NCBI GenBank assembly: GCA_026392115.1
Contig: JAPLCQ010000063.1
Span: forward strand, 1-47,396
DNA length: 47,396 bases
Direction: 5' to 3'
From: Armatimonadota bacterium
Lineage (GTDB): Bacteria; Armatimonadota; Chthonomonadetes; Chthonomonadales; CAJBBX01
The position numbers were made by a program, and so were the translations under genes. This document shows positions 1 through 47,396 of this stretch, in pieces (within the stretch, counting starts at the first letter, position 1; the number at the start of each line of letters is the position of its first letter). Below the pieces are notes generated by a model. The model had not been told where the DNA came from and ran no database searches. It saw only the letters and a program-made list of their open reading frames with translations.

Positions 1-288
1 GAGGTGAACGAGATGACCATGACCGGTGCAGAGGCCCTGCTGCGAGAGGGGCACAGGCTGGGCGTCGATGAAGGCCGACGGCTGGGTGTTGACGAGGGTC
101 GCCAGATCGGGGCCGACGAGGGGCGTCAGGAGGCGTTCAAGGCGCTGCTCACGCTGCAACTGGAGCGTCGGTTCGGTCCGCTGACCGAATCCCAGCGGAG
201 CAAGATCGCGGCCCTCACCGGCGAACAGGCGAGCCTGCTGGGCGTTCAGTTGCTCGACGCTCGCTCGCCGGCGGAGTTGGGCCTGTAG
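1..288 (+). CDS. C-terminal part of an Rpn-type nuclease (DUF4351-like), cut by the window edge
   Basis: The reading frame is open to the first base and ends at TAG 286-288, so only the last 95 residues are visible. The visible part has three 8-residue repeats (R/Q-L/I-G-V/A-D-E-G-R, bases 55-126) followed by a helical domain ending LLDARSPAELGL. The complete gene at 39722-40699 ends ILDARTLEELGLP and has a repeat block at the same place, so the two are paralogues. The family is known for PD-(D/E)XK nuclease N-termini (Rpn/PDDEXK_2); that domain would lie outside the window. An internal start at base 13 is listed separately. Confidence 0.7.
   Translation, partial: EVNEMTMTGAEALLREGHRLGVDEGRRLGVDEGRQIGADEGRQEAFKALLTLQLERRFGPLTESQRSKIAALTGEQASLLGVQLLDARSPAELGL
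13..288 (+). CDS. Nested in-frame C-terminal ORF (RpnS-like candidate)
   Basis: GAGGTGA at bases 1-7 lies five bases before ATG 13, a near-ideal ribosome binding site inside the longer gene. It would yield a 91-residue protein made only of the RLGVDEGR repeats and the C-terminal domain. The paralogue at 39722 has the same GAGGTGA-N5-ATG at the same position relative to its repeats. In characterised Rpn genes an internal start yields a small C-terminal protein that neutralises the full-length nuclease. That this ORF is translated is an inference from the site and its conservation. Confidence 0.5.
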   Translation: MTMTGAEALLREGHRLGVDEGRRLGVDEGRQIGADEGRQEAFKALLTLQLERRFGPLTESQRSKIAALTGEQASLLGVQLLDARSPAELGL

Positions 289-293
289 GGCGG

Positions 294-322
294 GGCCCCG
301 AACCCAACCAGGATTCGGGGCC
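294..322. terminator. Bidirectional terminator-like hairpin between convergent genes
   Basis: Perfect 9-bp inverted repeat GGCCCCGAA / TTCGGGGCC with an 11-base loop. It sits six bases after the stop of the plus-strand Rpn-type gene and 33 bases from the end of the minus-strand esterase. No T-tract follows on either side, so efficiency is uncertain. Confidence 0.5.
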
Positions 323-355
323 TCGCGTGCTCTTCGCAGTTGCGGCCGCGCCCGG

Positions 356-1087
356 CTATCGCTTCGGTTCGGCCAGCGGAAGCTTGTGGCTCAGCAGCCA
401 ATCGAACAGCTCCGGCGTGTTGTAGGCTTCGGTCCAGCTGTCGTGTCCCGCCTCGGGATAGACGGTGAAGCGATTCTCGATCCCGCCGGACTTGAGCGCG
501 GCCACCATGGCCTCGCTCTCGGCAAGCGGCACCACGTTGTCCTTGGCGCCGTGGAACACCCACGCAGGGGAGCGCATCATCCACCCGGCCAGCCGCGCCT
601 GGCCACCGCCGCAGATCGGCGCCACCGCCGCGAAGCGCTTCGGGTAGGCCAACGCCATGGCCCAGGTCCCGTAGCCGCCCATGCTGAGCCCCGTGCAGTA
701 GACGCGGTCCAGGTCCACGCGATGCTTGGTCTGCACCTCGTCCAGCAGGGCGCCCAGGGTCTCGGTCTCCCACCAGCCGTTCTCGGGGCACTGCGGCGCC
801 ACGAGGATGAAAGGTAGCTCCTTGCCCGCGGTCGCCAGCTTTGGCGGGCCATGGACCTTCAGCTTCTCCAGATCGTTCCCGCGCTCGCCTGCGCCATGCA
901 GGAAGAGCATGAGCGGCCACTTCCTCGCCTTGTCGTCGTTGTAGCCCTTCGGCAGGAAGAGCAGGTAGCGAGCGGTGAGCGTCCGCACGATGCGCTTCTT
1001 CAGCGTGCATGGCTCACCCGCCCCGTCCTGCGCCGGGGCCGGCGCGGCAAGGGCGGTCATGGTCAGGCCGACCAACGGCAGCAGCAT
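356..1087 (-). CDS. Secreted alpha/beta-hydrolase, esterase/dienelactone hydrolase-like
   Basis: The protein has 243 residues from the ATG at 1087, chosen because AGGAGG lies eight bases upstream and a signal peptide starts at once (hydrophobic residues 1-19, AAPAPAQ cleavage region). An alpha/beta-hydrolase core follows: HGAGERG at 64-70 for the oxyanion region, nucleophile Ser135 in GLSMGG, Asp183 in GAKDNVVP and His215 in EAGHDSW. The PQCPENGWWE stretch is typical of secreted phospholipase/carboxylesterase or polysaccharide-esterase relatives. It starts 38 bases after the GH127 gene, so the two are probably co-transcribed and may act together on acylated arabinose-containing glycans. The substrate is not determined by sequence. 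Confidence 0.8.
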   Translation of the reverse strand: MLLPLVGLTMTALAAPAPAQDGAGEPCTLKKRIVRTLTARYLLFLPKGYNDDKARKWPLMLFLHGAGERGNDLEKLKVHGPPKLATAGKELPFILVAPQCPENGWWETETLGALLDEVQTKHRVDLDRVYCTGLSMGGYGTWAMALAYPKRFAAVAPICGGGQARLAGWMMRSPAWVFHGAKDNVVPLAESEAMVAALKSGGIENRFTVYPEAGHDSWTEAYNTPELFDWLLSHKLPLAEPKR

Positions 1088-1125
1088 GTCATTGCCTCCT
1101 TCAGCGGCGGGGTCGCCGCCGCGCC

Positions 1126-3522
1126 TCAATCTTCGTCTTCCAGTATCTTCCACTCGTGAACGCCACTGGCCCAGCCCTCCTGCTGCTTCACGGTTAGGCG
1201 CAGCGACTTGGTGGCGACGGTCGGGAAGCGGACCTCCACCCAGCGGTCTTTGGCCACCGGGAACTCGGCGGCCTTAACCAGGGTCCACGTGCCGTCCGGC
1301 TGCAGGGCTTCGACTAGCCAGCTCGCCGGGATGCGGCACTCGCCGCGGCCGGTGTCATCGAACCAATAGACCCGAATCCCATTCACTCGCACGGGGCTGG
1401 ACCAGGTGTACTGAGCCCACTCGGAGCCGCCCTTGTGCGGCCACCAGTGGCAGAGCGCGGCAGGCTGCTCGCCGGATGACTTGGGCTCGATGCCGTCGTT
1501 GATGCCGCGCGGCTGGGCGTTGCCGCTGACGTAGGAGAGCGTAACCTTGGCCGCCGTCTCGGGTCCGCCTGCGGTGGGCGCACCGGGCGCCAGCGGCAGC
1601 CAGACGCGCATGGCCCCGGCCTCGCGGTTGTCCCAGAAGGCGTAGGGGATGGCGGTCACATGCGTCGGATGGGGCTTGCGGGCGGACTGGTACAGCTTGG
1701 CGCCCCACTCCGACTGGCCGGCGGTGTAGGCGGTGCCCTCCAGCGTCGTGATGCCGCCGAAGAGGTCAGGCCGCTCCTTGGGCTGCAACTGGGCCTCCAT
1801 GGGCAGGTAGAGATCCGTCACAGGAGCCTTCTGGTCGACGGCCTCCAGGCAGTAGACCAGCGGGCCGCGCTGCACGGCCGCCAGGCCGCGGTTGGCCGTC
1901 ACGTTTGGGTTGGCCTCCACGCGGCGGGCGGGCATGTCCAGCGTCAGGGTCACTACGTCGCCGGGCTTCCACTGCCGCCGAACGACCACGTAGCCGTTCT
2001 CCATGGGCCACCGGGTTGGCGCGCCCGCCGAGATGGACCACTTCTCGCACCAGGACGGGATGCGCAGCCGCAGCGAGAAGGTGCGGGGCGCCTCGGGCTT
2101 CAGGGCGAGGGTCACCTTGCCGTCCCAGGGGTACTCGGTCTTCACGTCCACCTTCACGGCGCCGGCGCCCACCTTGGTGTTCACGCCGCCCTGGATGTAG
2201 AGGTTCACCGTCAGGCCGTCGCCGTCGGTGGCGTAGGCGTAGCCGCCCAGCGACGAGAGGGTCCTGGCCACGTTGGGCGGGCAGCAGGCGCAACCGAACC
2301 AGTCCGATCGGTGGTGCGTGCCCATGCTCTCCAGCGGGTTCACGTAGAAGAAACGCTTGCCGTCCACCGAAACGCCGTCCAGCACGCCGTTGTAGAGCGA
2401 TGTCTCCACGATATCGGCGTACTTGGCGTCGCCGGTTAGGAGGTTCATGCGGTGGTTCCAGAGGGCCAGCGCCACGGAGGCGCAGGTCTCCTGGTAGGCG
2501 GTGAGGTTGGGCAGGTCGTAGTCGGCCGTAAAGCCCTCGTTGGAGGCCGACGGCCCGATGCCGCCGGTGATGTAGGTGTTCTTGCGGCTGGTGTTGCGCC
2601 AGACGCGGTTCACCATATCCAGCAGGCCCTGGTCGCCGGTCTCCGCCGCCACGTCCACCACGCCGGACATGAGGTAGGCGGCACGCACGGCGTGGCCCTT
2701 GATGTTCTTGTGCTCGCGGATCGGCACGTCGTCCTGGAAGTAGGTCCCGTCGTACGCCTCATCGGGAGTGCGATGCTCCACCGCGAAGAAGTGCGAGCCC
2801 CGCGTGTTGATGAAGTAGTGGGCCAGGTCGAAGTAGGCCTTGTTGCCCGTGGCACGCCACAGCTTCACCAATGCAAGCTCGATCTCGGGGTGGCCGCAGT
2901 AGCCGGGGCGCTTGCCGGGCCCGTCGCCGAAGGTGGCGACGAGGTGGTCGGCGTACTTGGTGGCGATGGTCAGCAGCGTGCGCTTGCCGGTGGCCTGGAA
3001 GTGGGCCGCGGCCGCCTCGAAGAGGTGTCCGGCACAGTAGAGCTCATGGTTGTCGCGCAGGTTGGTGAAGGTCTGGTCCGGTGCGTTCACCTCGTACCAG
3101 GTGTTCAGGTATCCGTTCGGCCTCTGGGCGGCGGCTATCCGGGCGATCATGCCGTCGATGCGGGCCTCCAGCGCCGGGTCGGGATCGGTGGCCAGCGAGT
3201 AGGCTACGGCCTCCAGCGTCTTGTGGAGGTCCGAATCCATGAAGACGGGGCCGGAGTAGCCCTCCCGCTTGCCCTGCGCCGCCAGGTCGAAGTTGCGCAG
3301 GTTGTTGGTCTTCTCGAGCTGGTCCAGGCTGTGCTTGAGCGAGACCTTGCGGTTGGTGTCCCGCCGCGGCTTCCAGAACCGATCCGTGATGCTGACCTGG
3401 GTGAACGGTACTTCCGAGAGCTTCATGCCTTTCCTTGTCTGCGCGGCAGCCGGCACCGAGAGGGCTGCCAGGTGGGCCGCCAGGCACATCGCCAGTGCGG
3501 CGGGAACGCAATGTCCTATCAT
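1126..3522 (-). CDS. Secreted GH127 beta-L-arabinofuranosidase (DUF1680) with C-terminal discoidin-like domain
   Basis: The protein has 798 residues with a signal peptide (residues 1-28, ending VPAAAQ). The (alpha/alpha)6-barrel GH127 domain spans about 35-640. Glu345 and Cys347 (QETC) and Cys413/Cys414 (CACCPPN) match the Zn-thiolate catalytic cluster known for the family (one Glu, three Cys). Residues about 675-795 look like a discoidin/F5-8C-type sandwich (NDGIEPKSSG, WAQYTW, IRVYWFDDTG), probably carbohydrate-binding; many relatives lack it. GAGGGACACC precedes the ATG. The gene diverges from the heme protein at 3708 across 185 bases and leads a two-gene unit with the esterase. Confidence 0.88.
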   Translation of the reverse strand: MIGHCVPAALAMCLAAHLAALSVPAAAQTRKGMKLSEVPFTQVSITDRFWKPRRDTNRKVSLKHSLDQLEKTNNLRNFDLAAQGKREGYSGPVFMDSDLHKTLEAVAYSLATDPDPALEARIDGMIARIAAAQRPNGYLNTWYEVNAPDQTFTNLRDNHELYCAGHLFEAAAAHFQATGKRTLLTIATKYADHLVATFGDGPGKRPGYCGHPEIELALVKLWRATGNKAYFDLAHYFINTRGSHFFAVEHRTPDEAYDGTYFQDDVPIREHKNIKGHAVRAAYLMSGVVDVAAETGDQGLLDMVNRVWRNTSRKNTYITGGIGPSASNEGFTADYDLPNLTAYQETCASVALALWNHRMNLLTGDAKYADIVETSLYNGVLDGVSVDGKRFFYVNPLESMGTHHRSDWFGCACCPPNVARTLSSLGGYAYATDGDGLTVNLYIQGGVNTKVGAGAVKVDVKTEYPWDGKVTLALKPEAPRTFSLRLRIPSWCEKWSISAGAPTRWPMENGYVVVRRQWKPGDVVTLTLDMPARRVEANPNVTANRGLAAVQRGPLVYCLEAVDQKAPVTDLYLPMEAQLQPKERPDLFGGITTLEGTAYTAGQSEWGAKLYQSARKPHPTHVTAIPYAFWDNREAGAMRVWLPLAPGAPTAGGPETAAKVTLSYVSGNAQPRGINDGIEPKSSGEQPAALCHWWPHKGGSEWAQYTWSSPVRVNGIRVYWFDDTGRGECRIPASWLVEALQPDGTWTLVKAAEFPVAKDRWVEVRFPTVATKSLRLTVKQQEGWASGVHEWKILEDED

Positions 3523-3707
3523 AGGTGTCCCTCACGATGCGCCGCCAGAGTTCCGCGCGGCGCGTGTCTGGCATCTAGTTAGCCGGGGGCCGCCTCTGTT
3601 CCTTCCCGAAAACCGGCTAACGGGCCGGCGATGCGGGAATGAAGGGTACACCGTATGCGTGAGAACCGGATCGGGCGGGACTGCCGGTCGGTGGCGAGGT
3701 GTGTGAC

Positions 3708-6700
3708 ATGAAGCGATCTGCGGGAATTGCCGGCGCGGCGTTGGTCGCCGCCGTCGCCTTGGGGCTGGCTGTGCTGGCCGGAGCGGGGCCGGATGAGGGG
3801 CTCATCAACGTGGGCCTGACATCGGCGGGCGCCCGCGTGGAGGCGGAAAGCCAGTTCAGCCCCGCCCACGCCGGGAGCAACGCCGCCGATGGGCGCATGG
3901 AGTCGGGGAACGGCTGCTGGTACTCGCGCGACCAGAGCAAGCTCCCCGTGGCCCTCACCTTCCGCTTCGCCCAGGCCGAGGAGGTCCGCCGCGTCGTGGT
4001 CTGGCAGGCCCGCTGGACCGGCAACATGTACCACACCCGCGACTTCGCGCTGGAGACCTCGCAGGACGGCAAGGCTTGGTCGCGCGTAGCCGCCGGCTCG
4101 CTGGCCGATGACAACGAGGCCCGCGCCGAGTTGCCCGTCAGCTTCAAGGCGCCCTGGGCCCGCATCGTCGTCCTCACCTCCTACAACGACTTCCAGACCT
4201 GCGGCCTGGCCGAGGTCGAGTTCATGGCCCGGCGTCCGCTGGCGTTCGGCACGCCCGCCGCCCGGTTGGATGGCGTCGATGCCGCCTGGTCGCTCCCCTT
4301 CTGCGGTCTGACGCTGGCGGGAACGGACCGCGGCGCCCAGGCCGCGGCGACGCCGGGCTCCTTCCTTGCCGACCTGCCCGCCGCCGGCGCGGCCGAACTG
4401 GGCATCCCCGTGGCCGCCGCAGAGCAGGCCTTCACCGTTTCGGGCAAGCTCGAAGCCGGTGGCGGACGCGTCGATGCGGCCCTCTACCAGGGCAACAAGC
4501 TGCTCTGGGAGGCCAAGGGCGCCGAAGGTCCGGCCCGTGTGACGGCCCGGTGCGAGCCCGGCGCCGGCGCCCTGCGGGTGGTCCTGCGTGCGGCGGGCGG
4601 CCCGGTCTCGGCGAGGCTCTCCGGCTGGTCGGCCACCATGGGCGCTCTCACCGTGGCGCTGCCGCTGGCGCCGCCGCCCGGTTCGAACTACCTGGCGCGA
4701 ACGCCGGTCTACCGACCCGCCGTCGAGCGCGCGCTCATCGAGTGGGACTGGCGGCAGCAGGACGGCCTGGGCACGCCCAACGAGCCCGTGACGCCCGCTG
4801 CGGCGGCGGCGAAGGCGGTGGCAAGGCTGGAGCGGCTGGCGAAGGGCGCGGATGACTCGGGCACGGAGGCCCGAGCCACCAATCTAGCCCGAGCCGCCCT
4901 TCAGGCCTGCGGCGCCGCGCTGGCCGCCGCCAGGCGTAGCGGGACCGACGAAGCCTACGAGGCGGCCTACCTCCGCGCGCGGTGGGCCTCCCGCCGCCTC
5001 CTGCTGGCCCGGGCCGGTGACCGCATCCGGCCGCTCGTCTTCGCCAAGCAGGCCCCCGGCGTCTTCAGCCACCAGCTCACGCAGTACTACGGCCGCTACG
5101 CCCGGCCCGGCGGCGGCATCGTCACGCTGGCGAACCCCGGCCAGGCCATGGCCGTGCGCTCGCTCACCGGCGCGCTGGGCAAGGGCAGCGTCATGCAGCC
5201 CGACGTCTCATGGGACGGCAAGCGCATTCTCTTCACCTTCTGCGCCACGGATTCCGACCCGGTCGACACCGTGCGGGGCCAATACGGACGCTACTACAGC
5301 CTCTATGCGGTGAACGCCGACGGCTCCGGCCTCCGGCGCCTCACCAGCGGCCCCAACGACGACTTCGCGCCCCGCTGGCTGCCCGACGGCAAGTACGTCT
5401 GCGTCTCCACCCGCCGCGGCGGATGGCACCGCTGCGGCACGCCGGGCTGCGAGAACTACACCCTGGCCGTGGCCGCCGGCGAGGGCGCCGTGCCCGTACC
5501 CATCTCCTACCACGAGACCCAGGAGTGGGATCCCGCCGTGCTGCACGACGGTCGCATCGTCTACACGCGCTGGGACTATGTGGACCGCCACCCGGTCTTC
5601 TACGAGCACCTCTGGACCACCAATCCCGACGGCACCCGCGCGGCCATCCTCTCGGGCAACGCCACCTTCAACCCGGTGGGCATCTGGGAGCCGCAGGCCG
5701 TTCCGGGGTCGAACCTCATCATGGCCACCGCCGCGGCCCACCACGCCATGACCGCCGGCTCCGTCATCCTGGTGGACCCGACCAAGGGACCGGACAGCAA
5801 GTCGGCCCTCATCCGCCTGACGCCCGAGACGCCCTTCCCCGAGAGCGAGGCGACGGTGACGCCCAACTGGCGAGCCACCATGCCCGGCACAACGCCGCTC
5901 GAGACCGTGGAGAGCCGTCGCTGGCCCGGCCACTCCTATCGGAGCCCCTTCCCGCTGGCCGAGGACCTCTTCCTGGCCTCGTTCAGCTATATCGAGCTGC
6001 TTGGCGAGCCGCGATGCAACGCGCCGGGTATGTTCGGCCTCTACCTCTGCGACGCCTACGGCAACCGCGAGATGCTCTACCGCGACCCCAACATCTCGTC
6101 GGTCTGGGCCATGCCGCTACGGCCCCGGCCCATGCCCCGGCGTATCTCGTCGCCGCTGGCCAGGTCCATGGGTGACGAGGGCCTCATGCTGCTGCAGGAT
6201 GTCTACCACGCCTCACCCGCCCTTCCCCGGGGCAGCGTGAAGTCCCTGCGCATCGTTCAGATTCTGCCCAAGTCGACTCCCGGCAAGGATTTGCCCGCGG
6301 TGGGCGTGCCCAGCGGTTCGCCGGGCAAGCAGGTGCTCGGCACCGTCCCCGTGGAGGCCGACGGCTCGGCCTACTTCCGCCTGCCCGCCCGCCGCGAGGT
6401 GGCCCTGCAGGCGCTGGACCATCGGGGCATGGCCGTGCAGATCATGCGGAGCGGCATCTACGTGCAGCCCGGCGAGCGGGCCTCCTGTTCGGGCTGCCAC
6501 GAGCGCCGGACCTCGGGCCCGCTTGCCGCGGCTCCCATGGCCTCCCGCCGCGCGCCGTCGAGGATACTTCCCGGTCCCGACGGCTCCAAGCCCATGAGCT
6601 ATCCCATCCTCGTGCAGCCGGTGCTGGACAAGCTCTGCGTCTCGTGCCACTCCGGCCCCAAGCCGGGCGGCGGCGTGGAGCTGACGGGGAGGATCGACGG

Positions 6701-6980
6701 CCACTACACAGCCTCATATAACGCCATGTCGGCCCGCGTGCCCTACTCCGACATGAACAACTCGGAGCCCGTCAGCCGGCCCGGGCGCTACGGCTCCACC
6801 GGCAGCAGCGTGATGAAGCTGGTCCTGGCGGGCCACGGCGGGGTCAAGGCGAGCCCGGCCGACATCGAGCGGCTGGCGACCTGGATGGACGCCGGCGCCA
6901 TCTTCTACGGCACCTTCGACCGCGAGCAGCAGGCGCTGCAGCAGGCGGGAGGCCGCCTCACCAAGCCCGTGCTGGAGTAG
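3708..6980 (+). CDS. Large secreted discoidin / propeller / c-type heme protein of the hydrazine-synthase-alpha-like family
   Basis: The protein has 1090 residues from ATG 3708, with a signal peptide (residues 1-28). The order is a discoidin-like domain (about 28-165), a linker region, a PD40/WD40-like propeller (about 490-760; VSWDGKRILFTF, YAVNADGSGLRRLT), then two heme c motifs, C927-SGCH and C977-VSCH. The C-terminal helical part (ADIERLATWMDAGAIFYGTF) is typical of cytochrome domains in planctomycete-type proteins. This architecture is shared by many non-anammox proteins annotated as hydrazine synthase alpha middle domain, so no hydrazine chemistry is implied. A periplasmic redox or substrate-binding role is inferred. 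Its end lies nine bases from the convergent kinase gene. Confidence 0.72.
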   Translation: MKRSAGIAGAALVAAVALGLAVLAGAGPDEGLINVGLTSAGARVEAESQFSPAHAGSNAADGRMESGNGCWYSRDQSKLPVALTFRFAQAEEVRRVVVWQARWTGNMYHTRDFALETSQDGKAWSRVAAGSLADDNEARAELPVSFKAPWARIVVLTSYNDFQTCGLAEVEFMARRPLAFGTPAARLDGVDAAWSLPFCGLTLAGTDRGAQAAATPGSFLADLPAAGAAELGIPVAAAEQAFTVSGKLEAGGGRVDAALYQGNKLLWEAKGAEGPARVTARCEPGAGALRVVLRAAGGPVSARLSGWSATMGALTVALPLAPPPGSNYLARTPVYRPAVERALIEWDWRQQDGLGTPNEPVTPAAAAAKAVARLERLAKGADDSGTEARATNLARAALQACGAALAAARRSGTDEAYEAAYLRARWASRRLLLARAGDRIRPLVFAKQAPGVFSHQLTQYYGRYARPGGGIVTLANPGQAMAVRSLTGALGKGSVMQPDVSWDGKRILFTFCATDSDPVDTVRGQYGRYYSLYAVNADGSGLRRLTSGPNDDFAPRWLPDGKYVCVSTRRGGWHRCGTPGCENYTLAVAAGEGAVPVPISYHETQEWDPAVLHDGRIVYTRWDYVDRHPVFYEHLWTTNPDGTRAAILSGNATFNPVGIWEPQAVPGSNLIMATAAAHHAMTAGSVILVDPTKGPDSKSALIRLTPETPFPESEATVTPNWRATMPGTTPLETVESRRWPGHSYRSPFPLAEDLFLASFSYIELLGEPRCNAPGMFGLYLCDAYGNREMLYRDPNISSVWAMPLRPRPMPRRISSPLARSMGDEGLMLLQDVYHASPALPRGSVKSLRIVQILPKSTPGKDLPAVGVPSGSPGKQVLGTVPVEADGSAYFRLPARREVALQALDHRGMAVQIMRSGIYVQPGERASCSGCHERRTSGPLAAAPMASRRAPSRILPGPDGSKPMSYPILVQPVLDKLCVSCHSGPKPGGGVELTGRIDGHYTASYNAMSARVPYSDMNNSEPVSRPGRYGSTGSSVMKLVLAGHGGVKASPADIERLATWMDAGAIFYGTFDREQQALQQAGGRLTKPVLE

Positions 6981-6989
6981 CTGCCAAGG

Positions 6990-8282
6990 TCACGATACGG
7001 GGCGGACCGCCTCCACCACGCCGGCCGCGCCGATGAGGCCGGAGTGCTCGGCGTCTGCGCGGTGGGGGCGGATGCCCAGTTCGGCCTGCACCAGGCCCAG
7101 CCACGCGTCGCTGCGGGACATGCCGCCCGCCGCCGTGAGCCGCGCGGGCAACCCCAGAGGCCAGAGCGCACCGGCCATGGCTCGCACCCTGCCCAGGTAG
7201 TAGGCCAGCGCGGCGCGGCCCATGCCCAGACGGTCCGTGCCGGGGCCCGCGCCGCGCAGCGAGCATCGGCCGCCGCCCGTGGGGACGAAGTCCGGCGCGC
7301 CCGGCCACGCTGCCCCAACGGCGCAGGCCTCCAGCATGGCGCCCACGCCCTCGGCGGGCCAGAGCAGCTCGGCCAGCCACTCCACCATGTTGCCGAACTC
7401 CGACTCCACGCCGAGCAGAAACCAGCGCCCCGGCAGGGGGCTGATACCCGCGATCTGCCAGGCCTCCGCCGGCGCGGCGGGCGCGGTCAGCGTGCGGTAG
7501 GCCACCATGGCCGTGCCGAAGTTGAGGAAGCCCGCCCCCTCGTCCAACGCTCCGGCGCCGATGGCGGCGCAGCTCTGGTCGTTGCCGCAGGAGTAGACCG
7601 GGATGCGCCCGACGCCCAGTTGCCGGGCCACTGCTGCCAGCAGCGGCTCCGAGAGGGCGGCGGCGGGTCCGCAGGGCGCCAGCTGTCCCTCGTGGATGCC
7701 CGCGAAGGCCAGGGCGGCCGGGTTCCAGCTCCGGGCGCGGATGTCCGTGAAGCCGCCCATGCCCTGGTTCACGTCGTCACCGTAGGCCTGCCCCGTCAGC
7801 GCCTGGATGATCCACTCATTCAGCAGCAGGTAGCGTTCCGCGGGGCCGTCGGCCCGGGCCATCCGCGCCACCTTGCAGAGGAACTGGAGCGGGCTGGGCT
7901 CCGTGAAGCCGGCCGAGGCGGCGAAGTCGGGCAGGGCCGCGGCGGCTTCGGCGGCCTCGGGCACGGCTCGCGCGTCGGTCCAGACGACGGCCGGGCCCGC
8001 GGGCGTGCCGTCGGCCTCCATGGGCACGAAGGTCTGGGCCTGGGAGGTGACGGCCACCGCGCGCGGCTCCAGCCCGGCCTCTCGCGCCGAGGCCGCGGCC
8101 CCGGCCAGGGCGGCCAGGGCGGTGCGGGCGTAGAGCGCCGGGTCGCATTGCACGGCTCCGTCGGGACGGTGATCGAGCCGGTAGGGGGCCACGACGGGCG
8201 GCGCGGCGAGCCTTCCGGAGGCCACGGGCCCGGCCTTGAACGCTGTGGTACCAAGGTCCAGCGCCAGGATGCAGGGCCGCAT
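6990..8282 (-). CDS. FGGY-family sugar kinase, xylulokinase-like
   Basis: The protein has 430 residues. It opens with the phosphate-1 motif of the FGGY/actin ATPase fold (LALDLGTTAFKAG, residues 6-18). VVWTDARA, NDQSCAAIGAGALDEG and the C-terminal AAGGMSRSDAWLG adenosine motif follow in family order. At 430 residues it is shorter than typical xylulokinases (about 480-500). It starts five bases after the stop of a D-lyxose isomerase-like gene, and no obvious Shine-Dalgarno is seen, suggesting coupled translation. If the isomerase makes D-xylulose, this kinase would give xylulose 5-phosphate for the pentose phosphate pathway; other ketoses or polyols are possible. Confidence 0.75.
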   Translation of the reverse strand: MRPCILALDLGTTAFKAGPVASGRLAAPPVVAPYRLDHRPDGAVQCDPALYARTALAALAGAAASAREAGLEPRAVAVTSQAQTFVPMEADGTPAGPAVVWTDARAVPEAAEAAAALPDFAASAGFTEPSPLQFLCKVARMARADGPAERYLLLNEWIIQALTGQAYGDDVNQGMGGFTDIRARSWNPAALAFAGIHEGQLAPCGPAAALSEPLLAAVARQLGVGRIPVYSCGNDQSCAAIGAGALDEGAGFLNFGTAMVAYRTLTAPAAPAEAWQIAGISPLPGRWFLLGVESEFGNMVEWLAELLWPAEGVGAMLEACAVGAAWPGAPDFVPTGGGRCSLRGAGPGTDRLGMGRAALAYYLGRVRAMAGALWPLGLPARLTAAGGMSRSDAWLGLVQAELGIRPHRADAEHSGLIGAAGVVEAVRPVS

Positions 8283-8287
8283 GGAGG

Positions 8288-8770
8288 CTACAGCACCCCG
8301 TCCGAGCCGATGCCGCGGTCCTCGAAGACGTTGTCGCCGGGGATCGATGGGAGCGACACCTCCAGTACCAGCGCGGGGCCGTCCACCGCGGCAAAGGTGT
8401 GCGCGTGGCCCGGCGCCAGCTTCAGCGTCCGGCCCTGCTCCAGTCGGCTGCGGACGCCGTCGATCTCGAACTCGAACGCTCCGCGCACCACAAAGAAGGT
8501 CTCATCCTTCATCGTGTGCCGGTGGCAGGGGCAACGCTGGCCTTCGAAGAGGAACAAGAACTTGCCGCAGTAGTGGTTGACGGTGTCGTTGACGATCCAG
8601 TACTCGGTCTCGCCGATCCGCCGGAAGTCGCCCAGCCCGAAGTGGAGCGGCATGGGCTCGCAGGGCGGCATGGTGAGCCCCCAGCCTGCGATGATCGCGG
8701 CGGCCTCGGCCAGCGCGGCGGCTCGCTCCTCGCCCTGCACCTCGTAGCGGTCGGTCCAGTCGTTGGTCAT
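8288..8770 (-). CDS. Cupin sugar isomerase, D-lyxose isomerase-like
   Basis: The protein has 160 residues and is a single cupin. FGLGDFRRIGETEYWIVND and NHYCGKFLFLFEGQRC lead into the metal-site motif H83-R-H85-T-M-K-D-E90-TFFVV, with His122/His124 in PGHAHTF supplying the last ligand. The C-terminus LEVSLPSIPGDNVFEDRGIG is characteristic of the D-lyxose ketol-isomerase group (aldose-ketose isomerase with a bound metal). It lies three bases after the PD40 lipoprotein and five before the FGGY kinase, a layout that fits lyxose or mannose-type aldose entry through a ketose and its phosphorylation. Substrate specificity is inferred. Confidence 0.65.
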   Translation of the reverse strand: MTNDWTDRYEVQGEERAAALAEAAAIIAGWGLTMPPCEPMPLHFGLGDFRRIGETEYWIVNDTVNHYCGKFLFLFEGQRCPCHRHTMKDETFFVVRGAFEFEIDGVRSRLEQGRTLKLAPGHAHTFAAVDGPALVLEVSLPSIPGDNVFEDRGIGSDGVL

Positions 8771-8773
8771 GGA

Positions 8774-9865
8774 TCAGCTCCTCTTCTTGCGCGGCGACGG
8801 CGCGGGCGGGGCGGCGGGCTTGGGCGGCGCCACCTGCGCGGCGAGCTTGCGCGTCTTGCCGTCCGGCGACACGAGGAGCGCCCGCTGGCCCAGCGCCGAC
8901 TCGACGGTGATGCAGACCCAGCGGCCGTCGGGCGACCAGGTCGGCGCCCACGCATCGGCCGCATTCTCGTCCGGCGCGGTGAGCAGGGCGCTCGCCTTGC
9001 CGTCGGCGGTCAGGCAGTAGACCACGGCCACCTCGTGGGGCGCGCCCTTGGCGTCGGGCCGGGCCACGGTGGCCAGCAGAGCGATGCGGGAGCCGTCCGG
9101 CGAGAGGGCGGCGTAGACCACCTTGCGCGGCGCCCTGGCCTGGCCGGGGTTGATGGCGGCCGCTCGCTCGACCTGGGTGAGCTTCCCGGCGAAGCGCTGG
9201 GCCAGCGTCTGCTGGTAGGTGGAGACGAGCACGAAGCGCGGGTCCTTGGCGCGGCGCACCCACCGCACATGGCCGTCGGGCATGAGCCGGTAGCCCAGCA
9301 CGTCGCCGGTGGAGGTGAGGCGCACCGTCTCACCGGCCTCGAAGAGCGTGAGGTCGGACTCGTCGTCCACGGAGACCAGCGCCAGCAGGTTGTTGGTGCC
9401 GGGGACGAAGCCGACGTCCATCACGCCTTCGGGCTTGCCGGGCAGCTCGTAGGAAAAGGCCAGGCTGCCGTCCAGCGCGTCGTAGGCCTCCAGCGCTCCG
9501 GCCCCGCTGAGGTTCAAGACCGCAACCAGCGCGCCGTCGTCGCGCCAGGCCGCGGGGAACGCCTTGGCGGTCACGATGCGCCGGGCGCGGCGCTGGTCCA
9601 CATCGTGGACCCAGACGCCCAGGTTGGGCCCGTCCTGGACGTTGTAGGCCACACGGCGTCCGTTGGGCGACCAGACGCCGCCGAGGGAGCCCTTGCTCTC
9701 CGGGATGAGCGTTGAGCTTCCCCCGGCCGTAGCCACCATGCGGAGCCCCGCGTCGGTGGGGACGAGCAGGCGGCGGCCATCGGGCGAGAAGTCGCACCGC
9801 ACGGCGCAGCCGCCCACAAAGAGCGCGGCGATGGACAGAAGGCAGACGATCCCCTTGCGATGCAT
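8774..9865 (-). CDS. PD40 beta-propeller lipoprotein (TolB-like)
   Basis: The protein has 363 residues from the ATG at 9865, preceded by GGGAGGG. The N-terminus is a lipoprotein signal with lipobox FVGGC (Cys20). Repeated blades such as CDFSPDGRRLLVP, GVWSPNGRRVAYN, AALSPDGSRIALL and TWSPDGRWVCITV are PD40/WD40-like strands, so a secreted propeller anchored to a membrane is expected. The C-terminus is Pro/Ala- and Lys/Arg-rich. The frame stays open well upstream on this strand, but only the 9865 start gives a signal sequence and a ribosome binding site. It heads a tight unit with the isomerase and kinase; the functional link is unknown. Confidence 0.78.
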   Translation of the reverse strand: MHRKGIVCLLSIAALFVGGCAVRCDFSPDGRRLLVPTDAGLRMVATAGGSSTLIPESKGSLGGVWSPNGRRVAYNVQDGPNLGVWVHDVDQRRARRIVTAKAFPAAWRDDGALVAVLNLSGAGALEAYDALDGSLAFSYELPGKPEGVMDVGFVPGTNNLLALVSVDDESDLTLFEAGETVRLTSTGDVLGYRLMPDGHVRWVRRAKDPRFVLVSTYQQTLAQRFAGKLTQVERAAAINPGQARAPRKVVYAALSPDGSRIALLATVARPDAKGAPHEVAVVYCLTADGKASALLTAPDENAADAWAPTWSPDGRWVCITVESALGQRALLVSPDGKTRKLAAQVAPPKPAAPPAPSPRKKRS

Positions 9866-9997
9866 GGCGGCCCTCCCGGCAAGCGGCGATGGAGCAAGTG
9901 TACTCCCGATGCCGCGAGTCGGGGGTGGTCGGCTGGACAACGGGGTAGACTCGGCGCAAGGGCGGCGCCACGCGGCCCGCATACTGGGAGGAATGAC

Positions 9998-11023
9998 ATG
10001 GCTCCGATGGTTCTCGCGCTGGCTCTCTGCGCCGCGCTGGCCGCTACGGCTGTCGCCGCGGAACCGGCCGCGCCGGCCAAGATCATCCTGGATGTGGATA
10101 TGGCGGAGGACGTCGACGACGCCGGTGCGCTGGCCGTGCTCCACGCCCTTGCCGACCGGGGCGAGGCGGAGATTCTGGGCGTGCTCGTCTGCTCGAAGAA
10201 CGAGTGGGTCGCGCCTTGCGCCGATGCCATCAACACCTGGTACGGTCGGCCGAACGTGCCCATCGGCTACCAGCGCAGCCACGTCTTCGGCTACAAGAAC
10301 GCCAAAGACCCGCAGCACGAGACGCCGTCGAACTACGTGGAGAAGGTGGCCAAGGCTTGCCCGCACAAGCTGCAGAAGAGCAGCGATGCGCCCGACGCCG
10401 CCCTCCTCGCCCGCAAGCTGCTGGCCGCGCAACCCGACGGCAGCGTGACCATCGTCTCGGTGGGCTTCCTCACCAACCTTGCCGCCCTGCTCGACACGCG
10501 CCCCGACGAAGTGAGCCCTCTGGACGGCGAGGCGCTGGTGAAGCAGAAGGTGAAGGAGTGGGTCTGCATGGGCGGCGTCTTCCCGGAGGGGAGCTTCCCC
10601 GGCGGGGCCGGCGAGTACAACTTCATGTATGACACCGTCGCCTCGGTGCGTGCCATCAACGACTGGCCGACGCCCGTGGTCTTCAGCGGCTTCGCCATCG
10701 GCGCGGCCATCAAGGTGGGCGCGCGCCTCAGCGAAACGCCCGAGGCCAACCCCGTGCGCCAGTGCTACCAGCACTACAACGGCCTGACCAACCGCGAGGC
10801 GTGGGACCTGACGGCGGTACTCTACGCCGTGCGCGGAGCCGGGAACCTCTGGAAGCGCTCCGAGCAGGGCTTCTGCCTGATGCACGCCAAGGTGAGCCAC
10901 GGCGTCAACGAGTGGATACCCACGCCCGCCAAACAGCACCGCTACCTGCAGGAGCTGATGCCGCCCGCCGACGTCGGGAAGATTCTGGAGGCGCTCCTCA
11001 TCGCGCCGCCGAAGGGCAAGTAG
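9998..11023 (+). CDS. Secreted nucleoside hydrolase-like protein (IUNH superfamily)
   Basis: The protein has 341 residues from ATG 9998, with GGGAGGAATGAC just upstream. A signal peptide (MAPMVLALAL to VAAEP) precedes the calcium-binding nucleoside hydrolase motif, here D32-VDMAED-V-DD41-AGAL, an expanded form of the usual DTDPGIDDA. Later features are VTIVSVGFLTNLAALL and a phosphate- and ligand-loop-like VFSGFAIGAAIKVG. It diverges from the PD40 lipoprotein across 132 bases. The family cleaves N-ribosyl bonds of nucleosides; the secreted subgroup with the expanded motif is less well characterised, so exact substrates are open. Confidence 0.78.
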   Translation: MAPMVLALALCAALAATAVAAEPAAPAKIILDVDMAEDVDDAGALAVLHALADRGEAEILGVLVCSKNEWVAPCADAINTWYGRPNVPIGYQRSHVFGYKNAKDPQHETPSNYVEKVAKACPHKLQKSSDAPDAALLARKLLAAQPDGSVTIVSVGFLTNLAALLDTRPDEVSPLDGEALVKQKVKEWVCMGGVFPEGSFPGGAGEYNFMYDTVASVRAINDWPTPVVFSGFAIGAAIKVGARLSETPEANPVRQCYQHYNGLTNREAWDLTAVLYAVRGAGNLWKRSEQGFCLMHAKVSHGVNEWIPTPAKQHRYLQELMPPADVGKILEALLIAPPKGK

Positions 11024-11055
11024 CGACGGAGTTCGGCGGGGGCTGACCTGCAGGC

Positions 11056-12210
11056 TCAGGCCCTGGGGCGCTCTGCGGCGATGAGCGCCTCAAGCCCCGG
11101 CAGGCCGGTGACGGTGACGGTGAGGCCGTCGACACGGCGCTCGTAGGGCACGGGCGTGTCGGCGGTCACCAGCCAGTTCGCCCCCTCAGGGTACTTGCGC
11201 CGGAAGGCAGCCAGGTTCCGGGACGCGCCGGTCGAGGCCGACCACTTGCACTCGATCGCAGTCACTCGCCCCCTGTCGCCGCGCAGCACGAAGTCGACCT
11301 CGTGACCGTTGCGGTCGCGCCAGTAACCTACCTCGGGCCGTTGGAGGTGTGACTGAAGCTCGTTCAGCACAAGATGCTCCCACAGTTGGCCCAGGTCCTC
11401 GTGCCGGAGCGGACCCCAGCCGCGGAAGTAGCAGACGAACCCAGTGTCAAACCCGTAGACCTTCGGCGCCGCCACGATCTCGGTGGCCCGATGCTCTGAG
11501 AAGGGCCGCACGACGTGCATCACGCGGGTGGCCTCGAGCACGCCCAGGTAGTTCGCGGCCGTCGTGCGGCTGATCTCGCAGGGCGCCGCGATGCGCGTGG
11601 CCTCGAAGACCCCTCCGCTCTGCATGAAGAGCAACTCCGCTATCCGTTGGAAGCCGGTGCGGCGCTCCAGTCGGAAGAGCTCCTGGATGTCGCGGGCCCA
11701 GTAGGTGTCCACCCAGTCGGCAAAGTCGCGGTCGGGGCCGGCAGCATCCAGGAAGAAGGGCGGCAGGCCTCCGCGTTGCAGCCGGCGCCGCAGGTCCGGG
11801 CGGTCGAAGGCGACCAGGTCGGCGTGGTTCATCGGCGTAAGCCAGATATCGGCCTTCCGGCCCGTCAGGGTGTCGCGGAAGTGCGTCGATGCCTGCAGCG
11901 TGCTGGAGCCGGTGGCCAGCAGGCGTACCTCCGGGTAGTGGTCGGCCGCCACCTTGAGCGTCTCCGAGGGATTGGGTAGCCGCTGCACCTCATCAAGGAC
12001 CACCCGCTTGCCGCGTGCGGCGGTCAGGAAGGACTCCGGGTCGGCGAGGAGCCGCCGAACACTGGGCAACTCGCAGTCCAGGTACTCCACGTCGGGGAGC
12101 GAGCGGCTCAACACCGTCTTTCCGGCCCGGCGGACGCCGGAGAGCCAGACGACGGTGCGCCGCCGCCACGCTGCCTCAATGCGTTCCATCCACCACTCGC
12201 GTTGCGTCAT
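11056..12210 (-). CDS. AAA_14/DUF4143 ATPase
   Basis: The protein has 384 residues from the ATG at 12210. Walker A is GVRRAGKT (25-32) and Walker B is VVLDEVQ (Asp73-Glu74). LLATGSSTL is a sensor-1-like motif. The DUF4143 part begins about residue 170 (VDTYWARDIQELFRLERRTGF) and includes a winged-helix segment (TAANYLGVLEATRVM). The C-terminus carries EVDFVLRG...AIECK, a PD-(D/E)XK-like pattern usual in this family. Such genes are widespread, often transferred, and of unclear function. A near-perfect palindrome sits 13 bases upstream of the start, consistent with autoregulation. Confidence 0.85.
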   Translation of the reverse strand: MTQREWWMERIEAAWRRRTVVWLSGVRRAGKTVLSRSLPDVEYLDCELPSVRRLLADPESFLTAARGKRVVLDEVQRLPNPSETLKVAADHYPEVRLLATGSSTLQASTHFRDTLTGRKADIWLTPMNHADLVAFDRPDLRRRLQRGGLPPFFLDAAGPDRDFADWVDTYWARDIQELFRLERRTGFQRIAELLFMQSGGVFEATRIAAPCEISRTTAANYLGVLEATRVMHVVRPFSEHRATEIVAAPKVYGFDTGFVCYFRGWGPLRHEDLGQLWEHLVLNELQSHLQRPEVGYWRDRNGHEVDFVLRGDRGRVTAIECKWSASTGASRNLAAFRRKYPEGANWLVTADTPVPYERRVDGLTVTVTGLPGLEALIAAERPRA

Positions 12211-12222
12211 GCAGGCAGTATG

Positions 12223-12243
12223 GCATTTCGCGGCGCGAGATGC
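12223..12243. promoter_or_regulatory. 21-bp near-perfect palindrome upstream of the DUF4143 ATPase gene
   Basis: Arms GCATTTCGCG and CGCGAGATGC flank a central G; nine of ten arm pairs match (one T/G mismatch). It lies 13-33 bases before the ATPase start in the divergent intergenic region, where a repressor or autoregulator would bind. A second dyad, TGCAA-N6-TTGCA at 12241-12256, directly abuts it. Confidence 0.5.
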
Positions 12244-12286
12244 AAGACTGGTTGCACTTCGCATAGGCCCGCGAAGGCGCTGGCAC

Positions 12287-12314
12287 TTGTCGGGGCCGTT
12301 CGATCGGGTACGAT
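12287..12314 (+). promoter_or_regulatory. Candidate sigma70-type promoter for the secreted protein at 12370
   Basis: TTGTCG (12287-12292), a 16-base spacer and TACGAT (12309-12314), each matching consensus at four of six positions. Two direct copies of CGATCGG spaced 10 bp (12301 and 12311) overlap the -10 region and could be an activator or repressor site. The assignment is weak without expression data. Confidence 0.35.
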
Positions 12315-12369
12315 CGGTCGTGATGCCGGGCCTCTGGGGTGCGCGAGCGGTCGCGCAAGGGAGACCAAG

Positions 12370-14286
12370 ATGACGCGTGCGTATCCTTCGATCATAGCTC
12401 CCGGCCTGGCCATGCTGCTGCCGGTGGCGGCCGGGGCGGGGCAGGTGGTCGGCGTAACGGTCACGCCGCATGCCGTCGCGCCCAGCATGCGCTACTCCCG
12501 CTCGCGCGGGGGTGGGCCGGCCGCGCGCGTCCAGCTCTTCGTCAAGGGCCCGGCGATGCCGGGCCGGTTCGCGGACAAGTCCCCCGCTGAGCTGCTGAAG
12601 TCGGGCGACTGGGCCTGGCACGATACCGGCGCGGCTGTCAGCGCCCCCGAGGGAGCCCTCAGCGTCTGGACGCTCAACGGCAAGAGCGCACGTTGGGGCG
12701 TGGGGCAGTCGTTCGAGGTGGAGGGCGAGGGCCTGGCCTCCGCTCGCATCAGCATCGACGCCCCGCTCCGCTGGATGTCCGCCGTCACCTTCCTCGCCTC
12801 CGACGGTTCGGTGAGCCCGGACACCCTCGTCGTCCACGTGGCCAACGAGGGTTCCGACCCGGTTACGGTCACCGGATTGCGTCTCTGGTTGCCAAGGGCG
12901 GGCGGCGAGTGGCAGACGCTCTGGCCCCGGAAGCCCGTGCCGTTGGCCCTGCGGGTGCCTGCAGGCGACAAGGGCGTGGTGGTGAAGCGCCTGGGCAGGG
13001 TGCCGCTCACCTACTGCGCCGTCGAGCTGACCACGTCGGCGGGGCCGCTCTGGGCGCACCTGCGGATCAAGCGCGAGGCGTTCGATATTAGCGGAGGCTG
13101 GGTGGGCGACAACGTGACCAAGGAGCCCTACCTGCAACTGCTCTCACACCTGCATGTGAATACGGGGCACCTGGGCGCCACGCCGGGCTACACGGACAAT
13201 CCCGATCTCTATCGCCGCTTCCCGCTCAAGCTGTTCAACAAGCTCGACCCGCTCGCCACCTTCGACAGCGACGCCTGGCTGCCCAACATCCACGCGGTGG
13301 AGTGGCTGGGCGAGCCGCAGTACGGCGGCGGACGCCCGGTGCCGCCGCAGGACGTCTTCGACCAGTTGCTTCCCTACCGGCAGACGCGGCTGGCCACGAC
13401 GGTGACGCACAGCGAGGAGCGAATCTGGGGCTGGTACGCGGGCCTATCCGACTACCCGCACTACGACTCGTACAGGGTCGTGGCGCCCTCGGCGGACCAG
13501 TGGCGGCTCTATGACCGCTGGGGCGGCAAGCGCCTCCGCTGGGGCGCTCCGCTGGAGACCGTCGGCGATATGTGCCGCTCGCTCCGCGAACTGAACCGCC
13601 CCGCGCCCTGCGCCTACTGGTCCCAGGGGCCGCACGACGGCTGGGACGGCTTCGACGGTCGGGCGCGGCGCAGCCCCACGCCTGAGGAGCTCCGATCGCA
13701 GGCCATGCACGCCCTGTCCACGCGCATCACGTCGATCTACTGGTTCAACCTGTCGCTCAAATCGCTCATGGCGTTCCCCGATACGTGGGACGCCATAACC
13801 CGCATCGGCCGCGAGATTCGAATGCTCGACGACCTCTACCTGACCGGCGACGCCTATCGCTTTGAGCGGCTGGCGCTGCCCGACGGATCGCCGGACTGGG
13901 ACCTGGCCTCCATCGCCGCCCCGGATGCCGCCCTGCTCTTCGCCCTGGACACCCGCTACGTCCCCGATCCAAAGGCCAACGTCTTCCGGTTCGGGCCGCC
14001 CAGAACCGCCTCCTTCCGGTTCGCGCTCCCGAGCCGCCTCCGCAAGCCGCTCGACCTCTTCCGCGTCGACGCCGACGGCGTCCACCCCGCGCGCTGGTCC
14101 GCTACCGTCGCGGGGGTTGAGATCACGGACGAGCGGTCGCAGGACGCTATCTACGTGGCCACGCGCGACCGGAACCTGCGCACGAAGCTCGAGGCGAGGC
14201 GCCTCATGGTCATAGCGCACGAGGAGGCGCACCCGGTCGACATGGCCGCGCTGAAGGCGTTGCTGGGTCCGGCCAAGCGCGACTGA
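12370..14286 (+). CDS. Secreted uncharacterised protein, TIM-barrel glycosidase-like
   Basis: The protein has 638 residues from ATG 12370 with a GGGAGA ribosome binding site. A signal peptide spans residues 1-24 (LLPVAAGAG). An N-terminal beta-rich part (about 30-230) is followed by a likely alpha/beta barrel with aromatic- and acid-rich strands (NTGHLGATPGYTDNPDLY, WLPNIHAVEWLGEPQYGG, PAPCAYWSQGPHDGWDGF), then a C-terminal beta domain. The pattern resembles secreted glycoside hydrolases, but I cannot assign a family. It converges with the DUF4139 gene across 39 bases. Confidence 0.72.
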   Translation: MTRAYPSIIAPGLAMLLPVAAGAGQVVGVTVTPHAVAPSMRYSRSRGGGPAARVQLFVKGPAMPGRFADKSPAELLKSGDWAWHDTGAAVSAPEGALSVWTLNGKSARWGVGQSFEVEGEGLASARISIDAPLRWMSAVTFLASDGSVSPDTLVVHVANEGSDPVTVTGLRLWLPRAGGEWQTLWPRKPVPLALRVPAGDKGVVVKRLGRVPLTYCAVELTTSAGPLWAHLRIKREAFDISGGWVGDNVTKEPYLQLLSHLHVNTGHLGATPGYTDNPDLYRRFPLKLFNKLDPLATFDSDAWLPNIHAVEWLGEPQYGGGRPVPPQDVFDQLLPYRQTRLATTVTHSEERIWGWYAGLSDYPHYDSYRVVAPSADQWRLYDRWGGKRLRWGAPLETVGDMCRSLRELNRPAPCAYWSQGPHDGWDGFDGRARRSPTPEELRSQAMHALSTRITSIYWFNLSLKSLMAFPDTWDAITRIGREIRMLDDLYLTGDAYRFERLALPDGSPDWDLASIAAPDAALLFALDTRYVPDPKANVFRFGPPRTASFRFALPSRLRKPLDLFRVDADGVHPARWSATVAGVEITDERSQDAIYVATRDRNLRTKLEARRLMVIAHEEAHPVDMAALKALLGPAKRD

Positions 14287-14325
14287 CCCGGGAGGCATGG
14301 ACGCGGGCCTGGTACTGCTCCTGGC

Positions 14326-15741
14326 CTACCGCACCGTGACGATCCGGTAGGTCACATCCAGTTCCCCGTGCGCCGGGACCTCCACATCGAACGCCACGGT
14401 GGAGCTGTCGATGCTGCGGCACGGGTGCGACGGCTCCTCGATGCCGCCGCCGGCGCACATCCGCTCGAAGATCGTCACGGTCGCGGCGACCGGCCGGGAG
14501 TTGCGGAGCGTTACGACGAACCGCTCGTCGGTTCTCTGCTTGCCGCTCCTTCGGAACTCCGTGCGCCGGTGCGTGGCGGCCAGATCGAACGCGCCGCCCA
14601 GGTCCAGCCGCAGCCACTCGCCTGCCGACTTGGGCTCCACCGGGCAGACGCCGACATAGGTGGCCGCGCCCGAGGCTGAGACGGCATCGACGAGCGCCTG
14701 ACCGCCCGGCAACGGCAGCCCGAGGTGCGGCGCCGCGTTACGGAACGCGACGTAGCCGCGCACCGGGCAGGTCGTTACGGTGTCCCAGCCGTCGCCGGGG
14801 CGGTAGTCGGCGTTCCATCGGCGCCTCAGATCGCCTCGTGGGTCCACGGTGTAGCTTCGGCTTACGGGTACCGCGTCGCTGCCGAAGAGGGTGGCCTGCA
14901 CGGTGGCGCCCGCGGGCAGCGTCATCGGTTCCGGTACGGTGTACAGGTAGCAGTCCCCCACCTCTGTGGGCTCGCACCCGTCACTCGGCGGTCCGTACGC
15001 TATGCTCTCACGCATGTGCAGGGGCGAGCGTGAGCCGCGGTTCTCCGGCGCCTCCACCTCTCCGGCGACGAGGTGCAGCGTGGCGTCGGCGAAGCTGGTG
15101 TCGGTCTCGTTGCTGATGCTCGCCACGCCGGACAGGCGGCACGTCGACCCGTCGGGCGCCAGTTCGACGTTGTACGCTATGGACCAACTCAGGCCGTCCG
15201 TCAGGTAGCGGACCTCCATGTCCCCGGAGTACGGCCCCGGGCTCGCGATGCGGACGGACGGCTGTCGCTGCCTCGGGAGGCGTTCCGGCCATGCCTGGAG
15301 CGAGATTCGCTCAGGAGCCGCCATGTGCAGCGTGCCGTCGGCAAGCTCCACGACCGCCATGGGGCGCTGCGAACGCTCACGGTAGCCACGATCCTCGTCC
15401 GCTTCCTCGGGTGCGGCCACCAGGACGCCGGGCATCGGGTCCGTGAGTGTGCGGTCCAGCGGCGCCAGCCAGACGGCCCGGCCCACGGCCGCGGCCAGAA
15501 GCACGTTCGCCGACAGGCCGAAGCTCGGGACATCGACGCCGAGAGCTCTGATGCCCCCCTCGCCGGCGATCCGGCACCGGAGGGTGTCACTGTGGATGCT
15601 GGACGGAAGGCCGGGCAGGGCCACCTGGTTGCGGCCTGCCTCCAGCCGGATCGGCCTGGTCTCGCTGACCGTCGCAAAGCCGGACGTGTAGGCCGTGATC
15701 GCCACGTCGCGTATAGCGGTAACGCCATTGCTCTGAGCCAT
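14326..15741 (-). CDS. DUF4139 domain protein
   Basis: The protein has 471 residues. The N-terminus (TAIRDVAITAYTSGFATVSE) and the core YLTDGLSWSIAYNVEL...LSGVASISNETDTSFADATLHLVAGEV are diagnostic of DUF4139 proteins. The C-terminus is beta-rich (FVVTLRNSRPVAATVTIFER). No signal peptide or membrane segment is visible, whereas many relatives are exported, so a cytoplasmic product or a missed upstream start is possible. Function is unknown for the family. The gene stands alone, with the mazF remnant upstream. Confidence 0.78.
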   Translation of the reverse strand: MAQSNGVTAIRDVAITAYTSGFATVSETRPIRLEAGRNQVALPGLPSSIHSDTLRCRIAGEGGIRALGVDVPSFGLSANVLLAAAVGRAVWLAPLDRTLTDPMPGVLVAAPEEADEDRGYRERSQRPMAVVELADGTLHMAAPERISLQAWPERLPRQRQPSVRIASPGPYSGDMEVRYLTDGLSWSIAYNVELAPDGSTCRLSGVASISNETDTSFADATLHLVAGEVEAPENRGSRSPLHMRESIAYGPPSDGCEPTEVGDCYLYTVPEPMTLPAGATVQATLFGSDAVPVSRSYTVDPRGDLRRRWNADYRPGDGWDTVTTCPVRGYVAFRNAAPHLGLPLPGGQALVDAVSASGAATYVGVCPVEPKSAGEWLRLDLGGAFDLAATHRRTEFRRSGKQRTDERFVVTLRNSRPVAATVTIFERMCAGGGIEEPSHPCRSIDSSTVAFDVEVPAHGELDVTYRIVTVR

Positions 15742-15943
15742 CGCTGCTCGCCTCCTCGGACGCCATGTCAGGACGCCTACCCCTACACTCCCGCCGGCAC
15801 GGCGAAACCGGAAAGGCCAGCGGAAGGTTCGCCCGGGAAAGGCCAGGAGTACGGAACGAGTGGAACACTCCGGCTGACACGACCCCGCTGATAGTCGCGA
15901 CGCCGGCTGAGAGGGAGCCCAGAGCGCTGTCCGGTTCGGAGTG

Positions 15944-16140
15944 GTGAGGCGCGGGGAGATTTCGTGGGGTGACCTTCCGGAGGCGCGGGCCTCGGAGCCG
16001 GGCTACCGAAGGACTCCGTGGTGAACGTCAGCCAGGTGATCACGCTGGATCAGGAGCTCCTCGTCGACCGGGTCGCCACGATCCCGCCGTCTGCGCTCGC
16101 CGCGGTGGAGCGCGGCTTGCGCCTCGCCATGGGCTTGTAG
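15944..16140 (+). pseudogene. Collapsed mazF/pemK toxin remnant
   Basis: From GTG 15944 the reading VRRGEISWGDLP-EARASEPGYRR is the MazF N-terminus. In another frame, GLPKDSVVNVSQ continues to ERGLRLAMGL and TAG 16138-16140, the MazF C-terminus. Only about 65 of the usual 110 or so codons remain, and the halves are out of frame, so the toxin cannot be made. Both halves share GGGCTACCG at 16000-16008: it encodes GYR in the first frame and GLP in the second, so a deletion between two copies of this 9-mer explains the loss. No antitoxin is recognisable in 15742-15943, which otherwise shows nothing. Confidence 0.8.
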
Positions 16141-16211
16141 GAACGCGCCGCCGGGGCGGTAAACTCACCTTGCGGCCCGGGCCACCACGCCTGTGCCCGA
16201 GGAGGCGCCCC

Positions 16212-18230
16212 ATGCGACCGATGTCTTCGCTCTCAGCCCTGGTGTGCGTGTTCGCCGCCGCCGCCGCGTCCGCCGGCGTGACGCTCTACGTCGCGCCTAA
16301 CGGCAGCGACGCGAACCCCGGCGCCCGCTCGAAGCCCTTCGCCACGCCGGCGCGGGCACGCGACGCCGTGCGGGCGGGACGGGCGGCGGGCAGGATCCGC
16401 GGAGCGGTGACCGTCGAGGTAGCCGCGGGGCGCTATGAGCTGGCCGCGCCGCTCACCTTTGGCCCGGGCGATTCGGGAACGGCGGCCGCACCGGTGGTCT
16501 ACCGGGCCGCCAGGGGCGCGCAGGTTCGGCTGGTGGGCGGCAAAGTCGTCTCCCGATGGGCGCCCCTGGCCGACCAGGCCCTGCTGGCTCGCTTGGCGCC
16601 CGAGGCCCGCAGCCATGTGATGCAGGCCGACCTGAGCGCGCTGGGCGTCACCGACCTGCAGGGCATCAACAGCGCGCAGGTCTACCAGTCGGACCCGGGC
16701 TTGGAGCTCTTCTTCGGCGGCAAGCCCATGACCCTGGCGCGCTACCCGAACCAGGGCTACCTGCACATCACCGAGGCGCTGGGCGACGGCGTCTTCACCT
16801 GCGACGACCAGCGGCCCATGGCCTGGGCCGACGAGCCGGAGGTCTGGCTCCACGGCTTCTGGATGTGGGACTGGGCCGACGAGCGCAAGCGCCTCGACAG
16901 CATCGACCCCGCCGGCGGCCGCCTGACCCTGGGCAAGCCGAACCACGGCTACGGAATGAAGAAGGGCCAGTGGTTCTACGCGCAGAACCTGCTGCGCGAG
17001 CTGGATGCGCCCGGCGAGTGGTACCTTGATCGTCCCTCTGGCCGCCTGATCTTCTGGCCTCCCTCGCCGCCGGCGGCGTCCGAGGCCGTGGTCTCCACCG
17101 TCCGCGACATGGTGAGGCTCGACGGCTGTTCGCACGTCACGCTGCGCGGCTTCACCATCGAGCAGGGCCGCGGCAGCGCCGTCGTGGTCAAGGGCGGCGA
17201 CGGCGTGCGCGTGGTGGCGTGCACGCTGCGCAATATCGGCAACTGGGGTGCGCGCGTGCTGGGCGGCAAGGGGCACTCCGTGGTCGGCTGCGACGTGACC
17301 CAGACCGGGCAAGGCGGCATCCACATGGAGGGCGGCGACCGCAAGACGCTGACCCCGGCGGGCCACGTGGCCGACAACAACCACGTCCACCACACCGCGC
17401 GGTGGGACCCGGTCTACCAGCAGGGCATCACGCTGTTCGGCGTGGGCAACCGGGCCACGCACAACCTCATCGACAACGTTCCGCACGTGGCCATCGGCTT
17501 CAGCGGCAACGAGCAGACCATCGAGTACAACGAGATCCACAGCTCCGTCTTCCAGTCCAACGACGCCGGGGCGGTCTACACGTCGCCGCCGGACGAGACC
17601 TGGTCCATGCGGGGCCACAAGATCCGCTACAACTACCTGCACCACATCCACGGGTTCGAGGGGAAGGGATGCCTGGGCGTCTACCTGGATGACTGCTTCT
17701 CCAGCGCGGATATCTCGGGCAACATCTTCTACGACGTCGCCACGCCCATCCTCATCGGCGGCGGCCGCGACAACACCATGACGAACAACCTCTTCGTGAA
17801 GTGCGGCCGGGCCTTCAGCATCGACGCCCGGGGTCTCGGCTGGGCCAAGAGCGTGGGCGACTTCGCGACGAAGGAACTGCACGACCTCAACTACAAGCAG
17901 CCGCCCTGGTCCGTGAAGTACCCGGAGTTGGTGGGCATCCTGGAGGATCAGCCGCTGGCGCCCAAGGGCAACGTGCTGGCGCGCAATCTCTGCTGGGGCG
18001 GCCCATGGGGCTGGGTGGAAGACGCGGCCCGCAAGGGCCTGAAGGAGGAGGCGAACCTCGTCGGCATCGACCCGCTCTTCGCGGTGGCGCCTCCGGCGGG
18101 CTTCGCGCTGAAGCCCGAATCGCCGGCGTTGAAGGCGGGCATCCAGCAGGTTCCGTTCGGCAGGATCGGCCTCTACAAGAGCCCGGACCGCGCCACCTGG
18201 CCGGTGGTGTCGGAGGTGCGGGCCAGGTAG
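16212..18230 (+). CDS. Secreted right-handed beta-helix protein, GH141-like
   Basis: The protein has 672 residues from ATG 16212, with GAGGAGG upstream and a signal peptide (residues 1-21). LYVAPNGSDANPGARSKPFAT is the usual entry to secreted parallel beta-helix proteins. Repeated coils (DGCSHVTLRGFTIEQ, GDGVRVVACTLRNIG, GHKIRYNYLHHIHG, NTMTNNLFVKCG) cover about 290-560. Right-handed beta-helix hydrolases and lyases (GH141, GH28 and PL groups) share this form. The length and the interrupted N-terminal half (FFGGKPMTLARYPNQGYL) fit GH141-type relatives best. It precedes the small membrane protein at 18247 by 16 bases. Confidence 0.75.
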   Translation: MRPMSSLSALVCVFAAAAASAGVTLYVAPNGSDANPGARSKPFATPARARDAVRAGRAAGRIRGAVTVEVAAGRYELAAPLTFGPGDSGTAAAPVVYRAARGAQVRLVGGKVVSRWAPLADQALLARLAPEARSHVMQADLSALGVTDLQGINSAQVYQSDPGLELFFGGKPMTLARYPNQGYLHITEALGDGVFTCDDQRPMAWADEPEVWLHGFWMWDWADERKRLDSIDPAGGRLTLGKPNHGYGMKKGQWFYAQNLLRELDAPGEWYLDRPSGRLIFWPPSPPAASEAVVSTVRDMVRLDGCSHVTLRGFTIEQGRGSAVVVKGGDGVRVVACTLRNIGNWGARVLGGKGHSVVGCDVTQTGQGGIHMEGGDRKTLTPAGHVADNNHVHHTARWDPVYQQGITLFGVGNRATHNLIDNVPHVAIGFSGNEQTIEYNEIHSSVFQSNDAGAVYTSPPDETWSMRGHKIRYNYLHHIHGFEGKGCLGVYLDDCFSSADISGNIFYDVATPILIGGGRDNTMTNNLFVKCGRAFSIDARGLGWAKSVGDFATKELHDLNYKQPPWSVKYPELVGILEDQPLAPKGNVLARNLCWGGPWGWVEDAARKGLKEEANLVGIDPLFAVAPPAGFALKPESPALKAGIQQVPFGRIGLYKSPDRATWPVVSEVRAR

Positions 18231-18246
18231 CACGAAGGAAACCCCC

Positions 18247-18774
18247 TTGAGCCAGAAGCTGTGGCACGAGCCCAAGGCCTACCGGCGAGCCGTCTACTAC
18301 GCCAACGAGCGGGCGCGTCCGGCCGATTCCGCCAGGTTCGCCGCCGGCGCGTTCGCGATCATGCTCGGGCTCCGGTTCATTGCAGGACTGAGGCCGAGCC
18401 CGGATGCGCATCCCTTGGCCTGGGGTCCCATGGCGGGGCTGGCGGCAGGCGTCGCGCTGTTTGCCGCGTATGGCCTTCCCGCCATCCTCTCCTTCGTGGC
18501 ACCATCGATCGTGATCGTCTCCGACAAGGGGATCAACAACAACCGTTTCTTCGGCGTCGGGTGGCGAATCCAGTTCTGGGACTGGAACCGGATCGGGCTC
18601 CTCGCCACCGGAACCGAGGCGCTGGGCGACCGAACCTACCGCGTCGTCAGCCTCTTCGACTGCGACGGGGCCTTCCTGGCGACGTTGGCGCTGGCGGGCG
18701 ACATCACACCCGGCGATCTGGCGCGCTTCGCGGCCGCGCACGGCGTGGAGGTAGAGGGCGAGCAAGAGGAGTAG
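18247..18774 (+). CDS. Two-TM hypothetical membrane protein
   Basis: The protein has 175 residues from TTG 18247, with GAAGGAA six bases upstream; no upstream ATG is available. Two hydrophobic segments (about 33-48, and 60-90 with GLAAGVALFAAYGLPAILSFVAP) are followed by a cytoplasmic domain (IVIVSDKGINNNRFFGVGWRIQFWDW) resembling PH-like membrane-associated domains. It follows the beta-helix gene by 16 bases and precedes the restriction operon by 101 bases. I do not recognise a named family. Confidence 0.6.
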   Translation: MSQKLWHEPKAYRRAVYYANERARPADSARFAAGAFAIMLGLRFIAGLRPSPDAHPLAWGPMAGLAAGVALFAAYGLPAILSFVAPSIVIVSDKGINNNRFFGVGWRIQFWDWNRIGLLATGTEALGDRTYRVVSLFDCDGAFLATLALAGDITPGDLARFAAAHGVEVEGEQEE

Positions 18775-18842
18775 GATGTGCGCCGCGGCCGGCGGGAAGA
18801 CAAGCCGCTTGGACTGATCGGAGCGTTCTGATCGCGTTGTAT

Positions 18843-18859
18843 GCTTATCGTTAATAAGC
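18843..18859. promoter_or_regulatory. AT-rich dyad before hsdR
   Basis: Perfect 6-bp inverted repeat GCTTAT-CGTTA-ATAAGC, 16 bases before the hsdR GTG. It is the only AT-rich patch nearby and overlaps the likely -10 area (TATGCTTAT). It could be an operator limiting restriction enzyme expression; no regulator gene was identified beside it. Confidence 0.35.
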
Positions 18860-18875
18860 CGTCGCGGGAGGCAGA

Positions 18876-21419
18876 GTGGCAGACAAAGAGGCGAGCGCCC
18901 GGATTCGGATCAACCAGCGGCTGGAGGAGGCCGGCTGGCGCTTCTTTGACGGCGCCGACGGGCCCGCCAATGTGCGGCTCGAGGTGGGCGTCACCCTCAA
19001 GACCACCGACCTCGACGCCCTCGGCGAGGAGTTTGAGAAGAGCGCCAAGGGCTTCGTCGACTTCCTGTTGATGGACAGCCGCGGCTTCCCGCTCGTCGTG
19101 CTGGAGGCCAAGGCCCAGCACATCAACCCGCTCAACGGCAAGGAGCAGGCCCGGAAGTACGCGCGCTCCCAGAACTGCCCCTTCGTCATCCTCTCCAACG
19201 GCAACCTGCACTACTTCTGGGACCTCAGGCACGGTAACCCGCACCCCATCACCGCCTTCCCGCGGCCGGAGTCCGTCGTGGGGTACAGCAAGAGCGCCCC
19301 CGACCCGCGCAAGCTCGTCGACGAGCCCGTCGGCGATGACTACATCGCCCTCACCCAGATGCCAGGCTACCGCGCCGCGGCCGCCTGGACCAACGATGCG
19401 GAGCGGCCCGGGTTCATCGAGGCCAACAAGCTGCGCTTCCTGCGGCCCTACCAGATGCGGGCCGTCCACGCGGTGCAGAGCGCCGTGCGGGACCAGGCCG
19501 ACCGCTTCCTCTTCGAGATGGCGACCGGCACCGGCAAGACGCTCACCGCGGCCGCCGTCATCAAGCTCTTCCTCCGCACCGCCAACGCCCGCCGCGTCCT
19601 CTTCCTCGTCGACCGCGTCGAGCTGGAGATGCAGGCCGAGCGCAGCTTCAAGGCGCTCCTGCGAAACGACTTCAAGACCGTCATCTACAAGCAGAACCGC
19701 GACGACTGGAGCCACGCCGAGATCGTCGTTACCACCGTCCAGTCGCTGCTCGTGGGCGAGAAGTACCGGCGCCTCTTCTCGCCCACCGACTTCGACCTGG
19801 TCATCTCGGACGAGGCCCACCGCTCCATAGGGGGCGACGCGCGGGCGGTCTTCGACCACTTCATCGGGTACAAGCTGGGCCTCACCGCCACCCCGCGCGA
19901 CTACCTCAAGCGATCGGTCCGCTCCGACGGCGCCGGGACCGACCCGCGCGACCTCGAGCAGCGCATCCTCCTCGACACCTACCGCACCTTCGGCTGCGAG
20001 AGCAACGAGCCGACCTTCCGCTACTCGCTGCTCGACGGCGTCCGGGACGGGTACCTCGTGAACCCCACGGTGATCGACGCACGGACCGACGTGACCACCG
20101 CGCTCCTCTCCCAGCAGGGCTACATCATCCCCGTTTCCGAGGAGACGGGCGACGACGCCGAGACCGCCTACGGCAAGAGCGACTTCGAGAAGCGCTTCTT
20201 CTCCGACGCCACGAACAAGCTCTTCTGCAAGACCTTCATGAAGCACGCGCTCCGCGACCCCGTGAGCGGCGAGATCGGCAAGTCCATCATCTTCGCCGTC
20301 AGCCAGCCACACGCCACCAAGCTCACCCAGATCCTGAACCAGATGGCCGACGTTGCGTTCCCGGGCCTCTACCGCTCCGACTTCGCCGTCCAGGTCACCT
20401 CGCTCGTACCGGACGCGCCGAAGTTCACCACCGACTTCGCCTACAACAAGCTCATGGGTACGAGCGCCGTCATCCCCGGCTACAGCACGAGCAGGGCCCG
20501 CGTCTGCGTCACCGTCGGCCTGATGACCACCGGCTACGACTGCACCGACCTGCTGAACCTCGGGCTCTTCCGCCCCATCTTCTCGCCCACCGACTTCATC
20601 CAGATCAAGGGGCGGGGCACGCGCAAGCACGACTTCAGGAGGGACGTGACGGACCCGGACCTGGCCGAGGCCATCGCCGAGCCCCAGAAGCTGACGTTCA
20701 AGCTCTTCGACTTCTTCGCCAACTGCCGCTACTTCGAGGAGGAGTTCAAGTACGACGAGGTGATCGCCCTGCCGCCCCAGCCCACCGGCGGCGGCGGCGA
20801 CGGCCCCACCCCGCCCAAGCCTTACCCGCCGGAGGGCGCCTACATCCACGAGGGCGACGACCACCTCGCCGGCGTCACCGAGCAGGCCATCGGGCTGAAG
20901 GGCATGAAGATCGACCGCATGTTCTTCGACAGCTTCGAGGAGACCGTCCAGCAGGACCCAGTCCTGGTGCGGGCCGTGGAGGATGACCGCTGGGAGCAGG
21001 CCGAGGAGCACGTCCGCCGCAACGTCTTCGGCAAGCCCCACTCCTTCTTCAACCTGGACAAGCTCCGCAGGGCGGCTGGCGTCGACCGGCGGCTGACGCT
21101 CCGCGAGATTCTGGAGAAGGCCTTCGGGCGCATACCCGGCTTCAAGACGCGGGACCAGATGCTGGAGGAGACCTTCGACCGCTTCGTCGCCGAGGCCCAG
21201 CCCGACGATCCGGCCGCCGTGCCCGCCATCCGCGACTTCTTCAAGGCCTACTGCACCGACCCGACCGTCCGCGACGCCGTCGACAAGGGCGCCTTCACCG
21301 CACTCGCCACCAACCCGGTCTTCCCGCTGGCCGCCATGGACAGGGTGCCTCGGCGCTTCCGCAAGGAGGTGCCCGACTATGTCAAGGACTACGTCTCGCT
21401 GAACCAGTTCGCATTGTGA
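18876..21419 (+). CDS. hsdR: Type I restriction enzyme R subunit
   Basis: The protein has 847 residues from GTG 18876, with GGGAGG seven bases upstream. The HSDR_N nuclease motif is Asp62...Glu77-Ala-Lys79 (VDFLLMD...VLEAKAQ). The SF2 translocase follows: Walker A ATGTGKT (216-222), DEAH box Asp312-His315, TATP motif III and GRGTRKHD motif VI. The C-terminus (KEVPDYVKDYVSLNQF) fits the EcoEI-type R domain that docks on the methylase. The protein would cut unmodified DNA after ATP-driven translocation together with the HsdM-HsdS fusion encoded downstream. All motifs appear intact. It is the first gene of a tightly packed defence operon. Confidence 0.93.
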   Translation: MADKEASARIRINQRLEEAGWRFFDGADGPANVRLEVGVTLKTTDLDALGEEFEKSAKGFVDFLLMDSRGFPLVVLEAKAQHINPLNGKEQARKYARSQNCPFVILSNGNLHYFWDLRHGNPHPITAFPRPESVVGYSKSAPDPRKLVDEPVGDDYIALTQMPGYRAAAAWTNDAERPGFIEANKLRFLRPYQMRAVHAVQSAVRDQADRFLFEMATGTGKTLTAAAVIKLFLRTANARRVLFLVDRVELEMQAERSFKALLRNDFKTVIYKQNRDDWSHAEIVVTTVQSLLVGEKYRRLFSPTDFDLVISDEAHRSIGGDARAVFDHFIGYKLGLTATPRDYLKRSVRSDGAGTDPRDLEQRILLDTYRTFGCESNEPTFRYSLLDGVRDGYLVNPTVIDARTDVTTALLSQQGYIIPVSEETGDDAETAYGKSDFEKRFFSDATNKLFCKTFMKHALRDPVSGEIGKSIIFAVSQPHATKLTQILNQMADVAFPGLYRSDFAVQVTSLVPDAPKFTTDFAYNKLMGTSAVIPGYSTSRARVCVTVGLMTTGYDCTDLLNLGLFRPIFSPTDFIQIKGRGTRKHDFRRDVTDPDLAEAIAEPQKLTFKLFDFFANCRYFEEEFKYDEVIALPPQPTGGGGDGPTPPKPYPPEGAYIHEGDDHLAGVTEQAIGLKGMKIDRMFFDSFEETVQQDPVLVRAVEDDRWEQAEEHVRRNVFGKPHSFFNLDKLRRAAGVDRRLTLREILEKAFGRIPGFKTRDQMLEETFDRFVAEAQPDDPAAVPAIRDFFKAYCTDPTVRDAVDKGAFTALATNPVFPLAAMDRVPRRFRKEVPDYVKDYVSLNQFAL

Positions 21420-21427
21420 CGGGGACC

Positions 21428-22097
21428 ATGACAAGGCTCAGGCCCAGCGGCGGGTACCGCGCCACGGCGGGTTTCCAGACGACGACCCTGATCTACGACG
21501 CGACCTGGTGGTTCTGCGAGCGGTTCCTGGATTCCCGGTCGCGCACCGTCGACCAGATGGTCCAGGCGGCCCGGTCGGGCCGGCAGAACATCGCCGAAGG
21601 AAGCCGCGCCGCCGCCACATCGTCCCAGACGGAGCTGCGGCTGCTCAATGTCGCCCGCGCCAGCCTCGAGGAGCTGCTGCTCGACTACGAGGACTTCCTG
21701 CGCCACCGCCGCCTCTCGCAGTGGGCCGCCGACAGCCCCGAGGCGCGCACGATCCGCGAGGGTCCCCGGCGGTTCCGCCAAGCCGCCACGCACGATCCCG
21801 GCCGTCCGCGCCAACGCCGTGATCTGCCTCATCCACCAGGCCAACTACCTGCTCGACCGGCAGATCGCCGCGCTGGAACGGGCGTTCATCGAGGGCGGCG
21901 GGTACAGCGAACAGCTCGCCGCCGCCCGGCTGGCCGAGCGCGAAAAGAGCCGGAGCGGCGGGGCCGGCCAGATTCCCTCGTGCCCGCAGTGCGGCAGGCC
22001 CATGGTGGCCCGCACCGCCCGGCAGGGGCGCAACGAAGGCAGGCCGTTCTGGGGATGCTCCGGCTACCCCGAGTGCAAAGGCATCGTGGAGAACTAA
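21428..22097 (+). pseudogene. Four-helix-bundle suffix / zinc-ribbon protein, frameshifted
   Basis: From ATG 21428 the frame reads LRPSGGYR, then DQMVQAARSGRQNIAEGSR and SLEELLLDYEDFLRHRRL, the four-helix-bundle suffix family related to rRNA-intervening-sequence proteins. Between about 21757 and 21800 the frame shifts by +1 and continues as NAVICLIHQANYLLDRQIAALE, ending in a four-cysteine topoisomerase-type zinc ribbon (CPQCGRPM...CSGYPEC). One indel therefore splits an otherwise recognisable protein of about 220 residues; a CCCC run at 21764-21767 is one possible site. It sits eight bases after hsdR and four before hsdMS, a position where such genes recur. A sequencing or assembly error is possible. 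Confidence 0.75.
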
Positions 22098-22101
22098 CGC
22101 C

Positions 22102-24624
22102 ATGCTCGACACCGATACCAAGCGACGCATCGATACCGCACGGGACATCCTGGTCGGCAAAGTGCCGGACCCGAAGAGCCAGGTCGAGCAGATCACCATC
22201 GCGCTCATCTACAAGTTCATGGACGACATGGACGCCCAGAGCGAGGAGTACGGCGGCAGGCGCACCTTCTTCGCCGGCGAGTTCGAGCGGTACGGCTGGC
22301 CCAAGCTGATGCGCGCGGGGCTGGGCGGGCACGACACGCTGAACCTCTATGCCGAGGCCATCGCGAAGATGCCCGAGAACCCCGGCATCCCGCTCCTCTT
22401 CCGCGAGATCTTCAAGAACGCCTACCTGCCGTACCGCGACCCGGCGACCCTCCGCGCCTTCCTGAAGACCATCGACGAGTTCACGTACGACCACAGCGAG
22501 CGGCTGGGCGACGCCTTCGAGTACCTGCTCTCGGTCCTTGGCTCGCAGGGCGACGCGGGCCAGTTCCGCACCCCGCGGCACATCATCGACTTCATGGTGG
22601 AGGTGGTGGACCCCAAGAAGGACGAGACGGTGCTGGACCCGGCTTGCGGCACGGCGGGCTTCCTCATCTCGGCCTACAAGCATATCCGCAAGGCACACAG
22701 CGGCGAAGGCGCCGTCCCGCTCACGCCCGACGAGAACGGCGCCCTCGCCCGCAACTTCACCGGCTACGACATCTCGCCGGACATGGTCCGCATCTCCCTC
22801 GTCAACCTCTACCTGCACGGCTTCGTCGACCCGCACATCCACGAGTACGACACCCTGACGAGCCAGGAGCGCTGGAACGAGGTGGCGGACATCATCCTGG
22901 CCAATCCGCCGTTCATGTCGCCCAAGGGGGGCATCCGCCCACACGACCGCTTCTCGGTGCAGTCCAAGCGGAGCGAGGTGCTCTTTGTGGACTACATGGC
23001 GGAGCACCTGACGGCCCGGGGCCGCGCCGCCATCATCGTGCCGGAGGGGATCATCTTCCAGAGCCAGGGCGCCTACACGCGACTCCGCAAGATGCTGGTG
23101 GAGGAGTACCTGGTGGCGGTGGTCTCGCTACCCGCCGGCGTCTTCAACCCCTACTCGGGTGTGAAGACGTCGATCCTGGTCCTGGACAAGGCCCTGGCCC
23201 GCCGGGCCGACACCATCGCCTTCCTGAAGGTGGAGAACGACGGCTTCGGGCTGGGCGCCCAGCGCCGCGAGATCGAGAAGAACGACTTGCCGACGGCGGC
23301 GGCCGAACTGGCCGAGTACCTGCGCCGGCTACGCGAGGGCGAGCCAGTCAAGGAGACGCCGACCACGCTGGGCCACGTGGTGGAGAAGTCCCGGGTGGCC
23401 GCCGGCGGCGACTACAACCTGAGCGGCGAGAGGTACCGGGAAGCGGCGACGAGCGGCGGTGTCTACCCCTTGGTGCAACTCAGCGAGGTATGCGACGTGA
23501 ACCCGCGCGACAGGATCGAGCTCGGTCTACCGGTCGGTACGGAGGTTTCGTTCCTTCCAATGGCGGACCTGGGCACGCAGAGCGCGGTGTGTACCGCGAG
23601 GCAGACCCGGCCGATCGGCGAGTTGGCCGCGAGCTACACCAGCTTCCGAGACGGCGATGTCCTTCTGGCCAAGGTTACTCCCTGCTTCGAGAACGGCAAG
23701 GCAGGGATCATGCAGGGGCTCACGCACGGCTGCGGGTTTGGTTCTAGCGAGTTCTATGTGCTTCGGGCATCCGACCGACTGGAACGCGGTTGGTTGTACC
23801 GGTGCGTTACGCGGGAGGCCTTCAGGACAGCCGCAGTGCCACAGATGACGGGAACCGGGGGGCTGCAGCGGGTACCGAGGCAGTTCGTCGAGACCTACCG
23901 CATCCCCCTCCCGCCGCTCGACGTCCAGCGGGCAATCGTTGCGGAGATCGAGGGCTACCAGAAGGTGATCGACGGGGCGCGGGCCGTGGTGGAGAACTAC
24001 CGCCCACACATCGTGGTGGATGCGGCGTGGCCGATGGTGGCGATTGCAGCGATCGCCGATGTCCAAGGCGGCGTTCAGAAGACGCCGAGTCGGCAGCCCA
24101 AGGTTAGCCACCGGCCATACCTGACCGTGCGAAACGTGCAGCGCGGCTGTCTGGATCTATCCCAAGTCGAACGCTTTGAGGTAAGTGACACCGAACTCCA
24201 GCGGCTTAGGCTGCGAGTTGGCGACATCCTCGTGGTCGAGGGCAATGGCAGCCGTGATCAGATTGGCCGCACCGCACTCTTTGACATTTGCGGTGAGGAA
24301 TGGGTGCACCAAAACCATATTATACGGGTCCGCCTCGATCGCCAGCGAGCAGTTCCGTCCTTTGTGGAGGTCTTCCTGAACAGCGACCAAGGCCGGCACC
24401 AGATGCTGAGTACGGCAGTGACGACGAGTGGTCTGTACATGCTGAGCGCCGGGAGAGTCGGTTCACTGGAGGTACCACTTCCGTCGCTCGAAACGCAGCA
24501 GTCGATTGTTGCGGAGATCGAGGCCGAGCAGGCGCTGGTGGCGGCGAGCCGGGAGTTGATCGCGCGGTTCGAGAAGAAGATCGAGGGCGTGCTGGCGAGG
24601 GTTTGGGGGGAGGGTGTACCATAG
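22102..24624 (+). CDS. hsdMS: Type I methyltransferase-specificity fusion (HsdM-HsdS)
   Basis: The protein has 840 residues. Residues 1-453 are HsdM: an N-terminal helical domain, AdoMet motif I DPACGTAGFL (179-188), catalytic NPPF (268-271) for N6-adenine methylation and a C-terminal DYNLSGERYR. HsdS follows in the same chain with two target recognition domains: TRD1 from YPLVQLSEV (about 455) to RIPLPPLDVQRAIVAEIEGY, and TRD2 from WPMVAIAAIADV (643) to VPLPSLETQQSIVAEIEAEQ. Separate hsdM and hsdS genes are usual. The TRD2-coding part (about 24040-24480) is visibly richer in A/T, as expected for exchangeable specificity segments. It pairs with hsdR upstream and precedes the AAA gene by 20 bases. 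Confidence 0.9.
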   Translation: MLDTDTKRRIDTARDILVGKVPDPKSQVEQITIALIYKFMDDMDAQSEEYGGRRTFFAGEFERYGWPKLMRAGLGGHDTLNLYAEAIAKMPENPGIPLLFREIFKNAYLPYRDPATLRAFLKTIDEFTYDHSERLGDAFEYLLSVLGSQGDAGQFRTPRHIIDFMVEVVDPKKDETVLDPACGTAGFLISAYKHIRKAHSGEGAVPLTPDENGALARNFTGYDISPDMVRISLVNLYLHGFVDPHIHEYDTLTSQERWNEVADIILANPPFMSPKGGIRPHDRFSVQSKRSEVLFVDYMAEHLTARGRAAIIVPEGIIFQSQGAYTRLRKMLVEEYLVAVVSLPAGVFNPYSGVKTSILVLDKALARRADTIAFLKVENDGFGLGAQRREIEKNDLPTAAAELAEYLRRLREGEPVKETPTTLGHVVEKSRVAAGGDYNLSGERYREAATSGGVYPLVQLSEVCDVNPRDRIELGLPVGTEVSFLPMADLGTQSAVCTARQTRPIGELAASYTSFRDGDVLLAKVTPCFENGKAGIMQGLTHGCGFGSSEFYVLRASDRLERGWLYRCVTREAFRTAAVPQMTGTGGLQRVPRQFVETYRIPLPPLDVQRAIVAEIEGYQKVIDGARAVVENYRPHIVVDAAWPMVAIAAIADVQGGVQKTPSRQPKVSHRPYLTVRNVQRGCLDLSQVERFEVSDTELQRLRLRVGDILVVEGNGSRDQIGRTALFDICGEEWVHQNHIIRVRLDRQRAVPSFVEVFLNSDQGRHQMLSTAVTTSGLYMLSAGRVGSLEVPLPSLETQQSIVAEIEAEQALVAASRELIARFEKKIEGVLARVWGEGVP

Positions 24625-24644
24625 TGCGTGTGAGGTGACCCACC

Positions 24645-25748
24645 ATGCGCATCAGCGCTATCCATACCCGCGGTGTCGGACCGTTGGGCACGCAGGATCT
24701 GGCGTTCCGCAGCGACTGGAGCGGCGAGATCGCCCCCACCATCCTCTTTAGTGGGCCCAACGGCTGCGGCAAGTCCACGCTACTCCGCGGCGTGGCTATG
24801 CTCTGGCGCGCCCTGGGGCAATGGATGCAGACGGCCAGGCCGATCCCGCATACCAGATCGGAACTGGCGGACCTACGCCGGTGGGCCGGCTTGGCGTTGG
24901 TCTTGGAGCAGACGCCCGCGGGCGAGGGGCCCACGGTTGTCTTCGTGGGCGACGCGGCGTTCGAGGACGAACTGAGAGGGAAGTACCCATCGGCTCGACT
25001 CATTGGCGAGTGTCGGTCGCCGGCCGGCGTGACAGCCTCTGGCTTCTCACCGGCAGACACTCTGTTGTCGGCGGCGACTGCGACGGCAACGCGTCGGTTC
25101 CGTGTGGAACCCGACAGCCATTGGACGACCGAGTGGGCGGATGCCCGGCGGCGCATGCTGGTCAGTTGGGCGCACGCGACCTCGCCCAACATGGTCCATC
25201 TCGATGCTGAGGAGCGGCGCTGGGTTGCCGCCACGCGAGGCGCCGGCGAGATTCTGGCCGACAGCTCCGAGCGCAGGTGGCTGCCGACATACTCACCGAC
25301 GGAGTCTTGGAACGGCCAACTGGAGCAGTCGCTGCTGGCCCTGAAGGCGGCCGCCCCGGGGCAGTTCCGCGCCTTGCTGGTGCACATGAACGACTTCCTC
25401 GTTTCCAAGCAGATCAGCGGCAGCATCATCCCCGGCGAGAACCGGCTTCGTGTCCGCCTTGGCGGAAGGCCAAAGTCCGCTCACCTTCTGGACAGTCTCA
25501 GCTCCGGCGAGCATCAGGTGCTCATCCAGCTCTATATGGTGGGCCGCTGGCTGGAGCCCGGCGGCGTGGTCCTGATCGACGAGCCTGATCTGCACCTGCA
25601 CCCGTCGCTCATTCCAGGCTTTCTGGCAAGGCTGGAGCAGATGGTCGCAGACCGTGACGGTCAGCTGCTCCTCACGTCGCATGTGCCGCAGATATGGGAC
25701 CGATATGAGGCACGAGGGCTTCGCGTTGCGCTTGGTGTGCAACCGTGA
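24645..25748 (+). CDS. ABC/SMC-type AAA ATPase of a defence pair (AriA/RloA/OLD-like)
   Basis: The protein has 367 residues. Walker A GPNGCGKST (37-45), ABC-type signature LSSGEHQ (about 285-291), Walker B VVLIDEPDLHLHP (Asp312-Glu313) and H-loop TSH (344-346) are all present, so it should be an active SMC/ABC-type ATPase. The insert between Walker A and the signature is about 240 residues and lacks a long coiled coil. Its stop overlaps the start of a TOPRIM-domain gene by four bases (GTGA). AAA plus TOPRIM pairs include PARIS (AriA/AriB), RloA/RloB, Gabija and class 2 OLD systems; the short length and location behind type I R-M best fit PARIS or RloAB relatives. Confidence 0.75.
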   Translation: MRISAIHTRGVGPLGTQDLAFRSDWSGEIAPTILFSGPNGCGKSTLLRGVAMLWRALGQWMQTARPIPHTRSELADLRRWAGLALVLEQTPAGEGPTVVFVGDAAFEDELRGKYPSARLIGECRSPAGVTASGFSPADTLLSAATATATRRFRVEPDSHWTTEWADARRRMLVSWAHATSPNMVHLDAEERRWVAATRGAGEILADSSERRWLPTYSPTESWNGQLEQSLLALKAAAPGQFRALLVHMNDFLVSKQISGSIIPGENRLRVRLGGRPKSAHLLDSLSSGEHQVLIQLYMVGRWLEPGGVVLIDEPDLHLHPSLIPGFLARLEQMVADRDGQLLLTSHVPQIWDRYEARGLRVALGVQP

Positions 25749-26572
25749 CGGTCGAGGAGCGGATCAGGCAGATCGAGGAGCAGCTTGTCGGCTCACAGCC
25801 AAAGCAGGTCCTCCTTGTTGAGGGGACGAACGACGTCGAGGCCTATCGGCTTCTGCTTGAGCGGCATCGACCCAGCTCCGCCGGCAGCGTGGCCGTCGCT
25901 GAGGCTGGCGGCAAACGAGAGGTCTGCCAAATCCTGAAGGCGCGGCCTGGCTGGGTCGGCCTGCTGGACCATGACGAGTGGGGCGATGCCCGGGCCCAGG
26001 CGGCGCTGACGAAGCACCCGAACCTTCGGCTGCTACCCCGGTACTGCCTTGAAAGCTATCTCATACACCCGGGAGAGCTGTGGCGGGCGCTGCCCCCGGC
26101 CCAGCAGAGCAGAATCCAGGGCGGCGATGAAACACTTGCGTCGGCACTGCTCAACGACCTGGATCGGTACCTGCGGCACGGCGCCCTATGGCATACGGTG
26201 CGACCGCTGTGGGACGTGCTCATGGACCTCGACTTCACGAATGCCCTGGCCTCGGCGCGCAGCGTGGACGCAGCGCAAAATGACGACGCGATCAAGGCCA
26301 CGCTTGCCGGCTGGCAGGCCGCCCTGGACCCGGATTCGGCGTTTGGCGCGTTCCAGCGCAACCTGGCTTCGGCTCAGGCGGCGCCGCTCGATGAGCAACT
26401 GGCGAACTGGGTCCACGGCAAGGTCTTCTTCAACCAGCATGTGTGCGCGGCTCTTAACAAGCATCTTGGGCAGAGGGGCGCCGAGAAGCGTCGTACCGAA
26501 CTGCTGAGGAGCCTGCCGATCGCCCCAGACCTCGCTGCTTTGTTCGAGGATGTCCTAGCCCTGGCCCGGTAG
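25745..26572 (+). CDS. TOPRIM/DUF4435-like nuclease partner (AriB/RloB-like)
   Basis: The protein has 275 residues from GTG 25745, overlapping the ATPase gene by four bases, so translation is coupled. The TOPRIM acid is Glu26 in VLLVEGTNDVEAY and the DxD pair is Asp75/Asp77 in GLLDHDEWG. RYCLESYLIHP (99-109) is the ordered motif that follows TOPRIM in DUF4435/OLD-type proteins. The remaining 150 residues are helical. In known pairs the ATPase senses phage factors and the TOPRIM protein cuts RNA or DNA, stopping growth. The target here cannot be read from sequence. RloB (often embedded in hsd loci) is the main alternative to AriB. Confidence 0.65.
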   Translation: MTVEERIRQIEEQLVGSQPKQVLLVEGTNDVEAYRLLLERHRPSSAGSVAVAEAGGKREVCQILKARPGWVGLLDHDEWGDARAQAALTKHPNLRLLPRYCLESYLIHPGELWRALPPAQQSRIQGGDETLASALLNDLDRYLRHGALWHTVRPLWDVLMDLDFTNALASARSVDAAQNDDAIKATLAGWQAALDPDSAFGAFQRNLASAQAAPLDEQLANWVHGKVFFNQHVCAALNKHLGQRGAEKRRTELLRSLPIAPDLAALFEDVLALAR

Positions 26573-26670
26573 TCCAGCCCCGGCTACTGCCTCCCGGCCA
26601 TCTACCATAATCCCTCCCGCTCCCTTGCCGCTTCCGGCCTCCTCGCGCGCGTATCCGGGTAGGCGCGGTG

Positions 26671-26823
26671 ATGGGTGAGTTGCTCCGAGCGGTGTGCCAT
26701 TGCGGCCTGGAGGACATATGCCTGGTCGGGCGCGGCGAACGGGGTGTCTCCTACTCCCCCCACAGCTGCCCACGCTGCGGCAACCCGACGCTGCGCTTCC
26801 AGTCGGCGGGGCTGTGGGACTGA
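26671..26823 (+). CDS. Small zinc-ribbon protein
   Basis: A 50-residue ORF from ATG 26671 (GTG one codon earlier also possible). Cysteines at 9, 11, 33 and 36 (CHCG...CPRCG) form a plausible zinc ribbon, and the tail is LRFQSAGLWD. A weak purine-rich site (GGTAGGCGCGG) precedes the start. It lies 98 bases after the TOPRIM gene on the same strand, so it may be the last gene of the defence operon or an independent remnant. The rest of the 305-base stretch 26573-26877 shows no other gene; GATCCGACGGATCGGACCG-type short dyads follow the stop. Confidence 0.45.
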   Translation: MGELLRAVCHCGLEDICLVGRGERGVSYSPHSCPRCGNPTLRFQSAGLWD

Positions 26824-26877
26824 TCCGACGGATCGGACCGATCACCCCACCCCACCGCCCTGGCTACTGCCGGGAAC

Positions 26878-28050
26878 CTACTTCAGCAGCTCCGCTCCGA
26901 TGGAGCGGAACTCGCTATCGGTGGGTAGCCGTCCTTTCTCCTTGAGGAATGCGGCGACCCGAGCCCTGGCCTCGCGGTAGAACCGTGCGTACAGGTGGTA
27001 GACGGGCTGCTTCTCGCCCTTGTCATTGATCATCCAGAAACCCCGGTGCTTGCCGTCCGGCTTCTCGTTGCAGTAGATCTCCCAGTAGAGGGCGAAGCGG
27101 CAGCCCCACTCCAGGGCGGCGCGGCAGGCCGCCCTGGTCATCTCGGCCTGCTTCTCCGGCGTGTGGTTCTGCGCGGGGAAGCCGTACTCGCCGATGAAGA
27201 CGCGCTTGCCTTCGATGCCCCGCTTGACCGGCAGGCGACTCTCAATGTAGGTGAGGGCGGCCTTGAGCCGGTCGCCCACGGTGGCCGGGTCGGCGGTGAG
27301 CGAGTCGTAGCTGGAGTAGGAGACGAAGTCCACGTTCGTGCGCGGCAGCACATCGTTGGTCAGGGTCTTGCCGCCCTTCATGGCCTTTTGAACGAGGTTC
27401 ACCTCGGTGTAGCCGTAGACGTCGACGCCCTTGTGCGGCACATCGCGCCCGGCATCGTCAATGGCCTTCTGGCGCGCGTTCAGCCAGTCCGCCATGCCTG
27501 TCAGCGCCGCCTCGGGCGGGTCCTTGGATGGGTCGTAGTTGGCGTGCAGGTGCCAGTCGCCCTCCCAGTGACCCAGGTAGAAGCTCTTGCACGAGCCGTT
27601 GAACGTGCGCAGGAGGTAGGCCGCCAGGTCGTAGTGCTCGCGGTAGGTCGCCTCGCGCTCCTCATCCGAGAGGCCATCGATCCAGGCCGTGCCGCCGGAG
27701 AACGGATAGGTCCAGAGGATGATGTGGGAGAACGGCATCGCGAGGACGGCGCGGTAGGAGGGCTCGATCCGCGCCAGGTCCGCCAGCGACCGGATGGCGG
27801 GATTGGCGGGTAGGTCGGGGTACTGCCGGGCGTAGTCCTTCTCCATGCTGATCTTCAGCACGTTCGAGCCGAGGTCGTGGATGGCCCTCGCCGTCTCGAC
27901 CAGCGTGGTCTCCTTGGTGAAGGAGTACTGGACGCCGAACGTCTGGGTACCGATGACCGTGTTGAACGAGGCCACCCGCCGGTCTTCCGCCGAGGCGGGG
28001 AGCGCGGCCAGAAGCGCCACGCCGGCGAGCAGCATCACGGTTTGCAGCAT
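26878..28050 (-). CDS. Secreted TIM-barrel-like putative glycoside hydrolase
   Basis: The protein has 390 residues with a signal peptide (residues 1-21, LLAALPASA). Barrel-like strands end in acid/aromatic motifs: GHWEGDWHL, GVDVYGYTEVN, VDFVSYSSYDS, KRVFIGEYGFP and RFALYWEIYCNE. Glu in FIGEYGF and in the GHWEGDW region are candidate catalytic acids in a clan GH-A-like fold. I cannot give a family number. It is 75 bases downstream of creD on the same strand, and is probably the last gene of the 33073-26878 block. Confidence 0.7.
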   Translation of the reverse strand: MLQTVMLLAGVALLAALPASAEDRRVASFNTVIGTQTFGVQYSFTKETTLVETARAIHDLGSNVLKISMEKDYARQYPDLPANPAIRSLADLARIEPSYRAVLAMPFSHIILWTYPFSGGTAWIDGLSDEEREATYREHYDLAAYLLRTFNGSCKSFYLGHWEGDWHLHANYDPSKDPPEAALTGMADWLNARQKAIDDAGRDVPHKGVDVYGYTEVNLVQKAMKGGKTLTNDVLPRTNVDFVSYSSYDSLTADPATVGDRLKAALTYIESRLPVKRGIEGKRVFIGEYGFPAQNHTPEKQAEMTRAACRAALEWGCRFALYWEIYCNEKPDGKHRGFWMINDKGEKQPVYHLYARFYREARARVAAFLKEKGRLPTDSEFRSIGAELLK

Positions 28051-28125
28051 ATCACCCCCCCCATCATGGAGCCGGCCACGCGAACGCGCCCATCCCGGCT
28101 TGGTCGAAGTGGCCCATCGGTCTGA

Positions 28126-29526
28126 CTACGCGTCGAACGACAGCGGCGCCGGTGGCGGAGGCGGCGGAATCGGCGGCACGCGACCGTCGGGGCCGCCGCC
28201 GTACCAGTCGATCCGGCGCGTCAGGTACATGACCATGCCCAGGATGGCGAAGAGGCCCACCGAGCCGATCAGCAGGGCGTAGTCCTCCACCGTGAGCAGG
28301 ATGTAGAGATAGACGTAAAGCGCGACCGTTCCCGCCGCCGCCGCCAGGGCGCGCGAGATGCGCTGCAGCACGGTGACGCAGTGGGCGCCCAGCATCCCCA
28401 CCACCGAGAGGCTTGCGATGGCGTAGGCGCGGTGGAAGCCCAGATGCTCGGAGAGCGACAGCTCCAGCAGGTAGAAGAGGCAGAGCGCCGCGCCCAGCAT
28501 CAGGTACTGGATCGGGTGGACGCGCAGCCCCGCCAGCACCTCGATGAGCCAGATCGCACCGAACGTGAGCACGATGAAGAGGCTGGCGTACTTGGTGCTG
28601 CGGTCCACCATGTGGTACTCGTCGATGGGGTTCACCAGGTCGACGCCGAACTTGGAGGCGTCCACGGTCTGCGACATGCCCGCGTCGGCCTTCCACGCCT
28701 GCGCGTAGTTGCGGCCGAGCGCCGGGATGGACCAGTGCGCCGTGAAGCCCTCGGCGGTCACTTTGCGGTCGGTGGGGAGCCACGCGCCCTGGAAGCTCGG
28801 GTCGGCGTAGTTCGACTGGATCGTCACGTCGGTGGACTTGCCGAAGGGCGTGAAGTAGGCGCTCATGCTGCCGTTGAGGCTGAGGCTGAAGGAGAAGGCG
28901 ACCTTCCCCCGGTCGGGCCGAACCACCACCGGCGCGTGGATGCCCGCCGAAACGTCGGCGAAGGTCCCCAGTCCGGGCCGGAAGGGAGCGGGCCCGCCGT
29001 CCCACTGCGCGGTGGCCTGCTTCTGGATCGCGCGGACATCCGAGATGCCCACGGCCAGCTGGGCCTTGCCCCAGGCGATCTCGGCGGGCTGCACGGCCAG
29101 CTCGCCGAAGTCGGGGCGCGCGAACTCGCCCTCCAGCGCCAGGTCCATGCGGTAGACCGGGATGGTGTAGATGCCCCGGCGGCGAATCTCGGACTTCACG
29201 TCGCCGGTCACCTTCAGCCGCTCGGGCAGGAAGACGGCGTGGTGCGTGGCCGTGCGGGTGATGGTGCGCCCCTTGGAGGTCTCCTCGGTCCATCGCACGG
29301 TGTAGGGCACCACGAGCGCGGGCCCCGCGATGATCTGCGACCCGCCCCACTTGCCCGACACCTCGGCCACGGCCTCCTGCCGCCGCAGTTGCCGCTCGCT
29401 GACCAGGCCGCTGACCACCATGATGGGGATTTGCAGCACCAGCACGAGACATCCAATGGTAAGCAGGCGCAGGATCTGCGAGCCGCGCAACACGTCGGAG
29501 TAGCCGTTGGATCGAGGCATGGTCAT
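28126..29526 (-). CDS. creD: CreD family inner-membrane protein
   Basis: The protein has 466 residues from the ATG at 29526 with GGAGAG upstream. An N-terminal membrane segment (about 20-40: LTIGCLVLVLQIPIMVVSG) is followed by a large periplasmic domain (SERQLRRQEAVAEV, GPALVVPYT, ALEGEFARPDFGELAV) and a C-terminal cluster of about five or six membrane helices (310-450), the CreD/inner membrane Cet family arrangement. The tail is Pro-rich. Best known as a CreBC-regulated envelope protein; no creBC genes are in the window. Neighbours are two putative hydrolases on the same strand. Confidence 0.88.
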   Translation of the reverse strand: MTMPRSNGYSDVLRGSQILRLLTIGCLVLVLQIPIMVVSGLVSERQLRRQEAVAEVSGKWGGSQIIAGPALVVPYTVRWTEETSKGRTITRTATHHAVFLPERLKVTGDVKSEIRRRGIYTIPVYRMDLALEGEFARPDFGELAVQPAEIAWGKAQLAVGISDVRAIQKQATAQWDGGPAPFRPGLGTFADVSAGIHAPVVVRPDRGKVAFSFSLSLNGSMSAYFTPFGKSTDVTIQSNYADPSFQGAWLPTDRKVTAEGFTAHWSIPALGRNYAQAWKADAGMSQTVDASKFGVDLVNPIDEYHMVDRSTKYASLFIVLTFGAIWLIEVLAGLRVHPIQYLMLGAALCLFYLLELSLSEHLGFHRAYAIASLSVVGMLGAHCVTVLQRISRALAAAAGTVALYVYLYILLTVEDYALLIGSVGLFAILGMVMYLTRRIDWYGGGPDGRVPPIPPPPPPAPLSFDA

Positions 29527-29631
29527 GGGTCTCTCCAAGCAGGGCCGGGCGACCCAGGCAGGCGCCCGGCGAGCATACACCCGTTACGCACCGCCGCCTC
29601 CGGCCGTTTCAGGGCGGCTCGCACGGGGCGC

Positions 29632-31104
29632 CTACCCCGCCGCCTTCCGCAGCGCCGCAAGCAGCCTGGGCGTGAAGTCCTCCGCGTCGCGTAGGACCCG
29701 GGCCACGTACTGGAAGGGCGTCATGTCGATGCCTGCCGGCGGGCCGGTCCATGGGTTGAACTGGGTGTCGAGCACGGCGTTCACCTCGGGCGAGCCGACC
29801 TTGCGCAGCGTCTCGTCCAGGTCGGGCCACCACCAGGAGTTCTCGTAGCCGTGACGGGCCTGCCAGTCGGCGGCGGCCTGCGCGAAGGCTCGGACGGCCT
29901 CCTTCGGCGGGGCGCCCTGGGCGGCGCGAAGCTCGGCGTAGCCCGCGCGCATGCGGAGCTGGGCCGCCAGATCATCGAGGAAGCGGCGGCCGCTGCCGAA
30001 CAGGAGCCCCTCCAACGGGCCGGGTTGGATGGCCGCGTCGGGCGCCGCCGCAAGCTGCGCGGCGCTCTCGCGCATGGCGTCGGCGTCGGCGCCCTGTAGG
30101 ATCGACCAGCCGTCGACGATGCTCCGCCCCAGCCCCGGCAGCAGCTCCTCGGCGAAGGCCACGTAGTCGGCCTCCCCCACGGGCAGTCCGCGGGAACCCC
30201 GGGCGAACGCGAAGGTGTTCGGCAACTGCACGCAGTGGGTCTGGGCGTTGCCCATGACGCCCCGGGGACCGGGTGCGGCGCCGCCCTCGTAGGCCAGGTC
30301 GCCGCCGAAGTTGGTGAGGGGGAAGGAGGGCTCGCCCTCGATCCGCCCATAGTTGAAGCTCACCACGCGGTCGGTGATGCCGAGCTGCTCGGCCAATGGC
30401 AGGCCGTTGGCCATGCCCCAGGGCTCGGGGTTGGCCGCCATCAAGCGCCGCAGGCAGTCGATGTTCTCTTCGTCCGTGGAGAAGGTGAGGATACCGGTCT
30501 GGTAGAAGCGGTTGTAGCCGAGCCAGCCGGCGTGCATCCAGTAGACCAGCTCGATGCCGGGGCGCAGGCTGTCCAGCAGGCGGCGGTGCGCCACCAGCAG
30601 GTCGACGAACTCCTGGTTGCTCGAACCGGGCCAGCCGCCGGGATCGCTGTCGATGATGGAGACGCCGTCGGCGCGGCGCAGCGGGCCCAGCACGTCGGCG
30701 CGGCGGCGCATCATGGCTGCCACGGCGGCGGGGTCGGCGGGGTCCACTCGGCGGTCGGTGGCGAAGAAGTGGCGCCGCTCGTAGGTCGCCCGCGCGGCCA
30801 CGTCGTTGATCGGCTCCACGTTGGGGCAGAGGGCCAGCCAGACGCGCATGCCGAAGTCGTCGTGCAGCATGTCGATGACCCGGCCCATGCGCTCCAGGTG
30901 CGCGCGATCGCTGGGCGTCGGCGGGTCGGGGATCGTCTCCAGCACGGGCCAGACGAGGATGGCGTTGTAACCCAGTTGCGCCAGGCTGTGGGCGTAGCCG
31001 CGCCAGTCCTCCAGCGTCCAGGTGCGCGCGCAGTAGGGCCGGTGGTAGGGCCAGTGCTGGTGGACGTACATCCCAACCATCTTGCCGGTCGCTTGGTCGG
31101 TCAT
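29632..31104 (-). CDS. Putative cytoplasmic TIM-barrel glycosidase-like protein
   Basis: The protein has 490 residues from the ATG at 31104 (AGAAAGGC upstream) and has no signal peptide. The N-terminus (VGMYVHQHWPYHRPY, YAHSLAQLGYNAILVWPV, DFGMRVWLALCPNVEP) and ADGVSIIDSDPGGWPG, ELVYWMHAGWLGYNRF look like successive barrel strands with acids and tryptophans at strand ends, reminiscent of GH20/GH84-like or other glycosidase barrels. The C-terminal 200 residues are helical. It starts 19 bases after the DUF6785-type transporter, so imported substrate could be its target. No firm family assignment. Confidence 0.65.
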   Translation of the reverse strand: MTDQATGKMVGMYVHQHWPYHRPYCARTWTLEDWRGYAHSLAQLGYNAILVWPVLETIPDPPTPSDRAHLERMGRVIDMLHDDFGMRVWLALCPNVEPINDVAARATYERRHFFATDRRVDPADPAAVAAMMRRRADVLGPLRRADGVSIIDSDPGGWPGSSNQEFVDLLVAHRRLLDSLRPGIELVYWMHAGWLGYNRFYQTGILTFSTDEENIDCLRRLMAANPEPWGMANGLPLAEQLGITDRVVSFNYGRIEGEPSFPLTNFGGDLAYEGGAAPGPRGVMGNAQTHCVQLPNTFAFARGSRGLPVGEADYVAFAEELLPGLGRSIVDGWSILQGADADAMRESAAQLAAAPDAAIQPGPLEGLLFGSGRRFLDDLAAQLRMRAGYAELRAAQGAPPKEAVRAFAQAAADWQARHGYENSWWWPDLDETLRKVGSPEVNAVLDTQFNPWTGPPAGIDMTPFQYVARVLRDAEDFTPRLLAALRKAAG

Positions 31105-31123
31105 GGTTCGTGCCTTTCTGAGG

Positions 31124-33073
31124 CTAGAGGTAGGGTGAGGCGCCCTTGGCGCCGGCCAGGCTCAGGCCGATGCCCCAGACGAAGTGCGTCACGCAGTCGC
31201 CCAGCGCCAGGCCATAGAAGAAAGCCACGGAGGTCCGGTAGAGCCGCAACCCGCCGTAGCGCACCACGAGGAACTTGGCGAGCCACGTGGCGAAGATGAC
31301 GTTCCACATGCCCCACTCGAGGGCGAAGCTGGTGGTGAAGAGGTAGCCCAGCGGGTGGAGCGGGAAGCCGATCCAGAGCCCCCGCGCGGCCGTCAGCAGC
31401 AGCACCACCGACGCCGAGGCCCCGGCCCGGAGCAGGGGCGCGGCGGCCAGCTCGCGCGGGCTGTTGATCCATCCGGTGAAGCGCGACCAGGCGAAGCCGG
31501 CAAGCCACGCGGAGTCGCCGCTCACACGGGCCGACGCCGCGCCGCGGTCGTAGAAGACCTGCAGCAAGGTCACCATGCCCAGCGCGATGGAGACCGTCGA
31601 AGCCAGAAGCATCACCCGGAGGATGGCCCGCTTGCTCTCGCGAAGGCGGTCGGCGAAGGCGAAGGCCTCTAGGTGGTGGCCCATGGGCAGCTGCTCGTAG
31701 GTCCGGTCGAACCAGGTGAAGGTGGTCAGCGTGGCCGCCTCGCCGCGAGTGAGCCGGGCGGTGCCAACGAAGCTGGTCGTCCACTCGGTGAAGCTGAAGA
31801 AGGCCATGCAGAAGAGCGGCATGGCGATCTGCGCGTACATGCGCGTCATGACCACGATGGCGACGAAGTAGAGCGCGAACGCCAGCAGCGCGATGGGCAG
31901 CCGCAGACCGGCGGCCACGCCGAACGCCACCAGCGCCGCGTAGCCCGCCAGGGCGCCGAGCAGCGCGGGGCGGTAGGCGATGGCCTCCTCGGCGTCGCCG
32001 GGGATGGGCCGGCGGCGGGCGATGGCCCCGGCCAGGCCCCGCAGGAAGCCGCGGGCGTTCCAGAGGATGACCAGGAACATGCCGAGGAAGGCGCCCTGCG
32101 CCGCGTCGGCGAAGAACGGGAACTGGTTCAGGTCCTGCACCGATCCGGCATCGCGCAACCCGAACGCCGTGGCCGCCACCGCCAGGAGCCGGATGGCCGC
32201 AAAGAAGAACCAGCAGCTGAATGAGACATCCAGCGGGATGAGGTAGCAGAGCCCGATGGCATAGGGCCACCAGACCGTGAGGAGCGGCGCCACGGAGGAC
32301 CAGGGCGGCGCGGGAAGGCCCAGGGCGACGTCGACTTCGGAGAGCTTGACGCCCGGCACCGCGGGGATCAGCGACGAGACGTAGTTCACCGAGAGGAGCG
32401 CGCTGGTGAGCCAGAAACCCAGCGCCAGGAGCCGGTTGGAGAAGAGCGCATCGGAGCTGCCCGCCCGGGCCATCATCACAGGCAGGTCGATGATGGGGAA
32501 TGGGATGCGCTCCTGCTCCAGCCAGGGCCGCCGGACGATGGAGGCCAGGCAGAGCATCGTCCACAGGAGCAGGAAGAAGAAGGCGCCCCAGAAGGCCATG
32601 GGTCCCAGCCAGGCCGGCCAGACCTGGGGCCGGAAGAAGGCCCAGAAGTCGCGCGTGCCGGCAAAGAAGGCGCGTACCAGCTCCGGGTCGCGCGGGGCGA
32701 TCAGGCGCGACAGCGAAGCGGCCGTATCGGGTCCGCCGGTCTGCGCGGGCAGGTGGGCCGGCCAGAGGATCGTGGGAAACAGGTAGTGGAGCAGCTTGAC
32801 CGAGGTGATGACGGAGCCGAAGGTCGTCATGACAAAGACGACCATGAACTCCCCCGGCTGCAGCGTCCAGGCCGGTCGGCGGCGCCTCAGCCACGAGTCG
32901 AGGGCCAGCAGCGCGAACTGGACGCCCACCACGGTCTGCACCAGGGTGAAGATGGAGGGGGTCCCGATGTGGTTGAGGGTCAGCTCCTCGTAGACGAGCC
33001 AGACGGTGTGTACCACCGTGAGCGCAAGCCCCAGCGCCACCGAACGCCGTGTGATGCCGCCGGTGGCCCCCAT
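31124..33073 (-). CDS. DUF6785/OPT-like polytopic membrane protein
   Basis: The protein has 649 residues from the ATG at 33073, preceded by GGGAGGAG six bases upstream. There are about a dozen or more hydrophobic segments. Conserved-looking motifs include LNHIGTPSIFTLVQTVVG, LQPGEFMVVFVMTTFGS, YLFPTILWP and QERIPFPIIDLP, the last resembling the OPT oligopeptide/metal-chelate transporter family. This family is common in Armatimonadota and Planctomycetota and usually lies beside carbohydrate or peptide genes. The 54-base aminotransferase remnant lies just upstream. Transport substrate is unknown. Confidence 0.75.
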   Translation of the reverse strand: MGATGGITRRSVALGLALTVVHTVWLVYEELTLNHIGTPSIFTLVQTVVGVQFALLALDSWLRRRRPAWTLQPGEFMVVFVMTTFGSVITSVKLLHYLFPTILWPAHLPAQTGGPDTAASLSRLIAPRDPELVRAFFAGTRDFWAFFRPQVWPAWLGPMAFWGAFFFLLLWTMLCLASIVRRPWLEQERIPFPIIDLPVMMARAGSSDALFSNRLLALGFWLTSALLSVNYVSSLIPAVPGVKLSEVDVALGLPAPPWSSVAPLLTVWWPYAIGLCYLIPLDVSFSCWFFFAAIRLLAVAATAFGLRDAGSVQDLNQFPFFADAAQGAFLGMFLVILWNARGFLRGLAGAIARRRPIPGDAEEAIAYRPALLGALAGYAALVAFGVAAGLRLPIALLAFALYFVAIVVMTRMYAQIAMPLFCMAFFSFTEWTTSFVGTARLTRGEAATLTTFTWFDRTYEQLPMGHHLEAFAFADRLRESKRAILRVMLLASTVSIALGMVTLLQVFYDRGAASARVSGDSAWLAGFAWSRFTGWINSPRELAAAPLLRAGASASVVLLLTAARGLWIGFPLHPLGYLFTTSFALEWGMWNVIFATWLAKFLVVRYGGLRLYRTSVAFFYGLALGDCVTHFVWGIGLSLAGAKGASPYL

Positions 33074-33098
33074 TATCGGCTCCTCCCCCCGCCCGCTG

Positions 33099-33152
33099 GT
33101 GGCCCGGTTCCCGCTCGGTCTCGGCGATGGCCCTCTTCAGTATATCCGTGCC
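33099..33152 (-). pseudogene. 3'-end remnant of a class III aminotransferase gene
   Basis: Read on the minus strand this encodes GTDILKRAIAETEREPGH, against GMDILEEAIAETERELGY at the C-terminus of the aminotransferase at 38165-39535. Over 54 bases, 45 are identical and the frame is kept, but the tyrosine and stop codons have decayed. Weak similarity continues into GGAGGAGCCG beyond. No homologous sequence is seen upstream of 33152. This looks like what remains of a second aminotransferase copy once located before the transporter gene. The rest of 33074-33269 shows nothing. Confidence 0.6.
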
Positions 33153-33269
33153 GTGGCGGAGGCCCGGTACGGATCGGATGCCGCCACGTTCCAACCCGAC
33201 GAGACTGGGGGAGGAGTGCAGCCGGTGACCGTGTTACCTGTGTCGCCGGCTGCTCAGGCCCGCGGGGTT

Positions 33270-33506
33270 CTAGACCACAACGGTGATGCGCGCCTTCACA
33301 TAGTCATCGTACAGCTTCTTGCCCTCGGCGTACACGCAGATCTTGTCGCTGGACGAGACGCCCACCTCGAACTCCGCCTCGCCGTCTCGGTCGGTTCTCT
33401 GCTCCGGGTAGAATCCGCTGTCGATCCCGCCGCGCCACACCGAGACGCGTGCGTACTCCATCGGGCGGCCCGAGCCATCGACAACCCTCACTGTCACATA
33501 AGTCAT
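33270..33506 (-). CDS. Small stand-alone beta-sandwich domain protein (carboxypeptidase-regulatory/transthyretin-like)
   Basis: A 78-residue protein. YVTVRVVDGSGRPMEYARVSVWRGG followed by RTDRDGEAEFEVG is the strand-turn pattern of CarboxypepD_reg/Big-like domains, usually found as part of larger proteins. No signal peptide is visible and the ribosome binding site is weak. It lies 91 bases after the gene ending at 33598 on the same strand; a hairpin CGGCT-GAGC-AGCCG (33579-33592) separates them. Role unknown. Confidence 0.6.
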   Translation of the reverse strand: MTYVTVRVVDGSGRPMEYARVSVWRGGIDSGFYPEQRTDRDGEAEFEVGVSSSDKICVYAEGKKLYDDYVKARITVVV

Positions 33507-33597
33507 ATCAATGATCTCATGTTGTTGTATTGTCTGAATGCGCGGCCTGCCGAGCGGTGGCCCGCGGGGCGTGGGAGTCGGCTGAGCAGCCGCCGTG

Positions 33598-34455
33598 TCA
33601 CTTGCAGCGCAGCACGATCCGTGAGGAGCCCGAGCTCTGCGCCTGCATCCGGAACCGGCGCATCTGCGGGGCAGCCTCGAGCGTTGCGGCCAGTCCGCCG
33701 AGCCGCCGCGTGTCCACCCGTACCTCCGTGGTGTAGGTTCGGTTGTCGAAGGAGCCGGTCGCGACCTCCATCACGCCGGGCAGCTTCGCCAGGGCGAGTT
33801 CAAAGTCGCGCACCACGGCCGCTCCGCCGATGTTCCTGACCTCGACCTCGACCCATCGCGCGTCCGAGAGTGCCAGCGAGGCGATGCCGCGGATCAAGCT
33901 CGCCGCAATCTCGTCGGCCGCGGATGTGAGGGCCGCCTTGCTTGAGAGCTCGACCGTGGCCTCCGGAGGCCCGGTCTGATGGACGGCGTCGGCCCAGGGC
34001 TTCTCGCCGGTATCTACGCGAACCGCCTTCAGCTCAACGCGCGCCCTGCATTGGATGCGGTCAACGGCGCCGATATCCGTCTCCGCGCGCCGCCGGGTCA
34101 CCACCTGTGTGAACGCCTCTCCAGCGATCAGCAGATCCGCGCCGAACCTGCGCCCGATCGCGCGGGCCTCCCTGGAAGCATCGGGCCCCCCCTGGACGAC
34201 GGTCTCCATCTGGCGCGAGTAGCGGAGCTGCCTGACCCGGTCATCGTCCATTACCTTGTAGCCGGCTGCGATCAGGGCGCGGCAGATGGCAGTCTCAACC
34301 GCCGGGTCCGGGATGTTGGGCCGGTCGATGTGCCTCTCCGGCACCAGAACGATCACGCTCCAGCGCCGGGCCCTGGAGACCTGGCCGGCGGCCGAACCGG
34401 ACGCGGCCGCAACGGCCAAAGAGACGGCTAGTACGGCCTGGGTGGCGAGCCTCAT
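33598..34455 (-). CDS. Exported protein with CsgG/FlgT-like N-terminal domain
   Basis: The protein has 285 residues with a signal peptide (residues 1-24, AAASGSAAG). VIVLVPERHIDRPNIPDPAVETAICRALIAAGYKVMDDDRV and RRFGADLLIAGEAFTQ resemble the nucleotide-binding-like N-terminal domains of CsgG/FlgT/TolB-N envelope proteins. A C-terminal repeat-like part (VEVRNIGGAAVVRDFELALAKLPGV) looks like a second small alpha/beta domain. The start has GGAGGCG nine bases upstream and overlaps the upstream gene by four bases (ATGA), so the two exported proteins are translationally coupled and may form one envelope complex. Confidence 0.68.
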   Translation of the reverse strand: MRLATQAVLAVSLAVAAASGSAAGQVSRARRWSVIVLVPERHIDRPNIPDPAVETAICRALIAAGYKVMDDDRVRQLRYSRQMETVVQGGPDASREARAIGRRFGADLLIAGEAFTQVVTRRRAETDIGAVDRIQCRARVELKAVRVDTGEKPWADAVHQTGPPEATVELSSKAALTSAADEIAASLIRGIASLALSDARWVEVEVRNIGGAAVVRDFELALAKLPGVMEVATGSFDNRTYTTEVRVDTRRLGGLAATLEAAPQMRRFRMQAQSSGSSRIVLRCK

Positions 34456-36242
34456 CTTGAGCGCCTCCGTTGTGTCCGGGTCGCCCGGGCCCTGGCCGCC
34501 GGCGCGGGTGCGGGCGGACGGGTGATCTTGATGATGGGCATGCCCGGTCTGACTCGCGCCAACTGCGCGGCATTGGGCGGCGTGAGCACGGCGTCGGCCG
34601 TCCCGCCGGACACCACGGTGATCCTGGCTGTGACCCTGGCGACGGCGTCCCAGCGAAGCGTTTTCGTCGGGTCGTCGGGATCGGGCACCCTCTCGAGCTT
34701 CAGACCGATCACGGCCAGATCACCTGCTTTGGCGGGCTGGAGCGCGTCGACTTTGATGATGATGGTCGATCCGCGGACCATGGCGACCTTCGGGCCGGGA
34801 AGGTCGGGAAGACCGTCCTCGGCCACCGGCTTGGCGGGGTCGACCACCGGCGTCGTCTTGCCTGGCTCCTCCTTCTCCTGGACCGGCGGCGCCTCGGGCT
34901 CGGGTTCCGCCGCCGCGCTGCCGGGCTCGGGTAGCCAGGCCGTCTCCGTCAGTTGGCCAAGGGCGCTCGCCGCCCCCTTGACTGCCGCGTCGTGAAGGAC
35001 CTCCGGCGGGCACCGGTTCTCTCTCGCGGGCGACTCCAGCGACGGCGGCGCGACGCCGATGCCGCGCACCGTCACCTGGTCCGACTGCTGGACCTCCGAT
35101 GAGCCGGCGGCTCCGCCCACGCACTGCTTCTCCCATAGGACCTCGCCGCGCTCCTCGACTCCGACGCCGAGCCGTGCCCGAATGTCCGCGGCGACGGCCG
35201 CGCGAATCTGGTCGCGCTCCTCGCTTGGAGCCGACGCGCCCCAGACGACCAGGGCCGTCCGATTCACGCCGCGCAGGTCCTGCAATTGCTCGGTGATGGG
35301 AACGCTCGGCACGCTCTCGGCATTGGCGAAGCGCGCCACCCGAGCTCGAAGGGAGACGGCGTTGGGGCAAGAGACCGCGACGACGGTCCGGCCGTCGGCG
35401 GAGCGCCCCTTGCGGACGGCGACGGTCGCCTCGCCGATCTTCGCGTCCGCGAACAGCGCCGCGGCTTGAGGCGGTACGACCAGATCCTGGGCCGACCTGT
35501 CGATGAAGTAGGCTTCAGTGTGCTCCGCAAGGGCCTCGTCGGTCAGTTCCGCTCGCTTGGCCAGCGGGCGCCAGGTGATGGTCTCGTATCCGATTGGCGG
35601 GCCCTGCCGCTGTGCGGCTCTGCGCAGTGAGCCCCAGTCGCGAAACGCATCGGCGGTGGCATCCGAGCTGAAGACCGCGACGCGGTTGGTTGCCACTGTT
35701 TGCTCGAACGCCAGCCCCTCGAAGTGGGCGGCGGACCGCGCCGCCAGCTTGGCAGCCAGGTCGCCCAGCCGTTCGGCATCGGGCGCGATCACCGCGGCGC
35801 AGTACGCCAGGCCGTCCTTTGCGTTCTGCATCTTGTTCAGCCGCACCGTCGACAGCGTCGGGTCCAGATCGCCTAGTCGTACCGGCATGGCCGCCTGAAC
35901 GTCAGCCGGCAGTTCGCGCGGCGCCTCGCGGCGCGCGATGACGAAGAAGAGCGAGGCATCGGACTTGTGCTTGGGTTCTGCGAGGTCCCGCAGTCTTTCG
36001 GATGCCTGCGCCAGCGGTATGACGGCCAGGTCGTCCGGCTTGTGCTTGTTGTCCGGGTGACGGGCGACGCTGGACCGGAGCATCTCAGCGACACCGTCCG
36101 CCATGGGCCCGGAGGAGAAGATCAGCAGGGCGGGCCTGTTCTTGGCGATCTCGCGCATCAGAGTGGTCTCGCCCGAGGCGGTCGGGAGCAGGCCAACCGC
36201 CAGGCCGACCGCCAGCAGTGCCGAAGTCAGGGCACGGATCAT
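34452..36242 (-). CDS. Exported protein with Pro/Glu-rich linker, unknown function
   Basis: The protein has 596 residues from the ATG at 36242 with AGGAGGCACCG upstream. A signal peptide (residues 1-24) leads to an alpha/beta region (PALLIFSSGPMADGVAEMLRSS, VIPLAQASERLRDLAEPKH) that may form two CsgG-like or FIST-like modules. A linker at about 470-510 is rich in Pro, Glu and Ala. A beta-barrel-like domain (STIIIKVDALQPAKAGDLAVIGLKL, TARITVVSGGTADAVLTP) follows, and the tail is Arg-rich. It overlaps the CsgG/FlgT-like gene by four bases. I do not recognise the full-length family. Confidence 0.65.
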   Translation of the reverse strand: MIRALTSALLAVGLAVGLLPTASGETTLMREIAKNRPALLIFSSGPMADGVAEMLRSSVARHPDNKHKPDDLAVIPLAQASERLRDLAEPKHKSDASLFFVIARREAPRELPADVQAAMPVRLGDLDPTLSTVRLNKMQNAKDGLAYCAAVIAPDAERLGDLAAKLAARSAAHFEGLAFEQTVATNRVAVFSSDATADAFRDWGSLRRAAQRQGPPIGYETITWRPLAKRAELTDEALAEHTEAYFIDRSAQDLVVPPQAAALFADAKIGEATVAVRKGRSADGRTVVAVSCPNAVSLRARVARFANAESVPSVPITEQLQDLRGVNRTALVVWGASAPSEERDQIRAAVAADIRARLGVGVEERGEVLWEKQCVGGAAGSSEVQQSDQVTVRGIGVAPPSLESPARENRCPPEVLHDAAVKGAASALGQLTETAWLPEPGSAAAEPEPEAPPVQEKEEPGKTTPVVDPAKPVAEDGLPDLPGPKVAMVRGSTIIIKVDALQPAKAGDLAVIGLKLERVPDPDDPTKTLRWDAVARVTARITVVSGGTADAVLTPPNAAQLARVRPGMPIIKITRPPAPAPAARARATRTQRRRSR

Positions 36243-36254
36243 CGGTGCCTCCTG

Positions 36255-36274
36255 GCGTTGCTTGTACGCAACGC
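36255..36274 (-). promoter_or_regulatory. Stem-loop over the leader of the 36242 gene
   Basis: Perfect 7-bp inverted repeat GCGTTGC / GCAACGC with a 6-base loop, overlapping the upstream edge of the ribosome binding region of the 596-residue exported protein. It might modulate translation or protect the 5' end of a processed transcript. No known riboswitch is recognised. Confidence 0.3.
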
Positions 36275-36282
36275 GGGCATCA

Positions 36283-36323
36283 GCGCGGCGGGGTGCAGGA
36301 ATCCGGCCTGCGGCCCGCCGCGC
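36283..36323 (-). terminator. Long GC-rich stem-loop after the PPC lipoprotein gene
   Basis: Ten perfect base pairs (GCGCGGCGGG / CCCGCCGCGC) continue, after a 2x2 internal loop, as five more (GCAGG / CCTGC) around a 7-base loop. It begins seven bases beyond the TAG of the lipoprotein gene at 36331. It may terminate most transcripts or set the ratio between the lipoprotein and the two downstream exported proteins. There is no T-tract. Confidence 0.5.
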
Positions 36324-36330
36324 GAATCGA

Positions 36331-36918
36331 CTATCGAGCGCAGGGCTGTTCCTTGAGAGCCGCGGGCCCGGGCGCCGCTCCGGCGGGATCGGCGGCAGCT
36401 GCGCGCTTGGCCGCCGGGTCCGTCGTCGGCGTCGATCCGCCGCGCGGGTCGATGGGAAGGACGAGCCCGCGCCCCGCCTGGGCCGTTTCGAGGTTCGAGG
36501 CCGAGCCGCTGACTGAGAGATCGTAGTCGCCGGTCGCGCCGACGCTGGCCGTCGTGGCGATGATCGAGTAGGTCTGGCCATCGGTCACGCGATAGCTGAG
36601 CACGGAGTTGAGACCCACGCCGCTGTCGTCGTCGTAGTCGAGCACGTAGTAGGTGTTCGTGCCGGTCCGGCGAGCCAGAATCAGGTACGTGTCGAAGTCC
36701 GTCGAGGACATCGAGATCGTCACATCGTTGTCGTCACAGGCCGTGAAGTCGTACACATCGGCGTACGTGCTGCGCGACGCCCAGATCCGGTCCGACGAGC
36801 TGATGTAGCCTGACCGGTTCTTGGTCTCTCCGCATTTCTGGCTGCCGCCCCCGCATCCCGGGACTGCCAGCAGTAGCACCGTTGCCAGCGCCGCCGTTGC
36901 GGCAAGTGTCTTCACCAT
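36331..36918 (-). CDS. Lipoprotein with bacterial pre-peptidase C-terminal (PPC) domain
   Basis: The protein has 195 residues from the ATG at 36918, with GGGAGG upstream. The lipobox is AVPGC (Cys22). The PPC-like beta-sandwich covers about 50-140 (VYDFTACDDNDVTISMSS, FDTYLILARR, VLDYDDDSGVG, YSIIATTASVGATGDYDLSVS). Residues after 150 are Ala/Pro-rich and disordered-looking. PPC domains normally accompany secreted proteases; here one is on its own membrane anchor. It is followed by the long hairpin and the two coupled exported proteins. Confidence 0.78.
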   Translation of the reverse strand: MVKTLAATAALATVLLLAVPGCGGGSQKCGETKNRSGYISSSDRIWASRSTYADVYDFTACDDNDVTISMSSTDFDTYLILARRTGTNTYYVLDYDDDSGVGLNSVLSYRVTDGQTYSIIATTASVGATGDYDLSVSGSASNLETAQAGRGLVLPIDPRGGSTPTTDPAAKRAAAADPAGAAPGPAALKEQPCAR

Positions 36919-37270
36919 GGCGAACCTCCCTCTCTTCGCGCCGGTCGTGGTGGCTGTCGGAAGCACGCCGCGGGCTGGTGGAGCCCCGCCCGACCGCGGC
37001 CGCCTGACCGCTCTGCCGACGCACACCGCCTACAATGGCAGTGGGTCCGGGACAGGCGCGTGACGAGTTCGTGACCGGCTCACATTCGTGCGAGGTTCGT
37101 CTGAGGGGTACGGAGCCGCCCGGCGCCGCAACAGGCGCGGGGCGGGACACTCCGGAAGCGAAGCGATCTGGCTCCCGCTCCGTCTCGGCGCGGTGCGTGC
37201 CAGTGCTTGGAGCCGCCACGCGAAGCCCTGGCCGCACCGCACAGATTGGCTCTTGGTGGCTCGGACATGT
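36919..37270. other. Intergenic region without a recognised gene
   Basis: This stretch carries the 5' region of the PPC lipoprotein gene (GGGAGG near 36925). Short frames on both strands are Arg-rich with no family signal and look spurious. No tRNA, CRISPR or IS feature was seen. Confidence 0.5.
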
Positions 37271-37294
37271 AGCTGGCGCCAGCTGCTAGGCGCC
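37271..37294 (-). terminator. Overlapping palindromes after the zinc-ribbon membrane protein gene
   Basis: AGCTGGCGCCAGCT (37271-37284) is a perfect 14-bp palindrome. GGCGCC (37275-37280) can instead pair with GGCGCC (37289-37294) around an 8-base loop. The element begins six bases after the TGA at 37300-37302 on the minus strand, where a terminator is expected; no T-tract is present. Confidence 0.35.
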
Positions 37295-37299
37295 GCACA

Positions 37300-37974
37300 T
37301 CACGCGGGTATCAGCGTGTCGATTATTGACAGAATCAGACACATGCCGCCAACAATTATGGCCACTATATTTAATGGACTATAAGTGTTATTGGGCCGTT
37401 CTGTTTCCGCCATGGCGTAGCGCTCATTGACCCGCTGGGCGGCCTGTTGAACTGGGATCATGGGCATGAACGTGCTCAGACTTATGAGCCACCACGGGTC
37501 GGGGAGACGCCAAGCCATATGCAAGATGAAGTAGAGGGCACCGAGAGCACCTGAGCTCCAGTTCGCCGGTATGTCAGCTGATGTAGCTGTGGCACGGATC
37601 CCATTGAACAGGGCGCGGCACCACAAAGGTGCGAAGAATGCCCGCCAGAATGGACTGAGTTCCTCGCCGGATGCATCCTTCAGTCGCTTCCAGTTCTGGT
37701 AGCACCAATATAACTCGTAAATACCGAATGTACAAAACGATAGTACGATGAATTTGTGCGTAGCCACAGGGAACAGCGGCAGCCGTGAAACAGCGGCGGA
37801 TGCCTGTCGCACTGCCTGCTCTGGGACGCGTGGAGCGACCATCGGCTCTGAGGCAGCCTGAGGCAGACGGACCGGCGAGGATCGCTCGGACCCTACGGGG
37901 CATCCGCACTGATCACATACCGTAGCCTGATCCGACACGCTATGTCCGCAGTCCGGGCATGTCATCAGGGCCAT
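37300..37974 (-). CDS. Zinc-ribbon membrane protein, DUF4234-like
   Basis: The protein has 224 residues from the ATG at 37974 (GAGG just upstream); another ATG at 38010 is possible. An N-terminal double-Cys zinc ribbon (MTCPDCGHSVSDQATVCDQCG, four Cys pairs as CxxC) is followed by a Pro-rich linker and hydrophobic segments (HKFIVLSFCTFGIYELYWCYQNWKRL, SPLNIVAIIVGGMCLILSIIDTL). The FGIYELYWCYQNWK motif is typical of DUF4234-type proteins. Base composition is clearly more A/T-rich than its neighbours, suggesting recent transfer. A strong promoter lies 80 bases upstream. Confidence 0.72.
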   Translation of the reverse strand: MALMTCPDCGHSVSDQATVCDQCGCPVGSERSSPVRLPQAASEPMVAPRVPEQAVRQASAAVSRLPLFPVATHKFIVLSFCTFGIYELYWCYQNWKRLKDASGEELSPFWRAFFAPLWCRALFNGIRATATSADIPANWSSGALGALYFILHMAWRLPDPWWLISLSTFMPMIPVQQAAQRVNERYAMAETERPNNTYSPLNIVAIIVGGMCLILSIIDTLIPA

Positions 37975-38054
37975 GCTGTCCTCGCCTTTACGGTGCTGAT
38001 CGGTAGCCACTCGTCTCTAACCAACGGAAGCCTCTAACCGCCTGCCGCACAACC

Positions 38055-38083
38055 ATAGTAGTGGGTTGCATTGGTTCTGTCAA
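38055..38083 (-). promoter_or_regulatory. Sigma70-type promoter of the zinc-ribbon membrane protein gene
   Basis: On the minus strand: TTGACA (38083-38078, perfect), a 17-base spacer and TACTAT (38060-38055, four of six). The start codon is 80 bases downstream. Such a consensus promoter is unusual in this GC-rich window and fits the distinct composition of the gene it serves. Confidence 0.6.
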
Positions 38084-38164
38084 GCGCCGTTTGGAGGCGT
38101 GGTCGTGTCGCGGCTCAGCGACCCGTCGCGCCGTGATGCGCCGCCGGCTCCTCTCCGGCGGGCG

Positions 38165-39535
38165 TCAGTAGCCCAGTTCGCGCTCGGTCTCGGCGATGGC
38201 CTCCTCCAGGATGTCCATGCCCTTGCCGGCCACCTCTTGGTCCATGATGATGGGCGGAGAGAGGCGCAGGATGTGGCCCGCGGGAATCCAGGCGAGGCCC
38301 TTGCGGAACGCCTTCTGGTAGACCATGCGGCCCGCCTCGTCGAAGGGTTCCTTGCTTGCGCGGTCCTTCACGAGCTCGACGCCCAGCAGACAGCCCTTCA
38401 CCCGCACGTCGCCGATGATGGGGTGCGCCGCCATCATGCCCCGCAGCCGCGCCGCAAAGAAGCGTTCGAGCCGCTGCGCGTTCTCCAGCAGGCCCTCCTC
38501 CTCGATCACCTCGATGCTGGCCAGGGCGGCCGCGCAGGCCATGGGGTTGCCGCCGTAGCTGGTGGAGGCGGAGATCTTCTCGAACGACTCCTTGATCTCC
38601 TCGCGGGCCACCATGGCGGTCACCGGGAAGCCGTTGCCGAAGCCCTTGCCCAGGGTGCTGATGTCGGCCACCGTGTCCCAGTGCTCCATGGCCAGCCACT
38701 TGCCCGTGCGGCCCATGGAGGTGAGGACCTCGTCGGCGATGAGGAGCATTCCGCGCTCGTCGCAGAGCTTTCGGAGCTTGGGGAAGAAGTCATCCGGCGG
38801 AACGATGGAGCCCGCCCAGCCCTGGATCGGCTCGGCCACCACCGCGGCCACCTGACCCGTGGTGGCGTTGTCGATGAAGGTCCCGAGGAAGTCGATGTAG
38901 GCGTCGGTGTCGAGGGAGCCGTCGGCGCGGGTGAAGAGCGGTCGGTAGGGGTCGGGCCGCGGCGCCAGGAAGAAGCCCTCGGCGCGCGACGCGCCGTTGG
39001 TCTTGTTCATCTTGGCCAGGCTCACCGAGTGGCCCGACTTGCCGTGGAAGTCCATGTAGAAGCTGATGAACTCGTGCTTGCCGGTGAAGGCCCGGGCGGC
39101 GCGGAGGGCTGCCTCCACTGCCGTGGTGCCTGAGTCGTAGAGCTGCGCGCCGTTGACGCCGGCCGGCAAGATGGTGATCAGCTTCTCCAGCAGCTCCGTC
39201 TTGATGGGCGTGGTGAAGTCGTGGGCGTTCATGAGCGTGTGGGCCGCTTTGGCCACGGCGCCGGATATCTTCGGGTGGCAGTGCCCCAGCGTTGTCACGT
39301 AGATGCCCGAGGAGAAGTCGAGGTAGCTGTTGCCGTCGACGTCGCGGAGGACGACGCCGAACCCCTCCTTGAAGCAGACCGGGTGGAGCTTCACCTGCCC
39401 CGAGAGCCCCTTGATGATGCCCGACGCCCGGGCGTGCATGGCCCGCGACTCGGGGCCCGGGCTGTCGGTGACCATGCAGGGCACCTGTCCGAAGTCGATG
39501 CCCTCGCGCCACCAGGGCTGTGAAGTCTGCGCCAT
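38165..39535 (-). CDS. Class III PLP-dependent aminotransferase
   Basis: The protein has 456 residues from the ATG at 39535 (GAGGAGAGGC upstream). DFSSGIYVTTLGHCHPKI, DSGTTAVEAALRAAR, AAVVAEPIQGWAGSIVPP, LLIADEVLTSMGRTG and the PLP-lysine motif ISTLGKGFGNGFP (Lys297) are all in order. The C-terminus (ILRLSPPIIMDQE) is intact. The family moves the omega-amino group of substrates such as GABA, ornithine or diaminobutyrate to a keto acid; the substrate is not decided here. Its 3' end is duplicated as a 54-base remnant at 33099. It diverges from the Rpn-type gene. Confidence 0.88.
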   Translation of the reverse strand: MAQTSQPWWREGIDFGQVPCMVTDSPGPESRAMHARASGIIKGLSGQVKLHPVCFKEGFGVVLRDVDGNSYLDFSSGIYVTTLGHCHPKISGAVAKAAHTLMNAHDFTTPIKTELLEKLITILPAGVNGAQLYDSGTTAVEAALRAARAFTGKHEFISFYMDFHGKSGHSVSLAKMNKTNGASRAEGFFLAPRPDPYRPLFTRADGSLDTDAYIDFLGTFIDNATTGQVAAVVAEPIQGWAGSIVPPDDFFPKLRKLCDERGMLLIADEVLTSMGRTGKWLAMEHWDTVADISTLGKGFGNGFPVTAMVAREEIKESFEKISASTSYGGNPMACAAALASIEVIEEEGLLENAQRLERFFAARLRGMMAAHPIIGDVRVKGCLLGVELVKDRASKEPFDEAGRMVYQKAFRKGLAWIPAGHILRLSPPIIMDQEVAGKGMDILEEAIAETERELGY

Positions 39536-39629
39536 GCCTCTCCTCGCTTCCTCGGGGACCAGGTAACCCGCCCCGACCATTGGCCTACGGCGCCCTTATA
39601 CCATCCAGAGCCGCCTCCGCGCACCCCTC

Positions 39630-39649
39630 GCGGCGGCGGCCGCCGCCGC
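39630..39649. repeat. 20-bp perfect GC palindrome in a divergent intergenic region
   Basis: Ten-base arms GCGGCGGCGG / CCGCCGCCGC with no loop, between the divergent aminotransferase (39535) and Rpn-type (39722) genes. It could be an operator or an extruded cruciform; as a GCN-repeat it may also be a slippage product. Confidence 0.4.
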
Positions 39650-39721
39650 CTATCCCCGTGTCGCGGTCCTGTGGGTACACTGGTCCTGTAGACATGGCCC
39701 GTTCCTTAAGCGGAGGTTCCG

Positions 39722-40699
39722 ATGCCTCATGATCAGCTTTGGAAACAGCTGCTCGAGGCCTTCTTCCGGGAGTTCATGGAGCTCTTCCTCCCGGACGTGG
39801 CCCGCGACATCGACTTCGACAGCGTCAAGCCGCTCGGCGCCGAGGTGTTCACCGACCTGCCCAAGGGCAGGTTGCGCCGGCCCGACTTCCTGGTCGAGGT
39901 CCGCACGCGGGAGGGCCGAGCGGAGATCGTCCTGATCCACGTCGAGGTGCAGGCACGGCGCCGCAAGAACGTGCCCGCGCGGATGTTCGACTACTACTGC
40001 CTGCTGCGGCTCCGGCGCGACCTGCCCGTCCTGCCGGTGGTAGTCTATCTGCAACCCGGCACAGGGGGCATCACCCATGAGCGCTTCACGGCCGGCCTAT
40101 GGGGCCGCGAGACGCTGCGGTTCGAGTACGACGCCCTTGGCCTGCCGGACCTGTCCGCCGAGGAGTACCTGGCCAACCCATCGGCCCTGGCGCCCGCGCT
40201 CAGCGCGCTGATGCGGGCGCCCGGCATGGACCGCGTGGTGCGGACCTTCCGCGCCTTGGAGCGCGTGGCGAAGACCGATGTCGATGAGGCGCGGCGCCAC
40301 CTGCTGGCCTACGTTGTCGACCACTACATGAAGCTCACCGAGGAGGAGGCCGAGGAACTCCAGAGCCTCACCGACACGTCTGAAGCAACGGAGGTGAAGC
40401 AGATGATACTCTCCTTCCATACACGCGTCCACGAGCAAGCCCTGCAGCAGGGTCTGAGCCAGGGCCTGAGCCAGGGCTTGACCCAAGGCCTGAGCACGGG
40501 CATGACCCATGGCGAGCAGGCCGTGCTCCTGCGGCTCATGCGCCGCCGCTTCGGCGCCCTCGACCCGAAGGTCGTCGCCCGCGTCGAGGCCATCCAGGAC
40601 ACCGACCAGCTCGAAGCCCTGGCCGACCGCATTCTGGACGCTCGCACGCTTGAGGAGCTGGGACTGCCGAATCCCGATGGTCCTGCCGCCACCGCCTGA
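39722..40699 (+). CDS. Rpn-type PD-(D/E)XK nuclease with DUF4351-like C-terminus
   Basis: The protein has 325 residues. The nuclease core reads RRPDFLVEV (Asp55) and IVLIHVEVQAR (Glu75, Gln77), followed by MFDYYCLLRLRRDLPVLPVVVYL, the PDDEXK_2/Rpn pattern. After a helical middle, four Q-G-L-S/T repeats (243-258) lead to a C-terminal helical domain (LLRLMRRRFGALDPKVVARVEAI...ILDARTLEELGLP). Known Rpn proteins are DNA endonucleases formerly called transposases, some with antiphage activity restrained by an internally started C-terminal protein. The gene has its own upstream region with GGAGG nine bases before the ATG. A paralogue's end occupies bases 1-288. Confidence 0.82.
   Translation: MPHDQLWKQLLEAFFREFMELFLPDVARDIDFDSVKPLGAEVFTDLPKGRLRRPDFLVEVRTREGRAEIVLIHVEVQARRRKNVPARMFDYYCLLRLRRDLPVLPVVVYLQPGTGGITHERFTAGLWGRETLRFEYDALGLPDLSAEEYLANPSALAPALSALMRAPGMDRVVRTFRALERVAKTDVDEARRHLLAYVVDHYMKLTEEEAEELQSLTDTSEATEVKQMILSFHTRVHEQALQQGLSQGLSQGLTQGLSTGMTHGEQAVLLRLMRRRFGALDPKVVARVEAIQDTDQLEALADRILDARTLEELGLPNPDGPAATA
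40403..40699 (+). CDS. Nested in-frame C-terminal ORF (RpnS-like candidate)
   Basis: GGAGGTGA (40390-40397) is five bases before ATG 40403, codon 228 of the nuclease. This is a stronger ribosome binding site than most true starts in the window. The product would have 98 residues: MILSFHTRVHEQALQ, the QGLS repeats and the C-terminal domain, but no nuclease. The same arrangement occurs in the paralogue at base 13. By analogy with intragenic rpnS antitoxins it could bind and inhibit the full-length protein; expression is not shown by sequence alone. Confidence 0.55.
   Translation: MILSFHTRVHEQALQQGLSQGLSQGLTQGLSTGMTHGEQAVLLRLMRRRFGALDPKVVARVEAIQDTDQLEALADRILDARTLEELGLPNPDGPAATA
40448..40495 (+). 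repeat. Four 12-bp tandem units encoding QGLS
   Basis: CAGGGTCTGAGC, CAGGGCCTGAGC, CAGGGCTTGACC and CAAGGCCTGAGC in frame. The paralogue has instead three 24-bp units encoding RLGVDEGR at the same position (55-126). In-frame repeat number could change by slippage without breaking the protein. Confidence 0.85.
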
Positions 40700-40799
40700 A
40701 GCATCCGGTAGCCGACGGCCCGCGCCGGTGGCGCCCTAGCGCGATCCTGGCGTCAGAGCCCGTGCCGGAGCCGTCCTGATCGTGTAAGGGAGGACCGCC

Positions 40800-42128
40800 A
40801 TGCGAGCGCCTTGGGCCTGTTCTGCAATGGTAGCCGCCTCACTCCTGGTGATGCCGGTTGCCGGTTTCGCCGCGCCCGGAATGGGCCGGCCGGGCACGAT
40901 CGCACAGGAGCAGGCGGCCGCCCGGCGCGAGGGCCTGCCGCTGTCGCCGGGCGAGATGGCCCGCAAGCCGCCCCGACCCGCCGACAACGCCGCCCCGCTT
41001 TACCGCAAGCTGGATGAGCTCCTGAAGGCCAAGCCGATCAGCCCGGAGGAGACCGACGTGGTGGAGAGCAACGCCCTGAAGGCCGACGCCGCTCCGGCGG
41101 ACATCGCCAGGGCGGTCGCCTTCTTCGCCCGGCGTAAGGATGTCATGGACCTGATCCACCGCGCCTCGGAGAGGCCGGAGTGCGACTTCCGGCGGGACTG
41201 GAGCCAGGGCCCCGGGCTGCTCTTCCCGGAGTTCGGGAAGCTACGCCGGGCGGCCAGGTTGCTCTCCTGCGAGGCCAACGTGCAGCTCCACGGCGGCGAT
41301 GCCGTGGGCGCGGCGCGAACCTGCGCGGCCATGGGCCGCATCGGGCGGCACGCCTCGGCGGACTCCTTCCTGATCGCGCACCTGGTGGACTATGCAATCG
41401 AGGCCATCGGCATGGCGAGGCTGGAGGCGATCCTACAGCGGGCGCCCACGCCGGAAGTCGCCGCCGCGGTGACCTCGGCCCTGCGCGAGTACCGGCCCCG
41501 CCCCCTCTCCGACGCCATGCGCGGCGAGGCGGTGATAGGCATGGTGTCGCTTGGCATGGTGCGAAAGGACCCGGGCAGTCTATCCAGCTTCGTGGGCGGC
41601 GAGGAGGACGGCAACGCGGGCGCAGGCAAGCCCCGGTTGAGCCCCGCCATGATGGATCGGAACACCGAGTACCTGATCTGGCTCTACCGCGCCGTTCTTC
41701 GCACCGTCGACCGACCGTACCCGCAGGCCCACCGCACGCTGGAGGCCCTGGGCGCGGAACTGGACGCACGAGGCAAGAAGGGCGACCCCAACGTGCTGCT
41801 CGCGGCCGTGCTGTCGCCCGTCTACTCGCAGGTGGTTGAGAACATGGCCCGCACGCGAGCGCGCCGGAGCGCCCTGCTTGCCGCCGCCACGGCCCTGACC
41901 TGGCGCGCCCGGCACGGCTCGGTCCCGCGTGGCCTGTCCGACTGCATGAAGGCCGTGCCGCTGGACCCGTTCGACGGCAAGCCGTTGCGGTACCGGGTCG
42001 AGGGTAAGGGCTTCGTCATCTACAGCATCGGCGCCACGGGCAAGTACGCCGGAGCGCCGAAGGAGGAGGGCAAGCCCTTCCGCGAGGTGGCCGTGCGATG
42101 GCCTGCGCCGGACAAAGCGGGCCGCTGA
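40800..42128 (+). CDS. Secreted hypothetical protein, planctomycete/armatimonad type
   Basis: The protein has 442 residues, with GGGAGGACCGCC before the ATG and a signal peptide (residues 1-24, MPVAGFAA). A helical body includes DNAAPLYRKLDELLKAK and RRAARLLSCEANVQLHGGDAVGAARTC. The C-terminus, VPLDPFDGKPLRYRVEGKGFVIYSIGATG, closely matches a motif shared with pseudopilin-like and many planctomycete hypothetical proteins. Function unknown. It converges with the YCII-type gene across 13 bases. Confidence 0.65.
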   Translation: MRAPWACSAMVAASLLVMPVAGFAAPGMGRPGTIAQEQAAARREGLPLSPGEMARKPPRPADNAAPLYRKLDELLKAKPISPEETDVVESNALKADAAPADIARAVAFFARRKDVMDLIHRASERPECDFRRDWSQGPGLLFPEFGKLRRAARLLSCEANVQLHGGDAVGAARTCAAMGRIGRHASADSFLIAHLVDYAIEAIGMARLEAILQRAPTPEVAAAVTSALREYRPRPLSDAMRGEAVIGMVSLGMVRKDPGSLSSFVGGEEDGNAGAGKPRLSPAMMDRNTEYLIWLYRAVLRTVDRPYPQAHRTLEALGAELDARGKKGDPNVLLAAVLSPVYSQVVENMARTRARRSALLAAATALTWRARHGSVPRGLSDCMKAVPLDPFDGKPLRYRVEGKGFVIYSIGATGKYAGAPKEEGKPFREVAVRWPAPDKAGR

Positions 42129-42141
42129 GGTGCCGAAGGCC

Positions 42142-42837
42142 TTACGGCGGCGCCAGGGAACCCTTGCCCAGCCACTGGCTCCAGACCGCCGCCTTCAGGT
42201 CGCCGCGCTGCACGGCGGGGTCGGCCTCGACGATGGCGCGGACCTGGTCGAGCTCCTTCTCGCGGAAGATGAGGATTTGGCGGACGGCGCCCGGCTTGGT
42301 GGCTCGGAACGCCACGGCGGGACGATCGGCCGCCGGCAGCTTGAGGTAGCCCGAGGGATCGGCCTTGCGCCTCTCCTTGCCGGGCGCGGCGGTGAAGATG
42401 GCGATGGAGTGCTGGTCGATGCCGGTCTCCTCGGGGGTTCCGAGGGCCATGGCGGCCATCTCGCCCTCGATCGCCACGGGCTTCATGACGCGGTGCTGGA
42501 TGTACGGGTCCTCGACGAAGTGGCGCGCCACGTCGTCGGCCGAGGCGATATCCAGGACCACGATGCCGCGCGCCTTGCGGTCGGGGTCGCTCAAGGGCCC
42601 GGCGAGCTTGAGGACGCCCTCGGCGTAGCGCTTCCTGAAGTTGCCGATATGCTCGGCCTGCCAGCGCTCCAGCGTAGCCTGGTCGCGGTCGCCCGAGCCC
42701 TGGTCCAGCTCCAGGAATATGAAGACCATCTTGTGGGACCCCTTCCTCGGCGCGGCATGGGCCGGCAGCGCGGTAGCCAGGGCCGACGCGACGGCGAGGC
42801 CGAACAGCATGCCGCCGAACTGCGCTCGAGTGCTCAT
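42142..42837 (-). CDS. Exported tandem YCII-like domain protein
   Basis: The protein has 231 residues from the ATG at 42837. A signal peptide (ending PAHAAP) is followed by a YCII-like domain (MVFIFLELDQGSG..., HIGNFRKRYAEGVLKLAGPLSD, DIASADDVARHFVEDPYIQ) and a shorter second one (AVRQILIFREKELDQVRAIVEADPAVQRGDLKAAVWSQWLG). YCII folds are dimeric alpha/beta-barrel-type small proteins; an exported tandem form is less common. The start has no clear Shine-Dalgarno, and an upstream in-frame ATG at 42894 would hide the signal peptide. Confidence 0.68.
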   Translation of the reverse strand: MSTRAQFGGMLFGLAVASALATALPAHAAPRKGSHKMVFIFLELDQGSGDRDQATLERWQAEHIGNFRKRYAEGVLKLAGPLSDPDRKARGIVVLDIASADDVARHFVEDPYIQHRVMKPVAIEGEMAAMALGTPEETGIDQHSIAIFTAAPGKERRKADPSGYLKLPAADRPAVAFRATKPGAVRQILIFREKELDQVRAIVEADPAVQRGDLKAAVWSQWLGKGSLAPP

Positions 42838-43217
42838 GCAGGGGAGTACCGCACGGCGCCTGCCGTGGTTCCCGGGAAGGCGGCCCAACGCCATGTCGTG
42901 CCGATGTCAGCTCGGCCAACACCGCCAACACGGTCCCGCCTTCCAATCCCTCACCCCTCCCGCCAGACGCAGGGGTGCGCCGCCGCGGGCCACGGGGCTC
43001 GCGGCGGCGCGGAGGTCCTGCCGGGTTAGCGGCGCCCGACCTCCGGGGCGTGAACCCAGACCTTCATATGCCTTGGCCCTCCCTTCCGCAGCGCGTTGGG
43101 CCGCACTGCCGCTGCCCTATCGCGCCGGCCCCGGCCCCTGGTAAGCGCCTTCGGCGTTGCGGGTATGCTGCCCACGTCGCCGGGCCTCCACGGCCCCGGC
43201 GGGAGCGGAGGGGCACC
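42838..43217. other. Divergent intergenic region with a strong stem-loop
   Basis: It holds the upstream sequences of the YCII-type gene (minus) and the glycosidase-like gene at 43218 (plus). GCGCCGCCGCG (42977-42987) and CGCGGCGGCGC (43000-43010) form a perfect 11-bp stem with a 12-base loop. GGGTATGCTGCC near 43160 is a weak -10 candidate. No gene, tRNA or repeat array is seen. Confidence 0.5.
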
Positions 43218-45158
43218 ATGGGCGATACGGAATCCGAGGCGCGCTGGGCGCTGTGCGACGGGCGGGGCATCGAGTGGCGGCCCGTGCGCGTGCGCGAGCT
43301 GCCGCACGAGGACCACGTCGAGATGAGCGGCCGCAAGGTGAGCCTCATCGCCCGCTACGGCGTGGACCGCGACCGCCGGCTGACGCTGAGCCGCCGCGTC
43401 GTCTGGCCCATGCTCCGGCTCACGCGCGACGACGTGCGCGGCTACCTGGTGCGCGACTTCGGCGCCGAGGCGGAGCCGCGCATCACCATGAACGGTCGCG
43501 TGTGGGAGCCGGGGCAGGTGGCGCTGATCCGCTTCGACGGCATCCTGCAGTTCTTCCACGAGCCCGCCGACGGCATCACCCTGACCCGGAGTCTCTTCCC
43601 GTCGCTGGAGGACGAGGCCGTGGTGGAGATGTGGACGCTGGAGCTGCCCGAGAACGACAGCGACGGCGTGGCGGCCGCGCCGCCCGCGTCGGAGCCCACG
43701 CTGACCGAGGGCATCTACGGCGCCTACCGCGTGGAGGCCTGGATGGAGACCGACGAGCGCCGCACGGCGGGCCGCCCCGACCGGATGCAGATCAGCTTCG
43801 GGGTGCGCGCACAGATCGTCGGCTCGCCCGTTCGTCGCCGCACCTCCGATGCACGCCTGGCGCGGCGCACCAGGCTGCTGCGCACGCTCTCCGAGACGCT
43901 GACGCTGGAGACGCCCGAGCCCGCGCTGGACCGGATGTTCGAGATGGCCAAGGTCCGCGCCGCCGAAAGCGTCTTCGAGACCCGCATGGGGCCGGTCCAC
44001 TCGCCCGGCGGCGGCCGCTACTACGGCGGCATCTGGGCCAACGACCAGGCCGAGTACTCGGGTCCCTTCTTCGCGTTCCTGGGCGAGCCCGCCGCCCGCG
44101 AGGCCGCGCTGCAGGCCTACCGCATCTATGCCACGCGCATGACGCCGGACTACGAGATGCTGCCCAGCTCCTTCGAGGTTGAGGGCGACGTGCTCTACCA
44201 CGCTGGCGGCGACCGGGGCGACGCGGCCATGGTGGCCTACGGCGCCTCGCGCTTCGCGCTGGCCAACGGCGACCGGGCGGTGGCCCGCGAGCTATGGCCC
44301 TCCATCCGCTGGTGCCTGGAGTACTGCCGGCGCAAGACCAACGCCGCCGGGGTGGTCGAGTCCGACACCGACGAGCTGGAGGGCCGCTTCCCCACGGGCG
44401 CGGCCAACCTTTCCACCTCCTCGCTGGCCTACGGCGCCCTGCGCGGCGCGGCCTTCCTTGCCGACGGCCTGGGCCTTGCCGGCGAGGCCGCCGACTGCCG
44501 CCGCCGCGCCGCAGACCTTCGCGAGGCCATCGAGCGCCACTTCGGCGCCGAGGTGGAGGGCTTCGCCACCTACCGCTACTTCGAGGGGTGCGATGTCCTC
44601 CGCTCGTGGATCTGCCTGCCGCTGGCAATGGGCATCGACGAGCGGGCCAGGGGCACCATCGACGCGTTCTTCTCGCCGCGCCTCTGGACGCCGGACGGGC
44701 TCGCCACCCAGGCGGGCGATACCACCTTCTGGGACCGTTCCACGCTCTACGCCCTGCGCGGCGTGCTGGCCGCCGGCGAGACCGAGACCGCCCTGGCGCA
44801 CCTGCTCGCCTACACGGAGCGGCGCCTGCTGGGCGACCACGTGCCCTACGCCGTGGAGGCGTGGCCCGAAGGCGGCCAAGCGCACCTCTCCGCCGAGAGC
44901 GCGCTCTACTGCCGCATCTTCACCGAGGGCCTCTTCGGCATCGAGCCCACCGGGCTGCGCGCCTTCCGCTGCCGGCCTCGCCTGCCGGAGGAGTGGGACG
45001 GCATGGCCCTGCGCCACGCCGAGGCCTTCGGCGGCGACCTCGACGTCATCGTGGAGCGGACCGACGACGGCCTCTGCCTCACCGTCGAGCGCGAAGGCCG
45101 CAGGGTCGTCCGCCGCGACCTGGCCCCAGGCGACGCCGCCGAGGTCCGGATCGGTTAG
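43218..45158 (+). CDS. Six-hairpin (alpha/alpha)6 glycosidase-like protein
   Basis: The protein has 646 residues from ATG 43218 (GCGGAGGGG upstream), with no signal peptide. The N-terminal third is beta-rich (RVRELPHEDHVEMSGRK, RVVWPMLRLTRDDV). The C-terminal two thirds have the (alpha/alpha)6-toroid pattern of GH15/63/78/94-type enzymes: YYGGIWANDQAEYSGPFFAF, RELWPSIRWCLEYCRR, DTDELEGRFPTGAANLSTSSLAYGAL, HVPYAVEAWPEGGQAHLSAESALYCRIFTEGLFGI. Asp/Glu in ANDQAEYSG and ESDTDELEG are candidate acids. A cytoplasmic oligosaccharide hydrolase is inferred. It precedes mnmG by 15 bases. Confidence 0.75.
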   Translation: MGDTESEARWALCDGRGIEWRPVRVRELPHEDHVEMSGRKVSLIARYGVDRDRRLTLSRRVVWPMLRLTRDDVRGYLVRDFGAEAEPRITMNGRVWEPGQVALIRFDGILQFFHEPADGITLTRSLFPSLEDEAVVEMWTLELPENDSDGVAAAPPASEPTLTEGIYGAYRVEAWMETDERRTAGRPDRMQISFGVRAQIVGSPVRRRTSDARLARRTRLLRTLSETLTLETPEPALDRMFEMAKVRAAESVFETRMGPVHSPGGGRYYGGIWANDQAEYSGPFFAFLGEPAAREAALQAYRIYATRMTPDYEMLPSSFEVEGDVLYHAGGDRGDAAMVAYGASRFALANGDRAVARELWPSIRWCLEYCRRKTNAAGVVESDTDELEGRFPTGAANLSTSSLAYGALRGAAFLADGLGLAGEAADCRRRAADLREAIERHFGAEVEGFATYRYFEGCDVLRSWICLPLAMGIDERARGTIDAFFSPRLWTPDGLATQAGDTTFWDRSTLYALRGVLAAGETETALAHLLAYTERRLLGDHVPYAVEAWPEGGQAHLSAESALYCRIFTEGLFGIEPTGLRAFRCRPRLPEEWDGMALRHAEAFGGDLDVIVERTDDGLCLTVEREGRRVVRRDLAPGDAAEVRIG

Positions 45159-45173
45159 GGGGCGGCAACCAGG

Positions 45174-47069
<1,896 letters not shown>

Positions 47070-47095
47070 GGTCGCCGGCGCCCCACTCACCGCAT

Positions 47096-47124
47096 TTGAC
47101 AAAGTACACGCAACTCGCTATGAT
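47096..47124 (+). promoter_or_regulatory. Consensus sigma70 promoter
   Basis: TTGACA (47096-47101, perfect), a 17-base spacer and TATGAT (47119-47124, five of six), 27 bases after mnmG. It is the best promoter in the window. Transcription would start near 47131 and run through a leader of about 134 bases to the gene at 47265. Confidence 0.8.
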
Positions 47125-47135
47125 GGAGCCGCATC

Positions 47136-47245
47136 ATGCAGGTTGACACGGGCGCTGGTTCTCGCTGTGCAGGTTGCGATGTCATGCCGAACGATTTGAG
47201 GCTTATATAGTTGGCCAGTGGGTCGGGTCCGGTCCGGCGCCGACC
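47136..47245 (+). promoter_or_regulatory. Structured leader with direct repeat and possible leader ORF
   Basis: TGCAGGTTG occurs at 47137-47145 and 47168-47176, 31 bp apart (about three helical turns). ATG 47136 opens a 24-codon frame closing at TAG 47208-47210. GGTCGG (47221-47226) can pair with CCGACC (47240-47245) ahead of the next start codon. These could be an operator pair, a leader peptide or an attenuator; no known riboswitch class is recognised. Confidence 0.35.
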
Positions 47246-47264
47246 ACCCTGAACGAGGGAATAA

Positions 47265-47396
47265 ATGAGCCGTTCCGTTCGCGGACTTCAGCGCTTCGCA
47301 CGATGGCTGGCCGGGCCGCTCTCCGTCAGCCTGCTCCTCGGCTGTGTGCCGGCCGCGCCGGCGTCGGCCGAGGCCCAGCCGCTCGGGCAGGTTCGG
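47265..47396 (+). CDS. N-terminus of an exported protein, cut by the window edge
   Basis: ATG 47265 with GAGGGA four bases upstream; 44 codons are visible. A basic N-region (SRSVRGLQRFARW) precedes a hydrophobic core with LLLGC, which could be a lipobox, and an Ala-rich APASAEA that could be a signal peptidase I site. The mature protein is outside the window, so its function is unknown. Confidence 0.6.
   Translation, partial: MSRSVRGLQRFARWLAGPLSVSLLLGCVPAAPASAEAQPLGQVR

What the first reader, a model, noticed from the sequence alone, without database searches (positions are those of the whole stretch)
40390..40699. Intragenic antitoxin-like start inside an Rpn-type nuclease, conserved in a paralogue
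GGAGGTGA with a 5-base spacer precedes ATG codon 228, exactly before the QGLS repeats and C-terminal domain. The partial paralogue at base 1 has GAGGTGA-N5-ATG at the matching position before different repeats (RLGVDEGR). Spacing and placement are kept although the flanking codons (KQ versus NE) and repeats differ. Intragenic rpnS antitoxins with variable repeats are established for enterobacterial Rpn proteins; here a distant, DUF4351-type lineage appears to use the same layout. If real, each gene is a self-contained nuclease plus inhibitor, and repeat divergence could keep paralogues from cross-neutralising.
Basis: partly seen in the sequence, partly recalled or inferred. Interest (0 to 1): 0.82.

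Follow-up and report, generated by a model that had tools for sequence, protein, structure and literature searches.

The report
Internal start of Rpn nuclease inhibitor
This bacterial DNA-cutting gene carries, inside its own reading frame, a second start signal for a short end-piece that probably restrains the full-length toxin; the arrangement was already known in E. coli Rpn genes, and here selection on silent sites shows that the same arrangement is kept in distant, uncultured lake bacteria and in cyanobacteria.

Summary
In detail: GGAGGTGA (40390-40397), 5 bases, then ATG (40403, codon 228) opens a 98-residue in-frame C-terminal ORF. The host is an uncultured Chthonomonas (Armatimonadota). 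In this one gene the Shine-Dalgarno (SD) is not special given its amino acids (synonymous percentile about 0.11). Across relatives it is. At 23 non-redundant ATG sites in the phylum the SD beats synonymous recoding (mean percentile 0.19, 21 of 23 below 0.5). Controls are flat: other ATGs 0.48, SD-capable contexts without a start 0.53. Cyanobacterial DUF4351 Rpn genes show the same (12 of 12), and the five E. coli rpn starts, known experimentally, behave likewise. In three genera a tandem stand-alone copy of the C-terminal module begins 20-40 nt upstream of the start, just before the SD. Lineages that lost this Met carry another SD-ATG 12-15 codons upstream. The predicted fold is a PD-(D/E)XK nuclease plus a long helix and two short ones, like published RpnL/RpnS. 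This is a new member of a known kind: an RpnL toxin with an intragenic RpnS antitoxin. Internal initiation is well supported by sequence. The antitoxin function is inferred from E. coli, not tested here. The paper reporting RpnS already connected DUF4351 with it.

The parts
39712..39716 (+). GGAGG, Shine-Dalgarno of the long form (5 nt before ATG 39722)
   Evidence: sequence
39722..40699 (+). Long form, RpnL-like: PD-(D/E)XK (Rpn) nuclease + helical linker + repeats + DUF4351, 325 aa
   Evidence: TIGR01784 E=5e-7 and PF14261 E=2e-10; AlphaFold2 mean pLDDT 91; hhalign to E. coli RpnA-C,E prob 94.6, E=7e-8 over residues 1-93
39884..39952 (+). Catalytic motif D55 ... E75-V-Q77 (D...ExQ form of PD-(D/E)XK), aligned with D63, E82, Q84 of E. 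coli RpnA
   Evidence: D55 invariant and E75 at least 90% conserved in 35 homologues; alignment with RpnA
40390..40397 (+). Internal Shine-Dalgarno GGAGGTGA
   Evidence: selected above codon expectation across homologues
40403..40405 (+). Internal start codon ATG (codon 228)
40403..40699 (+). Short form, RpnS-like putative antitoxin, 98 aa: long helix with repeats, then two short helices (DUF4351)
   Evidence: AF2 helices 223-277, 282-290, 294-306 of the full-length model; three tandem stand-alone copies of this module in relatives
40448..40513 (+). 12-bp repeats encoding QGLS units (5.5 copies); number varies among close orthologues
   Evidence: TRF; alignment A2
40499..40660 (+). DUF4351 domain (PF14261), residues 260-313
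1..288 (+). C-terminal part of another Rpn gene (E. coli-like subfamily) cut by the contig end; GAGGTGA 1-7, ATG 13-15, RLGVDEGR octads, DUF4351
   Evidence: longer copies L014, L016, L104

Best explanation
The locus is an Rpn toxin-antitoxin gene of the RpnL/RpnS kind. Ribosomes start at 39722 to make a 325-residue PD-(D/E)XK nuclease (RpnL) and independently at 40403 to make a 98-residue C-terminal protein (RpnS). By analogy with E. coli, the short form pairs with the same helix-plus-repeat module of the long form and holds the nuclease inactive, and phage infection or another stress releases it. Shown here: the internal SD-start is maintained by selection beyond its codons across two phyla, and the C-terminal module also occurs as stand-alone genes that begin at this start. 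Inferred: toxicity of the long form, inhibition by the short form, phage defence, and repeat-dependent specificity.
For: Codon-level test: 23 non-redundant ATG sites, mean percentile 0.19, Stouffer z -5.2, Wilcoxon p 1.4e-4; 212 other in-frame ATGs of the same genes 0.478; sites without a start codon 0.46 (n=6). SD-capable amino-acid contexts not followed by a start: 2451 positions, mean 0.53, versus sites 0.20 (Mann-Whitney p 1.7e-9). Effects are strongest where GAG is rare: G027 (GAG 34%) has AAGGAGG-N8-ATG and GGGGAGGTAAGGACT-ATG at percentiles 0.02 and 0.007. The Met is replaced by other start codons: TTG behind the 11-nt AAGGAGGTGAT in L047, GTG behind AGGAGGT in L122. In other families the start sits two codons earlier and the SD has moved with it; ATG sites in that register have mean percentile 0.19 (n=10). 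Cyanobacteria: 12/12 below 0.5, z -3.9. E. coli rpnA-E, starts known experimentally: percentiles 0.105, 0.10, 0.04, 0.03, 0.015. Tandem stand-alone copies in three genera start 20-40 nt upstream of the start, so the SD is included. Two Trp lineages and one Tyr lineage carry AGGAGG(T)-ATG 12-15 codons upstream. Fold; nuclease homology.
Against: No expression data. In this gene alone the SD is within codon expectation. No 16S rRNA is in the MAG, so the anti-SD was assumed. Group B copies of this genome have only a weak SD (L009 percentile 0.95). Some lineages lack the Met. Profile similarity of the short form to E. coli RpnS alone is weak (hhalign prob 59).
Confidence: 0.78

Rival explanations
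1. The SD-ATG is a by-product of a conserved protein motif (E-V-x-x-M at the start of an amphipathic helix) in a GC-rich genome; no short protein is made.
For: GAG 83% and GTG 46% in this genome; this gene's percentile is only 0.11; the E-V motif persists in homologues with Trp or Ile in place of Met; amino acids alone give many strong SDs in the linker (9.7 of 48 clusters expected at 7 nt or more).
Against: Observed 18 of 48; codon-level excess only where a start follows; same excess in low-GC genomes and cyanobacteria; start-to-start codon replacements, register shift with SD, relocated SD-ATG, stand-alone copies beginning at the SD.
Confidence: 0.1
2. A short C-terminal protein is made but is not an inhibitor: it is a structural partner of the nuclease (as Cas11d is for Cas10d), needed for assembly or DNA binding.
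For: All evidence for internal initiation fits equally; the module is a predicted helix likely to oligomerise.
Against: Homologous E. coli short forms block cleavage in vitro and relieve toxicity (PMC10327210); the layout, 4-residue repeats and domain order are the same.
Confidence: 0.12
3. The internal start is a remnant: the long forms are decaying and only the C-terminal module is kept, for example as protection against incoming Rpn toxins.
For: In sister species G002 the 93-95% identical orthologue has a TAG at codon 9 while the short ORF is intact; several copies are fragmentary.
Against: Many copies have full-length frames with the catalytic D...ExQ; D55 invariant in 35 homologues.
Confidence: 0.05

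Closest known systems
RpnL/RpnS of E. coli (rpnA-E, plasmid rpnP2) and a C. difficile rpn gene; Zhong et al. 2023, PMC10327210; RpnAS structure PDB 7TH0
   Same: Nuclease N-terminus with D...ExQ, internal SD-ATG in frame before 4-residue repeats, C-terminal helical module that is long helix plus short helices, repeat number variable among close relatives, stand-alone copy just downstream in some genomes (rpnE-ypaA versus L022, L051, L113). The E. coli start Met aligns with the start Met of cyanobacterial and other Armatimonadota homologues.
   Different: C-terminal module is a recognisable DUF4351 (PF14261); nuclease domain is a distant branch (PF04754 below its cut-off); in the window's own subfamily the SD is GAGGTGA with Met two codons later than the E. 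coli register; nothing has been tested experimentally.
Stand-alone DUF4351 proteins described by Zhong et al. as RpnS encoded as a separate gene
   Same: Same Pfam family as the short form here
   Different: Here the domain is fused to the nuclease and is inferred to be made from an internal start
Cas10d/Cas11d of type I-D CRISPR (internal start within cas10d)
   Same: In-frame internal start giving a C-terminal product from one gene
   Different: Complementary subunit, not an inhibitor; unrelated proteins

Membership tests
RpnL/RpnS intragenic toxin-antitoxin | N-terminal PD-(D/E)XK nuclease of the Rpn / Transposase_31 family | tested here: met
   TIGR01784 E=5e-7 (below its cut-off), PF04754 17.7 bits against cut-off 21; hhalign to E. 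coli Rpn prob 94.6, E=7e-8 with D, E, Q aligned; fold matches to PD-(D/E)XK nucleases, best Z 8.7. Family profiles alone are sub-threshold; profile-profile and fold carry this.
RpnL/RpnS intragenic toxin-antitoxin | In-frame internal SD and start codon before the C-terminal domain | tested here: met
   Present and conserved above codon expectation in homologues
RpnL/RpnS intragenic toxin-antitoxin | Four-residue repeats of variable number beginning 8-20 residues after the internal Met | tested here: met
   QGLS units begin 15 residues after Met 228; repeat number differs among close orthologues L001, L018, L019, L020
RpnL/RpnS intragenic toxin-antitoxin | Short form folds as a bundle of one long and two shorter helices and dimerises through the long helix | tested here: inconclusive
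   Full-length AF2 model gives helices 223-277, 282-290, 294-306; the isolated short-form model is only pLDDT 73 and found no PDB match; dimerisation not modelled
RpnL/RpnS intragenic toxin-antitoxin | Short protein is actually translated | not testable with these tools
   No profiling or proteomic data for this organism
RpnL/RpnS intragenic toxin-antitoxin | Long form toxic or DNA-cleaving; short form blocks it | not testable with these tools
   Needs expression and assay
RpnL/RpnS intragenic toxin-antitoxin | Anti-phage activity | not testable with these tools
   Type I restriction and AriAB-like genes lie 13-21 kb upstream in the window, which is suggestive only

The most novel reading that the evidence does not exclude
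The internal start of Rpn genes is an ancient, separately selected element that turns over like a binding site (register shift, relocation 12-15 codons upstream, ATG to TTG or GTG) while the C-terminal product is retained. Single Armatimonadota genomes would then carry a dozen or more such cassettes kept mutually specific mainly by repeat number: four related copies here have 1, 2, 3 and 4 octads.
Probability: 0.35. Interest if true: 0.62.

Novelty: new member of a known kind. Interest (0 to 1): 0.47.

Why it matters
Experimental evidence for RpnS covered E. coli and one C. difficile gene. The codon-level evidence here indicates that the internal start is under selection in Armatimonadota and Cyanobacteria too, including the DUF4351 branch. 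That would make DUF4351, an uncharacterised domain, a likely antitoxin module, and would mean that annotated 'Rpn family nuclease / DUF4351' genes usually encode two proteins. The test (synonymous SD percentile against matched contexts) can be applied to any suspected gene-within-gene.

Tried and rejected
16S rRNA search for the anti-SD: none in the MAG. PDB sequence search: no true relative. Foldseek and VIA with the full model list only nuclease domains for residues 1-144; 7TH0 was not among the Foldseek matches of the short-form model, which has pLDDT 73 and is mostly one helix, so this is not evidence against. Internal sigma-70-like promoter: none on the + strand, not informative for this phylum. 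RNA folding around the start: no unusual structure (z 0.7). A scan of the whole linker without fixing the site gives a weaker excess (18 observed against 9.7 expected clusters with SD of 7 nt or more; 1 against 0.7 in control regions), because Glu-rich linkers make SDs easily; I rely on the aligned-site test. Literature: the 2023 preprint was the only relevant RpnS paper found in the held library.

Full report
WHAT WAS CLAIMED AND WHAT IS THERE. The window is one whole contig of a 5.7 Mb MAG whose nearest named relatives are uncultured Chthonomonas MAGs, Armatimonadota. ORF 39722-40699 encodes 325 aa: an Rpn-like N-terminus and a C-terminal DUF4351. The short ORF is 98 aa. QGLS repeats, a 12-bp array, begin 15 residues after this Met. 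The base-1 copy has GAGGTGA-N5-ATG. It is truncated by the contig end and belongs to another Rpn subfamily, as the longer copy L014 shows (PF04754 E=4e-25).

THE GENE ALONE IS NOT PROOF. In 96 genes of this genome, 1 of 915 internal in-frame ATGs has an 8-nt SD and 6 have at least 7 nt. But the residues before the Met almost dictate the SD in a genome with GAG 83% and GTG 46%, and the synonymous percentile of this site is only about 0.11.

COMPARATIVE TEST. I collected Rpn/DUF4351 genes from the own genome, two sister species, the class and the phylum (sequences). All close orthologues keep ACR-GAG-GTG-AAG-CRG-ATG. For each aligned site, the SD:anti-SD duplex energy was compared with synonymous recodings using that genome's codon usage in these genes. 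At 23 non-redundant ATG sites the mean percentile is 0.19 and 21 lie below 0.5 (Stouffer z -5.2; Wilcoxon p 1.4e-4). 212 other ATGs of the same genes average 0.478, and six aligned sites without a start codon 0.46. Against 2451 SD-capable contexts not followed by a start (mean 0.53), the 25 start sites differ with p 1.7e-9. The excess is largest in low-GC genomes, where codon usage works against GAG. Genes from one genome are not fully independent, so the p-values are indicative.

TURNOVER THAT KEEPS A START. L047 has Leu, but as TTG, behind an 11-nt SD; L122 has Val as GTG. In other families the Met sits two codons earlier and the SD has moved with it. Lineages with Trp (genomes G005, G006) or Tyr (G029) at the site carry AGGAGG(T)-ATG 12-15 codons upstream; L052 (Ile) has a weaker GGAGG-ATG 6 codons upstream.

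NATURAL EXPERIMENTS. Three genomes in different genera (L022, L051, L113) carry, 52-134 nt behind the full gene, a second stand-alone copy of the C-terminal module. In each, similarity to the first gene begins 20-40 nt upstream of the start codon, just far enough to include the SD. E. coli rpnE-ypaA has the same arrangement: the sequence after rpnE reads AAAAGGAGAGATTAATG.

OTHER PHYLA AND POSITIVE CONTROL. DUF4351 Rpn genes on cyanobacterial plasmids show the same excess: 12 of 12 below 0.5, mean 0.16, z -3.9, with GAG as low as 17%. The five E. coli rpn genes, whose internal starts are known from profiling and tagging (PMC10327210), give 0.015 to 0.105. An alignment puts the E. coli start Met and the cyanobacterial/Armatimonadota start Met in one column.

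PROTEIN. The AF2 model has mean pLDDT 91. Residues 1-144 match PD-(D/E)XK nucleases (NucS/EndoMS, Z 8.7; McrC, Can2, Card1 near Z 7; Z of this size is only suggestive on its own). Profile comparison with E. coli Rpn aligns D55, E75, Q77 with D63, E82, Q84. A helix runs from 223 to 277, so the short form would start with it, followed by helices 282-290 and 294-306. This fits the published description of RpnAS, a long first helix that takes the repeats plus two more helices.

MECHANISM. Best reading: two starts, one frame. The long form is a nuclease toxin; the short form binds the identical module of the long form and inhibits it. Internal initiation is supported here by sequence evolution. Inhibition is inferred from E. 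coli. The repeat-specificity idea rests on the published one-repeat experiment with RpnC. In this genome four related copies have 1, 2, 3 and 4 octads (L104, L014, the base-1 copy, L016), which fits but is not a test.

KNOWN OR NEW. Zhong et al. reported the intragenic antitoxin, its presence beyond E. coli, four-residue repeats, downstream copies, and DUF4351 as an annotation of RpnS. So this is a new member of a known kind. What is added is codon-level evidence in two phyla and the start turnover.

Noticed in passing
window 18876-26572: Type I restriction-modification genes (HsdR-like 18876-21419; fused methylase-specificity 22102-24624) followed by an AriA-like AAA ATPase (24645-25748) and an AriB-like protein (25745-26572), suggesting a PARIS-type system beside type I RM.
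   Followed up: partly
L018 (sister species G002), orthologue of 39722-40699: The 93-95% identical orthologue has TAG at codon 9 of the long form while the short ORF with its SD-ATG is intact and has fewer QGLS repeats: a possible toxin-dead, antitoxin-kept state.
   Followed up: partly
window 1-288, L104, L014, L016: Four related copies of one Rpn subfamily in the same genome carry 3, 1, 2 and 4 RLGVDEGR-type octads respectively.
   Followed up: partly
L160, Synechocystis sp. PCC 6714 plasmid pSYLA: A DUF4351 Rpn gene with an internal SD-ATG lies within a BREX locus, right behind brxC and upstream of pglX, next to a VapC/Phd-type pair.
   Followed up: no
contig ends in G000: C27 base 1, C84, C50, C3, C138: Several contigs of the MAG break inside Rpn genes, so multi-copy Rpn genes probably fragment the assembly and the true copy number is uncertain.
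   Followed up: no
L009-L012 (group B copies): These have a conserved TMQYM or NMKYM Met but a weak SD (L009 percentile 0.95), with GGAGCGAGGTG further upstream; their internal start, if any, is unclear.
   Followed up: no
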